Below, one piece after another: positions 1 to 64,000 of a stretch of 64,000 bases of DNA (positions are counted from its first letter, which is position 1; each line of letters opens with the position of its first letter). Position numbers and translations under genes: made by a program. The stretch spans positions 558,001 to 622,000 of the forward strand of contig NZ_SNYW01000006.1 in the NCBI RefSeq assembly GCF_004363235.1, given 5' to 3'. Origin of the DNA: Dongia mobilis. Lineage in GTDB: Bacteria > Pseudomonadota > Alphaproteobacteria > Dongiales > Dongiaceae. The notes beneath the pieces are model-generated. The model worked only from the letters and a program-made list of their open reading frames with translations. It ran no database searches and had not been told where the DNA came from.

Positions 1-1
1 G

Positions 2-661
2 TTCAAAGGAACGGTAGCTGCCTTGCTCCTGTCTGCCTGCGCTCAGACCGGCATGGAACCGCAGCCGGCTGCGCCGGCGCAGTCGGCCACCACGGCTGTC
101 GTCGCCCCATCGCCCGAACCGCTGCTTCCGGTCCTGAAACCGGGTACCAAGGTGCGCGCGCCAGCCAAGCCGAAGCTCGACGCCGACGCCCCCGACAGCG
201 GCGCGGCCGGTACCGGGGCGGAAGCGGCGGGTGGATCGGGTTCCGAGGCGTCCGGCACGGAATCGCCCGGCAATACGTCGCCGGGCAATGCAGGCACCAA
301 TGTGCCGGAAATGCCGGCCGTGCCCGAAGGCGGCGCGCCGCTGTCCGGCAGTCTCACCGAACCCGTCTATCAGCCGGCCGAGCCGGAACCGGTCGAGACC
401 GGATCGCCGGACGACCTGCGCGGCCAGACCGAAATCCAGGTGATGGCTGCGCTGGGCTCGCCGGCCAGCACGCGCGCCGACGGGGCCAGCACCATCTGGA
501 GCTATCAAGCCGGCGACTGCACACTGGATATCTATTTCTTTCTCGACGTGGCCGACAATCAGCGCCGGGCGCTGAGCTATGAACTGGCCGCACCGCAACC
601 AGGGACGCCGGCGGCGGAGCGCTGTTACCAGGCGCTGAAGGCAGCTGCGGCTTCGCGCTAG
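2..661 (+). CDS. Alanine/proline-rich lipoprotein, 5' end outside the window
   Basis: The reading frame is open from the first bases of the window, so the true start lies upstream. The visible N-terminus is a hydrophobic run ending in a lipobox-like LLSAC, so the mature protein should be anchored in a membrane by an acylated cysteine. About 100 residues of low-complexity Ala/Pro/Gly/Glu sequence follow. The C-terminal 80 residues form a compact domain with the pattern Q-x-V-x-x-x-LGSP-x-x-x-R-x-DG followed by W-x-Y and CTLDIYFF, which resembles the small BamE/SmpA-like lipoprotein fold. Function is unknown. A response regulator gene starts 15 bp downstream on the same strand. Confidence 0.75.
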   Translation, partial: FKGTVAALLLSACAQTGMEPQPAAPAQSATTAVVAPSPEPLLPVLKPGTKVRAPAKPKLDADAPDSGAAGTGAEAAGGSGSEASGTESPGNTSPGNAGTNVPEMPAVPEGGAPLSGSLTEPVYQPAEPEPVETGSPDDLRGQTEIQVMAALGSPASTRADGASTIWSYQAGDCTLDIYFFLDVADNQRRALSYELAAPQPGTPAAERCYQALKAAAASR

Positions 662-676
662 GACGAAAGGAATTCT

Positions 677-1435
677 ATGGCGGAAGGCACCCGTATCGTC
701 GTGGTTGACGACGACGATCTGTTTCGTCCGATGCTGGTCGGCAACCTGACCGAGGCAGGCTTTGTCGTGCGCGAGTTCCCGGCGCCGGACCAGGCGCTGG
801 ATGCTCTCAGCGCCGACAGTGTCGCCGCCGATACTGCGCTTGACCTCTTGATCCTCGACTGGAAGATGCCGGGCCTGACCGGGCTCGAACTGCTGCAGCG
901 CCTGCGTCAGATCGGCGTCATGACCCCGGCCATCTTCCTTACCTCGCTCGACGATGTGATCTACGAGGAGGCGGCGCTCAAGGCGGGGGCCATCGATTTC
1001 GTCGGCAAGACGCGCAGCTTTGCCATCCTTCAGCGGCGCATCGAACTTGCGCTGAGCCGCAGCGAAACCGGCGAAACGAGCGAAAGCCCCAGGGATGGCG
1101 GCGATGCGGTGGTCGAAATCGGGCCGCTGACCCTCGACGCCGGTTCGCATGCGATCACCTGGCAGAACCAGCCGGTCAGCCTGACGCTGGGCGAGTTCAA
1201 ATCGGTGGCGCTGATGGTGCGTGCCGGGCGCGACGTCAGCTATCGCGAGATCTACGACGCCTTGCGCGGCGAGAATTTCGCGGCCGGGCAGGGACCCGAC
1301 GGCTACCGCGCCAATGTGCGGGCGCTGATCAAGCGGGTGCGCCAGAAATTCCTTGCCGTCGATCCGGGCTTCGACGCGATCGAGAATTTCCCCGGCTTCG
1401 GCTATCGCTGGCGCACCGCCGACAAGGATGCCTGA
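677..1435 (+). CDS. OmpR/PhoB-type response regulator
   Basis: A 252-residue protein with an N-terminal receiver (about residues 5-125) and a C-terminal winged-helix DNA-binding domain (about 145-248). The receiver has the acidic cluster DDDD at 11-14, the predicted phosphoacceptor D61 in LILDWKMPG, T89/S90 and K111. The winged helix contains the typical LTLGEFKSVALM and the recognition helix with VRALIKRVRQKF. A Shine-Dalgarno AAGGA lies 8 bp before the ATG. The sensor kinase that starts 53 bp downstream is its probable partner. The pair is ChvI/ChvG-like in architecture, but I cannot assign orthology or a stimulus. Confidence 0.93.
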   Translation: MAEGTRIVVVDDDDLFRPMLVGNLTEAGFVVREFPAPDQALDALSADSVAADTALDLLILDWKMPGLTGLELLQRLRQIGVMTPAIFLTSLDDVIYEEAALKAGAIDFVGKTRSFAILQRRIELALSRSETGETSESPRDGGDAVVEIGPLTLDAGSHAITWQNQPVSLTLGEFKSVALMVRAGRDVSYREIYDALRGENFAAGQGPDGYRANVRALIKRVRQKFLAVDPGFDAIENFPGFGYRWRTADKDA

Positions 1436-1488
1436 TGCCGTCACGCCAGACAGATGACGCCGGCTGAGGGGCGGCTGGGGGTAGGGGG

Positions 1489-2976
1489 ATGCTGAAGACA
1501 CTGCTTGGATCGGTTCTCGTCAAGCTGGTTCTGATCGGCCTCGTCTTCCTGACCGTGCCGATGATCCTCTATGCCCGCTTTGCCGCCGTCGACGAGGAGC
1601 GGCAGCAATTGCTGCTCGCTAACCTGCAGAACCAGGGTTACCTGCTGGCACAGGGGCTGGAACTGTCGCTGCGCGCCGAGGGGGCGAAGGCGCCGGTCGC
1701 CGCGTCGTCATGGGTTGCGCGCTTCGGCACCTCGTCGCTGCGCATCAAGCTGCTGCTGCGGCCGGTGGGCGAGCAGCAGAGCTTCTATTATGTCGCCGCC
1801 TATCCCGCCATCGATGCCGCCTATCTCGACGCCGAGAGGCAGGCGCTGGTCAATGCGGGCCTCCTCAGCAAGGTCGAGGAAAGCTGTGCCGGCAACCGCT
1901 CATTGAGCCAGACCTTCACCGGGCCCACCGGCACGATCGAGATCCTGACCTCCATCTCGCCCTTCCATACCGAGGTCGGGTGCTGGGCGGTGATCACCGC
2001 CTATGCCGAGAGCGACCCGGCCGGCGCCACGCTGTCGCGTCCCTTCGCCGCGGCCCCTGAGGTTCGTTGGGCGGCCCTGTTCTACGGTGTCATGGCACTG
2101 CTGATTCTGGCGGTCGCGGTATCGGTGACACTTGGTCTGCGCCGCTTCGCGCGACTGGCGCGGCTCATCCGCCGCCTGCCCGGTCGGCGGCAGATCAGCT
2201 TTGCCCAGGCGACGCCGGTGCCGGAACTGAAACCCGTCGCGGTCGAGTTCGACAGCCTCGTCACCACGCTGGAGACATCGGCCCGCTCGATCCGCGAGGC
2301 GGCGGAGGAGAACGCGCATGCCCTGAAGGCGCCCATCGCTGCCATGGCGCAGGCGGTCGAGCCCGTGCGCCGCATGGCGGCCCAGACCGGCGATCCGCAG
2401 GGCAAGCGCGCCGTCGACACAATCGAGCGCGCACTCGAGCGGCTCGAGGACCTGGTGGCGTCGGCGCGGCGGATCGACGAGGCCATCGCCGAGATGATCG
2501 ATGCGCCGGCGGCACCCATCAAGCTCTCCGACATGGTGATCAATACCGGCCGCGCCTTTGCCGAGGCGCATGGCAACAATGTGAAGATCGTCACCGACGT
2601 CGAGCCCGGCATCAAGGTGGCGGCGAGCGAAGAGGCGCTGGAGACAGCCATCGAAAATCTGGTCGACAATGCGGTGAGCTTTGCGCCGCAGGGCTCTACC
2701 GTTCGGCTGGAACTGAAGCAGGGCGGCGGCCGGGTCCGTTTTTCGGTGACCGATCAGGGGCCGGGTGTTCCGGTCGAACTGCTCCCCGCGATCTTCGAGC
2801 GGCACGTTTCGCACCGCCCGGCCGGCAATGGCAGCGGCTCGGCCGGCGGGCCGCATTTCGGCCTCGGTCTCGCCATCGTACGGCGGAACATCGAACTTAT
2901 GGGCGGCAAGGTCGCGGCCAAGAATCGTCCCGGGGGCGGTTTCGAGGTCACCATCAGCCTGCCGGCAGGCGCCTAG
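1489..2976 (+). CDS. Sensor histidine kinase, partner of the upstream regulator
   Basis: A 495-residue inner-membrane kinase. TM1 spans about residues 10-30, a periplasmic sensor region about 31-190 and TM2 about 195-216, followed by a HAMP-like linker. The H-box is atypical: the histidine is H277 in the context ENAHALKAPIAAM, where most kinases have HELRTPL. The ATPase part is canonical, with an N-box ENLVDNAVSFAPQG, G1 DQGPGVP and G2 GLGLAIV. Two cysteines in the periplasmic part (133 and 165) could form a disulfide. It should phosphorylate the response regulator encoded directly upstream. No ligand can be inferred. Confidence 0.92.
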   Translation: MLKTLLGSVLVKLVLIGLVFLTVPMILYARFAAVDEERQQLLLANLQNQGYLLAQGLELSLRAEGAKAPVAASSWVARFGTSSLRIKLLLRPVGEQQSFYYVAAYPAIDAAYLDAERQALVNAGLLSKVEESCAGNRSLSQTFTGPTGTIEILTSISPFHTEVGCWAVITAYAESDPAGATLSRPFAAAPEVRWAALFYGVMALLILAVAVSVTLGLRRFARLARLIRRLPGRRQISFAQATPVPELKPVAVEFDSLVTTLETSARSIREAAEENAHALKAPIAAMAQAVEPVRRMAAQTGDPQGKRAVDTIERALERLEDLVASARRIDEAIAEMIDAPAAPIKLSDMVINTGRAFAEAHGNNVKIVTDVEPGIKVAASEEALETAIENLVDNAVSFAPQGSTVRLELKQGGGRVRFSVTDQGPGVPVELLPAIFERHVSHRPAGNGSGSAGGPHFGLGLAIVRRNIELMGGKVAAKNRPGGGFEVTISLPAGA

Positions 2977-3147
2977 CCGAGGGGTCGCCCAGGCCAACGC
3001 TGCGGCTAACCGATTCATAACCATTGATTCCTGTCCGAAGGGTCAGCATTATTCCCGCAACCACGCCGGCATTGCATGGGCGAACGGCGCGGGCTTTAGT
3101 CCAGGGAATGCAACCGGCCATCGCGGCCAGGACGCGGGAGACGAAAT

Positions 3148-4140
3148 ATGACTGCGAAGATGTTGGCCGCCGCCACGGCGGTGGGGCTGTTGCTCGGCAT
3201 CGGCCATGCGCTGGCGGAACCTGCCGTCGTCTATGATGCCGGCGGCAAGTTCGACAAGTCGTTCAACGAAGCGGCCTATAACGGCATCGAGAAGTACAAG
3301 TCGGACACCGGCGATTCCTATGCCGAGTTCGAGGTGCAGACCGATGCGCAGCGCGAACAGGCATTTCGCCGCATGGCGCAGCGCGGCGCAGACCCGGTCA
3401 TCGGCATCGGCTTCAGCCAGGCGCCGGCGCTCGAGAAGGTGGCAAAGGAATTCCCCGACCGGCATTTCGCCATCATCGACATGGTGGTCAATCTGCCCAA
3501 TGTGCAGTCGATCGTGTTCAAGGAGCATGAGGGTTCGTTCCTGGTCGGCATGCTGGCGGCGATGGCCAGCAAGTCGGCCAAGGTCGGCTTCGTCGGCGGC
3601 ATGGACATCCCGCTCATCCGTCGTTTCGCCTGCGGCTACGCGCAGGGCGCCAAATATGCCAATCCGGCCGTCGCCGTGACCGAGAACATGACCGGGACCA
3701 CGCCGGCCGCCTGGAACGATCCGACCAAGGGTGCGGAACTGGCGAAGGGCCAGTTCGATGCCGGCGTCGACGTGATCTTCGCGGCGGCGGGCGGCACCGG
3801 TACCGGTGTCTACCAGGCGGCCAAGGATGCCGGCAAGCTGGCCATCGGCGTCGACAGCAACCAGAACCACCTGCACCCCGGTACCATGCTGACCTCGATG
3901 CTGAAGCGCGTCGATGTCGCGGTCTATGATTCAGCCATGGCGGTGAAGAACGGCAACTGGCAGGCCGGTGTCACCGAACTGGGCCTGGCGCAAGACGGCG
4001 TCGGCTGGGCGCTGGACGAGCACAATGCCGCGCTCATCAGCGAAGAGATGAAGGCGAAGGTCGAGGCGGCGAAGGCGGATATCATCGCCGGCAAGATCCA
4101 GGTGCATGACTACATGGCGGACAACACCTGCCCGCTCTGA
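3148..4140 (+). CDS. BMP-family nucleoside-binding periplasmic protein
   Basis: A 330-residue substrate-binding protein of the Bmp/PnrA (Med) family, which delivers nucleosides to ABC importers. It has a cleavable signal peptide (about residues 1-23, ending in ALAEP) and no lipobox cysteine, so it should be a soluble periplasmic protein. Family landmarks are the early VYDAGGKFDKSFNEAA, then GFVGGMDIPLIRRF and DVIFAAAGGTGTGVYQAA, and IGVDSNQ late in the protein. It starts the nine-gene nucleoside uptake and salvage run, and its two downstream neighbours are the ATPase and the permeases. A GGAG-type ribosome site precedes the ATG. Confidence 0.93.
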   Translation: MTAKMLAAATAVGLLLGIGHALAEPAVVYDAGGKFDKSFNEAAYNGIEKYKSDTGDSYAEFEVQTDAQREQAFRRMAQRGADPVIGIGFSQAPALEKVAKEFPDRHFAIIDMVVNLPNVQSIVFKEHEGSFLVGMLAAMASKSAKVGFVGGMDIPLIRRFACGYAQGAKYANPAVAVTENMTGTTPAAWNDPTKGAELAKGQFDAGVDVIFAAAGGTGTGVYQAAKDAGKLAIGVDSNQNHLHPGTMLTSMLKRVDVAVYDSAMAVKNGNWQAGVTELGLAQDGVGWALDEHNAALISEEMKAKVEAAKADIIAGKIQVHDYMADNTCPL

Positions 4141-4161
4141 TCGCTGGCGATCGACCGTAGA

Positions 4162-5745
4162 ATGCCGGCGGCAGAGACAGCGCATGCAACGGCGGCGACC
4201 GCAGGGGCGCCGCCGTTCGCCGTTGAACTGGTCGGCATCGACAAGAGGTTCGGCCCCGTCCACGCCAACCGCGACGTCTCGATCGCCATCGCGCGCGGCG
4301 AAATTCACGGCATCATCGGCGAGAACGGGGCCGGCAAGTCGACCTTGATGTCGATCCTCTACGGCTTCTACGAGGCGGATCGCGGCGAGGTCCGCGTCGC
4401 CGGCCGGTCCTGTTCGATCCGCTCGTCGGCCGATGCCATCGCCGCCGGGATCGGCATGGTGCACCAGCATTTCATGCTGGTCGACGGCTTCACGGTGCTG
4501 GAGAACGTCATGCTGGGCGCCGAGGGCGGCGCCCTGCTGAAGAAACACGAATCAGCGGCGCGCGCCGAGTTGCGGCGCCTCGCCGGGGAATTCGGCCTCG
4601 ACCTCGATCTCGATGCCACGGTCGGTGAATTGCCGGTCGGCGACCAGCAACGCGTCGAGATATTGAAGGCGCTCTATCGCCATTGCGAGGTGCTGATCCT
4701 GGACGAGCCGACGGGCGTGCTGACGCCGCAGGAGACCGACCAGCTATTCCGCATCCTGCGCTCGCTGAAGTCACGCGGTGTGACGGTTCTCCTCATCACG
4801 CACAAGCTGAAGGAAGTGCTGGCGATCACCGACCACGTCACCGTCATGCGGCGGGGCGAAGTGGTGGCCGACCGTCGCACCGCCGAAACCGACGCGGCCG
4901 AACTCGCCGAACTGATGGTGGGCCGCAAGGTCAGGCTTGATATCGACAAGACGCCGGCCCGCCCCGGTAAAGCGGAAATGGTGGTGGAAAACCTGGCACT
5001 CACCGATGCGCGTGGTATCACCCGGCTCAGCGACATCAGCTTTTCCCTGCATGGCGGCGAGATCGTCGGCATCGCCGGCGTTTCCGGAAACGGCCAAAGC
5101 GAATTGCTCGAAGTACTTGCCGGCATGCGGCCGCCCGGTAGCGGACGGATCCGGCTGGGCGATGCGGAGGTTACCTCCACGCAGCCCACCGATCCGGCCG
5201 CACTTCGACGCCTCGGCGTTGCCCATGTGCCGGAGGATCGCCATCGCCTGGGTCTGGTGCCGGGATTTGCCGCCTATGAATCGGCCGTTCTTGGTTATCA
5301 GGCGGATGACGATATTGGCAGCCGCCTGTTGCTGGCGCCCGCGGCGATGCGCGCGCGCTGCGCCAAGCTGATGCAGGGATTCGACGTGCGTCCGCCGGAT
5401 CCGCTGCTGGGATCCACCAAATTCAGCGGCGGGAACCAGCAGAAGCTGATCCTTGCGCGCGAGATGGCGCGGACGCCCCGCGTGCTGCTGGTCGGCCAGC
5501 CGACACGCGGCGTCGATATCGGCGCCATCGAATTCATCCACCGCGAGATCCTGGCCATGCGCGACCAGGGCTGTGCCGTATTGTTGGTGTCGGTCGAACT
5601 CGACGAGATCCTGGCACTGGCCGACCGCATCCTGGTGATGAACCAGGGCCGCATCGTAGGCGAGGTCGCGGCGGCGGAAGCGGACGAGCGCAAGATCGGC
5701 ATCCTGATGGCCGGCTGTGATCCGGCAACGGGGGCGCCGCTGTGA
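4162..5745 (+). CDS. Double ABC-domain ATPase of a nucleoside importer
   Basis: A 527-residue protein with two tandem ABC domains, the arrangement found in sugar and nucleoside importers (RbsA/NupA type). The first domain has Walker A GENGAGKS and Walker B LILDEPTGVLTPQE. Its signature is degenerate (PVGDQQRVEILKAL), while the second domain carries SGGNQQKLILAREM. The second domain's Walker A region is also changed, reading GVSGNGQSELLEVLAG, so only one site may be fully competent; this asymmetry is usual in the family. It lies 21 bp after the binding protein, and its stop overlaps the start of the first permease (GTGA), suggesting translational coupling. Confidence 0.94.
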   Translation: MPAAETAHATAATAGAPPFAVELVGIDKRFGPVHANRDVSIAIARGEIHGIIGENGAGKSTLMSILYGFYEADRGEVRVAGRSCSIRSSADAIAAGIGMVHQHFMLVDGFTVLENVMLGAEGGALLKKHESAARAELRRLAGEFGLDLDLDATVGELPVGDQQRVEILKALYRHCEVLILDEPTGVLTPQETDQLFRILRSLKSRGVTVLLITHKLKEVLAITDHVTVMRRGEVVADRRTAETDAAELAELMVGRKVRLDIDKTPARPGKAEMVVENLALTDARGITRLSDISFSLHGGEIVGIAGVSGNGQSELLEVLAGMRPPGSGRIRLGDAEVTSTQPTDPAALRRLGVAHVPEDRHRLGLVPGFAAYESAVLGYQADDDIGSRLLLAPAAMRARCAKLMQGFDVRPPDPLLGSTKFSGGNQQKLILAREMARTPRVLLVGQPTRGVDIGAIEFIHREILAMRDQGCAVLLVSVELDEILALADRILVMNQGRIVGEVAAAEADERKIGILMAGCDPATGAPL

Positions 5746-6890
5746 GTGCGCATGCCGGCAATCTGTCGCCGGGCCAGTTGCCGGCCTGGATCGATATCGG
5801 CGTCCTGCCGGTCCTCAATGTCGCGATGGCGCTGATTGTCGCCGGCATCATCGTGGCATTGATCGGCGCCGATCCCTGGGAGGCGATCTACTGGCTGGTC
5901 CAGGGTGCCTTCGGCAGCGGCTATGCCTGGGGCTATACGCTCTATTATGCCACCAGCTTCATCTTTACCGGCCTTGCTGTCGCCGTTGCCTTCCATGCCG
6001 GCCTCTTCAACATCGGCGGCGAGGGGCAGGCCTATATCGGTGGGCTCGGTGCCGGGCTGGTGGCGCTGGCTGGTGATTCATTCCTGCCGGCGCCGGTCCT
6101 GCTGCCGCTCGCCGTTCTGGGCGCTGCGCTGTTCGGTGCGAGCTGGGCCTTCATTCCCGCCTGCCTGCAGGCCTATCGCGGCAGCCACATTGTCATCACC
6201 ACCATCATGTTCAACTTCCTCGCTTCGGCGCTGATGGTCTATCTGATGGTGGACGTGCTGATCGAGCCCGGGCAGATGTCGGCCCACAGCCGCGAATTCG
6301 CCGAGACGGCCTGGCTGCCCACCATGCGCGAGATGCTGGGCCTGGTCGGCATCGACATGGCGGACTCGCCGCTCAACCTCTCGCTTCTCTGGGCGCTAAT
6401 CTGCTGCGGCCTGGTCTGGGTGTTCATCTGGCGCGCGCGTCTCGGCTACGAGATCCGGGCGACCGGCCTCTCGCCCAGCGCCGCGCTCTATGCCGGTATC
6501 CGCCCGGCACGGGTGACGTTGATCGCCATGGCGCTGTCAGGCGCACTCGCCGGCTCTGTCGGCGTCAACGAGATCCTTGGGCTGCAGCACCGGCTGCTGC
6601 TGGATTTCGTCGCCGGGGCCGGCTTCACCGGCATCGCTGTGGCGCTCATGGGGCGCAACCATCCCTTCGGCATCGTGCTGGCCAGCCTGCTGTTCGGTGC
6701 GCTCTACCAGGGTGGCGCCGAACTGGCTTTCGAGATTCCGACCATCACGCGCGACATGATCGTCACCATTCAGGGCCTCATCATCCTGTTCTCGGGCGCC
6801 CTTGCCTATATGAACCGGCCCTGGGTCGCGCGCCTCTATCAGTATATCGCGACCCGCCGGTCGGGCGCCGGAGTGCCGGCCCATGGATGA
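5742..6890 (+). CDS. Nucleoside ABC transporter permease 1
   Basis: A 382-residue polytopic membrane protein of the BPD_transp_2 (branched-chain/ribose) permease family, YufP-like, with about eight to ten hydrophobic segments. The conserved stretch FNIGGEGQAYIGG is typical of this family, where it lies in the coupling region. The start is GTG at 5742, overlapping the ATPase stop. The 3' end overlaps the second permease by 8 bp. With its neighbour it should form a heterodimeric channel in the inner membrane for nucleosides presented by the BMP protein. Confidence 0.93.
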   Translation: MSAHAGNLSPGQLPAWIDIGVLPVLNVAMALIVAGIIVALIGADPWEAIYWLVQGAFGSGYAWGYTLYYATSFIFTGLAVAVAFHAGLFNIGGEGQAYIGGLGAGLVALAGDSFLPAPVLLPLAVLGAALFGASWAFIPACLQAYRGSHIVITTIMFNFLASALMVYLMVDVLIEPGQMSAHSREFAETAWLPTMREMLGLVGIDMADSPLNLSLLWALICCGLVWVFIWRARLGYEIRATGLSPSAALYAGIRPARVTLIAMALSGALAGSVGVNEILGLQHRLLLDFVAGAGFTGIAVALMGRNHPFGIVLASLLFGALYQGGAELAFEIPTITRDMIVTIQGLIILFSGALAYMNRPWVARLYQYIATRRSGAGVPAHG

Positions 6891-7857
6891 CCTGTTCTAC
6901 CTTGGCATCTCGACCCTGGCTGCGACGCTTCGCCTGGCGACACCGCTCATCCTCTGCGCCATGGCGGGCCTGCTGTCGGAACGCGCCGGAGTGATCGATA
7001 TCGGCCTCGAGGGCAAGATGCTGGCCGGCGCCTTTGCCGCGGCGGTGACGGCGGCGCTGACCGGCTCGCCCTATCTGGCGCTGCTCGCCGGCCTCACCAT
7101 CGCTGCCGCCCTCTCGCTGCTGCACGGCCTGGCCAGCATCACCTATCGCGGCGACCAGGTGGTCTCGGGGGTCGCCATCAACATCATCGCGATGGGGCTG
7201 ACGGTGGTGCTTGGCAATGCCTGGTTCGGCCGCGGCGGCAACACACCGGACCTCAACCCGGAACAGCGCTTCATGCCGCTGCAACTGCCGGGTGCCGCCG
7301 ACCTGCGCGAGGTGCCGCTCATCGGGCCGTTCTATGCCGATGTTGTGAGCGGCCATTCGCTGCTGACCTATCTTGCATTGCTGCTGGTGCCGCTGATCTG
7401 GTTCCTGCTCTATCGCACCCGCTTCGGTCTGCGGCTGCGGGCGGTCGGCGAGGCGCCGGCCGTGGTCGACACAGCGGGCATTTCGGTGCTGCGCCTGCGC
7501 TATTCCGCGGTGATCCTGGCCGGGCTGCTCTGCGGCCTTGCCGGCACTTTCCTTGCCATCGCGCAGAATGCCGCCTTTCAGCGCGAGATGACCGCCGGAC
7601 GGGGCTTTATCGCGCTGGCCGCCATGATCTTCGGCAAGTGGCGGCCATGGCCGGCCTTCTTCGCCTGCCTGCTGTTCGGTTTCCTGGATGCGGTTGCCAT
7701 CCGCCTGCAGGGCGCGGTCATTCCCGGCATCGGTCCCGTGCCGGTTCCCCTGATCCAGGCCCTGCCGTATATCCTCACCGTCATTCTGCTGGCCGGTTTC
7801 ATCGGCAAGGCCCTGGCGCCGAAAGCGCTGGGGCGACCCTATGTCAAGGAGCGTTGA
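6883..7857 (+). CDS. Nucleoside ABC transporter permease 2
   Basis: A 324-residue permease, YufQ-like, with multiple transmembrane helices. The motif GVIDIGLEGKMLAGAF is the counterpart of the FNIGGEGQ stretch of permease 1 and is a family hallmark. The ATG lies within the last codons of permease 1, so the two are translated together. It ends 4 bp before the cytidine deaminase start. The gene order of transporter followed by deaminase and phosphorylases supports nucleosides as the substrate rather than sugars or branched-chain amino acids. Confidence 0.93.
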   Translation: MDDLFYLGISTLAATLRLATPLILCAMAGLLSERAGVIDIGLEGKMLAGAFAAAVTAALTGSPYLALLAGLTIAAALSLLHGLASITYRGDQVVSGVAINIIAMGLTVVLGNAWFGRGGNTPDLNPEQRFMPLQLPGAADLREVPLIGPFYADVVSGHSLLTYLALLLVPLIWFLLYRTRFGLRLRAVGEAPAVVDTAGISVLRLRYSAVILAGLLCGLAGTFLAIAQNAAFQREMTAGRGFIALAAMIFGKWRPWPAFFACLLFGFLDAVAIRLQGAVIPGIGPVPVPLIQALPYILTVILLAGFIGKALAPKALGRPYVKER

Positions 7858-7861
7858 TTCC

Positions 7862-8251
7862 ATGAAATCCGAGCTTTTCGCGGCAGCCAAGGCAGCGATG
7901 GACCGCGCCTATGCGCCCTATTCGCACTTCCCGGTGGGGGCCGCGATCCTGGCCGAGGACGGCCGGGTCTATGCCGGCTGCAATGTCGAGAACGCATCCT
8001 TCCCGGAAGGCTGGTGTGCCGAGACCTCGGCGCTCGGCGCCATGGTGACGGCCGGCGCCAGGCGCATCCGCGCGGTCGCGGTGATTGGCACTGCGGCACT
8101 GACGACACCCTGCGGCGGCTGCCGCCAGCGCTTGGCCGAGTTCGCCGCCGCCGACACGCCGGTCCATATCTGCGGGCCGGAAGGGGTACGGCAGACCTTC
8201 CGCCTGGACGAGCTGCTGCCGGCGGCCTTCGACAAGGAACACCTGCCGTGA
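7862..8251 (+). CDS. cdd: Cytidine deaminase
   Basis: A 129-residue homotetrameric-type cytidine deaminase converting (deoxy)cytidine to (deoxy)uridine in the cytoplasm. Zinc ligands are C52 in the WCAE motif (E54 is the catalytic acid) and C84/C87 in PCGGCRQ. CNVENASFPEG contributes to nucleoside binding. I start it at the ATG at 7862, because AAGGAG lies at 7845-7850 at ribosome-site distance; a longer frame would start at 7841 without a site. The stop overlaps the next gene's GTG. Its products feed the phosphorylases encoded next. Confidence 0.95.
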   Translation: MKSELFAAAKAAMDRAYAPYSHFPVGAAILAEDGRVYAGCNVENASFPEGWCAETSALGAMVTAGARRIRAVAVIGTAALTTPCGGCRQRLAEFAAADTPVHICGPEGVRQTFRLDELLPAAFDKEHLP

Positions 8252-9042
8252 GTGCGGCCGAGATCATTGCCACCCGCGCCCCCGGTTTCCGCGCGCGGAT
8301 CGGCCTCGTCCTCGGCTCCGGCATGGGCGGCTTTGCCGATACGATATCGGAGGCGGTTGCCATACCCTATGGCGATCTGCCTGGCTTCGGCCGGTCCGGT
8401 GTCACCGGCCATGCCGGCCACCTGGTGCTGGGGCGGATCGGCCAGGTGCCGGTTGCCGCCCTGCAGGGCCGCGTGCATTTCTACGAACGCGGCGATGCGA
8501 CGGCGATGCAGGTTCCGATCGCGTGCCTGAAGGCGCTTGGCTGCGATATCCTGGTCGCCACCAATGCCGCCGGTTCGCTGAAACCGGATATGGGGCCGGG
8601 CAGCCTGATGCTGATCGCCGACCATCTCAACCTGGTCCAGGCCTCGCCGCTCTTCGGAATCGAGGGGGACGGCCGTTTCGTCGACATGGTGAACGCCTAT
8701 GACCCGGAGCTCCGCGTTACCTTGCGCGAACAGGCGAAGGCGCTCGACCTCGTCCTCCATGACGGTGTCTATGCCTGGGTGTCGGGGCCGCAATTCGAGA
8801 CGCCGGCCGAAATCCGCATGCTGCGCGCGATGGGTGCGGATGCAGTCGGCATGTCGACCGTGCCGGATGTGATCCTGGCCCGTCATCACGGGTTGCGCGT
8901 GCTGGGGGTCAGCGCCATCACCAATCTGGCTGCCGGGCTGGGTGCGGCGCCGCTCAGCCACCAGCACACGATGGCGGAAATGGCGGCCGCTTCCGGTCGG
9001 TTGTCGCGCCTGCTGCGCGCCTGGATCGAGGGGCTTGCCTGA
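8248..9042 (+). CDS. Purine nucleoside phosphorylase (trimeric PNP family)
   Basis: A 264-residue phosphorylase that cleaves purine (deoxy)nucleosides with phosphate to base and (deoxy)ribose 1-phosphate. Landmarks are the phosphate-binding [11 protein letters not shown] near the N-terminus, [19 protein letters not shown] and the substrate-binding [15 protein letters not shown] followed by [15 protein letters not shown], all typical of the PunA/XapA class. Whether it prefers guanosine/inosine or xanthosine cannot be decided by eye. The start is GTG at 8248, overlapping the cdd stop (GTGA). Its own stop overlaps the deoA start by one base. Confidence 0.94.
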
Positions 9043-10358
9043 TGCTGCCGCAGGAGATCATCCGCAAGAAGCGCGACCGCCAGCGCCTGACCGAGGCGGA
9101 AATCGCGTTCTTCGTTGCCGGCATAACCTCGGGTGGGGTCAGCGAGGGGCAGATCGCGGCCTTCGCCATGGCGGTCTTCTTCAACGGTATGGACATGACC
9201 GAGCGGGTCGCCCTGACGCGCGCCATGATGCGATCGGGCAGCGTGCTCGACTGGTCGTCGCTGGGCCTCGGCGGCCCGGTCCTCGACAAGCATTCGACCG
9301 GCGGCGTCGGCGACAAGACCTCGCTGATCCTGGGGCCGATCATGGCGGCTTGCGGCACCTATGTGCCGATGATCTCGGGCCGCGGTCTCGGCCATACCGG
9401 CGGTACGCTCGACAAGTTCGATGCCATTCCCGGCTATCGCACCGCGCCCGATCTTGGCACCTTCCGGGACGTCGTGAAGCAGGCTGGCTGTGCGATCATC
9501 GGCCAGACTGCCGACCTGGCGCCGGCCGACCGGCGCTTCTATGCCATCCGCGACGTCACGGCGACGGTGGAATCCATCGCCCTCATCACCGCTTCGATCC
9601 TGTCGAAGAAGCTGGCCGCCGGCCTCGAGGGGCTGGTGATGGACGTCAAGACCGGCAGCGGTGCCTTTGCTGCCGAACTCGAGATGGCGCGGGAACTGGC
9701 CGATTCCATTGTCCGTGTCGCCAATGGGGCGGGGGTGCGTACCAGCGCGCTCATCACCGACATGAACCAGGTGCTGGGCCGGACGGCCGGCAATGCCCTC
9801 GAGATGATGGAGGCGATCGACTGCCTGAAGGGCGAGGCGACCGATCCGCGCCTGCTTGACTGCACGCTGGCGCTTGCGGCGGAACTGCTGGTCATCGGCG
9901 GCAAGGCGGCTGATGCGCGCGAGGGGCGGCACATGGCCGAGCGCGCCCTGGCCGATGGCCGCGCCGCCGAGCGTTTCCGCCGCATGGTCGAAGGGCTGGG
10001 CGGCCCGGCCGATATCCTCGAGCGGCCGGCGCATCATCTCGCTCCTGCGCCCATTGTGCTGCCCTGCTATCCGGAAGCGGCGGGTCGACTGCTCAGCATG
10101 GATGTCCGAGCCATCGGCATGGCCGTGGTCGCGCTGGGCGGCGGTCGCGTGCGGCCCGAGGATGCGATCGACCATCGCGTCGGCCTGAGCGAGATCGCCG
10201 GCCTCGGCGAGGAGATCGGTCCGCAGCGCCCCATCGCCCTGGTTCATGCCGCCGATGCCGCGGCTGCCGAGGCGGCGATGGAACGTCTGCGGCGCGCAGT
10301 GCGCATCGTCGGCGAGCCCGGCCGCAACGGCCCGGTGGTGATCGAGCAGCTGCATTGA
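9042..10358 (+). CDS. deoA: Thymidine phosphorylase
   Basis: A 438-residue enzyme of the glycosyltransferase family 3 fold, cleaving thymidine (and deoxyuridine) to base and deoxyribose 1-phosphate. The signature is clear: the phosphate-binding [13 protein letters not shown] followed by [16 protein letters not shown]. The family C-terminal domain is complete, and the length matches bacterial DeoA (about 440). It uses an ATG that shares its A with the upstream TGA. deoxyribose 1-phosphate made here is the substrate of phosphopentomutase, encoded 14 bp downstream. Confidence 0.96.
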
Positions 10359-10372
10359 GCTAGACTGATCCT

Positions 10373-11593
10373 ATGGAACGCCGCGCCTTCATTCTGGTCA
10401 TGGATTCCTTCGGCATCGGCGCTGCACCTGACGCGGCGCGCTTCGGTGACGAGGCAGCCGATACCCTCGGCCATATCGCGGCTGCCTGCGCCAGCGGGCT
10501 GGCCGATCGCCCCGGCTTGCGCGCCGGACCCCTGCGCCTCCCAAACCTGGCGCAACTGGGCCTCGGCCGCGCGGCGGAACTGGCGACAGGTCATATACCC
10601 GCCGGGCTGCAGATTGCGCATGTTTCGGGGGCCTTCGGCGCCGCCGCCGAAAAATCCGCCGGCAAGGATACGCCAAGCGGACATTGGGAAATGGCAGGCT
10701 GCCCGGTACCGGTAGACTGGGGCTATTTCCCGCAATCGGTTCCGGCTTTTCCGGCGGATTTTGTCGCGGCGTTCCTGAAGGAAACCGGGCTTCCCGGCAT
10801 CCTCGGCAATTGTCATGCCTCCGGCACCGAGATCCTCGACCGCCTGGGTGAGGAGCATATCCGGACCGGGTATCCGATCTGCTACACCTCGGCGGATTCC
10901 GTGTTCCAGGTGGCCGCGCATGAGGTGCATTTCGGCCTCGAGCGCCTGCTCGCGATTTGCGCCGTCGCCAAGCGCCTGCTGGAGCCCTGGCGCATCGCCC
11001 GCGTCATCGCGCGGCCCTTCCTGGGCGAGGCGCGCGGCACCTTCATCCGTACTGCCAACCGCCGCGACCTGACGACACCGCCGCCGGAGGACACGCTGCT
11101 CGACCGGCTGGTGGCTGAGGGGCGCGAGGTGATCTCGGTCGGCAAGATCGCGGACATCTTCGGCGGCCGCGGCATCAGCCGGAAGGTCAAGGCGGCGGAC
11201 AATCAGGCGCTGTTCGACGCGACGCTGGATTGTGTGGCGACGGCGCCCGCCGGCAGCCTGACTTTCACCAATTTCGTCGATTTCGACACGCTGTTCGGCC
11301 ATCGCCGCGACGTCGCCGGCTATGCCGCGGCGCTCGAGGCCTTCGATACGCGCCTGCCGGCATTCCTGGCCGCGCTGCGGCCCGGGGACCTCGCCCTCAT
11401 CAGCGCCGATCACGGCTGCGACCCGACTGCGCCCGGCAGCGATCACACGCGCGAATTCGTGCCGGCGCTGTTCTTCGGGCCGGCGGCGCCGGTCGGCAGC
11501 CTCGGTCGGCGAGACAGCTTTGCCGATCTCGGCCAGACTCTCGCCGCGCATCTCGGCCTCGACCGGCTTGCCCATGGGGAGGCCTGCTTCTGA
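10373..11593 (+). CDS. deoB: Phosphopentomutase
   Basis: A 406-residue enzyme of the alkaline-phosphatase superfamily that converts (deoxy)ribose 1-phosphate to the 5-phosphate, linking nucleoside breakdown to central metabolism. Family features are the N-terminal metal-binding [23 protein letters not shown], the [16 protein letters not shown] stretch and the C-terminal metal site [10 protein letters not shown] followed by [11 protein letters not shown]. It is full length. A deoxyribose-phosphate aldolase (deoC) is not present in the run, so the last step must be encoded elsewhere. Its stop overlaps the ATG of the dioxygenase gene (ATGA arrangement). Confidence 0.96.
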
Positions 11594-12456
11594 TGCAACC
11601 GCGCCGCTTAGCCGCCACCGATGCTGGGCTGACGCCGGAGATGCGCGCCGCCTTCGATGCCGAAGGTTATCTGCTGATCGAGGATTTCGTGGCGCCGGAT
11701 CTGTGCGACGCCCTGGTGGCGCGAGCCCGCGAGCTGGTCGACGGTTTCGACGCGGCGGCGCACCGCACGGTATTCTCGACGACATCGGTGGCGCATGCCG
11801 CGGATCGCTATTTCCAGGAATCGGGGGACGCCATCCGCTTCTTCCTCGAGGAAGAGGCGGTTGATGCCGAGGGAAACCTGACCAGGCCGAAGGCGCTGGC
11901 GGTCAACAAGATCGGCCATGCCATGCACGACCTTGATCCGGTCTTCTCGGCCTTCTCGCGCCAGCCGCGGCTCGCCGCACTTGCCGGCGGGCTGTTCCGC
12001 GATCCGCTGCTGCTGCAATCCATGTACATCTTCAAGCAGCCCGGCATCGGCGGCGAGGTGTCCTGGCACCAGGATTCCACTTACCTCTATACCGATCCCT
12101 TGAGCTGCATCGGATTCTGGTTTGCGCTGGAGGACGCGGATTCGTCGAATGGCGGCATGCTGGCACTGCCCGGAGCGCATAAGGGGCCCTTGCGCAAGCG
12201 ATTCCGGCGCATGGGCGAGGCGATGGTGACGGAGACGCTCGACAACACGCCCTGGCCCGAGGCCGAACCGGTCGCGCTCGACGCCCGCAAGGGGACGCTG
12301 GTCGTGCTTCACGGTCTGTTGCCGCATTACAGCAGCGCCAACCGTTCGGCGCGCTCGCGCCATGCCTATACCCTGCATGTGATCGACGGTGCTGCCGGTT
12401 ACCCGGCCGATAACTGGCTGCGGCGTGGCAAGGAACTGCCACTGCGCGGATTCTAG
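11593..12456 (+). CDS. Phytanoyl-CoA dioxygenase (PhyH)-family protein
   Basis: A 287-residue predicted Fe(II)/2-oxoglutarate dioxygenase. The metal triad is visible as H159 and D161 in SWHQDSTYL and H245 in LHGLLPHYSSAN; an arginine shortly after (R251 or R254) would bind 2-oxoglutarate. The fold pattern FxxxGYLLIEDFV at the N-terminus is typical of PhyH proteins. The ATG overlaps the deoB stop, so it is translated with the nucleoside salvage operon. The natural substrate of PhyH proteins cannot be read from sequence; context suggests a nucleoside, base or related metabolite. Its stop shares CTAG with the stop of the convergent AraC gene. Confidence 0.88.
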   Translation: MQPRRLAATDAGLTPEMRAAFDAEGYLLIEDFVAPDLCDALVARARELVDGFDAAAHRTVFSTTSVAHAADRYFQESGDAIRFFLEEEAVDAEGNLTRPKALAVNKIGHAMHDLDPVFSAFSRQPRLAALAGGLFRDPLLLQSMYIFKQPGIGGEVSWHQDSTYLYTDPLSCIGFWFALEDADSSNGGMLALPGAHKGPLRKRFRRMGEAMVTETLDNTPWPEAEPVALDARKGTLVVLHGLLPHYSSANRSARSRHAYTLHVIDGAAGYPADNWLRRGKELPLRGF

Positions 12457-13232
12457 CCGGCGGCAAGGCCGGGATAACGGCTAGGGGGGAAGCCCAGAGT
12501 CCTGCGGAACATGGTGGTGAAGGCGGCCGGGCTGTCATAGCCGAGGTCGAGGGCGATCGCGGTCACCTTTTCGCCGCCGGCAAGGCGCGGCAGCGCGGCA
12601 AAGAGACAGGCTCGCCGCGCCCAGGCGGCGAGGCTCATGCCGCATTCCAGCTTGAAGTGACGCGTCAGGGTCCGGCGGCTCATCGCCAGATCCGCCGCCC
12701 AATGATCGAGTTTCACATCGGCCCGCGGTGCCTGCAGGAAGCGACGGCAACGCTTGACGAGGCGCGTATCGCGCGGCAGGGGCAGCGAGAGCGGCAGGGT
12801 CGGCAGGGCGCGCAACTCCATCAGCAGCAGGTCCGCCGCCAGACCGTCGCGGCCGGCAATGTCGTATTCCACCGGCATATCCACGGCGGCATTGACCAGT
12901 GCGCGCATCAGCGGCGACATGGCAAGCACCTGGCACTTGTCGTGAAACCCGGAAAGTCGGTCCGGCGTCACGTAGACGCTGCGCATCGCCACCGGGCCGA
13001 TCGCGCGGACGCTATGGATGATGCCGGGCGGAATCCAGACGGCCTGGTCCGGCGGCACGATCCAGGTGCCGTGTTCGGTGACCACTGTCATCACGCCGGA
13101 GACCCCGTGGAGTAGCTGGCCCCTGGCGTGGCTGTGGCTGCCAATCTCGTGATCCGCCGGCATGTCGATGCCGACCGCCACAATCGGGCGCGGGATGCTT
13201 TCGTAATCGGCGCTACGGACGTTGCGAACCAT
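12453..13232 (-). CDS. AraC-family transcriptional regulator
   Basis: A 259-residue regulator with an N-terminal cupin-like sensing domain (SHSHARGQLL and WIPPGIIHSVR are typical) and a C-terminal AraC helix-turn-helix pair (about residues 165-255, ending in AFTTMFRRTLGFPPSRY). This is the subgroup with N-terminal cupin that often regulates a neighbouring exporter. I start it at the ATG at 13232, giving MVRNVRSADY; the frame stays open to 13295 but without a better start. It is divergent from the MFS gene at 13353, with 120 bp between them that include an inverted repeat at 13307-13329. Confidence 0.92.
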   Translation of the reverse strand: MVRNVRSADYESIPRPIVAVGIDMPADHEIGSHSHARGQLLHGVSGVMTVVTEHGTWIVPPDQAVWIPPGIIHSVRAIGPVAMRSVYVTPDRLSGFHDKCQVLAMSPLMRALVNAAVDMPVEYDIAGRDGLAADLLLMELRALPTLPLSLPLPRDTRLVKRCRRFLQAPRADVKLDHWAADLAMSRRTLTRHFKLECGMSLAAWARRACLFAALPRLAGGEKVTAIALDLGYDSPAAFTTMFRRTLGFPPSRYPGLAAG

Positions 13233-13306
13233 GGCTGCCTCAATCTTTGGCCCAAAATCGAAAGAAAATGGCCTATTATGGCAAGCAGGCCGCAATCCGT
13301 TGAGTA

Positions 13307-13329
13307 GATTCTGCGCAATTCACAGAATC
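13307..13329. promoter_or_regulatory. Inverted repeat in the araC/MFS divergent intergenic region
   Basis: GATTCTG, nine bases, CAGAATC: perfect 7-bp arms in a 23-bp element. It lies 24 bp before the GTG of the MFS gene and in the only gap between the two divergent genes. Size and position suit an operator for the AraC regulator or the -35/-10 region of the exporter. Binding is inferred only. Confidence 0.4.
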
Positions 13330-13352
13330 CAGCGGATTTTCAGGAGTTCAGC

Positions 13353-14603
13353 GTGGCCGTCGAAGCCAATCAAGCGATATCGACCCCGGGCCAGGCAGCC
13401 AGGCCTGCGGCACCGGCGCAAGACGATACCGGGCAAACCCGGACCCTGGTCCTGGTGACGATCAGCATCTGCCACATGCTTAACGACATGATGCAGTCGC
13501 TGCTGCTGGCCATCTATCCGATCCTGAAATCCAATTACGCACTCGACTTCGGGCAGATCGGTCTCATCACGCTGACCTTCCAGGTGACGGCTTCGCTCCT
13601 GCAGCCGGCCATCGGCCTCTATACCGATCACCGGCCCAAGAACTATGCGCTCTCGCTCGGCATGGGGTTCACCTTTGCCGGCCTCATCCTGCTGGCCTTC
13701 GCCACCACCTTTCCGCTGATCCTCTGCGCGGCGGCGCTGGTGGGTATGGGCTCGTCGATCTTCCACCCCGAATCCTCGCGCATCGCGCGTCTGGCCTCGG
13801 GCGGTCGGCATGGTTTCGCACAATCCCTGTTCCAGGTGGGCGGCAATGTCGGTTCCGCGATCGGGCCGCTGGTTGCGGCCTGGTTCATCGTGCCGCATGG
13901 CCAGGGGGCGATCGGCTGGTTCTCGATCACGGCGCTGGTCGCCATCGTGCTGCTGGCGGGTATCGGCAACTGGTACAAGAATCACCGCGCCGCCGCCGCG
14001 CGGCGGAAGCGCCCGCCGGTTGAAGGGCACGGCCTGTCGCGCCGCCGTGTCGCCTTCGTGATCGGCATGCTGCTGGTGCTGCTGTTCTCGAAATACTTCT
14101 ATACGGCAAGCCTCAGTTCCTACTACACCTTCTATCTGATCGAGACCTTCGGTGTCGGAATCGCCGACGCGCAGATCTATCTGTTCCTGTTCCTCGGCGC
14201 CTTTGCCCTCGGCACCGTGCTCGGCGGACCGGTGGCGGACCGCATCGGGCCGAAGCGTGTCATCTGGGGATCGATCTTCGGCGCATTGCCCTTCACGCTG
14301 GTGCTGCCTCATGTTGGGCTCGTTTGGACGGTAATCCTGACCGTGCCGATCGGCATGATCATCGCATCTGCCTTCGCCTCGATCGTCGTTTATGGTCAGG
14401 AACTCATCCCGGGCAAGGTCGGCATGGTCGCCGGGCTGTTTTTCGGCTTTGCCTTCGGCATGGGCGGCATCGGCGCCGCGGTACTCGGGCAACTGGCCGA
14501 TCTCACCGACATCGCGTTCGTCTATCAGATCTGTGCCTTCTTGCCGGCACTGGGCTTCTGCGCCGCCTTCCTGCCGGATCTCGGCGGCAGGCGGCGCCGA
14601 TAG
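13353..14603 (+). CDS. MFS transporter, fosmidomycin-resistance (Fsr)-like
   Basis: A 416-residue membrane protein with 12 predicted helices and a 30-residue hydrophilic N-terminal tail. The helix 1 sequence ISICHMLNDMMQSLLLAIYPILK and the GSSIFHPESSRIA region match the Fsr-like drug efflux branch of the major facilitator superfamily. The start is GTG at 13353 with AGGAG 6 bp upstream. It is transcribed divergently from the AraC gene, which probably controls it. Substrate is not determined by sequence. Confidence 0.9.
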   Translation: MAVEANQAISTPGQAARPAAPAQDDTGQTRTLVLVTISICHMLNDMMQSLLLAIYPILKSNYALDFGQIGLITLTFQVTASLLQPAIGLYTDHRPKNYALSLGMGFTFAGLILLAFATTFPLILCAAALVGMGSSIFHPESSRIARLASGGRHGFAQSLFQVGGNVGSAIGPLVAAWFIVPHGQGAIGWFSITALVAIVLLAGIGNWYKNHRAAAARRKRPPVEGHGLSRRRVAFVIGMLLVLLFSKYFYTASLSSYYTFYLIETFGVGIADAQIYLFLFLGAFALGTVLGGPVADRIGPKRVIWGSIFGALPFTLVLPHVGLVWTVILTVPIGMIIASAFASIVVYGQELIPGKVGMVAGLFFGFAFGMGGIGAAVLGQLADLTDIAFVYQICAFLPALGFCAAFLPDLGGRRRR

Positions 14604-14740
14604 CAGGGCGCCCGCGCTCTTGTGACTGCCGGGTGACAGGGCTCACAGTTGCTGCCGTTGCACATCGCCCCGGGGCGGGTTAGTTAGGCGTCGGGGATTG
14701 CTGAGTTCGCCGGCCGGGGATGGCCGGCCGGAGATGTGTG

Positions 14741-15226
14741 ATGACGCGCAAGTTGCTGCTGGTGGGCGCCGTGACGCTGGCAAGCCTCGCCGGTTTGGCC
14801 GGTACGCTGCTGCAGATCGGTCCGGCCGATGCGCAGGAGCCGTTCGCCGGTTCCTGGGACGTCGTCGACGTGGTCCAGGCGCCCTGGGTGGAGGCGGACT
14901 ACAAGGGACCGGTCAATGCCGAGATCGCGCAGGGCCGGATAACCTTCATGGCGCAGGCCGTGCAGGCGCCGGGCTTTCTCAATTGCGACAAGGCCAGGTT
15001 CGAAGTGGCGGAGGTGCCGGCGGCGTTCCTGTTCCAGGGCAATCTCAGCGACCCTGCCCGGCAGGCGGCCGATCTTGGCCACGATGGCGGCGACATCCTC
15101 AACCTCGCCATGACCTGCCAATCGGGCGATGCCGATGTCTATATGGATTTCAGCCTGCTGGCCGACGATCTCCTGGTCTTCGCCCTCGACAACATGATCT
15201 ATCGCCTGCGCCGCGTCGCCGAGTGA
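14741..15226 (+). CDS. Small secreted protein of unknown function
   Basis: A 161-residue protein with a signal peptide (about residues 1-31, ending ADAQ) and a mature domain of about 130 residues beginning EPFAGSWDVVDVVQAPW. Two cysteines in the mature part (in LNCDKA and MTCQSG) could pair. The pattern of an opening GxWxVVxV and a closing IYRLRRV suggests a small beta-rich periplasmic domain of the META/lipocalin size class, but I do not recognise the family. GGAG precedes the ATG at 14741 and a GC-rich inverted repeat (14709-14728) lies just upstream. A strong terminator follows. Confidence 0.75.
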   Translation: MTRKLLLVGAVTLASLAGLAGTLLQIGPADAQEPFAGSWDVVDVVQAPWVEADYKGPVNAEIAQGRITFMAQAVQAPGFLNCDKARFEVAEVPAAFLFQGNLSDPARQAADLGHDGGDILNLAMTCQSGDADVYMDFSLLADDLLVFALDNMIYRLRRVAE

Positions 15227-15299
15227 GGCGCCAACGCCGCATGGCACCCATACGGTGAGCGCGGTGGTGGCGGCGTAGCGCGTCGGCCATCATGCCCGG

Positions 15300-15333
15300 A
15301 GCGGGCCGCCATATCGGGCGGCCCGCTGTTTTT
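15300..15333 (+). terminator. Rho-independent terminator
   Basis: A perfect 11-bp stem (15300-15310 with 15317-15327), six-base loop and a run of five T at 15329-15333. It lies 74 bp after the secreted-protein gene and ends 25 bp before the next MFS start at 15358. Confidence 0.85.
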
Positions 15334-15357
15334 GTCTCGCGTCATCGAGTGCCAGTC

Positions 15358-16575
15358 ATGCAGCCCAGTTCCCCCAATCCGTCCGCGCCGAATCCCGGCA
15401 TCGAGTTCGTCCTGCTGCTGGCCTTCACCATCTCGCTGGTGGCGCTCTCGATCGATTCCATGCTGCCGGCGCTACCCGAGATCGCGCGCGACCTCGGAGC
15501 CGCCGATCCCAATGACCGGCAGATGGTGATAACGGTGCTGTTTGCCGGCTTTGGCATTGCACAGATCCTGTATGGCCCGGTTTCGGACAGTGTCGGGCGC
15601 AAGCCCGCGATCTATGCCGGCTTTGCCATCTTCACGCTGGGCAGCGTCATCTGCCTGCTGGCGCGCGATTTCGACACCATGCTGCTGGGCCGCTTTCTGC
15701 AGGGTTTCGGCGCTGCCGGCCCACGCACCGTGGTGGTGGCGATGGTCCGCGACCGCTTCGAGGGGCGCGCCATGGCGCGCATCATGTCGCTGGTGACCTC
15801 GGTCTTTATCCTGGTGCCGGTGCTGGCGCCGGCCCTGGGTCAGGGTATTCTGCTGGTTGCGCATTGGCGGGCGATCTATTGGATGCTGCTGATCCTGGGG
15901 CTTGGCACGGGCCTGTGGTTCGCGCTGCGGCAGGAGGAGACGCTGGACATCTCGCGGCGACGCGAATTGTCGCTGGGCCGCATCCTGCGTGCCGTCATCG
16001 AAGTATTCCGCAACCGCATCTCGTTCGGCTATATGACGGCGACCGGCCTCGTCTTCGGCGCCTTCATCGGCTATCTCGCCTCCTCGCAGCAGATCTTCCA
16101 GGAGATGTACGGCGTCGGCAAGTGGTTCGCCGTCTATTTCGGCATCCTGGCGATCTCGTTCGGCGCAGCCTCGCTGCTCAATGCCAGGCTGGTCATGCGC
16201 TTTGGCATGCGCCTCCTCTCGGGCCGGGCGCAATGGGCGCATACGCTGCTCTCGATCGCTTTCGCCGTCGCGGTCGTCGCCCTGGACGGCGTGCCGCCGC
16301 TGCCGCTCTTCGTCGGCTACATGATGGCGACCTTCTTCCTGATCGGCATCCTGTTCGGCAATTTCAATGCGCTCGCCATGTCGCCACTCGGTCACATAGC
16401 GGGCGTCGGCGCCGCCGTGATCGGCGCCTGCACGACTTTCATCTCGGTCGGTTGCGGCGCCATTATCGGCGCTGCCTATCAGGGCACCGTGCTGCCCCTG
16501 GTGGTCGGCTTTGCCGTTCTTGGCGCCTGTTCGCTGGCCGTCACCTGGTGGGCTGAGCAGAAGGGCCGCGGCTAG
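15358..16575 (+). CDS. Bcr/CflA-type multidrug efflux MFS transporter
   Basis: A 405-residue, 12-helix drug:H+ antiporter. The region between helices 2 and 3 reads LYGPVSDSVGRKPAIYAG, the MFS motif A, and the helix 4 region has GRFLQGFGAAGPRTVVVAMVRD, which is characteristic of Bcr/CflA proteins. I start at the ATG at 15358 (MQPSSPNPSAPNPG) because a frame opening at 15292 would begin inside the preceding terminator. The terminator immediately upstream means this gene needs its own promoter, although no clear one is visible. Confidence 0.9.
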   Translation: MQPSSPNPSAPNPGIEFVLLLAFTISLVALSIDSMLPALPEIARDLGAADPNDRQMVITVLFAGFGIAQILYGPVSDSVGRKPAIYAGFAIFTLGSVICLLARDFDTMLLGRFLQGFGAAGPRTVVVAMVRDRFEGRAMARIMSLVTSVFILVPVLAPALGQGILLVAHWRAIYWMLLILGLGTGLWFALRQEETLDISRRRELSLGRILRAVIEVFRNRISFGYMTATGLVFGAFIGYLASSQQIFQEMYGVGKWFAVYFGILAISFGAASLLNARLVMRFGMRLLSGRAQWAHTLLSIAFAVAVVALDGVPPLPLFVGYMMATFFLIGILFGNFNALAMSPLGHIAGVGAAVIGACTTFISVGCGAIIGAAYQGTVLPLVVGFAVLGACSLAVTWWAEQKGRG

Positions 16576-16616
16576 GCGATCATCAGTCCTGGGCGATCAT
16601 TGATCCCGGCCTATGG

Positions 16617-17180
16617 TCAGGCTCGTGCCTGGCGATAGGCGTAGCTGGTCGAGAGGTCGTAGGAACGCTCGGCGTGATAGATCGGCGTCTCGCCGCCGAG
16701 ATGGCTCGAGAACAGGGTGAATTGCGTCACCTCGAATGGCTCCGAGCGGAAGAGATTGTGCATGGCAAGGTATTGCTGCAGCTTGTGCGGCGGCGGGTCC
16801 TTGGGGCGCGCCAGCGTCACATGCGGCCGATAGTTCTGGCCCTCCGGCGGCAGGCCCGCCCGCACCACGGCCGACTCGATCTTTTCCTGAAGATGCATCA
16901 GCGCCGGCTCCTTGGCGACGCCGGCCCAGATCGCCTTGACGCGGCCGCCGCTGGCGAAATGCCCGACTTCGGCGAGGCGCAGCGTGAAGCCTGGCGCCCG
17001 GATACCGGCGAGGGCGGCGTCGACATAATCCATCTCGCGCCCGTCCAGTTCGCCCAGGAAACGCAGCGTGATGTGGAAATTCTCCGGCGGCACCCATTTG
17101 GTGGTCGGCAGGCCGCCGCACAGCAGGCGCAGTTGCCAGCGCACCGGGTCGGGCAGGGAAAGGGCCACGAAGAGGCGCAT
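16617..17180 (-). CDS. thpR: RNA 2',3'-cyclic phosphodiesterase
   Basis: A 187-residue protein of the 2H phosphoesterase superfamily (LigT/ThpR), which opens 2',3'-cyclic phosphates on RNA ends and has 2'-5' RNA ligase activity in vitro. Both catalytic HxT motifs are present: HIT near residue 36 (ENFHITLRFLG) and HVT near residue 120 (YRPHVTLARPK). The N-terminal MRLFVALSLP is typical. Length matches the family. I use the ATG at 17180; the GTG codon directly upstream is a possible alternative. The gene stands alone on the minus strand. Confidence 0.93.
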   Translation of the reverse strand: MRLFVALSLPDPVRWQLRLLCGGLPTTKWVPPENFHITLRFLGELDGREMDYVDAALAGIRAPGFTLRLAEVGHFASGGRVKAIWAGVAKEPALMHLQEKIESAVVRAGLPPEGQNYRPHVTLARPKDPPPHKLQQYLAMHNLFRSEPFEVTQFTLFSSHLGGETPIYHAERSYDLSTSYAYRQARA

Positions 17181-17295
17181 CACACACCTGCCGAAGGAAA
17201 CGGCCGAATCGCCAATGGCACGATCATATCAGCGATCCCGGTGACAGAACAATGAAACCGCCCGCCGGAGCCGGCCGGGGTCAAAGGACGGGCCT

Positions 17296-18339
17296 TCACG
17301 GGCAGGGATAGGTATGTTCCTTGTGGATCGCCTCGATCCCGTTAACCACTTCCGCCGACAGGCGGATATCGGCGCTGTCGATATTGCGCCCCAGTTGCGC
17401 GAGATTGGTCGCGCCGATGATATTGCTGGTAACGAAGGGGCGCGAATTGACGAAGGCGAGCGCCATCTGCGCGGGGTCTAGCCCGTGACTGCGTGCCAGG
17501 GCGACATACTTGGCCGTCGACGGATCGGCATGCGGGCCGCGATAGCGCTTGAAATGCGGGTATCGGTTGAGCCGGTCGGCGGGCGAGGCGCTGCCGTCCA
17601 GATATTTGCCGGTGAGCGCTCCCATGCCGAGCGGCGAATAGGCGAGCAGGCCGCAATTCTCGCGATGCGCGACTTCGGCCAGGCCCACCTCGAAGCTGCG
17701 GTTGAGCAGGGAATAGGCATTCTGGATCGAAGCCATGCGCGGCAGGCCGAGGCGCTCCGATTCCGCCATCCAGCGCGTCGTACCCCAGGCGCTTTCGTTG
17801 GACAAACCGATGGCGCGGATGCGGCCGGCCTTGATCTCGTCGGCGAAAACGGCCAGCACTTCTGCAAAGGGTGTGAAGGTTTCTTCCGTCTTGTGCTCGT
17901 AGCCAAGGCGGCCGAAGCTGTTGGTGCTGCGCTCGGTCCAGTGCAACTGATAGAGGTCAATGTAGTCGGTGCCGAGACGCCGGAGGCTTTCGTCGAGCGC
18001 CGCCCGGATGCTGGCGCGCGAGAAATCCAGCTTGCCGCCGCGCACATAGGTCAGGCGCTCGTCCGGCCCGGCGATCTTGCTGGCCAGGACCACCTTGTCC
18101 CGCTTGCCGGGGTTCCGCCGGAACCAGGAGCCGATGATCCGTTCCGTGGCGCCATAGGTTTCGGCGCGGGGTGGCACGGCATACATCTCGGCCGTGTCCC
18201 AGAAATTGACGCCGCGCTCCAGCGCCATGTCCATCTGCTGGTGACCCTCGGCTTCGCTGTTCTGCTCGCCGAAGGTCATCGTGCCGAGGCAGATCAGGCT
18301 GACATTGATGTCGGTACGCCCGAGGCGGCGGAATTCCAT
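17296..18339 (-). CDS. NADP(H)-dependent aldo/keto reductase, Tas-like
   Basis: A 347-residue TIM-barrel oxidoreductase of the AKR superfamily. The N-terminus RRLGRTDINVSLICLGTMTFG and NFWDTAEMYAVPP (catalytic D and Y) match the Tas subfamily. The catalytic K lies in VVLASKIAG and the H in DLYQLHWTER. The C-terminal NADP-binding segment (SNIIGATNLAQLGRN) is intact. It is the last gene of a minus-strand group with tesA and a FIST protein, starting 21 bp after the FIST stop. The physiological substrate is unknown. Confidence 0.93.
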   Translation of the reverse strand: MEFRRLGRTDINVSLICLGTMTFGEQNSEAEGHQQMDMALERGVNFWDTAEMYAVPPRAETYGATERIIGSWFRRNPGKRDKVVLASKIAGPDERLTYVRGGKLDFSRASIRAALDESLRRLGTDYIDLYQLHWTERSTNSFGRLGYEHKTEETFTPFAEVLAVFADEIKAGRIRAIGLSNESAWGTTRWMAESERLGLPRMASIQNAYSLLNRSFEVGLAEVAHRENCGLLAYSPLGMGALTGKYLDGSASPADRLNRYPHFKRYRGPHADPSTAKYVALARSHGLDPAQMALAFVNSRPFVTSNIIGATNLAQLGRNIDSADIRLSAEVVNGIEAIHKEHTYPCP

Positions 18340-18360
18340 GGATTGTTTCCTGTCGCAGGA

Positions 18361-19518
18361 TCAGAGGAAGAGGGTGAGGACGCCGGTATAGGCGTAGCAG
18401 CGGTCGTGGCTGATCTCGCCATTGGCGAAGAAGCCCGTCAACGGAAAATCGCCGAGATGCTGGCGGATGATGCCGGTCTCGACGGCATGAGGGCCGAACA
18501 GACTGGGCCCGCGTGCAACGCAGGAGACATAGAGGCCGCCCTTGACGGGTCGGTCGAGGCGGGCCTTGAGGCGCTGCAGCATGCGCGCAAGATCCGCTTC
18601 CGCACCGGCCCGGTCGCGCCTGGTGAACATGATTGACTGGCCCTCGGCAAGATCGGCGCCGATCGCCAGCCACTGACGGTTCGAATCGATACCGGTGATG
18701 TTGCGCACCAGAAAGTCGCCGGTGTCGGAACCGGGGACGGGCAGGGCGGCGAAGATGAATCCGGCGATGCGGTTTAGGTCACGCGACAGCACCTCGCCGA
18801 TTTCGCGCTTCAGCACGGCAAGAGCCGGTTCGCCGTCCAGCGATTTGATGATGCTGTCCTCGACCTCCGTCACGACGTGCTGCGGGCCGATCGGCGAGCA
18901 ACCCTGGCTGAGTCCCGTTGCCACGCTCACTGCATCGGTCAGCAGGGCGCCCGACAGGGCGGCCTCGCCGGTCTCGCCGGCCACCTGCAGGTAGCCGTGG
19001 CGCGACGCGGTCAGGCCGCCCAGCAGGAACAGCCCCGCCGAACTGCTCAGCTGGCGCATAAGTGCCGGCAGGTGTCCGTTGGTCGGGTTGCCATGAACGA
19101 TGCCGACGCAGGGGTGCCGCGCTGCCATCCAGTCTGAAATCGCGCGCAAGCGGCTGGATGATCCGCCGGGATTGGGGTCGAGCAGGCGGAAGGAATCCGG
19201 CGCGACCGGCAGCGCCATCAGACTGATGGCCGGTTCGTCGAAGTATTCGGCGACATCGCCGGCGCCGTCATTGCCCAGCACACCAAGGCCCAGCGTGCCG
19301 ATCCAGCTGTCGTGGCCGCTGGCCAGGCGCAACTGGTCGACGATGGCCGGGAGATGCGGCGCCAGATGGTCGCTGGCATAGACGAATCCCAGTTCGTCGC
19401 GCTGCAGGGGTCCGATGCGGGCGAGGCAGTGGCGCGTGAGGTCCGCCCAATGTGTGCCGATCCGGCTGGCGCCGGCATGAGCGGCGCGGCAGACCCGGGT
19501 CTGGCGGCCGTCACTCAC
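18361..19518 (-). CDS. FIST-domain signal transduction protein
   Basis: A 385-residue soluble protein with FIST_N (about residues 40-230) and FIST_C (about 235-370) regions. FIST is a sensory domain proposed to bind small ligands such as amino acids. Family marks are the N-terminal GTLGLGVLGN pattern, the central GVAT-like ATGLSQGCSPIGP and the C-terminal GGLYVSCVARG and GFFANGEISH. It contains no output domain, so it may work through a partner. The start is GTG at 19518, overlapping the tesA stop, which couples it to tesA translation. Confidence 0.85.
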   Translation of the reverse strand: MSDGRQTRVCRAAHAGASRIGTHWADLTRHCLARIGPLQRDELGFVYASDHLAPHLPAIVDQLRLASGHDSWIGTLGLGVLGNDGAGDVAEYFDEPAISLMALPVAPDSFRLLDPNPGGSSSRLRAISDWMAARHPCVGIVHGNPTNGHLPALMRQLSSSAGLFLLGGLTASRHGYLQVAGETGEAALSGALLTDAVSVATGLSQGCSPIGPQHVVTEVEDSIIKSLDGEPALAVLKREIGEVLSRDLNRIAGFIFAALPVPGSDTGDFLVRNITGIDSNRQWLAIGADLAEGQSIMFTRRDRAGAEADLARMLQRLKARLDRPVKGGLYVSCVARGPSLFGPHAVETGIIRQHLGDFPLTGFFANGEISHDRCYAYTGVLTLFL

Positions 19519-20186
19519 GACGCGTTGTCCAGCAATCTGGCCAGCTGGGGCATGATCCCCTCGACGATCACGGCGACGCCTTCCCTGGTCGGATGGATGC
19601 CGTCGCCCTGGTTGAGCTCGGGCCGCGTCGCGACGCCCTCGAGGAAGAAGGGGTAGAGTTCCAGCTGGTGGGCGGCGGCGAGGTCGGGATAGATCGCGTC
19701 GAAGGCATCGGCATAATCCTCGCCCATGTTGCGCGGCGCCAGCATGCCCGCCAGCAGGATCTCGGCGCCGGTGTCCTTGATGCGCTGGATGATGGTCTCG
19801 AGATTGCGCCGGGCTTCCTCCGGCGGCAGGCCGCGGAGGGCGTCATTGGCGCCCAGTTCCAGGATGACGATATCGGGCCGGTCGGCCAGCATCCAGTCCA
19901 GCCGGGCGACGCCGCCGGCCGTCGTGTCGCCGGAGACACCCCCATTGATTACCTGGGCCCTGCGCCCCATCTTATCGAGGGCCTGCTGCAGCTGGGGGAC
20001 AAATCCATCCTCCTGGGGAAGACCGTATCCAGCGGTGAGGCTGTCGCCAAAGGCGAGGATGCGCACCGGTTCGGCAGCCTGCGCCCGGTCCGAAACCGGG
20101 ACCACGGCAGCGGCCAGCAGGAGCAATCCGGCGGCAAGGACGGGAACGAGACGTGAAAAACTGGGGATTCCGGAAAAGGACGGCAT
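19515..20186 (-). CDS. tesA: Arylesterase / thioesterase I-type GDSL hydrolase
   Basis: A 223-residue secreted GDSL (SGNH) hydrolase of the TesA family. It has a signal peptide (about residues 1-38, ending AQAAEP). All four SGNH blocks are present: FGDSLTAGYG (S49 nucleophile), GGVSGDT, LGANDALRG and DGIHPT (catalytic D and H). It acts in the periplasm on esters and acyl thioesters. Its ATG overlaps the ATG of the divergent ABC gene at 20185 within a single CATG, so there is no separate intergenic promoter. The tesA/ybbA/ybbP neighbourhood is conserved in many proteobacteria. Confidence 0.94.
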   Translation of the reverse strand: MPSFSGIPSFSRLVPVLAAGLLLLAAAVVPVSDRAQAAEPVRILAFGDSLTAGYGLPQEDGFVPQLQQALDKMGRRAQVINGGVSGDTTAGGVARLDWMLADRPDIVILELGANDALRGLPPEEARRNLETIIQRIKDTGAEILLAGMLAPRNMGEDYADAFDAIYPDLAAAHQLELYPFFLEGVATRPELNQGDGIHPTREGVAVIVEGIMPQLARLLDNAS

Positions 20187-20862
20187 GATCGAACTCTCTC
20201 AGGTTGCCCTTAAACTGGGCAGTGCCGCTGGCGAGGTCAATATCCTCAACGGCATCGATTTGGGCATCGCGGCCGGGGAGACGGTCGGTCTGGTCGGGCC
20301 GTCGGGCTCGGGCAAGACCTCGCTCATGCTGCTGCTCGCGGGCCTCGAGAGCGCAACTTCGGGGCGCATCCGGATCGACGGGGCCGAAATTACCCGCATG
20401 AACGAGGATGAACTGGCCCTGTTCCGACGCCGGCAGATTGGCATCGTTTTCCAGTCCTTCCACCTCATCCCCACCATGAACGCGCTGGAGAACGTGGCGG
20501 TGCCGCTGGAACTGGCCGGCATCGACGACCCGTTCACGATTGCGTCAAGGGCGCTGGAGGAGGTGGGGCTGGGCCACCGTGTCACACACTATCCCTCACA
20601 GCTTTCCGGCGGCGAACAGCAGCGTGTCGCCTTGGCGCGGGCGATCGCGCCGCGGCCGAAGCTGCTGCTGGCCGACGAACCCACCGGCAATCTCGACCAC
20701 GATACCGGCGAGAGGATCATCGAACTGCTGTTTGCCCTGCGCGAGCAGGTGGGGGCGACCCTGCTGCTGATCACCCATGATCCGGGCCTCGCCCGGCGCT
20801 GCGACCGGACCCTGCGCATGGCCGACGGCCATATCGTCGGCGACGAACGGATGGCGGCCTGA
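20185..20862 (+). CDS. YbbA-type ABC transporter ATPase
   Basis: A 225-residue ABC ATPase of the LolD/MacB/YbbA class. Walker A is GPSGSGKTS, the Q-loop is in VFQSFHLIP, the signature is LSGGEQQRVALARAI and Walker B is LLLADEPTGNLD. The ATG at 20185 has AAAAGGA 5 bp upstream and overlaps the start of divergent tesA. It ends 2 bp before the FtsX-type permease gene. Systems of this type do not import; they act on lipoproteins, lipids or bound periplasmic factors. Confidence 0.94.
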   Translation: MIELSQVALKLGSAAGEVNILNGIDLGIAAGETVGLVGPSGSGKTSLMLLLAGLESATSGRIRIDGAEITRMNEDELALFRRRQIGIVFQSFHLIPTMNALENVAVPLELAGIDDPFTIASRALEEVGLGHRVTHYPSQLSGGEQQRVALARAIAPRPKLLLADEPTGNLDHDTGERIIELLFALREQVGATLLLITHDPGLARRCDRTLRMADGHIVGDERMAA

Positions 20863-20864
20863 CC

Positions 20865-23402
20865 ATGCGGCAGCTCGTTCTCGCCGCCCGGCTGGCGCGA
20901 CGCGAATTGCGCGGCGGCATCCGCCGCTTCGGCATCGTCATTGCGGCGCTGGCATTGGGCGTCGGCATCATCGCCGGCGTGGGCTCACTGTCGGCCGCGA
21001 TCGAGGCCGGCTTTGCCGCCGATGCGCGCGCGATTCTGGGGGGCGATGCCGAGTTGCGCCTGGCCTATCGCGAAGCCGATGCCACCGAGCGGAATGCGAT
21101 GGAAGCGGGCGGCCGCGTCTCGCATGCCATGGAAATGCGCGCCATGGTGAAGGTCGCCGACCCCGATGTCGCGCCAACCCTGGCCGAGGTAAAGTCGGTC
21201 GACGACGCCTATCCGCTCTATGGCGCACTGGAACTGGAGCCAGCCGTGAGCCTTGCGGCAGCACTGGCGCCGCAAACTGACGGCCTCTATGGCGCTGTCC
21301 TGGAGCCGACTCTTGCTGATCGTCTCGGCGTCAAGGTAGGCGATGCCATTTCAGTCGGCAGTGCCACTTTCCATGTAGCGGCCCTGGTGACCTACGAGCC
21401 GGATCGCGGCCTGCGCGGATTCTCGCTGGGGCCGCGACTGATGCTGCGGCCGGAAGCGCTGGCCGAGACCGGCCTGCTGCAGCCGGGCGCCCTGGTCTAT
21501 CACCTCTATCGCATCGCCTATGCCGAGGGTGTCGACGGCAAGGCCTTCCTCGACGGATTGCGCAGCGACCTGCCCAAGGCCGGCTGGCGCATCCGCGAAT
21601 TGAAGGACGCCAATTCCGGCGCCAAGCGGTTCATCGACCGCACGGCCCAGTTTCTCAACGTCGTCGGCTTTGCCGCGCTTCTCATCGGCGGCATCGGCAT
21701 CGCCAATGCGGTCCGCGCCTATCTGGAAAGCCGCGCCCAGTCGCTGGCCATCCTGCGCTGTGTCGGTGCCACCTCATCGCTGCTGTTCATGATCTATGGC
21801 ATGCAGGTCCTGGCAATGACCCTGGTCGGCGTGCTGGTGGGCCTTGCCATTGGCGTGGCACTTCCCTATGCCGCCCAATCCGTGCTGGCGGGCTATGGCC
21901 TGCGGCTGCTGCCCGGCCTCTATGCGGCGCCGATGCTCTTTGCCGCTGCCGTCGGTCTGCTGACGGCTTCGTCCTTCGCCCTGCTGCCGCTGCTGCGGGC
22001 CCAGCGCGTGCGCCCGGCACAGCTCTTCCGCGCGCTCTCGCTCGAACTTGGTGCGATGAAGCGGATCGACCTCGTCCCGCTCGCGCTCATCGGCGTGGCG
22101 CTGGCCGGGCTGATCCTGCTCGGCAGCAACGACCGCATGCTCGGTTTCTATTTCATCCTGGCAGCGCTCGGCGCGCTGGCCCTCTTCCGCCTGCTCGCCA
22201 TGGCGATCCACGGCGCCGCGGCCAGGCTCAGGGCCAGGGGTCAGGCGGCAGGCTGGCCGCAGGCGATCCGCTTCGCCCTCGGCGCCATGGTGCGGCCGCA
22301 ATCGCCAGCTGCCGGCATCGTCGTCTCGCTGGGCCTTGGCCTGACCGTGCTGGTGGCGGTGGGCCTGATCCAGCGCGGCCTGACCCAGGACATACGCGAG
22401 ACCCTGCCGCAGCAGGCGCCGAGTTTTTATTTCATCGACATCCAGCCCGGGCAGCTGGCGGAGTTTGGCGCCGATGTGGGGGCCTTCCCCAGTTCTGCCG
22501 ATTTCGCCTCGGTGCCGATGCTGCGCGGCCGTGTCGCGCGCGTCAACGACGTGCCGTCGGAGGAGGTCGAGGCCGACCCCAATGTCGCCTGGGTGCTGCG
22601 CGGGGATCGCGGCGTCACCTGGTCGGCGGAACGGCCGGCCAATGCCAATGTGGTCGAGGGCGAATGGTGGCCGGCCAACTATCAGGGTGAGCCGCTGGTC
22701 TCGCTCGATGTCGAGGCGGCGCGCGGCCTCGGCCTTGGCGTCGGCGATACCATCACCGTCAACATCCTGGGGCGCGAGATCGGCGCCAGGATCGCCAATC
22801 TGCGCGAGATCGACTGGGCGCATCTCGACATCAACTTCGTGATGATCTTCTCGCCCGGGCTCATTGGCTCGGCACCACAGACCCATATCGCCACGGTCCG
22901 GGTCGATCCCGAACGCGAGAGCGAATTGGTCAAGGTACTGGCCGCCAAGTATCCGAATGTCTCGGCGATTCGCGTCAAGGACGCGATCTCGACGGCGACG
23001 CGGATTCTGGAAGCGGTCGGCGTCGCGGTCAGGACCGCGGCCGGCATCGCGCTCATCGTTGGCGCTCTGGTCCTCGCTGGCGCCATGGCAACCGGACAGC
23101 AGCGGCGCATCTACGAGGCGGTGCTCCTCAAGATGCTGGGCGGGACGCGGCGCGATGTGGCGCTCGGATACGTCACCGAATTCGCCTTCCTGGCCACGCT
23201 GAGCGCCGGTCTGGCGCTGGTCATCGGCAGCATCGGCGCCTGGGCGTTCCTCACCCGGGTGATGGAGAGCAGCTGGACCTTCGATCCGCCGCTTGCCCTC
23301 GGTATCCTGGGCGTCGCGCTCGTGCTGGCACTGGGCCTCGGCTTCGCCGGATCCTGGCGCGCGCTGGGGGCCCGGGCGGCGCCATATTTGCGGAACGAGT
23401 AA
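20865..23402 (+). CDS. YbbP-type FtsX/MacB-like ABC permease
   Basis: An 845-residue inner-membrane protein with two FtsX domains. It has one N-terminal helix followed by a large periplasmic domain (about residues 40-250), a block of membrane helices (about 260-400 and 415-500), a second periplasmic domain (about 520-700) and three C-terminal helices (about 720-835). The stretch AYLESRAQSLAILRCVGATSSLLF and its C-terminal counterpart around EAVLLKMLGGTRRDV are the conserved cytoplasmic coupling loops. It pairs with the ATPase encoded directly upstream. The substrate is unknown; linkage to tesA hints at lipid or acyl-ester handling in the periplasm. Confidence 0.93.
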   Translation: MRQLVLAARLARRELRGGIRRFGIVIAALALGVGIIAGVGSLSAAIEAGFAADARAILGGDAELRLAYREADATERNAMEAGGRVSHAMEMRAMVKVADPDVAPTLAEVKSVDDAYPLYGALELEPAVSLAAALAPQTDGLYGAVLEPTLADRLGVKVGDAISVGSATFHVAALVTYEPDRGLRGFSLGPRLMLRPEALAETGLLQPGALVYHLYRIAYAEGVDGKAFLDGLRSDLPKAGWRIRELKDANSGAKRFIDRTAQFLNVVGFAALLIGGIGIANAVRAYLESRAQSLAILRCVGATSSLLFMIYGMQVLAMTLVGVLVGLAIGVALPYAAQSVLAGYGLRLLPGLYAAPMLFAAAVGLLTASSFALLPLLRAQRVRPAQLFRALSLELGAMKRIDLVPLALIGVALAGLILLGSNDRMLGFYFILAALGALALFRLLAMAIHGAAARLRARGQAAGWPQAIRFALGAMVRPQSPAAGIVVSLGLGLTVLVAVGLIQRGLTQDIRETLPQQAPSFYFIDIQPGQLAEFGADVGAFPSSADFASVPMLRGRVARVNDVPSEEVEADPNVAWVLRGDRGVTWSAERPANANVVEGEWWPANYQGEPLVSLDVEAARGLGLGVGDTITVNILGREIGARIANLREIDWAHLDINFVMIFSPGLIGSAPQTHIATVRVDPERESELVKVLAAKYPNVSAIRVKDAISTATRILEAVGVAVRTAAGIALIVGALVLAGAMATGQQRRIYEAVLLKMLGGTRRDVALGYVTEFAFLATLSAGLALVIGSIGAWAFLTRVMESSWTFDPPLALGILGVALVLALGLGFAGSWRALGARAAPYLRNE

Positions 23403-23408
23403 AGACGC

Positions 23409-26234
23409 CTACTGCGCCGCCGTGACGTTCTGCGGCGGGCGCGGCGGCCAGGAATCGAGGGTGGTGACCCGGGTCGCGGCATCGCCCGGTTCCTCGATCT
23501 CGGTCAGTACCTCCATCAGCGCGGCGCGGATCGCCTTGCGGCGCTCCTCGCTTTCGATCTTCAGGCCGAACTGGTCCTTCACGTAGAACACGTCGACGGC
23601 GCGATGGCCGAAGGTCGACACCTTGGCGCTGGAAATCTGGCAGTTGAGCCGGGTAAGGCAAGCGGTCAGGCGATGCAGCAGGCCGCGCCGGTCTCGGCCG
23701 TTGACCTCGATCACGGTATGGGTGGCGCTGGCCCGGTTGTCGATTAGGACGCGCGGGATAATCGGAAAATTGCGCGCTGCCGGATCAGCCAGCTGGGGCA
23801 GGGCATCGAGCTGGGGCAGCAAGCGCTGCGGCTGTTCCAGCACCAGGCGGATAGTCGCAGTCAGCTTGGCAAGGCGGGCTGGCTGATCGAAGGGGCCGCC
23901 CTGGCCATCCTGGACGAAGAAGGTGTCGAGCGCCTTGCCGTTCCTCAGCGTGAAGATGCGCCCGTCGACGATGCTGGCACCCGACAGGGCCACGGCACCC
24001 GCCAGTTGCGAGAACAGGCCCTTGGCATCGGCGGTGTATATCGTGATCTCGGTCATCGCCCGCCACTTGTCGATATGGAACTCGACCGAAAGTGGCTGGC
24101 TGTCGGCATCGGCGGCACGGATCATGCGGGCATGGCGGGCGAGAGTCGCTGCTGGAAAAGCGAGCCAATAGGCCGGGTGGCCCCGCGCGAGATGTGCCTG
24201 CCAGTCGGCATCGGGCCAGTCCTGCAGTTCGGCGCGCAGCTGCGCCAGTGCGGCCGTGGCGCGTTCCTCGCGCGCATCCGAATGCACGCCGCCCAGCATC
24301 AGATCCTCGGCACGGTGATAGAGTTCGCGCAGCAATTGCGCCTTCCAGCCGTTCCAGGTCTTCGGCCCGACGGCGCGGATGTCGGCCACGGTGAGGACCA
24401 GCAGCAGGCGCAGGCGCTCGGGCGATTGCACCAGATCGACGAAATCTGCGATGGTTTTGGAATCGTCGATGTCGCGCCGGAACGCGGTATTGCTCATCAG
24501 CAGGTGATAGCGCACCAGCCAGGCGACCTGTTCGGTTTCCTCGGCATCCAGGCCCAGGCGCGGGCACAGCTTCTCGGCAACTTCGCCGCCCAGCTCCGAG
24601 TGGTCGCCGGCACGGCCCTTGGCAATGTCGTGCAGCAGCACGGCCAGATAGAGCACCCGGCGTGAGAGCACGTCCTTCACTACCTGGCTGGCGATCGGCG
24701 CCTCGTCTTTCAGTTCGCCCCGCTCGATGCGCGAGAGGATGCCGATGGCGAAGATTGTGTGCTCGTCGACCGTATAGGAATGATACATGTCGTATTGCAT
24801 CTGCGCCACGACGCGGCCGAAATCCGGCAGGAAACGGCCCAGCACGCCGACCTCGTTCATGCGGCGCAGAGTCAGCTCGGCTCGCGCCGGCGCCGTCAGC
24901 ATGTCGAGGAAAAGCGCATTGGCGGCAGCCTCCTCGCGCAGCTGGTCGACGAGGCGCAGGCAATGCGAGATCGCCGTCATGGCCGTGGGGTGGATCTCGA
25001 CATCATGCTTCTGCGCGACCCGGAAGATGCGCAGCAGATCTATCGGGAGCTGGTTGAAATGGTCGGCGCGCGGAATGGTGAGGCGGCCGTTCTCCAGCGG
25101 AAAGCCGTCGAGCTCCTTCCTGAGGATGCCGAGGGTCGGCAGCCGCAGCAGCGGCTTGCGGAAGCAATGGCTCTCGATCGCCGCGCAGACATAGCGGGTG
25201 AGGCCGCCGACCGATTTCGCCACCAGAAAATAGTGTTTCATCAGCCGCTCGACGCCCTTCGAGCCGGCATGGTCGGTATAGCCGAGGCGGCGCGCGATTT
25301 CCGGTTGCAGATCGAAGGTCAGCCGTTCCTCGCCGCGCCCGGTCAGATAGTGGAGATGGCAGCGCAGCGTCCACAGGAAGTTGAAAGCCTTGTCATAGGT
25401 GGCCCGCTCGGCACCGGTGAGCAGGCCCTGATCGACCAGCGCAGCAATCGATTCCGCGCGCACGACGAAGCGCGACAGCCACAGCAGGGTCTGCAGATCG
25501 CGCAAGCCACCCTTGCCGTCCTTGATGTTGGGCTGCAACTCGTAGCGCGAGCCGCCCTGATGGGCATGGCGCGCCTGTCGTTCGGCCAGCTTTTCGTGAT
25601 AGAAAGCCTCACCCCGGCCCTTGACGATGCGCCTCGCGAAGGCGCTGCGGAATTCCTCATAGAGCGTCTGGTCACCCCAGATATAGCGTGCTTCCAGCAA
25701 GGTGGTGCGGATGGTGAGGTCGGCATCGGCCTGGCGCAGGCAATCCTCGACCGATCGTGCAGCCTGCCCGACCTTGAGGCCAAGGTCCCACAGCCGATAG
25801 AGCATGAACTCGACCACCTGCTCGCAATAGGGCGCCATCTTGTAGGGCAGCAGGAACAGGATATCGATATCCGAATGAGGGGCGAGTTCGCCGCGCCCGT
25901 AACCGCCGACCGCAACCACGCTGAGGCGCTCGGCCGCCGTGGGATTGCCGAGCGGAAAGGCCTTCAATGTCGTGAAATCGAAAAGTGCGCGCAGGATCTG
26001 GTCGATCAGGAAGGCCGCTTCGTGGGCGTTCCTGAGTCCGGCCTGGGCGCCCCGGCTGTTGCTCGTGAAGCGCGCCCGGATTTCGTCGCGACCGGCGGCC
26101 AGATGGCGTTTCAGGATGGCGGATACGGCCGGCCCCTGATCGGCCGCGCTGGCGCTTTCTGCCGCCAGCGCGTCAAGCTCTGCCATCAGGCGTCGCCGGT
26201 CGATGATGGCGCGCTGGTCGTCGATATCGATCAT
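23409..26234 (-). CDS. glnD: [Protein-PII] uridylyltransferase/uridylyl-removing enzyme
   Basis: A 941-residue bifunctional nitrogen sensor that uridylylates PII proteins under nitrogen limitation and removes the group when glutamine is high. The nucleotidyltransferase site is GGYGRGELAPHSDIDILF in the N-terminal third. The HD phosphohydrolase site is LLHDIAKGRAGDHSELG in the middle. Two ACT domains at the C-terminus (from about residue 725 and about 840) bind glutamine; the second begins near THTVIEVNGRDRRGLLHRL. Length is usual for the family. It is convergent with the ybbP gene, 6 bp apart. No PII gene is in the window. Confidence 0.97.
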   Translation of the reverse strand: MIDIDDQRAIIDRRRLMAELDALAAESASAADQGPAVSAILKRHLAAGRDEIRARFTSNSRGAQAGLRNAHEAAFLIDQILRALFDFTTLKAFPLGNPTAAERLSVVAVGGYGRGELAPHSDIDILFLLPYKMAPYCEQVVEFMLYRLWDLGLKVGQAARSVEDCLRQADADLTIRTTLLEARYIWGDQTLYEEFRSAFARRIVKGRGEAFYHEKLAERQARHAHQGGSRYELQPNIKDGKGGLRDLQTLLWLSRFVVRAESIAALVDQGLLTGAERATYDKAFNFLWTLRCHLHYLTGRGEERLTFDLQPEIARRLGYTDHAGSKGVERLMKHYFLVAKSVGGLTRYVCAAIESHCFRKPLLRLPTLGILRKELDGFPLENGRLTIPRADHFNQLPIDLLRIFRVAQKHDVEIHPTAMTAISHCLRLVDQLREEAAANALFLDMLTAPARAELTLRRMNEVGVLGRFLPDFGRVVAQMQYDMYHSYTVDEHTIFAIGILSRIERGELKDEAPIASQVVKDVLSRRVLYLAVLLHDIAKGRAGDHSELGGEVAEKLCPRLGLDAEETEQVAWLVRYHLLMSNTAFRRDIDDSKTIADFVDLVQSPERLRLLLVLTVADIRAVGPKTWNGWKAQLLRELYHRAEDLMLGGVHSDAREERATAALAQLRAELQDWPDADWQAHLARGHPAYWLAFPAATLARHARMIRAADADSQPLSVEFHIDKWRAMTEITIYTADAKGLFSQLAGAVALSGASIVDGRIFTLRNGKALDTFFVQDGQGGPFDQPARLAKLTATIRLVLEQPQRLLPQLDALPQLADPAARNFPIIPRVLIDNRASATHTVIEVNGRDRRGLLHRLTACLTRLNCQISSAKVSTFGHRAVDVFYVKDQFGLKIESEERRKAIRAALMEVLTEIEEPGDAATRVTTLDSWPPRPPQNVTAAQ

Positions 26235-26260
26235 GGAGTGGAATGTAGCAGGAACAGCCC

Positions 26261-26320
26261 GGTTCGGGGAAGTTGATCAGGAATCCGGGAAGTTGATCAG
26301 GAATCCGGGAAGTTGATCAG
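26261..26320. repeat. Three tandem 20-bp units at the 3' end of a hypothetical gene
   Basis: Two exact copies of GAATCCGGGAAGTTGATCAG (26281-26300 and 26301-26320) follow one diverged copy (26261-26280, 17 of 20 bases alike). On the minus strand the first copy encodes the last residues LINFPDS and the stop of the gene ending at 26297; the other copies lie just after the stop. Confidence 0.9.
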
Positions 26321-26914
26321 GCCGAGCGCCTCGTAGACCTGTTCGCGATCGCCGGCGCGGCTGCAGCCGAAACCGATGATGCGACGGCGCCAACCGGTCC
26401 ATTGCCGACGGACGTATTTCTCGAACGCCACGCAATCAGACGGGATCGACTTGAAATCGCTGACGAACTCAGCGGTGCGAAAGCCCATATGCACACCGCT
26501 GGCACCCCATTTTTCGATCTCCAGATTGTTGAAATAATCCTTGAGACCGCTCTGCAGGGACCCGCCGCCCCGGAAGATGTAGCGATGGCCGGTCATGTGG
26601 TCGATCACCACGACGAAATGCGAGCCATCCACCGCATTGCTCTCCAGCACTTCGACCGCATCGGTCGAGGTGCTGATGATCTCGCAGGTACTGTCATACC
26701 GGCTGTCTTCGAGCTTCAGTCGGATCGAACTGCATTCCACCTCGTTCGACTGGGCATGGGCGACGCCCCCCATGCCAGGGAACTGGCCCGGCACCGCAAC
26801 GGCCAGGAACAGGGTTGCCAGCAGGATCGTCGAAAAGAACTGGTGTTCGGCCGGGGCGAGAAAGTGGCGCAAGGACTGTAATAATGCCGCTGGGCGGCGC
26901 TGGCTGGGGGCCAT
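26297..26914 (-). CDS. Secreted protein of unknown function
   Basis: A 205-residue protein starting at the ATG at 26914, with a long N-terminal region including a hydrophobic signal segment (about residues 27-48) and a likely cleavage after AHAQS. The mature domain has four cysteines (in VECSSI, STCEII, SDCVAF and FGCSRA) that could form two disulfides, and a pattern [17 protein letters not shown] followed by [16 protein letters not shown] do not recognise the family. The stop lies inside a tandem 20-bp repeat, which suggests recent duplication of the 3' end. The frame is open upstream to 27010, but those residues look like non-coding sequence. Confidence 0.65.
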
Positions 26915-27130
26915 TCGGTGATTTCCCGGAGTGGTTGCTGGTGTCACTCTGCAAAAATCAAAAGTCGAAGTCAATTCAAGGTGTTCGCCGTTCGCCTGCG
27001 TGCCCGGCACGAAGGGCTTGGCGCGGCGGGTCGGATCGGCTTACCTTGCCCCCGAGGGGCGGCCGCAACGGTCGTCCCCCCCAATAAGCTGAACAGGGCA
27101 TCTATTTTGACAGGGATGGAAGGGGGGCGC

Positions 27131-27904
27131 ATGGCGCAGCCGGCACTGGTCGTCGAGGACCTGCACAAGAAATTCGGCAATCTCGAAGTGCTGAAAGGGG
27201 TGTCCGTCACCGCCCATACCGGCGATGTCATCGCCATGATCGGCTCCTCCGGTTCCGGCAAGAGCACGCTGCTCCGCTGCATCAACCTCTTGGAAACGCC
27301 GGATTCCGGCCGGGTCACGGTCAACGGCGAACTCATCCGCATGCGGCCAACCAAGGGTGGCCATGCCGTGCCGGAGGATTGGAAGCAGGTCGACCGCATC
27401 CGCTCCAGCCTCGGCATGGTGTTCCAGAGCTTCAACCTCTGGTCGCACATGACCATCCTGGAGAACGTGATCGAAGCCCCGATCCATGTCCTCAAGGTGC
27501 CTAAGCGCGAGGCGATCGAGCGAGCCGAGCAATTGCTCGCCAAGGTCGGCATCGCCGACAAGCGCAACCATTACCCGAGCCACCTTTCCGGCGGCCAGCA
27601 GCAGCGCGCGGCAATTGCCCGGGCGCTCGCCATGGAACCCAAGGTAATGCTGTTCGACGAGCCCACCTCGGCGCTCGACCCCGAACTCGTGGGCGAGGTG
27701 CTGCGCGTCATGCGGCAACTGGCCGAGGAGGGGCGCACCATGCTGGTGGTGACTCACGAAATGGGTTTTGCCCGCGAAGTCGCCAACAAGGTGATTTTCC
27801 TGCATCAAGGCCGGATCGAGGAGGAAGGCAACCCGAAGGAGGTTTTCGCCAATCCCAGTTCCGACCGACTGCGGCAATTCCTGCAATCGACCCAACATCA
27901 CTGA
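27131..27904 (+). CDS. Polar amino-acid ABC transporter ATPase (HisP/GlnQ type), orphan
   Basis: A 257-residue ATPase of the PAAT family. Walker A is GSSGSGKST, the Q-loop [12 protein letters not shown], the signature [15 protein letters not shown], Walker [17 protein letters not shown] and the switch histidine is in [11 protein letters not shown] 15-residue insertion (about 66-80, [14 protein letters not shown]) is typical of the histidine/octopine subgroup. The start is the ATG at 27131, 5 bp after a GGGGGG purine run; an upstream in-frame ATG at 27116 is less likely. No permease or binding protein lies beside it, which is unusual for an importer ATPase. Confidence 0.92.
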
Positions 27905-28072
27905 GCAGCCTCTATTGTGCTTTTTTTCCTTCCCGGCGACATCTTGTCCGGGGAAATGAATAATTTCTTAACCCAATTGTCTCAAGCTGCCCGGATGAAG
28001 ACATAGGCCGGTCGGGCAATTTGCCTGATTCGGCTGCCACAACCCCATGTCGTCACAACCGGCTGGAATCGT

Positions 28073-29428
28073 GTGAGCAATCGAGCCAAGGGGATTATCC
28101 GCGATCAGCGACAGCACCGCTTTGCCTCGGTGACCATGCTGGTCGTCAACATTGTCGGCATCGCGGCGGCCCTGCTGGCGCTGTGGCGGTTGACGGCAGG
28201 CGATGAATCGGCGGCATTCTGGCCGCTGGCCGTGACCATTGCCGTGCTGGCCGTCAATATCGCCGCCTTCTGGCTGTTTCGCGCCTTGCGGCTGCGCAAC
28301 AGCGCCTATCGCGGCGCCTTCGTCTCGCTGATCCTCGATTCCATCGATGCCGCCGTGACGGTCTATGACGCCGACGGGCGCCTGGTCAGGGTCAATCGCG
28401 GCGCCGAGCGCCTGTCCGGCTATAGCGAGGCGGAGCTGAAGCAGCCGGAAACCTGGCGGCATATCCTCCCCGGCGGCAGCCACCAGCAGGTGATGCAGAT
28501 CGTGGCCGGCCGTCCGGCCAGCGAATACCCGATCACCAATATCAATCCCTGGGTCTCGCGCGATGGTACCGAGCGGTTGATGCGCTGGTCCAATGTCGCG
28601 CTGACCGACGACGACGGCAAGGTCGCGCTCGTCGTCTGCATCGGATTCGACATCACCGAACAGCGGCGTTTCGAAAGGGATCTCATCAACGCCAAGAACG
28701 ATGCCGTGCTGGCGAACCGCGCGAAATCCGAGTTCCTGGCTAATATGAGCCACGAATTGCGCACGCCTTTGAATGCGATCCTGGGCTTTGCGGAAGTGAT
28801 CCGCGACCAGCGCATGGGCGCCGACGCCGAGACCTATCGCTCGTATGCGGTCGACATCTACGAGAGCGGGCAACTACTGCTGCAACTGATCACCGACCTC
28901 CTCGACATGGCCAAGCTGGAATCCGGCCAGGTTGCCCTGCACGAAACCGAGCTCGACCTTGCCGACATCGTCGCCGCCTCGCGGCGCATGGTGCAGGCGC
29001 GGGCGGAGGAGGGCAGCGTACGGCTTGCCGTGGACATCGCGCCGAACCTGCCCGCCTTTCGCGGCGGCGAGCGGGCGCTGAAGCAGATCGTCCTCAATCT
29101 TCTGTCCAACGCCGTCAAATTCACGCCCCAGGGTGGCATGGCGTCAATCCGCATCGGGCTCAACGTCCAGGGCGGTGTCCAGATCGACGTCACCGACACC
29201 GGCATCGGTATCCCCCCGGAATCGATAGAACGACTGTTCCAGCCGTTCTATCAGGTCGACGCGAAGATCTCGCGGCGCTATGGCGGTACCGGACTCGGCC
29301 TCGCCATCACCAAGAAGCTGGTCGACGCCCATGAGGGGCAGATCGCGGTCTCAAGCGAGCTTGGCCGGGGTACGCGGGTGACGGTTTCCTTCCCGCCGTC
29401 GCGCACTCTGCAGCCGGTCGGCCGCTGA
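28073..29428 (+). CDS. PAS-domain sensor histidine kinase
   Basis: A 451-residue membrane kinase. Two transmembrane helices lie at about residues 17-40 and 48-72. A PAS domain (about 84-195, with VTVYDADGRLVRVNRGAERLSGYS) is followed by the HisKA dimerisation domain with phosphoacceptor H227 in FLANMSHELRTPLNAILGFAEVI, and a HATPase_c domain (N-box NLLSNAVKFTPQG, G1 DTGIGIP, G2 GTGLGLAITKKL). The start is GTG at 28073. The output resembles PleC/DivJ-type kinases that act in the alphaproteobacterial cell-cycle network, but no regulator is adjacent and the partner is unknown. A TTAACCC sequence lies 100 bp upstream. Confidence 0.92.
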   Translation: MSNRAKGIIRDQRQHRFASVTMLVVNIVGIAAALLALWRLTAGDESAAFWPLAVTIAVLAVNIAAFWLFRALRLRNSAYRGAFVSLILDSIDAAVTVYDADGRLVRVNRGAERLSGYSEAELKQPETWRHILPGGSHQQVMQIVAGRPASEYPITNINPWVSRDGTERLMRWSNVALTDDDGKVALVVCIGFDITEQRRFERDLINAKNDAVLANRAKSEFLANMSHELRTPLNAILGFAEVIRDQRMGADAETYRSYAVDIYESGQLLLQLITDLLDMAKLESGQVALHETELDLADIVAASRRMVQARAEEGSVRLAVDIAPNLPAFRGGERALKQIVLNLLSNAVKFTPQGGMASIRIGLNVQGGVQIDVTDTGIGIPPESIERLFQPFYQVDAKISRRYGGTGLGLAITKKLVDAHEGQIAVSSELGRGTRVTVSFPPSRTLQPVGR

Positions 29429-29436
29429 CAAAGGAA

Positions 29437-29472
29437 CCCGGCGCCGGGTCGCAGATAGACCCCGGCGCCGGG
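29437..29472. repeat. Pair of 12-bp palindromes after the PAS kinase gene
   Basis: CCCGGCGCCGGG occurs twice, at 29437-29448 and 29461-29472, each its own reverse complement. Together they can form a long GC-rich hairpin just after the kinase stop codon. There is no T-run, so a simple Rho-independent terminator is not proven. Confidence 0.6.
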
Positions 29473-29511
29473 TCGTGGGCCGCCAACACCTGGCCGTCAT
29501 TATCTGGCCAT

Positions 29512-29544
29512 CATCACCCGGGCATCACCCGGGCATCACCCCGG
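29512..29544. repeat. Short tandem repeat, 11 bp x 3
   Basis: CATCACCCGGG, CATCACCCGGG and CATCACCCCGG follow one another. The array lies in the 145-bp gap between the convergent kinase and PRC-barrel genes. Confidence 0.7.
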
Positions 29545-29573
29545 CATCATCGGTCGACGCCCGGACGGCATCG

Positions 29574-30116
29574 TCATTGCTGGTCCGGCGGGTTCTCTGC
29601 CGGCAGCGGCTCGACCTGCGGCTGCCGGGCGCTCTCCTCGGCCGCCTGGGCTTCCGCCGTCTTGAATGGCGGTGCCGCTTCAAGCTGCGCCTTGGAGTAG
29701 TTCACCCGGACGACATCGACCGGTTCGGGGCGCATGTCGACCTCCTCCCAATTGAGGCCGACATCCTTGGCGCCGACACCCAGGATACCGCCAACCGAGA
29801 GCACGATTCCGGTGGCCGCACCGCTGGTATCGAACAGGACGTCCTTCACCTTGCCGACCTCCTCGCCGTCGGGATTGATCACCGTGGCGCCGATCAGGTT
29901 CTCGACCCGCATCTCGGTCGGCCGCTGGGCCTCGATGATGGCTTCGGCCGGCGGCGGCGCCTGGTCGAGCGGGGCCAAGTCAGCCGGGTATTGCTCCTGG
30001 GCCGGGGGCAGCAAGGGCTCCTGGGTGCCGTCCTGCTCGAGGTTTTCCTGGGCGAGAGCGGCCGGCGCCAGTGCGACGGCGGCGATGCCGGCAAGCAGTG
30101 TCAGTCGCATCCGCAT
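29574..30116 (-). CDS. Secreted PRC-barrel domain protein
   Basis: A 180-residue protein with a signal peptide (about residues 1-23, MRMRLTLLAG to ALAQ), an acidic proline-rich linker (24-66) and a single PRC-barrel (about 67-140: LIGATVINPDGEEVGKVKDVLF then GIVLSVGGILGVG). A Gln/Pro/Glu-rich tail closes it. The PRC-barrel is a small beta domain that binds proteins or ligands; periplasmic forms are common in alphaproteobacteria, often stress induced. The ATG at 30116 is preceded by GGAGAA. It is divergent from the small stress-type membrane protein at 30444. Confidence 0.85.
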   Translation of the reverse strand: MRMRLTLLAGIAAVALAPAALAQENLEQDGTQEPLLPPAQEQYPADLAPLDQAPPPAEAIIEAQRPTEMRVENLIGATVINPDGEEVGKVKDVLFDTSGAATGIVLSVGGILGVGAKDVGLNWEEVDMRPEPVDVVRVNYSKAQLEAAPPFKTAEAQAAEESARQPQVEPLPAENPPDQQ

Positions 30117-30443
30117 GTCGATTCTCCATGGCTTTGGGTTGCATCGGTTGCCACGCGCCGGCCCGCCGGCCGGCCCGTTCCAGAGGTCCCGGCCGCAGAT
30201 CCTGCGATGCCGGTCCCATGGCAGCCGAATGCGCCTGCCAGGAACACGTTCCAATACCCGTGGCGTCGATTGCAGATCGGTCACCAAGGCGTGGCAAAGG
30301 GGGTTCCGGCCGGTGACAAAGCCGGGACATGGCGCGCAACTAAGCTTTGGCCTAGAATCACCCAGCTACATTCGGGCATTGGGGCAGCCGACACCGTGCG
30401 GTAAGGTGGCGGCCGCGGCAAACAAACGATGGGGGAATTGCAG
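30117..30443. other. Divergent intergenic region, stress-type genes
   Basis: This 327-bp gap separates the PRC-barrel gene (minus) from the GlsB-like gene (plus). I see no gene or RNA in it. At 30241-30267 it reads GGAAC, 18 bases, CGTC, one base off the GGAAC-N18-CGTT pattern of general stress (EcfG-type) promoters of alphaproteobacteria, oriented toward the GlsB-like gene. GGAAC is also one arm of an inverted repeat GGAACACGTTCC. The rest is GC-rich with no further pattern. Confidence 0.35.
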
Positions 30444-30692
30444 ATGGGGTGGCTGTCCTGGATCCTGTTCGGCCTGATCGCCGGTATCGTGGCCAAGTTC
30501 ATCATGCCGGGCCGCGATCCCGGCGGCTTCGTGATCACGATCCTGATTGGGATTGCAGGCGCCTTTGTCGGCGGCTGGCTGGCCACCCAGCTGGGGCTTG
30601 GCAGCATCACCGGCTTCGACATTCGCAGCTTCATCATCGCCGTGGCCGGCGCCCTCATCCTGTTGTTCGCCTATCGCCGCCTGCGTTCCTGA
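30444..30692 (+). CDS. GlsB/YeaQ/YmgE-family stress membrane protein
   Basis: An 82-residue protein with three transmembrane helices (MGWLSWILFGLIAGIVAKFI, then a second and third hydrophobic segment) and the family signature GLIAGIVAKFIMPGRDPGGF followed by GAFVGGWLA. These small 'transglycosylase-associated' proteins are widespread and often induced by stress; their function is not settled. I start it at 30444 because GGGGGA lies 7 bp upstream; the in-frame ATG at 30429 has no ribosome site. Confidence 0.88.
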   Translation: MGWLSWILFGLIAGIVAKFIMPGRDPGGFVITILIGIAGAFVGGWLATQLGLGSITGFDIRSFIIAVAGALILLFAYRRLRS

Positions 30693-30708
30693 GGCGCGTT
30701 CCTGCGCC

Positions 30709-31257
30709 ATGGCACCGGGCCAGGAAGGGGACCAGAAACTGCCCGATTTCTGCGTCATCGACGCGGCGGTGGCGGAGGTGCCGTTCCGTTCGCCGCGGGT
30801 GGCCCATCTCTACCGCTACTGGCGCGAGCTGTGCGGCGGGCGACAGATGCCGAGCCGTGTCGATCTAGACCCCGCTGCCATCCGCGACCTGCTGCCCTAC
30901 CTTTTGCTGGTTGATATGGTTGGCACACCGCCGCGGGCGCGCTATCGCGTGGTTGGTACCGTTATCGTCGAGATGGCCAAATTTGATTTCACCGGCCTCT
31001 TCGCCGACGAGATCGACTTCAAGGAATCCGAGGAATTCGATTACGGCGGCGCTTACGCAAATGTTGCCTCCTGGGGCAAACCGGGCCTTGGCCATTCGGC
31101 CATGCTGGTCGAGGGTTTCAAGTCGCGCTGGGTCGAGTTCGTCATCTGCCCGCTGTCCGAGGATGGTCAAACGGTATCGCAATGCGTCGCGCTGGAGGAT
31201 TACGAGCCGACCGACCTGATCGAGCGCGATTCCATGATCCCGGCGGTCCGGCGCTGA
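30709..31257 (+). CDS. PAS_5-type single-domain sensory protein
   Basis: A 182-residue soluble protein. The core LYRYWRELCGGRQMPSR then LLPYLLLVDMV and RYRVVGT is the pattern of the alphaproteobacterial PAS_5 family, which has a PAS fold and no attached output domain. Members are abundant in Rhodospirillales. The ligand is unknown. It starts 16 bp after the GlsB-like gene and may be cotranscribed with it. The ORF ends 7 bp before the end of the convergent HAD gene. Confidence 0.8.
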   Translation: MAPGQEGDQKLPDFCVIDAAVAEVPFRSPRVAHLYRYWRELCGGRQMPSRVDLDPAAIRDLLPYLLLVDMVGTPPRARYRVVGTVIVEMAKFDFTGLFADEIDFKESEEFDYGGAYANVASWGKPGLGHSAMLVEGFKSRWVEFVICPLSEDGQTVSQCVALEDYEPTDLIERDSMIPAVRR

Positions 31258-31264
31258 GTGCCGG

Positions 31265-31963
31265 TCAGGCAATCGCCGGCTGGCGTCCGGCGACGAAGGG
31301 GCGGATGCGGGAATCGTGAAAGTCGGCGATGGCAAAGGTGGCCCCGGCATCGACCAGTGCCGCCTCGGACAGCGTCGTCATCAGTCCCAGTACGGGCAAT
31401 CCAGCCCTGCTGCCGGCGACAATGCCCGAAGGCGAGTCTTCGAACACGACCGATTGTGACGCTGCGGCTCCGAGACGCTCCAAAGCCGTCAGATAGGGCA
31501 GCGGATGCGGTTTCATCTCCGGCAATTCGTCGGCGATGACAATGGTGGCAAAGCGATCGGCCAGCCGCAGTGCGGCCAGCACCAGATCGGCGTTCCGGCG
31601 TGGTGCATTGGTGACGACTGCGCTGCGGATTCCCCGCGCATCGGCCCAGTCGAGCAGGGAGATGAGGCCCGCGATCGGCGTAAGGCCGGCACCCGGCTGT
31701 GGCGCGGCCTCGGCCAGGCGCCGGGTAAGGCTCCGATAGGCTTCTTCCTTCTCCGCCAGCAGCCGCATGGCCTCGGCCGTTGGCAAGGCCGGCAGCAGCT
31801 CGGCGGCGATGGCGGCGTTCGCCCTGCCCATCACCCGCTTCACATAGTCCGCCCTGTCGAGCTGGATGCCATGCCCCGCCAGAACCTCATTGAACGCGGC
31901 AATATGCAGATGGTCGGTATCGACGAGCGTGCCGTCGAGATCGAACAGGAGGGCGGCATTCAT
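31265..31963 (-). CDS. HAD-IA family phosphatase/phosphomutase-like hydrolase
   Basis: A 232-residue haloacid dehalogenase-superfamily protein. Motif I is LLFDLDGTLVDTD (the first D is the nucleophile), motif II VVTNAPR, motif III the K in EMKPHPLPYL and motif IV VFEDSPSGI. A helical cap domain lies at about residues 16-80. The cap sequence resembles beta-phosphoglucomutase/phosphoglycolate-type members, but the substrate cannot be assigned. The ATG at 31963 is used; the frame continues upstream but in sequence unlike coding. The gene is separated from the HPP gene by 52 bp on the same strand. Confidence 0.9.
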   Translation of the reverse strand: MNAALLFDLDGTLVDTDHLHIAAFNEVLAGHGIQLDRADYVKRVMGRANAAIAAELLPALPTAEAMRLLAEKEEAYRSLTRRLAEAAPQPGAGLTPIAGLISLLDWADARGIRSAVVTNAPRRNADLVLAALRLADRFATIVIADELPEMKPHPLPYLTALERLGAAASQSVVFEDSPSGIVAGSRAGLPVLGLMTTLSEAALVDAGATFAIADFHDSRIRPFVAGRQPAIA

Positions 31964-32015
31964 TGGCGTCAATCCTGGAATGAAGGGCGTATTTGCGCAG
32001 TCGCGCCGGCTCACG

Positions 32016-33197
32016 CTAGATCGAATAGTCGATCCTTGCCACCAGCGCACGGGCGAGTGCAGCCAGCAAGTCGGTCTGCGTGATGAGGCCGCAAACGCCG
32101 CCGTTCTCGTCGGTGATGACGACTGCATGGCTGCGGCCGTCGCTGAGTCGGGGCACCAGATTCATGGCGAGTTCGTTAAGTGGCGCAGTGGCGGCCGGCG
32201 AGGCAAGCGCAGCAACCGTGGCGTCTTCGCCACCGGCCGCCAGTTCGCGCAGGCCGACGCTGCCCAGCAACCTGCCGTCGCTGTCGACCACCGGAAGGGT
32301 CCGGACGTTGTGCCGCAGCAACAGGTCGCGGGCGGCAGCCGGCGCCGCATTGCCGGCGACCGTCACCACATCGCGCGACATGATTTCCTGGCAGGCCAGG
32401 TTGCTATGCGCCCGCAGCAGGGCCTGGTGCTCGACCTCACGGAACAGCCGGTCGAGATCGGCCCGGTCGATATCGAAGGTCTCGTCGAGCCGCGCCAGAG
32501 CGGCGTCGATATCCGCCGCCTGGAATCCGGCGCGCAACTGTGGCGGCAGGTCGCCCGTCCCCCGCGTATTGGCCGGGGCAGGTGGCGCAACATGCGGGTA
32601 GGCGCGACGGGTGAAGCGGTGTACCGCGATGCCGATGGCGACCAGCAGCAATGAATTGGCCCCGACCGGAATGAAAGGATAGAGCAGACCGGCGCCGGCC
32701 ACTGTTTGCCCGCCGAGCACGGCCGACAGCGCCGCGGCGCCGCCCGGCGGATGCAGCGAACGGGTCAGGGACATGGCAAGGAAAGCAAGGGCGACGGCGA
32801 TTCCCGCGGCAAATGACGGGTCCGGCACCATATGGCCAATGGCGACGCCAACGGCAGCCGAGATCGTATTGCCACCGATGATCGGCCATGGCTGGGCCAT
32901 GGGGCTCGCCGGCACGGCGAAAAGGAGCAGGGCAGACGCGCCCACCGGCGCCACCAGGAAGGGCAAATGCAGCCAGTCACCAAGCACCGCATGGCTGAGG
33001 TAGCTGGTGGCGGCAACGCCGATAAGGACGCCGAGACAGCCAATGAGCCGCTCGCGCAAGGTGGCGCCGGCAAGGATCGGGGCAAACAGACGCCATGGCC
33101 GGCGAAGCGGCAAGGCGGAATCTGGTTGGAGTGGGGGCTGGCTGGGCGTTGACATTGCGACTTGGCTGAACTCGGGAGGGAACCGAGCCGCAACCAT
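32016..33197 (-). CDS. HPP-family membrane protein with CBS pair
   Basis: A 393-residue protein: an N-terminal HPP integral membrane domain (about residues 45-195, four to five helices with FLVAPVGASALLLFAVP and SLHPPGGAAAL carrying the HPP motif), and a C-terminal pair of CBS domains (about 270-385, MSRDVVTVAGNAAPAAARDLLL and NGGVCGLITQTDLL). HPP proteins of plants and cyanobacteria have been linked to nitrite transport; the CBS pair usually binds adenine nucleotides. The start may be 33197 or the ATG at 33155 (MSTPSQPPLQ). No partner is evident nearby. Confidence 0.88.
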   Translation of the reverse strand: MVAARFPPEFSQVAMSTPSQPPLQPDSALPLRRPWRLFAPILAGATLRERLIGCLGVLIGVAATSYLSHAVLGDWLHLPFLVAPVGASALLLFAVPASPMAQPWPIIGGNTISAAVGVAIGHMVPDPSFAAGIAVALAFLAMSLTRSLHPPGGAAALSAVLGGQTVAGAGLLYPFIPVGANSLLLVAIGIAVHRFTRRAYPHVAPPAPANTRGTGDLPPQLRAGFQAADIDAALARLDETFDIDRADLDRLFREVEHQALLRAHSNLACQEIMSRDVVTVAGNAAPAAARDLLLRHNVRTLPVVDSDGRLLGSVGLRELAAGGEDATVAALASPAATAPLNELAMNLVPRLSDGRSHAVVITDENGGVCGLITQTDLLAALARALVARIDYSI

Positions 33198-33375
33198 GCG
33201 TCATCCGCCAATTCATCCGCAATCCGGCAGTGTGCAGGGCACACCAGCCATTAATGCAGGGCTGGCACAGGCGGGAGCCAGTCGCGCAGCGCATCCACAT
33301 GGCTGGCGCGTGGCTGGACGGAACGCGGATTTCCCGACACCATGTGCGCCAACAGGCGCAATCGAGCGGACCACC

Positions 33376-33921
33376 ATGGAGCAGGACAAGCTACCGCAAC
33401 GCATCCACCTGGCGCTCGAACTCCTAGCACCTCTCGCCGGGGACCGGCTGCTGGAGTTGGGTTGCGGGCCCGGGATAGCGGCGATCGGCTGCGCGCAACG
33501 GACCGAAGTTGCCTCCTATCTTGGCATTGACCGATCGCCGACAGCGATAGCGAGGGCCAGGAAGGCCGTTTCTACTTCCGGACTCCCGGATGCCAGGCGC
33601 TCCCGCCTTGCCTTTCGCCAAGCGGCTGTTGCCGCGTTCAACCCGGGCGCCATGAAGTTTGATCGGATCTTCGCCATCAACCTCAACCTGTTCTGGCTGG
33701 ATGCCGGGCGGGAACTGGCCGCAATCAAGGGCTGCCTGACGCGTCGGGGGCGCCTGCTATTGTTCTTCGAGCCACCCGTGGCCGCCAAGTGTCGCCGCAT
33801 CGTATCGGGCTGCGAGGCACAACTGGCGGCGGGCGGGTTTGCCATGATGGATATCCATGAATTGCGGGGTGGGGTGGCGCCCTTCGTTGCCATCGCCGCC
33901 GCGCCGACCGGCGCAAGCTGA
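33376..33921 (+). CDS. Class I SAM-dependent methyltransferase
   Basis: A 181-residue protein with a Rossmann methyltransferase fold. Motif I is LLELGCGPGIAAIG, motif II YLGIDRSPTAIARA and the motif IV region DRIFAINLNLFWLD, with GRLLLFFEPP following. It is short, with no extra domain, so it is a small-molecule type rather than an RNA enzyme, but the substrate is unknown. It is divergent from the HPP gene with about 180 bp between. The next plus-strand gene is a small membrane protein 109 bp downstream. Confidence 0.85.
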   Translation: MEQDKLPQRIHLALELLAPLAGDRLLELGCGPGIAAIGCAQRTEVASYLGIDRSPTAIARARKAVSTSGLPDARRSRLAFRQAAVAAFNPGAMKFDRIFAINLNLFWLDAGRELAAIKGCLTRRGRLLLFFEPPVAAKCRRIVSGCEAQLAAGGFAMMDIHELRGGVAPFVAIAAAPTGAS

Positions 33922-34030
33922 GCGGGGGTTTCCCGATGTGAACGAGTCTCCCGCATTGCCTGATGCAAAGCAGACTGGTCGGTGGGACGATCCTGCTGCG
34001 GCACGGCCCCATTGCAGGAGAGCGAAAACA

Positions 34031-34222
34031 ATGGCCAGCAGGAAGGTACATAGCTTCTACATCGCCGTCGGGTTCGTCGCCCTCATCTGCGCCGGGTCGG
34101 CGGCATTGGCAGCTTGGCGTTCCGTCCAGGATCTGCCACAGCACGTGCAACTGGCGTCGGCCGGCTCGGCACAACTGGTCGCCCTCTACACGTTCGACGG
34201 GATGCGTATCGTCCGGCGATAG
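34031..34222 (+). CDS. Small membrane protein, unknown
   Basis: A 63-residue product with one N-terminal hydrophobic segment (about residues 8-28, FYIAVGFVALICAGSAALAAW) and a hydrophilic tail. AGGAG lies at 34016-34020, 10 bp before the ATG, which supports it as a real gene. It could be a secreted or anchored micropeptide. No relative is recognised. It lies between a methyltransferase and an MFS gene on the same strand. Confidence 0.5.
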   Translation: MASRKVHSFYIAVGFVALICAGSAALAAWRSVQDLPQHVQLASAGSAQLVALYTFDGMRIVRR

Positions 34223-34314
34223 TCTGAAACACGAGGCTGCCGAGGGCTTGCGTCGATACCGGCGGTCGGACCAGAATGCGCCGCTCCCCGCCCCCGCCCT
34301 CGGGACCGGATTCG

Positions 34315-35550
34315 ATGTCGACCAAGCCCACCATGATCTCGGTCCTGCGGAACAGGGATTTCCTGTTCCTCGAGATCAACGCTTTCTTCGGCAATCTCGC
34401 CGCCGAGATCCTGATCGTCGCGGTCACCTGGATGATCTATGACCGCACGCAGGATCCGGTCCTGCTCGGCCTGACCGGCATCGTCCAGTTCCTGCCCTTT
34501 CTCTGCCTGGTGCTGGTGACGGGCTCGGTCGCCGACCGCTATTCGCGCCGCAACATCATCGCAGCGTCCATGGTGGTCGAATTCGTCGCCATGCTGGGCA
34601 TCGCGCTGGTATCGGAAAGTGCGACAACAGACGTCTGGCCGATCATGGCCTTGCTGGCACTCCTGGCCGTGGGGCGCGCCTTCTTCACGCCGGCGGCGCG
34701 GGCGCTGGCACCCAATCTGGTGCGGCGCGACGAGATCGGCGCCGCCATCGCCTGCTCGACCGCCACCTGGCAGTTCTGCTCGATCGCCGGGCCGGCGCTG
34801 GGCGGGCTGCTCTATGGCATCTCGTCACTCTTCGCCTTTATGACCGCCCTGGCCATGGTCGCCCTGGCGACCGTGGCGACGCTCATGATCCGGCCGGTGC
34901 CGCAGCGCGAGGTGGGCGAGCATGGCATGCTGGCCTCGCTTCTTGGCGGGGTGCGCTACATGAAGGCCGAGAAGATCGTGCTCGGCGCCACGACGCTCGA
35001 TCTATTTGCGGTCCTCTTCGGTACCACCATCATCCTGCTGCCGATCTATGCCCGCGACATCCTGATGGCGGGGCCGTGGGAACTGGGTGTCCTGCGGGCG
35101 GCGATCGGTGTAGGCGCGCTGTTGATGGCCCTTGCCCTCGGCCTCTATCCGATCCGCCGCCGTGCCGGGCATCTGATGTTCGCCGCCGTCGCCATCTTCG
35201 GCCTCGGCACAATCGTGTTTGGCTTTTCGACCTCGCTCATCCTCTCCGCCCTGGCGCTGGCCCTGATGGGCGCCAGCGACATGGTCAGCGTTTATATCCG
35301 CGAGGTGCTGATCCAGCTATGGACACCGGACGAACTCAGGGGGCGAGTCGGCGCGGTTAATTCGGTGCTCATCAACGCCTCCAATGAACTGGGTACTTTC
35401 CGGGCCGGCATCGCCGCCGGGGCCATCGGGCCGGTGGCAGCGACAGTCCTCGGCGGAATCTGCACCCTGGCCGTCACCGGCCTCTGGATGTGGTGGTTCC
35501 CCAAGCTGCGCCAGGCCGACGACATATCTGGCGCCGACAGCGGCAAATAG
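34315..35550 (+). CDS. MFS transporter, MFS_3/EntS-like
   Basis: A 411-residue, 12-helix major facilitator. The opening RNRDFLFLEINAFFGNLAAEILIVAVTW and the motif VADRYSRRNIIAAS between helices 2 and 3, with GRAFFTPAARALAPNLV, are typical of the branch that includes the enterobactin exporter EntS. The C-terminal half has TPDELRGRVGAVNSVLI, again conserved in this branch. I start at the ATG at 34315 (MSTKPTMISV); the in-frame ATG at 34276 has no better ribosome site. The substrate is unknown; siderophore genes are not nearby. Confidence 0.9.
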   Translation: MSTKPTMISVLRNRDFLFLEINAFFGNLAAEILIVAVTWMIYDRTQDPVLLGLTGIVQFLPFLCLVLVTGSVADRYSRRNIIAASMVVEFVAMLGIALVSESATTDVWPIMALLALLAVGRAFFTPAARALAPNLVRRDEIGAAIACSTATWQFCSIAGPALGGLLYGISSLFAFMTALAMVALATVATLMIRPVPQREVGEHGMLASLLGGVRYMKAEKIVLGATTLDLFAVLFGTTIILLPIYARDILMAGPWELGVLRAAIGVGALLMALALGLYPIRRRAGHLMFAAVAIFGLGTIVFGFSTSLILSALALALMGASDMVSVYIREVLIQLWTPDELRGRVGAVNSVLINASNELGTFRAGIAAGAIGPVAATVLGGICTLAVTGLWMWWFPKLRQADDISGADSGK

Positions 35551-35729
35551 GATTGGCGGCGCGGGGGATAGGCGGCCCAGCAGGGCGAAGCTGCCAGGAA
35601 GATATTGCCATCGCCGCTTGCGCCGGCCGTTAACCCGGTAGAAACGAATGTCCGGGCATCCTGCCGCCCGACCATTCAAGGAAGTGTTGGACAGCTTCAG
35701 CTTCGGCGGTCGGTGCCAAATTGACTGAG

Positions 35730-36506
35730 ATGATCCTGACCCGTCGCCGCCTTCTACTTGCCGCCGGCATGATGGCCGCATTCGGCGGCCGGCCCGCCAG
35801 GGCACATGCCAAGCTCACCATCGCCTATCCCGACAAATCCCCGCCCAATTCCTGGGTGGCGGAGGATGGCCGCATGCAAGGCATCCTGGTCGATCTGACG
35901 GCCGAACTGGCGCGCCTTGCCGGCTATGATTTCGTGGCCAAGCCGCTACCCCTGCCACGCGTCCAGGCCGAGGTCGAGAGCGGCGCCGTCGACGGCATGT
36001 GCCTGGTCGTGACGCCGGCGCGTCTGCGCTATGCGGCGCCGACGGCCGAACCGCTGACCGCCGGCAATGTCACCCTGTTCGTGCGGCGCGACAATCCGAT
36101 GCGCGACCGGTTGGCGGCGGTGCAATCGCTCGATGACCTGGCCGCGACCGGAGCCACGGTCATCGCCAGCGAGGGCAATGGCTGGATCCGCGCCAATGTG
36201 GAAAGCCGCGGCATCCGCACGGTCTTTGCGAACGGCACCATCGGCACGGTGCGCATGCTGGTGGGCGGACGCGGCGACGTCATCGCCGACATGTCGCACC
36301 AGATCAGATTTCTGCTGGAAGAAGTGGCAGGCGGCGAGGCGGTCGAGAAACTGCCGGCGGTGATGGACGTGGTCGATTGGCACCTGCTGATCAGCCGTAA
36401 ATCGCCGGTCTTCGCCGATCTGCAGCGCCTCGACGAGGCCAACCGGGTCATGCAGGCATCGGGCCTTGCCAGCAGCATTTTCGAGAAATACGGCATCAAG
36501 GTGTGA
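35730..36506 (+). CDS. Periplasmic solute-binding protein, SBP_bac_3 family
   Basis: A 258-residue amino-acid-type binding protein. It has a signal peptide with an RRR stretch (TRRRLLLAAG) that may use the Tat route, and a cleavage near ARAHA. The two lobes follow the SBP_bac_3 pattern, with KLTIAYPDKSPPNSW at the ligand site and GILVDLTAELARLAGYDF near the start. There is no attached permease. I start it at the ATG at 35730; a TTG 9 bp upstream is possible. The orphan amino-acid ATPase at 27131 is too far away to assume a pairing. Confidence 0.85.
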   Translation: MILTRRRLLLAAGMMAAFGGRPARAHAKLTIAYPDKSPPNSWVAEDGRMQGILVDLTAELARLAGYDFVAKPLPLPRVQAEVESGAVDGMCLVVTPARLRYAAPTAEPLTAGNVTLFVRRDNPMRDRLAAVQSLDDLAATGATVIASEGNGWIRANVESRGIRTVFANGTIGTVRMLVGGRGDVIADMSHQIRFLLEEVAGGEAVEKLPAVMDVVDWHLLISRKSPVFADLQRLDEANRVMQASGLASSIFEKYGIKV

Positions 36507-36534
36507 CGCGGCGGCATCGATGGCCGGCCGAAAA

Positions 36535-36559
36535 CGAAAAAGCCGCCCTTGCGGCGGCT
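36535..36559 (-). terminator. Rho-independent terminator of the tRNA-Ala gene
   Basis: On the minus strand a 7-bp stem (36553-36559 with 36541-36547) and five-base loop are followed by a T-rich tract (TTTTTCGTTTT on the minus strand, 36541 and below). It sits 15 bp beyond the tRNA 3' end. Confidence 0.8.
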
Positions 36560-36574
36560 CAAATCCCTCAGCTT

Positions 36575-36650
36575 TGGTGGACCCGATCAGAATCGAACTG
36601 ACGACCTCCTCATTGCGAACGAGGCGCTCTCCCAACTGAGCTACGGGCCC
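36575..36650 (-). tRNA. tRNA-Ala (anticodon CGC)
   Basis: A 76-nt cloverleaf folds on the minus strand. The acceptor stem GGGCCCG pairs with CGGGTCC, giving the G3:U70 wobble that is the alanine identity element. The D stem is GCTC/GAGC, the anticodon stem CCTCG/TGAGG, the anticodon loop TTCGCAA with CGC at positions 34-36, and the T arm GTCAG-TTCGATT-CTGAT. The discriminator is A and CCA is encoded. It reads GCG codons, which are common in this GC-rich genome. Confidence 0.95.
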
Positions 36651-36688
36651 ACCCGCTGGGAATCCGGGGGGTGCCCGGAACCGGGCGG

Positions 36689-36717
36689 AATATGGTGGCG
36701 CCGCCGGAATTAGTCAA
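36689..36717 (-). promoter_or_regulatory. Sigma-70-type promoter of the tRNA-Ala gene
   Basis: On the minus strand TTGACT (36717-36712), 17 bases, CATATT (36694-36689). The predicted start is about 30 bp before the mature tRNA 5' end. Confidence 0.65.
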
Positions 36718-36876
36718 GCCTGGGTTAAGCGCTTGAAAACGGACGGGAAATACCCATCTCCCGGAGGCCGTCGGGGACCCCGCCGGGACAGTGACGGGTC
36801 GCCTCTGGGCTTGCACCTCGCGGGAGTGCTGGCTTAGCCTGCCGCCCGGCCCGTTTTCACCAGCAGCGGACAGCAC

Positions 36877-37158
36877 ATGCAATCCTTCGGCCTCCTGATC
36901 GATACCGTCATCTGGATCTTCACCTGGGTCCTCATAATCAACATCGCGCTGACCTGGCTCATCCATTTCGGCATCGTCAACCCGCGCCAGCAATTCGTGC
37001 GCATGCTGGGCGAGGTGACCTACCGCATCACCGAACCGCTGCTGGCGCCCATTCGCCGCTTCATGCCCAATCTGGGCGGTATCGACCTCTCGCCCGTCGT
37101 GCTCATCCTGCTGCTGCAATTCGCCCGCAACCTGATGTGGGAATACGTGATCTTTTGA
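36877..37158 (+). CDS. YggT-family membrane protein
   Basis: A 93-residue protein with two predicted helices (about residues 9-30 and 68-88) and the family pattern MRML..VTYRITEPLLAPIRRFMPNLGGIDLSP. YggT proteins are found next to cell-division, PLP-homeostasis or yggU genes; a role in osmotic and membrane-associated function is proposed. Here it is followed 47 bp later by the DUF167 gene and folD. Confidence 0.92.
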   Translation: MQSFGLLIDTVIWIFTWVLIINIALTWLIHFGIVNPRQQFVRMLGEVTYRITEPLLAPIRRFMPNLGGIDLSPVVLILLLQFARNLMWEYVIF

Positions 37159-37205
37159 CGCCGGCCCTTTGACGGCGGCTCCTTGACGCTGGCGGAAAGG
37201 CGACG

Positions 37206-37556
37206 GTGACGCCGAGACAAGTCTTCACGTCCTATCCCGGCGGCATCCGCCTGCGCCTGCGAGTCCAGCCGAAATCCCGCCGCGAGGGGCCGCAGGGTTT
37301 CGTCGCCGAGCCCGACGGCGAATGGGCACTCAAATTCGGCATCAATGCGGCGCCCGAGGACGGCAAGGCCAATGCCGCCATCCTGGCGCTGCTGGCGAAA
37401 CGGCTGAAGGTCGCAAAAACGGCCATTTCGGTCGCCGCTGGGGCAAAAGACCGGCGCAAGCTGATAGACATTCGGGGCCATGAAGGGGAACTGGCAGCGG
37501 CCCTTGCGGCTTGGCTCGCCCCCCTATGCGCAGATAGCACGGAGCAGGAATCATGA
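37206..37556 (+). CDS. DUF167/YggU-family protein
   Basis: A 116-residue small alpha/beta protein. The family pattern is present as [14 protein letters not shown], then [27 protein letters not shown] and [16 protein letters not shown]. Molecular function is unknown for the family, although it is conserved in bacteria and eukaryotes. The start is GTG at 37206 with GGAAAGG upstream. Its stop overlaps the folD start (ATGA), implying coupled translation with folate metabolism. Confidence 0.9.
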
Positions 37557-38428
37557 GCGAGCAGAAGATCATCGACGGCAAGGCTTTCGCGGCGAAGCTC
37601 CGTACCAAGATCGCGGCCCAGGTCGCGGTGGCGAAGAGCAAGCACGGCTTCACGCCCGGCCTCGCCGTGGTGCTGGTGGGCGAGGACCCGGCCTCCAAGG
37701 TCTATGTCCGCAACAAGGGTGAGCAGACCAAGGAAGCCGGCATGGCGAGCTTCGAGTACAAGCTGCCCGAGAGCACGTCCCAGGCCGAACTGCTGGCCCT
37801 TATCGACAAGCTCAACAAGGATGCTGCCGTGCACGGCATCCTGGTGCAACTGCCGCTGCCGAAGCAGATCGACAGTCAGGCGGTGATCAACGCGATCGAT
37901 CCGGACAAGGATGTCGACGGCTTCCATGTGGTGAATGCCGGGCGCCTCGCCACAGGCGGCAAGGGGCTGGTGCCCTGCACTCCCTTCGGCTGCCTGCTGC
38001 TGCTGAAGGATCTGCTCGGCGATCTTGCCGGCAAGCATGCCGTCGTGATTGGCCGCTCCAACATCGTCGGCAAGCCGATGGCGCAGCTGCTGCTCAACGA
38101 AAGCTGTACCGTCACCATCGCCCATTCGAAGACCAGGGACCTGCCGGGCGAAGTGCGCCGCGCCGACATCGTGGTGGCCGCCGTCGGCCGACCGGAGATG
38201 GTGAAGGGCGACTGGCTGAAGGAGGGGGCTGTGGTGATCGATGTCGGCATCAACCGCATCGAGCGCGACGGCAAGGGCAAGCTGGTAGGCGATTGCGACT
38301 TCCAGTCCTGTCTGCCCAAGGTATCCGCGATCACGCCGGTGCCGGGCGGCGTGGGGCCGATGACCATCGCACTGCTGCTGAACAACACGCTGATCGCGGC
38401 CGCGCGCCAGAAGGGCGTCGAACTGTAA
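37553..38428 (+). CDS. folD: Methylenetetrahydrofolate dehydrogenase/cyclohydrolase
   Basis: A 291-residue bifunctional enzyme that interconverts 5,10-methylene-, 5,10-methenyl- and 10-formyl-tetrahydrofolate with NADP. Family signatures are [17 protein letters not shown] (catalytic K region), [14 protein letters not shown], and the NADP-binding [18 protein letters not shown]. The final [16 protein letters not shown] is diagnostic. Length is normal. It overlaps the DUF167 gene by 4 bp. Confidence 0.97.
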
Positions 38429-38494
38429 TCGTTGCCGCGCCGCCTTCCCCCGCACGGGTCGCCGGTTGGGGTGGAAACTGCTAGGGTGGCTGCC

Positions 38495-38917
38495 ATGATC
38501 GAGGTCACCCACCGCATTCGCCTGGACGAAAGCGAAATCCGCGAGAGCTTCATCCGCGCCTCCGGCCCCGGCGGGCAGAATGTCAACAAGGTGTCGAGCG
38601 CCGTCGAACTGCGCTTCGACGCCAAACATTCGCCCAATCTGCCGGAAGGGGTGCGCGCGCGCCTGATGAAGCTGGCCGGGCGGCGCCTGACTCTGGCGGG
38701 CGAGATCGTCATCACCGCGCAGAGCCATCGCAGCCAGGAACTCAACCGGGCCGAGGCGCTGGAGAAGCTCCTCGACCTCATCCGCCGGGCGACCGTCGTG
38801 CCCAAGACCCGGCGCGCCACCAAGCCGACCAGGGCGTCGCAGGAACGGCGGATGGAAGGCAAGGCCAAGCGCGGCGCGGTCAAGAAATTGCGGGGCGGGC
38901 GCCCGGAGCTGGATTGA
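38495..38917 (+). CDS. arfB: Alternative ribosome-rescue factor (peptidyl-tRNA hydrolase)
   Basis: A 140-residue ArfB/YaeJ protein that frees stalled ribosomes lacking a stop codon. The catalytic GGQ is at residues 26-28 in ASGPGGQNVNKVSSAVEL. The C-terminal tail (about 105-140) is rich in Lys and Arg (KTRRATKPTRAS, GKAKRG) and enters the mRNA channel. I use the ATG at 38495 (MIEVTHRIRL). The gene follows folD by 66 bp. It lacks release-factor domain 2, so it is not a standard release factor. Confidence 0.95.
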   Translation: MIEVTHRIRLDESEIRESFIRASGPGGQNVNKVSSAVELRFDAKHSPNLPEGVRARLMKLAGRRLTLAGEIVITAQSHRSQELNRAEALEKLLDLIRRATVVPKTRRATKPTRASQERRMEGKAKRGAVKKLRGGRPELD

Positions 38918-38984
38918 TCCAGGTCAAGCGCGCATTCCGGGAAGAGAGATACTTTCTTAACCCGGCTTGGCTAGGGTGGGCGCC

Positions 38985-39518
38985 ATGCGCAAGGAACAGC
39001 AACTGACCGGTGTCGAGCGGCATTTCGCAGCGGACGATGTCATCGTCACCAAGACCGATCTCAAGGGCCGGATCACCTATGTCAACCGGACCTTCCTCGA
39101 TATCGCCGGGCTGACCCTGGATCAGGCCCTCGGTGCGCCGCACTCCATCATCCGCCACCCCGCCATGCCGCGCTGCGTGTTCAAGCTGCTGTGGGACACG
39201 ATCGAGGGCGGTCGCGAGATCTTCGCTTTCGTCGTCAACCGGGCGGTGAACGGCGACCATTACTGGGTGCTGGCGCATGTGACGCCCAGCTTCGGTCCGG
39301 ACGGAAAAATCATCGGCTATCACTCCAACCGCCGCGTCGCCGATCCGCGCCTGGTGCGCGACGTGGTGACCCCGCTCTATGCCGAATTATGTGCCGTCGA
39401 GAACGCACAGGCCGATCGCAAGCAGGGCATGCTGGCGGCCCATGCCGCCCTGGTTGCCAAGTTGCAGGCGGCTGGCGTCAGCTATGACCGGTTCTTCTTT
39501 TCCCTGCTCGACAAATAG
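38985..39518 (+). CDS. Aerotaxis-type PAS domain protein
   Basis: A 177-residue soluble PAS protein. The core TDLKGRITYVNRTFLDIAGL, PHSIIRHPAMPRCVFKLLW and GDHYWVLAHVTP matches the PAS domain of Aer-type redox receptors, which bind FAD. There are no transmembrane or methyl-accepting parts, so any signal would need a partner. The ATG at 38985 is used. A TTAACCC sequence lies about 25 bp upstream, like that ahead of the PAS kinase at 28073. The nearest chemotaxis genes are 4 kb away. Confidence 0.85.
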   Translation: MRKEQQLTGVERHFAADDVIVTKTDLKGRITYVNRTFLDIAGLTLDQALGAPHSIIRHPAMPRCVFKLLWDTIEGGREIFAFVVNRAVNGDHYWVLAHVTPSFGPDGKIIGYHSNRRVADPRLVRDVVTPLYAELCAVENAQADRKQGMLAAHAALVAKLQAAGVSYDRFFFSLLDK

Positions 39519-39635
39519 GGCTGCCAACCGACCTCATATGAATCTGGCCGCTGCCATCCGCCGGGGACAATTCCGGCTTTCGAGGTGATCCCGGCTGGGT
39601 ATCGGCTGCGTCGGCCGACGATCGAGCAGCCGCAA

Positions 39636-40031
39636 ATGAAACGCACGATCGAGTGTCCTGACGCCCGGCCAGCAGATATCAGGCTCGAACCCGAATTGGA
39701 TGCCTATCCAAAGCTGAGCTGGGGGCCATTCTCTCCCATGGTCAAGATCACACCCGGAATGCCGGCCCTGCGTCAGGAATTCGGAACCTGCAATTGCATG
39801 GCGACCATCTATGCAAAATTCAAGCAGACCGGACAGGTGACCCAGCAGGGAGAGGCGATGCTGATGCTGATGCTGAATCGCAAGGGAATCCTGCCGGTCG
39901 ATTGCTTTGTCAGGGCTGGCAGCTCGGTCCATGTCACTAATGCCGAGATCGAGCAACTGGTTGCGGCCCTCAACGGGCAGTCGATCGATCTGAAGGGCGG
40001 CAGGCTCTCTCCGCTATCGCCTGGTCGGTAG
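39636..40031 (+). CDS. Hypothetical protein
   Basis: A 131-residue product starting at the ATG at 39636, with a plausible helical region containing MATIYAKFKQTGQVTQQGEAMLMLMLNRKG and a C-terminal VHVTNAEIEQLVAALNG. Three cysteines occur. No family is recognised and no clear ribosome site is visible. Its final codons overlap the end of the small minus-strand gene at 40014-40244. The opposite-strand frame here looks less protein-like. Confidence 0.4.
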   Translation: MKRTIECPDARPADIRLEPELDAYPKLSWGPFSPMVKITPGMPALRQEFGTCNCMATIYAKFKQTGQVTQQGEAMLMLMLNRKGILPVDCFVRAGSSVHVTNAEIEQLVAALNGQSIDLKGGRLSPLSPGR

Positions 40032-40244
40032 ATGGCGAAACGGGCGCGAATGAGGCCAGGATCCAAGGTGCTGACACATGGCCGGCATGGTGTCGCCGCG
40101 ATAGGGCGCCATCAGGTCGCGGAGAATGTCGAAAGTCTCGCCCGACAGGTCCTTCGCCGGCGATGCGCTGGGCAGCAGCGCCAGCAACAGGCCGAGGCAA
40201 AAACAGATCAGGCCCCGGATCGGTTCAGGGGCTGGGCGTGCCAT
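40014..40244 (-). CDS. Small secreted protein coupled to the VWA gene
   Basis: A 76-residue product with a signal peptide (about residues 10-30, GLICFCLGLLLALLPSASPA) and a short mature part beginning KDLSGETFDILRDLM. Its ATG at 40244 lies inside the end of the VWA gene (stop at 40225), and GGAG precedes it by about 10 bp, so it appears translationally coupled. It is not recognised. Its 3' end overlaps the convergent hypothetical gene. Confidence 0.5.
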   Translation of the reverse strand: MARPAPEPIRGLICFCLGLLLALLPSASPAKDLSGETFDILRDLMAPYRGDTMPAMCQHLGSWPHSRPFRHLPTRR

Positions 40245-42735
40245 ATAGCTTGAACTCCGTCGCGACGAAGTAGCCGTCCTGACCGTGGTTCGAAACCAGG
40301 CGCACCTTGAGGTAACGCGCCGTCACAGGGGCGAAGGTGCAAGACTGATAGGGCTGCGTCACGATACGGATGTTGTTGAAGGTACAGGTCGCGATCGATC
40401 GGAACTGGCCGGTCGGGCCTTCGTCGCCGGCCAGAATTTCGATCTCTTTCGGGTTGCCGTTGCCGGCTTCCGTGACCAGAACGGCGAATGTGTCGAATGT
40501 TGCCGCCTTTTCGCCGGCAAACGCATAGACAGCCTCCTCGTTCGCCCTGAGCCATGTGTGCTGGCTTTCGCGATCATCGGCCGTATTCAGCCAGACATCG
40601 TTCGGCGCCATCAGCAGCGCGCCGCCCTGACCCGAGGAAAGAAGGTTGACCATCCCGGCGCTTGCATCCGCTGCGGCCGCAGCCGGAGCTGACCCGGCGT
40701 CGATGTCGCCCCAGAGCTGGAACTCGGTCGCTGCGATGTATCCGTCGCCCCCCTGGTTCGACAACAGTTTGATCTTGAGATAGCGCGCCGAGGTGGGCGG
40801 CAAGGCGCACAGCTGATAGGGCGACTGGCTCAGTTTGACATTCTGGAAGCTGCACGTGCCGATCGAGCGGAACTGGCCGGTCGGACCGTCATCACCCGCC
40901 AGGAGTTCGATCTCCTTTGGGTTGCCGTTGTTCGCTGCCGGCACCAGTACGCCAAAGGTGTCGAAGGTCGCGGACTTGCCTTCGGCGAAAGCATAGACCC
41001 CCTCCTGACCGGCCAACATCCAGGTGCGGCCTTCCTCCTGGTCATCCGCAGTGTGGAGCCAGACATCGTTCGGGATGGCCAGAATCTGTCCCCCGCTCTG
41101 TGGCGACAGCAGGTTGATGCCGGTGGGGGCGTGAGCTGCCGCAGCGACGTCACCGCCGGCATTCTCGTCGACCTTGCCCCAGAGCTGGAATTCGCTCGCT
41201 ATCAGATAGCCGTCGCCGCCATGGTTCATCACCATCTTGACCTTGAGATGACGTGCGGTGACTGGCGGAAAGCGACAGAGTTGGTAGGGGTCCTCCAGAA
41301 TCTTGATGTTCTGGAAGCTGCAGGTGGTCACCGAACGGAACTGCCCGGTCGGGCCGTCATCGCCGGCCAGCAGTTCGATCTCCCTGGCAACGCCGTTGTC
41401 GGCCTGCATGACCAGCATGCCGAATGCCTCGAATGTGGCGGGCCTGCCCTCGGCAAAGCCATAGACGGCTTCCTCGCCCGCCCGCAGCCAGGTGACGTTG
41501 GTTTCCTGGTCGTCGTTCGTCGCCAGCCAGACGTCGCTCGGCGTCGATAGGATGGCACCGCCATTCCGGGGTGAGAGCAGGTTGATGCCGGCGGGAGCCG
41601 CCGCGGCCGCAGCGCCGCCGTCATCGGCGACGAGGGAGCCCATCAACTGAAATTCGGTGGCGCGGACATAACCGTCGCCACCATGGTTCGAGACCAGCTT
41701 GACCTTCAGGTAGCGCGCGGTGACCGGCGGCATCTGGCATTCCTGGTAAGGCGCCTGCTGCATCTTGACGTTCTGGAAGGCGCAGATGCCGATGGCCCTG
41801 AACTGGCCCGTCGGTCCTTCATCGCCGGCCAGGATTTCGATTTCCTTCGGGTTGCCATTGTCGGCTTCGTTGATCAGCACGCCGAAGGAATCGAAGGTGG
41901 CGCTGCGCCGGTCCTCGAAGGCATAGACCGCCTCCTGGCCGCTGCGCATCCAGGTCTGCGCGTTCTCCTCGCCATCATTCGTGGCCAGCCAGACATCGCT
42001 CGGCGTGGTCAGGATCTGGCCGCCGTTCTTGACGGAAATGAGATTGAAGCGTTCCGGCCGCTGCTGAATCTGGATCTGCGAGACGGGTGCCGCCGGCGCC
42101 ACCGTTTGCTGTACCTGGGTAAGCGCCGCCGTCAGCCCGGAGACGTCCTGGGCGTCATAGTATTGCCCCCCGGTCGTCTCCGGTACGCATTGCATGAGTG
42201 CGCGCTGTGCCTCGGTCAGGGTGAAGCCAACCAAATCGACCTTGAGATCGAGACCGGCATCGCGGATCGCCGCCGCCGCGGCGCAGGGATCGCCCTGGCA
42301 TTCCTCGATGCCGTCGGTCACCAGGATGATGCGATTGTCCTGACCCTTGAGTGCGGCAAAGCTGCGCAAGGCCTGCATCAGCGAATCCGCGATCGGTGTT
42401 TCCCCCTTTGCCACCAGATTGTCGATGCGCTGCGCAATCGTCGCCGCGTCGTCGGCACCTATCGGCGAGACCAGCTCGATATCGGTGCAGTCCTTGGCCT
42501 TGCGATGGCCGTAGAGCAGCAGGCCAAGACGCACTTCGCCGGGGATCGAGGCAAGCGTATCGCGCATCGCCGCCTTGGCGGCATCCATGCGCGTGTCGCC
42601 GCTGGCGAGCTTCTTTTTCATGGAGCCCGAGCCATCGACGATGAACAGCACATTGGTATCGGCGGTCGCTGCGCGTGGCGACAGGGTGATCCAGGTGCAG
42701 GCGAAAATCACTGCCAGGCAAATGCGAAACAACAT
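40225..42735 (-). CDS. Secreted VWA protein with four discoidin-like repeats
   Basis: An 836-residue predicted extracytoplasmic protein. A signal peptide (residues 1-25) is followed by a von Willebrand factor A domain (about 28-210) with an intact MIDAS start DGSGSM and the later GETPIAD and TDGIEEC; two cysteine pairs (83/146, 151/183) are possible. Four modules of about 138 residues follow at 229-367, 382-520, 538-676 and 695-832, separated by Ala-rich linkers. Each has DVWL, a T-W-x-R/L core, F-x-x-F, EIE-LAGD-GPTGQFR, a cysteine-containing PYQ-C, and ARYLKV. The pattern resembles discoidin/F5-8C-like carbohydrate-binding folds. The start is set at 42735 because the predicted promoter lies just upstream. 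Confidence 0.85.
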   Translation of the reverse strand: MLFRICLAVIFACTWITLSPRAATADTNVLFIVDGSGSMKKKLASGDTRMDAAKAAMRDTLASIPGEVRLGLLLYGHRKAKDCTDIELVSPIGADDAATIAQRIDNLVAKGETPIADSLMQALRSFAALKGQDNRIILVTDGIEECQGDPCAAAAAIRDAGLDLKVDLVGFTLTEAQRALMQCVPETTGGQYYDAQDVSGLTAALTQVQQTVAPAAPVSQIQIQQRPERFNLISVKNGGQILTTPSDVWLATNDGEENAQTWMRSGQEAVYAFEDRRSATFDSFGVLINEADNGNPKEIEILAGDEGPTGQFRAIGICAFQNVKMQQAPYQECQMPPVTARYLKVKLVSNHGGDGYVRATEFQLMGSLVADDGGAAAAAAPAGINLLSPRNGGAILSTPSDVWLATNDDQETNVTWLRAGEEAVYGFAEGRPATFEAFGMLVMQADNGVAREIELLAGDDGPTGQFRSVTTCSFQNIKILEDPYQLCRFPPVTARHLKVKMVMNHGGDGYLIASEFQLWGKVDENAGGDVAAAAHAPTGINLLSPQSGGQILAIPNDVWLHTADDQEEGRTWMLAGQEGVYAFAEGKSATFDTFGVLVPAANNGNPKEIELLAGDDGPTGQFRSIGTCSFQNVKLSQSPYQLCALPPTSARYLKIKLLSNQGGDGYIAATEFQLWGDIDAGSAPAAAAADASAGMVNLLSSGQGGALLMAPNDVWLNTADDRESQHTWLRANEEAVYAFAGEKAATFDTFAVLVTEAGNGNPKEIEILAGDEGPTGQFRSIATCTFNNIRIVTQPYQSCTFAPVTARYLKVRLVSNHGQDGYFVATEFKLYGTPSP
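40240..42051 (-). repeat. Four tandem protein modules encoded in the VWA gene
   Basis: The copies, in transcription order, are at 42051-41635, 41592-41176, 41124-40708 and 40653-40240. They are diverged but alignable along their whole length; the most constant blocks are GDEGPTGQFR/GDDGPTGQFR and the C-terminal NHGGDGY/SNQGGDGY followed by EFQLWG-like ends. Confidence 0.9.
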
Positions 42736-43161
42736 CTTGGCCCCCGCTGTCCGACCGTCGGAAACGCCACAAATGTTCGATTGCGCGGAAGTATACATCA
42801 GGGATGGTGAGAAACAAAAAATTCGCCCCGACGCATCGTCAGCGCCAGCAAGCTGACACCAAGATGTGGCCGGTCAGGATGTCGCCGGCACGGCGCCGAG
42901 AACCGCTCCTATTTCGTGCTCGGATTACGGGCAGGAACCGGATGCCCCGGGGCTGTGGGGGCGGCAAGTTCGGAACCAGCCGCCGCACCGTTCGCGCGCC
43001 AGCCAGCCGCTTGCGTCAGGTCGCCCGAAACCGGGACAGGGGGTGCTCGTCAAACCTGGCCGAAAGCACGGTCCGACACGCCGGGGTTGCGCGGGAAGGC
43101 GCCGGGTGCAAGGTTCTCCAGCATCGCACTTTCCTGACCCAGCAATCACGGATTACCGCCC
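42736..43161. other. Intergenic region between VWA gene and chpT
   Basis: This 426-bp gap separates the VWA gene (minus) from chpT (plus). It holds the VWA promoter near its left end. The open frames inside it on both strands have no recognisable domain or ribosome site, and I see no RNA gene. The sequence just before the chpT ATG has no strong promoter pattern. Confidence 0.5.
42790..42817 (-). promoter_or_regulatory. Sigma-70-type promoter of the VWA gene
   Basis: On the minus strand TTGTTT (42817-42812), 16 bases, TATACT (42795-42790). The predicted start at about 42783 lies some 48 bp before the ATG at 42735 and rules out the longer reading frame start. Confidence 0.5.
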
Positions 43162-43800
43162 ATGAACATCGATATCGCCGTGCTCGAATTGGCCTGCTCG
43201 CGTTTCTGCCATGACCTGATCTCGCCCATCGGCGCGGTCAATAATGGGTTGGAATTGCTGGAGGATGAGGAGGACCCGGCCCTGGTGGCCGAAGCGCGGG
43301 GTCTGGCCGAACGCTCTGCCAAGCGCGCCAGCGCCTTGCTGCAGACCTATCGCTGTGCCTTCGGCAATGCCGGCAACCAGGCCGGGTTCGGCCTGGGCGA
43401 ATCCCTGAAGTTGGCGCGCGACTTCCTCGAGGGAGCCCGCGTGACCATGGGCAGCCTGCCGGCAGTGCTGCCAAGTGATGCGCCGGCCGGCCTCGGCAAA
43501 TTGCTGCTGCTCGGCGTGATGGTCCTCGCCGAGACGCTGCCCCGCGGCGGCACCATCGCCGTTACTTTCGCCGGAGAGGGGGCGACGGCCGGCTTCCTGC
43601 TGGCCGGCGAGGGGCCGCAGGTGGCGGCGGCCGAGGAGAGCCGGAACGGGCTTGCGGGGATCTCCCCGGCACAGCTCGACGCCCGCAACGTGCTGCCCTT
43701 TTTCGCCGGCCTGAGTGCCCAGCGGATCGGGTATTCGCTGACGCTGAGTCAGGGGCAGAACGGCCGGATTGAACTTGCCGCCAATCCGCGAAGCGCCTGA
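43162..43800 (+). CDS. chpT: Histidine phosphotransferase ChpT
   Basis: A 212-residue protein that relays phosphate from the CckA kinase to CtrA and CpdR in alphaproteobacteria. The dimerisation and phosphotransfer helix is ELACSRFCHDLISPIGAVNNGLELL, with H17 as the predicted phosphoacceptor. The C-terminal half is a degenerate ATPase-like fold lacking the N, G1 and G2 motifs, as expected for ChpT. It lies directly upstream of the chemotaxis genes; ctrA is 6 kb downstream. CckA is not in the window. Confidence 0.9.
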   Translation: MNIDIAVLELACSRFCHDLISPIGAVNNGLELLEDEEDPALVAEARGLAERSAKRASALLQTYRCAFGNAGNQAGFGLGESLKLARDFLEGARVTMGSLPAVLPSDAPAGLGKLLLLGVMVLAETLPRGGTIAVTFAGEGATAGFLLAGEGPQVAAAEESRNGLAGISPAQLDARNVLPFFAGLSAQRIGYSLTLSQGQNGRIELAANPRSA

Positions 43801-43955
43801 GATCAAAAGCAGATTCCCGACACTTGCGCGCATTCCGATAATTCGCCTCGGCTTCACGCAAAATTAATTCTTTTAAGGAAGTCTGGGATCGCGAAATCCG
43901 CCCCGGCTGGTCGGCGAACCGGCCCGGTTTGGCCCGAAGGGATGAGGCAGGCGTC

Positions 43956-46907
43956 ATGGACGATTTGTTGAGCGAGTTTCTGACCGAAACCAACGAGAAT
44001 CTCGCTGTGCTCGACGTTGAACTGGTCAAGCTCGAGCAGAATCCGAACGACAATGAACTTCTGTCGAACATTTTCCGGCTGGTTCATACGGTCAAGGGTA
44101 CGTGCGGCTTTCTCGGCCTGCCGCGGCTCGAATCGGTCGCTCATGCCGGCGAGAACGTCCTCGGCAAGGTGCGCGACGGCGAACTGGAAGTGACGGCCGA
44201 GGCCGTCACCCTGATTCTCGCCTGCCTCGATCGCATCCGCTCGATCATGGGCGATCTCGAAGCCTCGGGCAGCGAACCGGCCGGCGATGATTCCGAACTG
44301 ATCAAGAGCCTCAACGCCTTCGCCGATGGCGGCAGGGCCGCCGCCCCGGCGCCGGCTGCCGCACCCGCCGCGCCGCCGCCCGCCGCCGCTCCCGCACCCA
44401 GCGGCGCCTCGATCTACGAGCAGATCGGCGGCATGGGCACGATCGACGCCGTCGTCGAGGTTGCCTTTGCCCGGATCCTGGGGGATTTGCGCGTCAAATC
44501 GGTGTTCGAGGGCGACAGCATCGACCACATTCAGGGCTACATGCGCGACCATCTCGCCAAGATGTGCGGCGGCCCGGATACCACTGCGCCGCATCCGCTC
44601 GCCGGCCGCGCCATGTCCGACACCCAATTCGAGGCCATCTGCGGTCATCTGCAGGCCGGCCTCAACACGCTGGAGGTCCCGCAGCAGATCGCGGCCATGA
44701 TCATGGGCCTGGTCTATGCCGAGCGCGATTCCGCCACCGGCGGCAGCACATCGGCCGCCGAACCGCCGGCTGCTGAAGCCGCGCCGCCGCCTGCCGCCGC
44801 CAAGGCGCCGCCGCCCGCCAAGAAGGAAGCCGATGGCGACGCCAAGGAATCCGCGGTCGCCAACCAGAGCATCCGCGTCAATGTGGAGCTGCTCGAGAAC
44901 CTGATGACCATGGTCAGCGAACTCGTGCTGACCCGCAACCAGGTCCTGCAGATCCTGCGGAAGCACAAGGACAGCGAATTCGCGGCGCCCCTGCAGCGCC
45001 TCAACCACGTCACCTCGGAACTGCAGGAAGGCGTCATGAAGACGCGCATGCAGCCGATCGGCAATGCCTGGGCCAAGCTGCCGCGCATCATCCGCGACCT
45101 CAGCCACGAACTGAAGAAAAAGATCGACCTGGTCATGATCGGCCAGGACACCGAGTTGGATCGCCAGGTCCTCGAGATGATCAAGGACCCGCTCACCCAC
45201 ATGGTGCGCAACTCGGCCGATCACGCGATCGAGACGCCGGAGGAGCGTCGCCGCGCCGGCAAGCCCGAAACCGGAAAAATCACTCTCAACGCCTATCACG
45301 AGGGCGGCCATATCATCATCGAAGTCAACGATGACGGCAAAGGCCTGCCGATCGACAAGATCAAGGCGAAGATCGTGCAGAACGGCCTGGCCACCGAGGC
45401 CGAGCTCGAGAACATGTCGGATCAGCAGATCCAGCAATACATCTTCAAGCCCGGCTTCTCCACCGCCGCCAAGGTGACCAGCGTTTCCGGACGCGGCGTC
45501 GGCATGGACGTGGTGCGCACAAACATCGAAAAGATCGGCGGCACCATCGAACTCCGGAGCCAGGAAGGCAAGGGCACGCGCTTCTCGATCAAGATCCCGC
45601 TGACGCTGGCAATTGTGTCGGCGCTGGTCGTCGAATGCGCCGGCGAACGCTTCGCCATCCCGCAGATTAGCGTGGTGGAACTGGTACGCGCCAGCTCCAA
45701 CGGCGAGCTCAAGGTCGAGCGCATCAACGACACGCCGGTCCTGCGCCTGCGCAACAAGCTTCTGCCGCTGGTTTCCCTGCGCGAGAAGCTGCAACTGGAG
45801 CTGGAGGCCGAGCGCGACAGCGATGATACTTTCGTCGTGGTCACCCAGGTCGGCACCTATCAATTCGGCATCATGGTCGACCGCGTGTTCGATACCGAGG
45901 AAATCGTGGTGAAGCCGGTCTCGCCGATCCTGCGCCATATCGAGGTGTTCTCGGGCAATACCATCCTGGGCGACGGCTCGGTGATCATGATCCTGGATCC
46001 CAACGGCATCGCGGCGGCCTCCGGCCAGATCAGCATGGGCGATGCGGACGCTGCCGAGAAGCAGATGCTGCGCAGCCGCGCCATCAATGACGAGGCGGTG
46101 CCGCTGCTGCTGTTCCGGGCCGGCCAGGGTGCGCCGAAGGCCGTGCCGCTGGCGCTGGTGGCTCGCCTCGAGGAGATCGACCGCAAGACGATCGAGCGCT
46201 CGAACGACCGCCTAGTGGTGCAGTATCGCGGCCAGTTGATGCCGCTGGTTGCGCTCGATCCCTATCAGGACAATTCGGCGGTGGAGGGCCAGCAGCCGGT
46301 CCTCGTCTTCTCCGACCGGGACCATTCCATGGGTCTGATGGTCGACGAGATCGTCGACATCGTCGAGGCGAAGCTGAATGTCGATCTGGCGGCGGAAACG
46401 CCCGGCCGAATCGGCAGCGCCATTATCGCCGGCCAGGCTACGGACATCATCGATACCGGGCACTACCTGTCGCAGGCATTTGCCGACTGGTTCGGGTCGC
46501 GCCGTGCCGACAGCGTCGGCGACAATGCGAAGCGCGTGCTGATGGTCGATGACAGCGCCTTCTTCCGCAACCTGCTGTCGCCGCAGTTGCAGGCCGCCGG
46601 CTTCATCGTCACCGCCGTCGACAGCGGCGACAAGGCGCTGGCCCTGGCCGAGGCGGGCGAGCATTTCGACCTGATCATCTCCGATATCGAGATGCCAGGC
46701 ATGGACGGCTTCGCCTTCTGCGAGGCGGTGAAGAAGAGCGGCCACTGGCAGCAGACGCCGATCATCGCGCTGTCCTCGCACGCCAGCCCCAAGGAACTGG
46801 CCAAGGGCCGTGCCGTCGGCTTTGACGACTATGTCGCCAAATACGACCGCGAAGGCTTGGTTCATACCCTCAACGAAGCCCTTTCCGAAGTCAGAGGTGC
46901 AGCATGA
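43956..46907 (+). CDS. cheA: Hybrid chemotaxis kinase CheA with embedded truncated-globin domain
   Basis: A 983-residue cytoplasmic kinase that should phosphorylate CheY and CheB. Order: P1 Hpt (residues 1-110, H44 in RLVHTVKG); a globin-like domain (about 151-260) between Ala/Pro linkers; P3 dimerisation (about 300-360); P4 ATPase (about 405-550; N-box HMVRNSADHAIE, G2 SGRGVGMDVV); two CheW-like domains (about 552-690 and 710-845); and a C-terminal receiver (860-980; D866, phosphoacceptor D910 in SDIEMPG). The globin segment replaces the usual P2. It carries the 2/2 globin pattern IYEQIGG, RILGDLRVKSVFEG and GGP, but the usual proximal-His column holds L215. The start is the ATG at 43956. 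Confidence 0.93.
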   Translation: MDDLLSEFLTETNENLAVLDVELVKLEQNPNDNELLSNIFRLVHTVKGTCGFLGLPRLESVAHAGENVLGKVRDGELEVTAEAVTLILACLDRIRSIMGDLEASGSEPAGDDSELIKSLNAFADGGRAAAPAPAAAPAAPPPAAAPAPSGASIYEQIGGMGTIDAVVEVAFARILGDLRVKSVFEGDSIDHIQGYMRDHLAKMCGGPDTTAPHPLAGRAMSDTQFEAICGHLQAGLNTLEVPQQIAAMIMGLVYAERDSATGGSTSAAEPPAAEAAPPPAAAKAPPPAKKEADGDAKESAVANQSIRVNVELLENLMTMVSELVLTRNQVLQILRKHKDSEFAAPLQRLNHVTSELQEGVMKTRMQPIGNAWAKLPRIIRDLSHELKKKIDLVMIGQDTELDRQVLEMIKDPLTHMVRNSADHAIETPEERRRAGKPETGKITLNAYHEGGHIIIEVNDDGKGLPIDKIKAKIVQNGLATEAELENMSDQQIQQYIFKPGFSTAAKVTSVSGRGVGMDVVRTNIEKIGGTIELRSQEGKGTRFSIKIPLTLAIVSALVVECAGERFAIPQISVVELVRASSNGELKVERINDTPVLRLRNKLLPLVSLREKLQLELEAERDSDDTFVVVTQVGTYQFGIMVDRVFDTEEIVVKPVSPILRHIEVFSGNTILGDGSVIMILDPNGIAAASGQISMGDADAAEKQMLRSRAINDEAVPLLLFRAGQGAPKAVPLALVARLEEIDRKTIERSNDRLVVQYRGQLMPLVALDPYQDNSAVEGQQPVLVFSDRDHSMGLMVDEIVDIVEAKLNVDLAAETPGRIGSAIIAGQATDIIDTGHYLSQAFADWFGSRRADSVGDNAKRVLMVDDSAFFRNLLSPQLQAAGFIVTAVDSGDKALALAEAGEHFDLIISDIEMPGMDGFAFCEAVKKSGHWQQTPIIALSSHASPKELAKGRAVGFDDYVAKYDREGLVHTLNEALSEVRGAA

Positions 46908-47401
46908 GTGCCGCGAAGAACGGGGCCGACCGCAGCGTCGCCCCGACCGCCGCAAGCGGCGAGCAGCGCGATTACGTGACCATGACCATCGCCGACCAGC
47001 TGTTCGGCATTCCAGTTTTGACCGTGCAGGATGTATTGGGGCCGCAGAACATCGCGCGCGTGCCGCTGGCGCCCAAGGAGGTGGCCGGCAGCCTCAACCT
47101 CCGCGGTCGCATTGTGACGGCGATCGACGCCAGGCCGCGCCTTGGCCTGCCGCCGCGCGACAACAGCAAGCCGCCGATGTCGGTCGTGGTCGAGCACGAG
47201 GGCGAGCTCTATAGCCTCCTGGTCGACAGCGTCGGCGAGGTTTTGAGTCTCAATTCGCGCGACTACCAGCGCAACCCGCCGACACTGGATCCCAGGTTGC
47301 GCGACTTCTCGGATGGAATCTATCGGCTCAACGGATCGCTGCTGGTGGTGCTGAGCGTCGCCTCGCTGCTGGATTTCGGCAACCGCTCCGACGCCGCTTG
47401 A
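46904..47401 (+). CDS. cheW: Chemotaxis adaptor CheW
   Basis: A 165-residue CheW domain that links receptors to CheA at the membrane array. Core motifs are DYVTMTIADQLFGIPV, the N-terminal GSLNLRGRIVTAIDARPRLGLP and VVEHEGELYSLLVDSVGEVL. It has an N-terminal 20-residue polar tail. The ATG overlaps the cheA stop (ATGA). CheA itself carries two CheW-like domains, so this pathway has three of them. Confidence 0.95.
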   Translation: MSAAKNGADRSVAPTAASGEQRDYVTMTIADQLFGIPVLTVQDVLGPQNIARVPLAPKEVAGSLNLRGRIVTAIDARPRLGLPPRDNSKPPMSVVVEHEGELYSLLVDSVGEVLSLNSRDYQRNPPTLDPRLRDFSDGIYRLNGSLLVVLSVASLLDFGNRSDAA

Positions 47402-47597
47402 CGGACAATGCTTTCCGGATCGGCGCGGTTCGGGGCGCCGTCCGACCGGATGGCGGGGGTTGACAGGCCAGGCGTACCGGGTGCGATCGGCGCAATTTCT
47501 GGCAAATGCCCGTGACGGTGATTGACGCGACCCGGCCTGCCTGACTAATGATGGTGGGGTGGCATGGCGGTGCTGTCCCTGCAGACGGAGCTGATGG

Positions 47598-47963
47598 ATG
47601 AAATCGTGCCTGGTGGTTGATGACTCCAAGGTCGTTAGGATGGTCGCTCGGAAGATTCTCGAGGGCCTCAATTTCCAGGTCGTCGAGGCCGATAACGGCC
47701 AGACCGCCATGGACCAGTGCGTCAAGGAAATGCCGGACGCCATTCTGCTCGACTGGAACATGCCGGTGATGAGCGGGATCGACTTCCTGCGCCTGTTGCG
47801 CAAGGCCGACGGCGGTCAGACGCCGATCGTCGTCTTCTGCACCACCGAGAATGACATCCAGCATATCCAGGAAGCCATCGCGGCCGGTGCCAACGAATAC
47901 ATCATGAAGCCCTTCGACAGCGAGATCATCGAGTCCAAGTTCTCGCAGGTTGGCTTGATTTGA
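47598..47963 (+). CDS. cheY: Chemotaxis response regulator CheY
   Basis: A 121-residue single receiver. It has the acidic D8/D9 in VVDDSK, the phosphoacceptor D52 in LLDWNMPVMSG, T/C in FCTTEND and a lysine in YIMKPF. It should bind the flagellar switch (FliM/FliN) when phosphorylated. The gap of 196 bp from cheW holds no obvious gene. GGAG precedes the start by 6-9 bp. Confidence 0.94.
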   Translation: MKSCLVVDDSKVVRMVARKILEGLNFQVVEADNGQTAMDQCVKEMPDAILLDWNMPVMSGIDFLRLLRKADGGQTPIVVFCTTENDIQHIQEAIAAGANEYIMKPFDSEIIESKFSQVGLI

Positions 47964-48003
47964 CGCGGCCGGCGCGCCTGGCAGACCGGATCGGTAGAGG
48001 CTC

Positions 48004-49179
48004 ATGACCGCATTCAAGGCCGCGTCAGGGACAACCGCCGGAAGTGCCGCGGGAAGTGCCGCGGACGGGCCCTATCGGGTGATGGTGGTCGACGATTCCG
48101 CCGTTATCCGCGGATTGCTGACGCGCGCACTGGAAAGCGATCCCACCATCAAAGTGGTCACTACCGTCGGCAACGGGCAATTGGCTATCGACGCCCTGAC
48201 GCGCCCCGGCAGCGACATCGAGGTGGCCGTCCTCGACATCGAGATGCCGGTGATGGATGGTATTACGGCCTTGCCCAAGATGCTGGCGGCGCGGCCCGGC
48301 CTTGCCGTCATCATGGCCTCGACGCTGACACTGAAGGGCGCCTCGGTCTCGATGAAGGCCATGTCCCTGGGTGCAGCGGACTACGTGCCGAAACCGACAA
48401 CCACTGGCGCCATTTCCGCCGCCGCCGATTTCAAGGCGGATCTGGTGGCCAAGGTCAAATCCTGGGGCGAGGCGGGGCGGCGCAAGCGCGGCCTGCCGCC
48501 GGCATCCCCCAATGCTTCAGCGCCGCAACGGGTCGAGGCGCCCAAGCGGCTCTATGGTGCGCAGCCAGTCAAGCTGCGGCCGATGCCGCCGATACTGAAG
48601 CCGGAATGCCTCGTGATCGGGTCGTCCACCGGCGGTCCGCAGGCTCTCTTCAAGGTGTTCCAGGCGATCGGCAAGGTGGGGCATCTGCCGATCTTCATCA
48701 CCCAGCACATGCCGGCGACCTTCACCACGATACTGGCCGAACATCTCGGCCAGGCGTCGGGCATGCCCTCGGCCGAGGCGAAGGACAACGAACCGGTGGT
48801 GCCCGGCCGCATCTATGTGGCGCCCGGCGATTTCCACATGGTGGTCGAAGGCAACGCGGCGGCTCGCGTCGTCCGCCTCAACAAGAATCCGCCTGAGAAT
48901 TTTTGCCGCCCCGCGGTCGATCCCATGTTGCGCTCCATCGCGAAGGTCTATGGCAACAAGACTTTGTTTGTCATGCTGACGGGAATGGGGCAGGATGGCC
49001 TCAAGGGGGCGACGGAACTGGTAAATGCCGGGGGAACCGTGATCGCTCAGGACGAACAGAGTTCCGTGGTTTGGGGTATGCCCGGTGCGGTGGCCACTGC
49101 CGGGCTCTGCTCCGCGGTGCTTCCCCTCTCAGAGATCGGCCCCTTCGTCAAAAAGACGATCGGCCGTGGTACGGCATGA
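48004..49179 (+). CDS. cheB: Chemotaxis methylesterase CheB
   Basis: A 391-residue protein with an N-terminal receiver (about residues 20-140; VVDDSAVIRGLL, predicted phosphoacceptor in AVLDIEMPVMDG) and a C-terminal methylesterase/deamidase (about 200-385). The catalytic Ser is in IGSSTGGPQAL, the His in ITQHMPATFT and the Asp in TGMGQDGLKG. It removes methyl groups from receptors when phosphorylated by CheA. The N-terminal 15 residues are a low-complexity extension. Its stop overlaps the cheR ATG. Confidence 0.96.
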   Translation: MTAFKAASGTTAGSAAGSAADGPYRVMVVDDSAVIRGLLTRALESDPTIKVVTTVGNGQLAIDALTRPGSDIEVAVLDIEMPVMDGITALPKMLAARPGLAVIMASTLTLKGASVSMKAMSLGAADYVPKPTTTGAISAAADFKADLVAKVKSWGEAGRRKRGLPPASPNASAPQRVEAPKRLYGAQPVKLRPMPPILKPECLVIGSSTGGPQALFKVFQAIGKVGHLPIFITQHMPATFTTILAEHLGQASGMPSAEAKDNEPVVPGRIYVAPGDFHMVVEGNAAARVVRLNKNPPENFCRPAVDPMLRSIAKVYGNKTLFVMLTGMGQDGLKGATELVNAGGTVIAQDEQSSVVWGMPGAVATAGLCSAVLPLSEIGPFVKKTIGRGTA

Positions 49180-50054
49180 GGCAGACGTCGATGACGATCA
49201 CGGATTTCGACTTCATCTGCCAGATCCTCAAGGCCAGATCCGGTCTGGTACTGACCAACGACAAGGCCTATCTGCTGGAAAGCCGCCTGCTGCCGGTTGC
49301 ACGCAAATGGAAGCTGGCGACCTTCGACGATCTAGTGCGCCTGATCCGAAGCAAGAACGACGAGGCGGTGATCCGCGACGTGGTCGAGGCGATGACCACG
49401 AACGAATCCTTTTTCTTCCGTGATACCAAGCCGTTCGACCAGTTCAAGCAGATCTGCCTGCCGGCCATGCTGAAGTCGCGCGCCGGAGCGAAGAGCCTGC
49501 GCATCTGGTCGGCAGCCTGTTCCTCGGGGCAGGAGGCCTATTCGCTCGCCATGATCCTGACCGAGATGGCGCCGCAGCTGGCCGGCTGGCGGATCGACAT
49601 CGTCGGCACTGACCTCTCCAACGAGATCCTGCAGCGCGCCAAGGACGGCATGTACTCGCAGTTCGAGGTGCAGCGCGGGCTGCCCATCACGCTGCTGGTC
49701 AAGTATTTCACCCAGGTGGGCGACCGCTGGAAGATCTCGGACAAGATCCGCCAGATGGTGCAGTACAAGGAATGGAACCTGCTCAACGATCCAGCGCCGC
49801 TCGGAAAGTTCGATATCGTCTTCTGTCGCAACGTGCTGATCTATTTCGACCAGCCGACCAAGGCGAAGGTCCTGGCCGGCATTGCCAAGCAGATGCCGGA
49901 TGACGGCTATCTGTTCCTCGGCGGCGCGGAAACGGTGCTCGGCATTTCCGACAAGTTCCAGCTGCTGCCCGGCCAGCGCGGCATCTATGGCCTGACCGGC
50001 GGGATCAAGCCGCCGGCCTCGCTGACGCCGCCGGGCTTTGCCACGCCACGCTGA
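49176..50054 (+). CDS. cheR: Chemotaxis methyltransferase CheR
   Basis: A 292-residue protein that methylates receptor glutamates with SAM. The N-terminal helical domain contains TTNESFFFRDTKPFDQF and the catalytic domain has the SAM-binding IWSAACSSGQEAYSLAM and FDIVFCRNVLIYFD. The ATG at 49176 overlaps the cheB stop; an alternative ATG at 49191 would remove five residues. It is followed by a symmetrical terminator. No receptor gene is encoded beside it. Confidence 0.95.
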   Translation: MRQTSMTITDFDFICQILKARSGLVLTNDKAYLLESRLLPVARKWKLATFDDLVRLIRSKNDEAVIRDVVEAMTTNESFFFRDTKPFDQFKQICLPAMLKSRAGAKSLRIWSAACSSGQEAYSLAMILTEMAPQLAGWRIDIVGTDLSNEILQRAKDGMYSQFEVQRGLPITLLVKYFTQVGDRWKISDKIRQMVQYKEWNLLNDPAPLGKFDIVFCRNVLIYFDQPTKAKVLAGIAKQMPDDGYLFLGGAETVLGISDKFQLLPGQRGIYGLTGGIKPPASLTPPGFATPR

Positions 50055-50083
50055 ACCCGGGCGCGGCGTCGATCGGGATGCGG

Positions 50084-50111
50084 AAAAGCCCGGGCCATGG
50101 CCCGGGCTTTT
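50084..50111. terminator. Perfect palindrome terminating both cheR and ctrA
   Basis: AAAAGCCCGGGCC meets its exact reverse complement in a 28-bp perfect palindrome, centred at 50097/50098. An A run at the left and T run at the right give a terminator in both directions, between the convergent cheR and ctrA genes. Confidence 0.85.
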
Positions 50112-50149
50112 CGCATGAGGTGATGGGAGGGGGAGCCCAGCCGCAAATG

Positions 50150-50863
50150 TCAGGCACTCTCGGCCGTTTTCGCCGGCATGCCGCTTTCTTCCGGGTCGCG
50201 CAGCACATAGCCGCGGCCCCACACCGTCTCGATGTAGTTCTCGCCGCCGGTCGCGGTGCTCAGCTTCTTCCGCAGCTTGCAGACGAAGACGTCGATGATT
50301 TTCAGCTCCGGCTCGTCCATGCCGCCATAGAGATGGTTGAGGAACATCTCCTTGGTGAGGGTCGTGCCCTTCCTGAGCGAGAGCAGTTCGAGGATGCCGT
50401 ATTCCTTGCCGGTCAGATGCAGCGGCTGGTTTTCGACCTCGACCGTGCGGGTATCGAGATTGACGGTGAGGCGGCCGGTCTTGATGACCGAGTCCGAATG
50501 CCCCTTCGAGCGGCGCACGATGGCCTGCAGGCGCGCGATCAGCTCACGGCGGTCAAATGGCTTGGTCAGGTAATCGTCGGCGCCGAAGCCGAGTCCCTTG
50601 ATCTTGGAATCAAGTTCGTTGAGGCCCGAGAGGATCAGGATCGGCGTGTTGACACGAGCCGCCCGGAAGCGGCGCAGGACTTCATAGCCGTCGATGTCGG
50701 GCAGCATCAGGTCGAGAATGATGATGTCGTAATCGTAGAGCTTACCGATCTCGAGCCCATCCTCGCCGAGATTGGTCGTGTCGACGATATAGCCTTCGGC
50801 TTTGAGCATCAGTTCGATGCTTTGGGCGGTGTTCGAATCGTCCTCGACGACTAGCACGCGCAT
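50150..50863 (-). CDS. ctrA: Cell-cycle master regulator CtrA
   Basis: A 237-residue OmpR-type regulator. The receiver has D8/D9 in VVEDDS, the conserved phosphoacceptor D51 in [19 protein letters not shown], and [26 protein letters not shown] at its C-terminal side. The winged helix contains [52 protein letters not shown], a near-signature CtrA stretch. It binds TTAA-N7-TTAA boxes and governs flagellar and chemotaxis genes in most alphaproteobacteria. It is divergent from fliI, with an AT-rich region between. Confidence 0.98.
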
Positions 50864-51272
50864 GGCCCGGATCCCGTTCGGTTGTCAACCTCAGCCGATT
50901 AATGAAGGAATCTTAATCATTAATGCGGGGTTATGTAAAGGACTTGAGGTTAATATTGAAGCGGGCCACTAGTCCGGCAGCGCCTGCGAGCTGCCTCTCG
51001 CAATGTGTGATTAATCATTTAACAATTTGAAAAGACGTTGGAATTTCGACTCTGCCGCCGGCGGTTGATATTGTTAACGACGCATTAAGGTCGAATCGCC
51101 TAAGCTGCTGGAAACAGGGATTTTTGGCCCCGGTGGCCGTAAAATCCTCGGACAAGATGAATGCCCGTTGGCAGGTTGGCCTGCTGGCCGGGCAACCCCC
51201 GGTGAGGGTGCCGCTGCCCTTGTTGAAGAGCGCAACGGAACCGGCAAAGAGGGTCATGCGGATTTGAGCGGA
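50864..51272. other. AT-rich divergent region, ctrA / fliI
   Basis: This 409-bp gap is visibly AT-rich for this genome. It holds six or more TTAA tetramers, including TTAA-N7-TTAA at 51074. Other TTAA spacings (such as 50899/50913 with 10 bases between, 51011/51019 with 4) do not fit the CtrA box. I see no gene. A GC-rich stretch ahead of fliI (51130-51270) has no recognisable function, although a TTG-started extension of fliI from 51168 cannot be excluded. Confidence 0.6.
51074..51088. promoter_or_regulatory. Candidate CtrA-binding box
   Basis: TTAA at 51074-51077, seven bases, TTAA at 51085-51088: an exact match to the CtrA consensus TTAA-N7-TTAA. It lies about 210 bp upstream of the ctrA start and 185 bp before the fliI ATG. 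It could serve fliI, ctrA or both. Confidence 0.6.
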
Positions 51273-52676
51273 ATGATACAGGGCCTGGAGCCGTTCTTCC
51301 ACGAACTGGACCGCATCCCCGATATCGGCATGCACGGTCGGGTCGCCGCCGTGGTCGGCATGCTGGTCGAGATCGTCGGAATTGAGGGTGCGCTGGCGAT
51401 CGGCGCGCGCTGTGCCCTGGTCGACCGCAATCAGCGCCGCGTCCCCTGCGAGGTCGTCGGCTTTCGCGAAGGCCGCGCGTTGGCCATGACCTATGGTTCG
51501 CTGGAGGGTGTCGGCCTCGGCTCGAAGGTGGTCCTGGTCGACAGCGAGCCGGTGGTGCGGCCATCCCGCGCCTGGCTTGGCCGGGTGATCAACGCTTTCG
51601 GGGAGCCGATCGACGGCAAGGGACCGTTGCCGAGTGGCGCCGAACCGTGCCGCATCCGCAACCAGCCGCCGCCAGCCCATGCCCGCGCCCGCGTCGGCGC
51701 CAAGATCGACCTCGGCATCCGCTCGATCAACGCCTTTGCCAGCGTCTGCCGCGGCCAGCGCCTCGGCATCTTTGCCGCGTCGGGCATCGGCAAGTCGGTC
51801 CTCATGTCGATGATGGCGCGCTATGCCTCGCTCGACGTCAACGTCATCGGCCTGATCGGTGAGCGCGGCCGCGAGGTGCAGGAATTCATCGAGGATGAAC
51901 TGGGCCCCGAGGGTCTCGCACGCTCCGTCGTCGTGGTGGCCACATCGGACGAATCGCCGCTGCTGCGCCGCCAGGCTGCCCAGGTGACCATGGCACTCGC
52001 CGAGTTCTTCCGCGACGAGGGGCTGCACGTGCTGTGCCTGATGGATTCGGTCACGCGCTTTGCCATGGCGATGCGCGAGATCGGCCTTTCCGTCGGCGAA
52101 CCGCCGGCCTCGAAGGGCTATACGCCGTCGGTCTTCGCCGAATTGCCGCGCCTGCTGGAGCGCGCCGGCCCCGGCGTCGCTGGCTCGGGATCGATCACCG
52201 GCCTCTTTACCGTGCTGGTCGAGGGCGACGATCACAACGAACCCATCGCCGATGCCTGCCGCGGCATCCTCGACGGCCATATCGTGCTCGAACGTTCGAT
52301 CGCCGAGCGCGGCCGCTATCCGGCGGTCAACATCCTGCGCTCGCTCTCGCGTACCATGCCGGGCTGCAATACCGACTACGAGAACCGGGTCGTGCGCGAG
52401 GCGCGGCGGCACATGTCAGTCTATGACGACATGGCCGAACTGATCCGTCTCGGCGCCTATCGGCGCGGCACCGATCCGGCGGTGGACCAGGCGATCCAGC
52501 TTTACCCGCAGATCGAGGCATTCCTCGCCCAGGGCCGCGACGAGAAGGCGGATCTTGAACTCGGCTATCTGCAGCTGGCCGCCATTCTCGGCATCGGTCC
52601 GGAGGAACCGGCGGCGCCACAGCCGGCCGCCATGGCGCCGCCTTCGGCAACGGACGAAGGTGATACAGCGGCATGA
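51273..52676 (+). CDS. fliI: Flagellum-specific ATP synthase FliI
   Basis: A 467-residue ATPase powering the flagellar type III export apparatus at the cytoplasmic face of the basal body. Walker A is [15 protein letters not shown], then [15 protein letters not shown] and Walker [21 protein letters not shown], with [18 protein letters not shown] and the FliI-specific SRTMPGCN. It has an acidic, Ala-rich C-terminal end. I start it at the ATG at 51273 (MIQGLEPFF); the frame opens further upstream to a TTG at 51168. The stop overlaps the fliJ ATG. Confidence 0.95.
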
Positions 52677-53101
52677 GCGGACTTGACCAGCTCCTGCGCC
52701 TGCAGAAATGGAACCTCGACGAGAAACGCCGCCAGGCGGCGGATCTCGAGGGGCTGATCCAGCGCCTGCAGGGCGACGTCGCGCGGCTCGACGCCGAAGT
52801 GGCGCGCGAGATCGAGGCGGCGCGCAACGATCTGCAGGCGGCTCGGGTGCTGCCGCCCTATCGCGCGGTGATGGCGAGCCGGCGCGAGCGGCTGGAGCAA
52901 TCGATCGCCGACGTCACCATCGAGCTCGACCGGGTTCGCGAGGAGATTGCGGAAACCTTCTCCGACATCAAGAAGACGGAACAGGCAATCCAGCTTCGCC
53001 AGGAGCGGCGGCGCCAGGAACTGGCGAGGCGCGAGCAGATCGTGGCCGACGAGATGGGGCTGGAACAGCACCGGCGCAACCGCGGCAAGATGGACAGCTG
53101 A
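52673..53101 (+). CDS. fliJ: Flagellar export chaperone FliJ
   Basis: A 142-residue, almost entirely helical protein with a long coiled coil. It has the typical charged-helix composition ([21 protein letters not shown] at the start, [21 protein letters not shown] near the end). FliJ sits in the centre of the FliI hexamer and helps deliver substrates to FlhA. It is short and diverged, as FliJ usually is, so the identification rests on composition, length and the ATGA overlap with fliI. Confidence 0.85.
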
Positions 53102-53135
53102 CCCAGCAGCTCGATCCACCCGGTCCTTCCCGAGG

Positions 53136-55268
53136 TCAGATCGTCACCTCGTCGCGCGCCTGCTTCAGTTCCTCCAGCGGGGCCACCGGGAACTCATCGA
53201 CCGTCTGGAAGGCGATGGCGCCGGCAAAGCCGGTGAGGCCGCGCGCCTCCTCGTAGATCGCCTCGATATCGCGGCGCATGCGCTCGTCGAGGCGCTGCTG
53301 GCTGCGCACCATCAGGTCGAACCGGTTCCGGCGCATGAGACCGTCCAGCTGGAACGCACCCAGCCGACTGAAACTGGCCTCCACTACGAAACGCGTGCCG
53401 CCATCGCCATCCTCGCCGCCCACGCCGCGCCTGCCGTGGCGTCGATAGAACAGATTGATCCTTTGCACGCGCTGCTGGTCGTCGAGATAGGGCAGAAAGA
53501 AAGCGCGCCATTCTCCTTCCGGCCGGTCCTGGGCAAGGGCGGCCAGTTGCTGGAACTCGCCGCGCAGGCGGCCGACCAGTTCCTCGCGCTCGGCGCCAAG
53601 GCCGCGTGCCGCGAAGAGCGGCCCAAGCAGCCGCCCGATATCGCCGCTGCGCAGGGCAGCCATCGCCGCGACCATGCCGGCGCCCAGCCTGGCGCCGATC
53701 TGCGGCAGGCTGGCCATTACCTCGCGCATGACGGCGGGGTCGACGCCCGGTTTGCCGGCGGCATGCGGGGCGCTGCCCTGCAGGATGGCGATGAGGTCGG
53801 CTAGCGTGGGCCAGCTGCGCGACAGCGACAGCAAGGCCTGCTGCGGTGTCTGCACCACCGGCAGTGCTGCCGCGGCGGCGGTCGGCGGCGGTGCCTCGAC
53901 GACGTCAATTGCCAGCGCGAGCTGGGCGCCGACCGGCAGGCTGCTGCGCTGCTGCAGCATGATGGTTCCGACCGGGGTGTTGATGATGGCATGGCCCGCC
54001 GGGGTGAGCGCGATGACCCGGCCATAGACAATCGGCGCCTCGCCTGCCGCGCCTCGGCCCTGCTGTGCCGTGCCGATTGCGGGATCGATCTGGATCGGGT
54101 GCTGGTCGCCGATCCGCACCGCGAGGACCCGCAATTGCAGCTCCGCAGATGCGGGCAGGGCGGGTGGTGTCGCCGGTGCCAACTGCCCTGACTGGATGGC
54201 TGGTGCTTGCGTGCCGGCGAACAGCGCCAGGATGCGCTGCTGCATTTCCCCCGGCAGCAGGCTGGCGGCAGGAGCTGGATTGCCGGCAGGCGACGCTGCC
54301 GGCGTTGCCGGTGGTGCCAATGGTATTTGTCCCGCTGGCGGCGCCTGTCCCACTTGCGGCGCCTGTCCCACTTGCGGTGCCTGTCCCGCTTGCGGTGCCT
54401 GTCCGGGTTGGGGCGTTTGCGGAACCGGCGCGGCGCCGGCCGGCGGCTGCCAAGCCGCGGCTGGACCGGTCGATAGGGGAGGCGTTGCTGCCGCATTCGC
54501 CTGAGCCCCTGGCGCCGGTGCCGCGGCACCGCCTGGCAGTACGATGACCTGGCCGTTCGGCAACTGGATGCGGAGCGGCGAAGCAGCCTCGCCGGCGGCG
54601 GTGCCCGGCACAGCCGGGGTCAGGGCGCCGGGATGGAGGACAATGGCCGCGTGGCTCGCGCCGACCACCTGGATGATCGGTGCCTGGCTGGACGGTGGCG
54701 GAACAGCCGGACCTCCACTAACACCGCCAGCCGTACCAGTACCGCTGCCCGGTGGCGGGGTGCTCGGCGCCCCGGCCGCCGGCTGTCCCGGCGCATTGCT
54801 GCTGCCGGGTGACGGCGGCTGCGGGGTAGGCGCGGTTGGATTGGCGGCGCCCGCCCTGGGGGGTGATGCGGGCTCGGCTGGGCCGGCGGGAATGCCGGCG
54901 GGTGGCTGCCCATGACTGCTTTGCGCCGGCGGCGTTCCAGGTTGGGGTTGCGCCCCGGGGCCGCGTCCTGCGTCGCTGGCCAGGATCAGCACCTGCAGGC
55001 GGTCGCCGGTCGGCCGTACCTCCAGCGTCACATGGGTGCCGGGCGGCAGTGGCGCATTGCTGGCGACGCGCACGGTTCCCTTGTCGGTGGCGATGTTCAC
55101 CTGGCCGTCGGCTTCGCGCCCCAGGACGACGCCCTTGATGATGGTGCCGGGGTCAAGTTGCTGGAAACTGCGCGGCGGGTCGGGAATGGTGCCGGTGATG
55201 CTGATCGGCGCCACCGGTCCGGTGCGGCCGAGGAAGCGGCCGCCCAGCGGATTGAGGAAGTCGCTCAT
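53136..55268 (-). CDS. fliK: FliK-like flagellar hook-length control protein
   Basis: A 710-residue protein with a Pro/Ala/Gln-rich central region (about residues 95-440) and a conserved C-terminal globular domain (about 545-690: ARLGAGMVAAMAALRSGDIGRLLGPLF, FLPYLDDQQRVQRINLFYRRH, RFVVEASFSRLGAFQLDGLMRR). The C-terminal domain fits the FliK family; the central region is disordered and contains GQAPQVGQAP-type repeats. It would control hook length through its secretion. The gene starts with an ATGA overlap with flhG. An alternative name (flagellar hook-length domain protein) is equally suitable. Confidence 0.75.
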   Translation of the reverse strand: MSDFLNPLGGRFLGRTGPVAPISITGTIPDPPRSFQQLDPGTIIKGVVLGREADGQVNIATDKGTVRVASNAPLPPGTHVTLEVRPTGDRLQVLILASDAGRGPGAQPQPGTPPAQSSHGQPPAGIPAGPAEPASPPRAGAANPTAPTPQPPSPGSSNAPGQPAAGAPSTPPPGSGTGTAGGVSGGPAVPPPSSQAPIIQVVGASHAAIVLHPGALTPAVPGTAAGEAASPLRIQLPNGQVIVLPGGAAAPAPGAQANAAATPPLSTGPAAAWQPPAGAAPVPQTPQPGQAPQAGQAPQVGQAPQVGQAPPAGQIPLAPPATPAASPAGNPAPAASLLPGEMQQRILALFAGTQAPAIQSGQLAPATPPALPASAELQLRVLAVRIGDQHPIQIDPAIGTAQQGRGAAGEAPIVYGRVIALTPAGHAIINTPVGTIMLQQRSSLPVGAQLALAIDVVEAPPPTAAAAALPVVQTPQQALLSLSRSWPTLADLIAILQGSAPHAAGKPGVDPAVMREVMASLPQIGARLGAGMVAAMAALRSGDIGRLLGPLFAARGLGAEREELVGRLRGEFQQLAALAQDRPEGEWRAFFLPYLDDQQRVQRINLFYRRHGRRGVGGEDGDGGTRFVVEASFSRLGAFQLDGLMRRNRFDLMVRSQQRLDERMRRDIEAIYEEARGLTGFAGAIAFQTVDEFPVAPLEELKQARDEVTI
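54343..54414 (-). repeat. Tandem 18-bp repeat in the fliK-like gene
   Basis: Four units of 18 bp (54343-54360, 54361-54378, 54379-54396, 54397-54414; the last is degenerate) encode GQAPQ[VA]-type hexapeptides. The repeat falls in the disordered region of the protein. Confidence 0.85.
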
Positions 55269-56083
55269 GTCCCCGTCGAGCTTGCGGCACTGCTGGATTC
55301 CGCGATCAGCAGGGCGGCAAGGGCTTCGATATCGGCGGCGGCGATGCTGGCGGGGTGCCGGGTCAACAGGGGCACCTGAGCGCGGATCGCATCCTTCACC
55401 TTGGCATCGCGCCGGATGATACCGAACAGGGCCGGGCTGAATTTCAGGAAGGAGCGGCAGGCCTTGGCCAGGGTTTCAAAGGTATGGCGGCCCTGGGCCA
55501 CGTCCTGGGCCGAATTGACCACGATGCCGATGCGGCCCGTGGCGCCGTCGGCGCGGAGCATCTTGATGAAAGCATAGGCGTCGGTCAGGGTTGTCGGCTC
55601 GTCGTTGGCGACGATGATGACGGTGGCGGCAAGTGCCGCCAGTTGCCGCGCCGGCCGGTCGATGCCGGCACCGATATCGATCACCAACCGCTGATGCGCC
55701 GCAGATAGTTCCCGCAATCCGGCGACGAGGTGCGCGAGGCGCGCCGGCGGCATGTGGGCGAGGCCGCCGGAACCGGAACGTCCGGCGATCACCGAGAACC
55801 CGGCACCGGAAGGCGTTACCGCCCGGGACAACGGCAGGTCGCGTTCCAGCACGGCACCGAGGTCGAGGGCCGGCGTCAGCCCCAGCTGGATGTCGACATT
55901 GGCCAGACCGAGATCGCCGTCGAACAGCAGCACCTCCTCGCCCTGCTGCGACAGAGCCTGGGCGAGCGAGATGGCAAGCCAGGTCTTGCCGACGCCGCCC
56001 TTGCCGGAGGCAATCGCGATGGCATTCGGAAGTGGCGCGGTCTCGGTCATGTTCTCTCGCCCAATCTGCTTTTGCCCGATCAT
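55265..56083 (-). CDS. flhG: MinD-like ATPase FlhG (FleN)
   Basis: A 272-residue ParA/MinD-family ATPase that limits flagellar number, working with FlhF. The deviant Walker A is SGKGGVGKTWLAI, followed by LLFDGDLGLANVDIQLGL and VIDIGAGIDRPA. The lysine at the deviant position and the DGDLGLANVD stretch are characteristic of FlhG. Its ATG at 56083 overlaps the flhF stop (ATGA); the ATG at 56050 would shorten it by 11 residues. A C-terminal membrane-targeting helix is not obvious. It ends in ATGA overlap with the fliK-like gene. Confidence 0.9.
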   Translation of the reverse strand: MIGQKQIGRENMTETAPLPNAIAIASGKGGVGKTWLAISLAQALSQQGEEVLLFDGDLGLANVDIQLGLTPALDLGAVLERDLPLSRAVTPSGAGFSVIAGRSGSGGLAHMPPARLAHLVAGLRELSAAHQRLVIDIGAGIDRPARQLAALAATVIIVANDEPTTLTDAYAFIKMLRADGATGRIGIVVNSAQDVAQGRHTFETLAKACRSFLKFSPALFGIIRRDAKVKDAIRAQVPLLTRHPASIAAADIEALAALLIAESSSAASSTGT

Positions 56084-57069
56084 CTGCCCGTGGCGCGGGA
56101 TACGGCACCGGTCGTCCGGTCCCCGGATGCGCCGCCCCCGGCTTGTACCGGCCGCAACAGCATGTCCGCCAGCCGCTCGGCCGTGACGCTTTCCAGCCCG
56201 GTCGCAATTTCCGGCGACACGCCGAATTCGGCCAGCCGCAACTTCCCCGCGTCGCACGCAGACAGAATACCACCCAGGCGTCGGGCGGCGTCAATCCGCG
56301 TCGGCACCAGGCGCTCGACACCGGCTTCGGCATAGAGTTGCGCCAGTTCGGCGGATTCGACCACGCAGCCGCCAGCGGCCATGACCAGCACCATCTCGGC
56401 GTCGACATAGGCCGCCAGTTCCGCCAATTGGTCGAGGTCGCCTGTCTCCAGCGGGTTGCTGCCGACCGTGTCGATCAGCACGAGGGATCCCGCCGGGGCG
56501 AGCGCGACCGCCCGGCGCAGCATGTCGGCATCCTTGGCGCGATAGGCCGGCACCTGCAGCGCCTTGGCATAGGTGCCGAGCTGTTCGACCGCACCGGCCT
56601 TGACGAGATCGCACGTCACTGCAACGGCCTGCCATTCCTTCATGCGCGCGCGCGCCAGCAGCTTGGCAAGCGTTGCCGTCTTGCCGGCACCGGGCAGGCC
56701 GACCAGCATCAGTGGCCGCTCCGGCTGCCGCTCGACCACCGGCTGGCCGGGGAAGCGAATGCGCAGGGCTCCGGCGAGCGCCTGGCGGGGCGATTCCAGC
56801 AGGAAGCCGCTCGACAGCTGGGTCAGGCGCTCGGCGAGGCCGGCCGGAACACGGTGAAACTCCAGCGCCCGGGCGATAAGTTCCAGCGGATCTGCAGTCG
56901 CGGCGGTCGGCGGGTCGGTCAGGATCGCGTCACGGTCAAGTGCTGCCGTGATCTTGACGGCCTGTCCCACCTGCTCGGTGTTGAGGATGACGGCATCCGG
57001 CCCCAGCTCGGCTTTCACCAGAGCCATCGCCTCGGCCATCGTTGGCGCGCTGAAATTGCGCAGGCGCAT
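56080..57069 (-). CDS. flhF: Flagellar SRP-like GTPase FlhF
   Basis: A 329-residue signal-recognition-particle-type GTPase that sets flagellar position. The N-terminal segment starts MRLRNFSAPTMAEAMALVKAELGPDAVILNT, the FlhF hallmark. The NG domain has P-loop LVGLPGAGKTATLAKL. The usual DTAGR is here DTVGSN and TKxD reads TRID, so the GTPase motifs are diverged. It is shorter than enterobacterial-type FlhF (about 390-430), largely through a short B domain. It lies 16 bp after flhA in the same transcript. Confidence 0.9.
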   Translation of the reverse strand: MRLRNFSAPTMAEAMALVKAELGPDAVILNTEQVGQAVKITAALDRDAILTDPPTAATADPLELIARALEFHRVPAGLAERLTQLSSGFLLESPRQALAGALRIRFPGQPVVERQPERPLMLVGLPGAGKTATLAKLLARARMKEWQAVAVTCDLVKAGAVEQLGTYAKALQVPAYRAKDADMLRRAVALAPAGSLVLIDTVGSNPLETGDLDQLAELAAYVDAEMVLVMAAGGCVVESAELAQLYAEAGVERLVPTRIDAARRLGGILSACDAGKLRLAEFGVSPEIATGLESVTAERLADMLLRPVQAGGGASGDRTTGAVSRATGR

Positions 57070-57085
57070 CTTCCGTTACCTGCCG

Positions 57086-59206
57086 TCAGATCTGGCCCAG
57101 CGTGCGAATCTTCGCCTTGGGATGGATCTCGTTCTGTGACATGACCGTGGTAGACGGCCGGAACCGTTCGACGATCGAACGGACGAAGGGTCGGATGCCG
57201 GGACTGGTCAGCAGGACCGGACTCTCGCCCATGATGGCAAAGCGCTCGAAATTCTGGCGGACGTTCTGGATGAACTGCTGCAAATCCGTGGGCGCCATGA
57301 CCAGCTGCCGGTCTTCGCCCTCGCCGCGGATCGCATTGGCGAAGGCGTTCTCCCATTCTGGCGACAGGGTGATGAGGGGGACGACGCCGTTGGCGTCGCT
57401 GGCCGCATCCGAAATCTGCCGCGCCAGACGCGCCCGCACATGTTCGACGATCGCATTGACATTGCGCGAATAGCCCGTCGCCTCGGCGATGCCTTCCAAA
57501 ATGTTGGCAAGGTCGCGGATCGAGACACGTTCGGACAGCAGCGCCTGCAACACGCGCTGCACGCCGCCTACCGAAATCTGCCCGGGAATGAGGTCGCCGA
57601 CCAGCTTCTGGTGCTCCTTCGGCAACTCGTCCAGCAGTTTCTGGGTTTCGGCGTGAGACAGCAGCTCGGCCATGTTGTCCTTGACGATCTCGGTCAGATG
57701 CGTGGTGATGACCGTCGACGGGTCGACCACGGTATAGCCGCGGAACAGCGCCTCTTCGCGCGCACTGGGATCGACCCACATGGCCGGCAGGCCGAAGGTC
57801 GGTTCGGTCGTTTCCTCGCCCGCCATGTTGATCTTGTCGCCGCGCGGGTCCATCACCAGGATCATGTTGGGCCGGAGGTCGCCGCGGCCGGATTCGATCT
57901 CCTTGATGCGGATGATGTAGGAATTGGCATTGATCTGCAGGTTGTCCTGGATGCGGACGGCCGGCAGGATGAAGCCCATCTCGCCGGCCAGCTGGCGGCG
58001 CAGGGCCTTCACCTGGTCGGTGAGGCGATGCCCGCGCTCGGTATTGATCAGCCCCAGCAGGCCATAGCCGAGTTCCAGGCGGATTGCATCCAGCTGCAGG
58101 GCGGTCGAGATCGGCTCCTCGGCCACCGGTGCCTGCACCTGCTGGGCCGCCTCCTCCTGCACGGCGACTGCCTCGATCTTTTTCTGGTGCCGCATGACCA
58201 GCCAGGCCATGCCGCCAGTGATCAGCGCGAGGCCGAAGAAAGGCAGGGCTGGAATGCCCGGCATCACCGCCAGCACCATCATCAGGAAGGCGGCAAGACC
58301 GAGTGCAGAAGGATAGCCGGCCAACTGGCGGAACAGCGCCTTGTCGGTCGACCCGGCGACGCCCGCCTTGGTCACCAGCATGCCGGCAGCAGTCGAGACG
58401 ATCAGGGCCGGAATCTGCGAAACCAGGCCGTCGCCGACGGTCAGGAGGGTATAGGTCTGGGCGGCATCCGCCATCGACAGATCCTGCTGCGCCACGCCGA
58501 TGATGATGCCGCCGATGACATTGATGAAGACGATGATGAGGCCGGCAATGGCATCGCCACGCACGAATTTGGCGGCACCGTCCATCGAGCCGAAGAAGTT
58601 GCTCTCGTCCTCCAGCGTCTTGCGACGCGCCTTCGCCTCCTTCTCGTCGATCAGCCCGGCCGAAAGATCGGCGTCGACCGCCATCTGCTTGCCCGGCATG
58701 GCGTCCAGGCTGAACCGGGCCGAGACCTCGGCGATGCGACCCGAACCCTTGGTGATGACCACGAAATTGACCAGGACCAGGATGGCAAAGACGATGATGC
58801 CGATGACATAGTTGCCACCCATGATGAAGCCGCCGAAGGCCTCGATTACATGGCCCGCCGCGTCGGTTCCCTCGTGGCCGTAGGTCAGGATGAGGCGCGT
58901 CGAGGCCAGATTGAGCGCCAGGCGCAGCATCGTGACGATCAGCAGCAGGGTCGGAAAGCTGGACAGGTCGAGCGGCTTCTCGATGAACAGCACCACCATC
59001 AGGATCAGTACGGAGACCGTAATCGAGAAGGCGAGCGAGATGTCCAGCAGCCAGGCCGGCATCGGGAAGATGAGCACCGTGAGAACCGCGACCAGGCCGA
59101 GGGCCAGCGCGATTTCGCCGCGGCGCAGGAACTTGGTGTTGCGGTCGAGTGAACCCAGCAGTGTGCCGCCGGCACTCCCGGTCGCGTTGCCTGTGGCGTC
59201 GCTCAT
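57086..59206 (-). CDS. flhA: Flagellar export gate protein FlhA
   Basis: A 706-residue export gate protein. The N-terminal half has eight membrane helices and the conserved cytoplasmic loop (FHIPEP region: SARFSLDAMPGKQMAVDADLSAGLID, then RGDAIAGLIIVFINVIGGIIIG). The C-terminal 350 residues are the cytoplasmic ring domain, with LPAVRIQDNLQINAN and the closing RFRPSTTVMSQNEI. I start it at the ATG at 59206 (MSDATGNATG). It lies 65 bp downstream of flbD on the minus strand. Confidence 0.97.
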   Translation of the reverse strand: MSDATGNATGSAGGTLLGSLDRNTKFLRRGEIALALGLVAVLTVLIFPMPAWLLDISLAFSITVSVLILMVVLFIEKPLDLSSFPTLLLIVTMLRLALNLASTRLILTYGHEGTDAAGHVIEAFGGFIMGGNYVIGIIVFAILVLVNFVVITKGSGRIAEVSARFSLDAMPGKQMAVDADLSAGLIDEKEAKARRKTLEDESNFFGSMDGAAKFVRGDAIAGLIIVFINVIGGIIIGVAQQDLSMADAAQTYTLLTVGDGLVSQIPALIVSTAAGMLVTKAGVAGSTDKALFRQLAGYPSALGLAAFLMMVLAVMPGIPALPFFGLALITGGMAWLVMRHQKKIEAVAVQEEAAQQVQAPVAEEPISTALQLDAIRLELGYGLLGLINTERGHRLTDQVKALRRQLAGEMGFILPAVRIQDNLQINANSYIIRIKEIESGRGDLRPNMILVMDPRGDKINMAGEETTEPTFGLPAMWVDPSAREEALFRGYTVVDPSTVITTHLTEIVKDNMAELLSHAETQKLLDELPKEHQKLVGDLIPGQISVGGVQRVLQALLSERVSIRDLANILEGIAEATGYSRNVNAIVEHVRARLARQISDAASDANGVVPLITLSPEWENAFANAIRGEGEDRQLVMAPTDLQQFIQNVRQNFERFAIMGESPVLLTSPGIRPFVRSIVERFRPSTTVMSQNEIHPKAKIRTLGQI

Positions 59207-59271
59207 CGCACCGTCACCATGATGCAACCGGACTCACTCATCTCGCCCCCCGATCAAGATCTGTCGCGATG

Positions 59272-60660
<1,389 letters not shown>

Positions 60661-60679
60661 CGCAGTAACTCCCGTTCCG

Positions 60680-61531
60680 TCAGTCGAAATAGCGCACGCG
60701 CTGGTTGGCCGGCAAAATCGTGTTGAGGACCAGTTCCAGGCGTCGCGGGTTCTCCTGGCGACCGATCGACAGGGCGCCCAGGATAAAGATCTGGTTGTTC
60801 ATGAGTTCGATCGCCGAATTGCGCTCCAGCTTGCTGGCGATCGGCAGGAAGAAGACGTTGGCCATTACCGCGCCGTAGAATGTGGTCAGCAGGGCCACCG
60901 CCATGGCCGGGCCGATCGCATCCGGCCGGTCGAGGGCGCCCAGCATCTGTACCAGGCCAACCAGCGTGCCAATAAGGCCCATGGCCGGAGAAACTTCGGC
61001 GGCGCGCCGCAGGATGCCGGTCGAGCGCTGATGCCGCTGCGACATGGCCTGGGTCTCGAACGAAAGATTGCGCTCGATCTCCTCCAGCGGCATGCCGTCG
61101 ACCAGCATGGTCATGGCACGCTGCAGATAGGGCTCGTTGCGCAGGCCGGCAAACTCGCTCTGCATGGCGAGGAGGCCACGGCGGCGCGCGCGCTCGGCCA
61201 GCTGCAGCACCTTCATGGCGGCCTCGTGGGGCGACTGACCGCGGTGGAACAGTGTGCGCCACATGATCGGTTGCGCCTGGACCACTTCGGACCAGGAATA
61301 GGACACGGTGGTAATCGCGAACGTGCCGAGGATGACCATCAGGATGGACGGAAGGTCGATGAACGCGGTCCAGTTGCCGCCCAGCCAGATCGCGATGGAT
61401 ATGAGCAAGACGGCGCCGACCAGGCCTAGCACCGTCGCCAGGTCGAATCCCTTCTGCTGCGGCTCCAGCCGCACCGGCGCATCGCTGCGCGCGGTAAAGT
61501 TCTGGATCGGCTCGTTGGCGGTGTCGGACAT
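60680..61531 (-). CDS. MotA/TolQ/ExbB-type proton channel protein
   Basis: A 283-residue membrane protein, PomA/MotA-like. It has two N-terminal helices (about residues 32-50 and 56-75), a cytoplasmic charged region (about 85-180) and two C-terminal helices with the family motif SPAMGLIGTLVGLVQMLGAL then AVALLTTFYGAVMANVFFLPIA. A MotB partner is not next to it. Its position inside the flagellar cluster argues for a motor or motor-associated function. The C-terminal half is longer than classical ExbB. Confidence 0.85.
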   Translation of the reverse strand: MSDTANEPIQNFTARSDAPVRLEPQQKGFDLATVLGLVGAVLLISIAIWLGGNWTAFIDLPSILMVILGTFAITTVSYSWSEVVQAQPIMWRTLFHRGQSPHEAAMKVLQLAERARRRGLLAMQSEFAGLRNEPYLQRAMTMLVDGMPLEEIERNLSFETQAMSQRHQRSTGILRRAAEVSPAMGLIGTLVGLVQMLGALDRPDAIGPAMAVALLTTFYGAVMANVFFLPIASKLERNSAIELMNNQIFILGALSIGRQENPRRLELVLNTILPANQRVRYFD

Positions 61532-61559
61532 CGTGGCGCTCCGGTTCGGGGGCTGGCTG

Positions 61560-61898
61560 CTAGCCGCGGTCCGACTTGATGATCTCGGTCATGGTGACGC
61601 CCAGCCGGTCCTCCACGACGACTACCTCGCCGCGCGCCACCAGCCGGTTGTTGACATAGATGTCGACCGCTTCGCCGACCTTGCGGTCGAGTTCGACCAC
61701 GGCACCGCGACCCAGCTTCAGCAACTGGCTGACCTGCATGGTGGCGCGGCCGAGAACGGCCGAGACCTGGACCGGCACGTCATAGACGGCATCCAGCTCC
61801 TTGGTGTTGACCGGCGTCCGGGCCGCCTCGGCCAGATCGCCGCCGGCATTCTGTTCCTCGAATTCCTGCAGCTGCAGGTTCTCTTCGTCGCCCATCAT
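61560..61898 (-). CDS. fliN: Flagellar motor switch protein FliN
   Basis: A 112-residue C-ring protein. The SpoA/FliN domain (about residues 35-108) has DVPVQVSAVLGRATMQVSQLLKLGRGAVVELDRKVGEAVDIYVNNRLVARGEVVVVEDRLGVTMTEI, a near-complete SPOA pattern. An acidic N-terminal tail precedes it. FliM is not in the window. Its start overlaps the fliH stop (ATGA). Confidence 0.95.
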   Translation of the reverse strand: MMGDEENLQLQEFEEQNAGGDLAEAARTPVNTKELDAVYDVPVQVSAVLGRATMQVSQLLKLGRGAVVELDRKVGEAVDIYVNNRLVARGEVVVVEDRLGVTMTEIIKSDRG

Positions 61899-62764
61899 TC
61901 GCTCCTCATCGCTTCGGCGTCGCTCGCTGCGGCGAGATTGCCTGCCGGTTCAACTTCATCGGTTCGTGACGCCGGGGCCGCCGCCGCCTCGGGTGGTGGC
62001 GATGGCGCTACGCCCTGCAGACTGAGGCACCGATCCAGGGCCGCGGCGATCTCGCCCCAGAGCGCATCGGCGTGGCGCTCCAGCCCGCCATCCGCCCATT
62101 CGATAGCGCAATCGGCCGGGCCCAGCCGGTCGTCGGGAATGAGGAACAGGCGACCCTCGAAGGCGGTCTTCGCGCTGAGCGCGGTCAGGCCCGGCTCCAG
62201 CAGCGGCACCAGATCCGGCGCCACGCGCGCGACCAGCCGCGCTTCGTGCCGCTGGTCGCGCAGGCACTGCTCCAGCGCCGCCTCGATCTCGGCAATGCCG
62301 CCGCGCCGCGAAAACTCCGGCAGCATCTTGCGCAGGATGGCAAGGGCGAGGGCGCTGGCATCGGCCAGGATGGCAGCACGGTCATGTGCCAGGCCGGCCT
62401 GCAGGGCAGCGATCTGGCCGGCAATCGATTCCAGTGCGGCGGCGCTGCGTTGTTCCGCTTCTGCGGCGGCGGCGGCGCGGCCCTTGGCCTCGCCGCTGCG
62501 CTGGCCCTCGGCTCGGGCCTTGGCGGCCGCGGCCTTCAATTCGGCCTCGCTGAAGGTGGGTTCGGGCGGTGGCGGCGGTTCGACCGGCTCCGGCGGTGCG
62601 GCCTGGGCAGCCTCCTTGGCTGACGGCTTGGCCGACGATTTGGCGGCGGCCTCGGCCGGCGCGTCGGGCCGCGCGGACGCCGAGCCGGCTGCGGCGCCGG
62701 CGACGGCGTCGAAGTCGTTCTCGAACATGAATTTCCGCACTGTCGCCACGCTGCGCTCCGTCAT
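61895..62764 (-). CDS. fliH: Flagellar export protein FliH
   Basis: A 289-residue regulator of the FliI ATPase. It has a proline- and alanine-rich N-terminal part (about residues 15-70), a long helical region with many Ala/Glu/Gln (about 72-190) and a C-terminal domain homologous to the family's FliI-binding region (RKMLPEFSRRGGIAEIEAALEQCL, RLFLIPDDRLGPADCAIEWADGGLE). It is diverged, as FliH usually is. The start at 62764 is 3 bp after the fliG stop; ATG 62728 is an alternative. Confidence 0.85.
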   Translation of the reverse strand: MTERSVATVRKFMFENDFDAVAGAAAGSASARPDAPAEAAAKSSAKPSAKEAAQAAPPEPVEPPPPPEPTFSEAELKAAAAKARAEGQRSGEAKGRAAAAAEAEQRSAAALESIAGQIAALQAGLAHDRAAILADASALALAILRKMLPEFSRRGGIAEIEAALEQCLRDQRHEARLVARVAPDLVPLLEPGLTALSAKTAFEGRLFLIPDDRLGPADCAIEWADGGLERHADALWGEIAAALDRCLSLQGVAPSPPPEAAAAPASRTDEVEPAGNLAAASDAEAMRSE

Positions 62765-62767
62765 TGC

Positions 62768-63784
62768 CTAGTAGATCAGTTCGTCCTCGCCCTTGGCATC
62801 CGCCAGGACCAATTCGCCTTTCGCCGCCAGCTCCTTGGCCAGGTTCACCATGGCCATCTGCGCCTCCTCGACATCCTTGAGACGGACCGGTCCCATTGCC
62901 GCCATGTCTTCCTTTAGCATCTTCGATGCGCGTTCCGACATATTGGCGAGGAACAGGTCGCGTACTGCTTCCGAGGCACCCTTGAGGGCGATCGGCAGCT
63001 TGGTCTTGTCGACGCCGCGCATCAGGGTCTGCACGCCGCCCGGGTCGAGCTTGCCGAGGTCGTCGAAGGTGAACATCAGCGACTTGACCTTCTCGGCGGA
63101 ATCGCGGTTCCGCTCCTCCAGTGCCGAGATGAAGCGCTGCTCGGTATTGCGGTCGAGATTGTTGAAGATCTCGGCGATGAGTTCGTGCGCGTCGCGGCGC
63201 GACGACCGGGCAAGGTTCGAGAGGAACTCGTTGCGCAGGGTGCGCTCGACGTCGTCGATGACCTCCTTCTGGATCGATTCCATGCGCAGCATGCGCATGA
63301 TGACTTCCATGGCGAAGGCCTCGGGCAGCAGCGCGAGCACGCGGGCGGCGTGATCCGGCTTGACCTTGGAGAGGACCACGGCGACCGTCTGCGGATACTC
63401 GTTCTTCAGATAGTTCGCCAGCACGCTCTCGTTCACATTGGAGAGCTTGTCCCACATGGTCCGGCCGGCGGGACCGCGGATTTCCTCCATGATCTGGTCG
63501 ACCTTGGACTTGTCCAGCACCTTCATCAGCAGGCGTTCGGTGCTCTCGAAGGTGCCGGTCAGCGTGCCGGTCGAGGAAATGCCGTCGGCGAATTCGACGA
63601 ACAGCCGTTCGACCACGGTCGCTGAAACGGTGCCGAGATTGGCCATGGTCTGCGAGATTTCGCGAATCTCGTCGTCATGCATCAGCGCGAACAGCTTGGA
63701 AGCCGATTCCTCGCCCACGGAGAGGAGCAGGAGGGCCGCCTTCTGCGAGCCGGTCAGCGATCTGTAGTCGTCCTTGACGCGCAT
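62768..63784 (-). CDS. fliG: Flagellar motor switch protein FliG
   Basis: A 338-residue C-ring and torque protein. It has the N-terminal FliF-binding domain, the middle domain, and the C-terminal torque-generating domain with the conserved charged region ([57 protein letters not shown]). The EHPQ motif of the middle domain reads [27 protein letters not shown]. Length is normal. It starts 1 bp after the fliF stop. Confidence 0.97.
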
Positions 63785-63785
63785 C

Positions 63786-64000
63786 TCAGGCTTCCTGGTA
63801 GATCCACTGGCGCATGATGTTCACCGCCTGCTCGGGGTGCTGGTCGACCAGTTCCGAGATGCGTTTCAGCGACGAAGCGCGGACGCGGCCCTCGACCTGG
63901 TTGATGTCGATCATCTGCTCGATCTCGTTGGCGATATTGGTGATGTCGCCGAGCGTACCGCCATCGGCGCCAGGCAAGGCAGCCAGGTCGGCGCCTCCGG
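63786..64000 (-). CDS. fliF: FliF C-terminal end (partial)
   Basis: Only the last 71 residues of the MS-ring protein are in the window; the frame stays open to the right edge. The end contains [45 protein letters not shown], the conserved FliG-binding C-terminus of FliF. The stop is 1 bp before the fliG ATG. The rest of the gene continues beyond the window. Confidence 0.9.

Follow-up and report, generated by a model that had tools for sequence, protein, structure and literature searches.

The analysed stretch of Dongia mobilis DNA (64,000 nucleotides, called the window here) contains cheA, followed by cheW, cheY, cheB and cheR (Table 1); a gene for a flagellar/T3SS-type ATPase lies beyond these. 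The cheA product starts with MDDLLSEF (window position 43956) and contains, according to Pfam, the Hpt, dimerisation, HATPase and CheW domains that are required of a CheA. It resembles the alphaproteobacterial F5-type CheAs, which have two CheW domains and a C-terminal receiver, in its P1, P3, P4, paired CheW and receiver domains, in its che cluster and in having no P2, but differs from them by a folded globin in the P1-P3 tether. A Pfam scan of the whole genome gave only one H-kinase_dim match. Since this protein is the organism's only CheA, the globin in its linker should act in the main pathway. A gene for a ChpT-like histidine phosphotransferase (PF10090) is located immediately 5' of cheA (window 43162-43800, plus strand), and the minus strand encodes a putatively secreted protein that combines a VWA domain with several discoidin/SUN-like repeats (window 40225-42798).

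Table 1. Features of the cheA locus (window coordinates; residue numbers refer to CheA)
Feature	Position	Strand	Description	Basis
cheA	43956..46907	+	983 aa; P1-globin-P3-P4-CheW-CheW-receiver	Pfam
P1/Hpt	43962..44243	+	residues 3-96; HTVKG phosphorylation motif	PF01627, E=2.6e-17
Ala/Pro linker 1	44331..44402	+	residues 126-149; predicted disordered	pLDDT <50
Group-1 truncated globin	44406..44738	+	residues 151-261	PF01152, HbN match, model
Phe171	44466..44468	+	B10 (Tyr in haem-binding relatives)	alignment on HbN numbering
Phe184	44505..44507	+	CD1, kept	alignment on HbN numbering
Met196	44541..44543	+	E11 (Gln in haem-binding relatives)	alignment on HbN numbering
His213	44592..44594	+	likely homologue of proximal His F8; shortened loop without F helix	alignment, model
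Ala/Pro/Lys linker 2	44739..44879	+	residues 262-308; predicted disordered	pLDDT <50
P3 dimerisation domain	44862..45044	+	residues 303-363	PF02895 (H-kinase_dim)
P4 ATPase	45186..45605	+	residues 411-550	PF02518 (HATPase)
P5, first CheW-like domain	45621..46013	+	residues 556-686; then second CheW-like domain	PF01584, two stretches
C-terminal receiver	46536..46865	+	residues 861-970	PF00072
cheW, cheY, cheB, cheR	46904..50054	+	3' of cheA, same orientation	Pfam

A truncated globin in the P1-P3 tether

The original prediction had recognised a group-1 truncated globin inside this CheA, between two Ala/Pro linkers. Its boundaries (residues 151-260, positions 44406-44735) and its residue numbering (Phe171, Phe184, GGP at 205-207, His213 and Leu215) proved to be right. 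The profile search that had been proposed as a check matched Bac_globin to residues 152-253 of the full protein (E=2.3e-6), and the globin segment alone scored 33.5 bits against a cut-off of 21 (E=5.5e-8). A phmmer search against the PDB identified HbN of M. tuberculosis as the best relative (1.5e-12) and also matched other group-1 truncated globins. The AlphaFold2 model, for which the window and related loci served as input, reached a mean pLDDT of 91.6 and a pTM of 0.84, and its top Foldseek matches were HbN chains (TM 0.81-0.85, rmsd 1.7-1.9 A), so that the suggested comparison with 2/2 globins likewise came out in favour of the prediction. The best matches in both Pfam and Foldseek were 2/2 TrHbN proteins rather than 3/3 S-family (protoglobin-type) sensor globins. 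A search of a viral structure library returned nothing useful except a giant-virus globin. Taken together, the profile, PDB and structure results rule out a chance or compositional similarity and confirm that residues 151-261 of D. mobilis CheA are a group-1 truncated (2/2) globin. It shares with TrHbN (M. tuberculosis HbN, PDB 1idr/5ab8) the 2/2 fold, the IYEQIGG start, the GGP motif and Phe CD1 (29-32% identity, TM ~0.84), but sits in a kinase, has Tyr-B10 and Gln-E11 replaced, and has a shortened F region in which the proximal His is in doubt.

In a longer model, the globin forms a confident island flanked by residues 126-149 and 262-308 (both with pLDDT <50), in agreement with the predicted linkers. 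The model of P1, globin and P3 reached a pTM of only 0.37, and none of the models reveals how the globin would contact P1 or P4.

A match of the segment to a known P2 domain, which had been named as an outcome speaking against a globin, was looked for as well, but Pfam detected no P2 or CheY-binding domain anywhere in D. mobilis CheA. Nor did Pfam find a P2 in three globin-free CheA orthologues. More than two dozen globin-free orthologues were inspected and have a low-complexity linker at the position of the globin; in those from other families, this linker is rich in Ala, Pro and Glu and about 70-190 residues long. Over half of all CheAs are without P2 (PMC10782961). Therefore, the globin appears to occupy a tether that was already P2-less. 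The description "in place of P2" thus holds with respect to position, since the globin shares with the P2/CheY-binding domain its location between P1 and P3, although it is all-helical and without a P2 match in Pfam. A displacement of P2 by the globin is rejected, because the globin-free orthologues examined do not have this domain either. The P2-less CheA linkers contain recurrent motifs of their own: a GEVSLDELEAxFxxxPGPE-like motif is shared by L087, L144, L151, L158, L161 and the region 5' of the globin in L125-L127 and is possibly a docking peptide, and DEHGFVPVPA recurs in L155 and L156.

Distribution of globin-bearing CheAs

A survey of related CheAs, also suggested originally, found the linker globin in 16 of 17 Dongiales genomes, including those of D. 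mobilis and Dongia deserti; within the genome collection, the family of D. mobilis represents the whole order. Only G007 deviates, in that its CheA-like protein is shorter and contains no globin. This distribution rules out an oddity or assembly artefact of a single genome. In a metagenome-assembled genome of D. mobilis (L006/L029), an in-frame TAA directly follows the globin in cheA, due to either a sequencing error or a broken gene.

In a class-wide sample, 136 of 385 genomes contain a close CheA orthologue. Outside the genus, the globin was found in 13 of the 131 genomes with such an orthologue, distributed over nine families. These numbers are lower bounds; the E-value cut-offs (0.001 for the globin, 1e-120 for CheA) miss degenerate cases. 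A phylum-wide sample added two more families, whose linker globins (L125-L127) are very degenerate, bringing the total beyond Dongiales to at least 11 further alphaproteobacterial families; no CheA-globin was found in this sample outside Alphaproteobacteria. Many of the sampled genomes are metagenome-assembled. Long frames with globin matches in L072 and L128-L132 were rejected as globin-CheAs because they have no recognisable chemotaxis domains; in most of them, the frame of a free-standing globin seems to be extended by non-coding sequence on its 5' side.

When mapped onto a tree of the kinase core, presence of the globin requires seven label changes, only one of which is forced by well-supported branches. 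A single clade of linker globins was not rejected (AU p=0.143), with some long-branch linker globins being hard to place on the tree.

State of the haem pocket and selection on the globin

The polar distal pair Tyr-B10/Gln-E11 is typical of, but not universal in, group-1 truncated haemoglobins. This pair is not found in the D. mobilis globin. The altered haem ligands noticed in the original prediction were borne out by alignment on HbN numbering, which puts Phe171 at B10 and Met196 at E11; throughout the genus, B10 is occupied by Phe and E11 in most cases by Met. Phe184 (CD1), Gly158-159 and GGP205-207 are kept as in group-1 truncated haemoglobins. An ungapped alignment had originally assigned Leu215 to F8, which has to be corrected: a better alignment, with a loop deletion of about seven residues, puts His213 at this site. 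Because relatives read DLKCPH or DLKAAH at F8 in the nearest genera, His213 is likely the homologue of the proximal His. Compared to these genera, about seven residues before F8 have been lost in the genus, and the AlphaFold2 model has no F helix in this region. The F8 site itself varies within the genus, reading TAPHP (with His213), NTPNP in G003/G004 or SAKSV, without any His, in G005. Overall, the His is kept in four of the seven species and absent from three.

Loss of pocket residues extends to linker globins beyond the genus. We compared 34 linker globins with 73 "free-standing" relatives of the same subfamily, a set that includes two globins fused to receptors and one fused to CheW. The F8 His is present in 72/73 relatives, the CheW-fused globin being the sole exception, but in only 16/34 linker globins, or 20/34 if the shifted APHP motif of the genus is counted as His; even the latter difference gives p=1.4e-7 (Fisher test, with related sequences treated as independent). 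Likewise, Tyr-B10 occurs in 10/34 linker globins vs 72/73 relatives and Gln-E11 in 8/34 vs 71/73. On the globin tree, the F8 His underwent at least six changes, one of them in the CheW-fused globin. Judged from these alignments, the haem pocket is repeatedly decayed in CheA linker globins. The complete Tyr-B10/Gln-E11/His-F8 set is retained in the linker globins of G138, G241, G106, G319 and G210. In two CheAs, the first CheW-like domain (P5) is interrupted between its two halves by a truncated globin that is additional to the one in the linker and has an intact Tyr/Gln/His pocket (L070 of G074, residues 709-826; L074 of G096, residues 659-775).

Other truncated globins were encountered in related contexts. 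In L084 (2979-4184, plus strand), a truncated globin that has lost the proximal His forms the C-terminal part of a CheW protein. The MCP encoded in L077 (3465-6329, plus strand) has four PAS repeats and a truncated globin at its N terminus, and L076, which runs into the contig end, begins in the same manner. Elsewhere in the D. mobilis genome, beyond the window, the gene for a class III nucleotide cyclase is directly preceded by that for a free-standing truncated globin with the conserved His (L093:1232-3117).

As the main alternative to a haem-poor or haem-free domain, the globin of the genus could still be a working haem sensor that modulates CheA directly. Where His213 is present, it would then ligate haem on the proximal side in spite of the shortened loop, and the apolar distal pocket (Phe B10, Met E11) would let the globin respond to O2 at low affinity, to NO/CO, or to redox as a six-coordinate, Met-ligated sensor. 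This is consistent with His213 being kept in four of seven species and aligning with DLKCPH/DLKAAH of the nearest genera, with the retained Phe CD1 and GGP, and with HbN crystal structures that have Phe B10 and an apolar E11 (2gkm and 2gl3, among the top structural matches). But the Asn in G003/G004, the missing His in G005, the shorter loop and the F helix absent from the model make us regard it as unlikely.

Between congeners, dN/dS of the globin is 0.03-0.27 (Nei-Gojobori), compared to 0.04-0.16 for P3-P4, and still 0.14 for a congener pair in which Asn replaces the His. These ratios indicate that the globin domain is under continued purifying selection in the genus, which is equally compatible with haem still being bound through His213. 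In nearly all comparisons the globin evolves faster than P1 and P3-P4, and globin-free orthologues are common, as would be expected of an inert spacer left over from the fusion and tolerated in the tether. Its retention in almost the entire order, the dN/dS values well below 1 and the specific conserved residues argue against this, and we consider it very improbable.

Two such residues distinguish linker globins: Gln or Asn at E8 (residue 193 in the window CheA) is found in 79% of them, but in 0/85 free-standing globins, and an acidic residue at position 240 in 79% vs 5%. The CheW-inserted globins have neither. These residues suggest either common descent or a constraint specific to CheA. Under a constraint, the globin fold might have been recruited as a haem-independent docking module that would function like a P2 domain in holding CheY, CheB or the array. 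The fold outlasting ligand loss would agree with such a role; yet any partner is a candidate only, descent would account for the two residues as well, and most orthologues manage without a folded domain at this position. Docking as the function for which the globin was recruited therefore seems rather improbable.

Possible origin and role of the globin

In our favoured explanation, with a probability of roughly one half (0.52), the globin was ancestrally a haem-based gas sensor in CheA and is haem-poor or haem-free in D. mobilis, where it is kept as a folded module. The main alphaproteobacterial CheA would have acquired a group-1 truncated globin in the flexible, P2-less tether that connects P1 with the kinase core. 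At first, this globin probably served as a haem-based module through which O2/NO controlled the kinase in cis. Binding of the ligand would alter the conformation or contacts of the globin and thereby the access of P1 to the active site of P4. Sister lineages with a complete pocket may still work in this way. In the genus of D. mobilis, haem binding by the globin is most likely weak or absent, because the genus has lost the distal pair and part of the F region, and three of its seven species lack the proximal His; the globin would be retained in the tether as a folded module that bears interactions. Ancestral gas sensing, control of P1 in cis and weak haem binding in the genus are what we infer from these patterns. 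For sister lineages whose pocket is intact, the direct gas input to the kinase that had originally been suggested is thus plausible; for the genus itself it is weakly supported. As a broader and more tentative proposal, alphaproteobacterial CheAs might possess a haem-gas sensor of their own in the linker globin, in some cases joined by another in P5, through which O2/NO act in cis without a receptor. Several lineages, including the genus of D. mobilis, might have lost the haem site, with the globin now serving CheA in regulation or docking without haem.

Globins fused to chemotaxis signalling proteins are known from globin-coupled sensors (such as HemAT) and from a Bac_globin-PAS-MCP described in Corallococcus (PMC6194562). 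In these cases the globin is fused to a receptor, whereas a 2/2 globin lies inside the kinase here; moreover, globins of globin-coupled sensors have 3/3 folds. More generally, 2/2 globins fused to other domains have been described (PMC7082302). According to a survey of CheA domains (PMC10782961), the kinase has no sensor domain of its own and relies on dedicated receptors, and the word "globin" does not occur in the main text of this survey; parts of a 2026 aerotaxis review treat globins as receptors only. A published CheA with a globin was not found in the main texts of the open-access papers searched, and domain databases presumably list the architecture automatically.

If it binds haem, the CheA globin would feed gas or redox signals from the cytoplasm directly into the core of the chemotaxis array. 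It is conserved across a whole order, with pocket-intact versions in several families, and the graded series from a complete pocket to no ligand represents a natural experiment on cofactor loss in which the sensor domain is kept.
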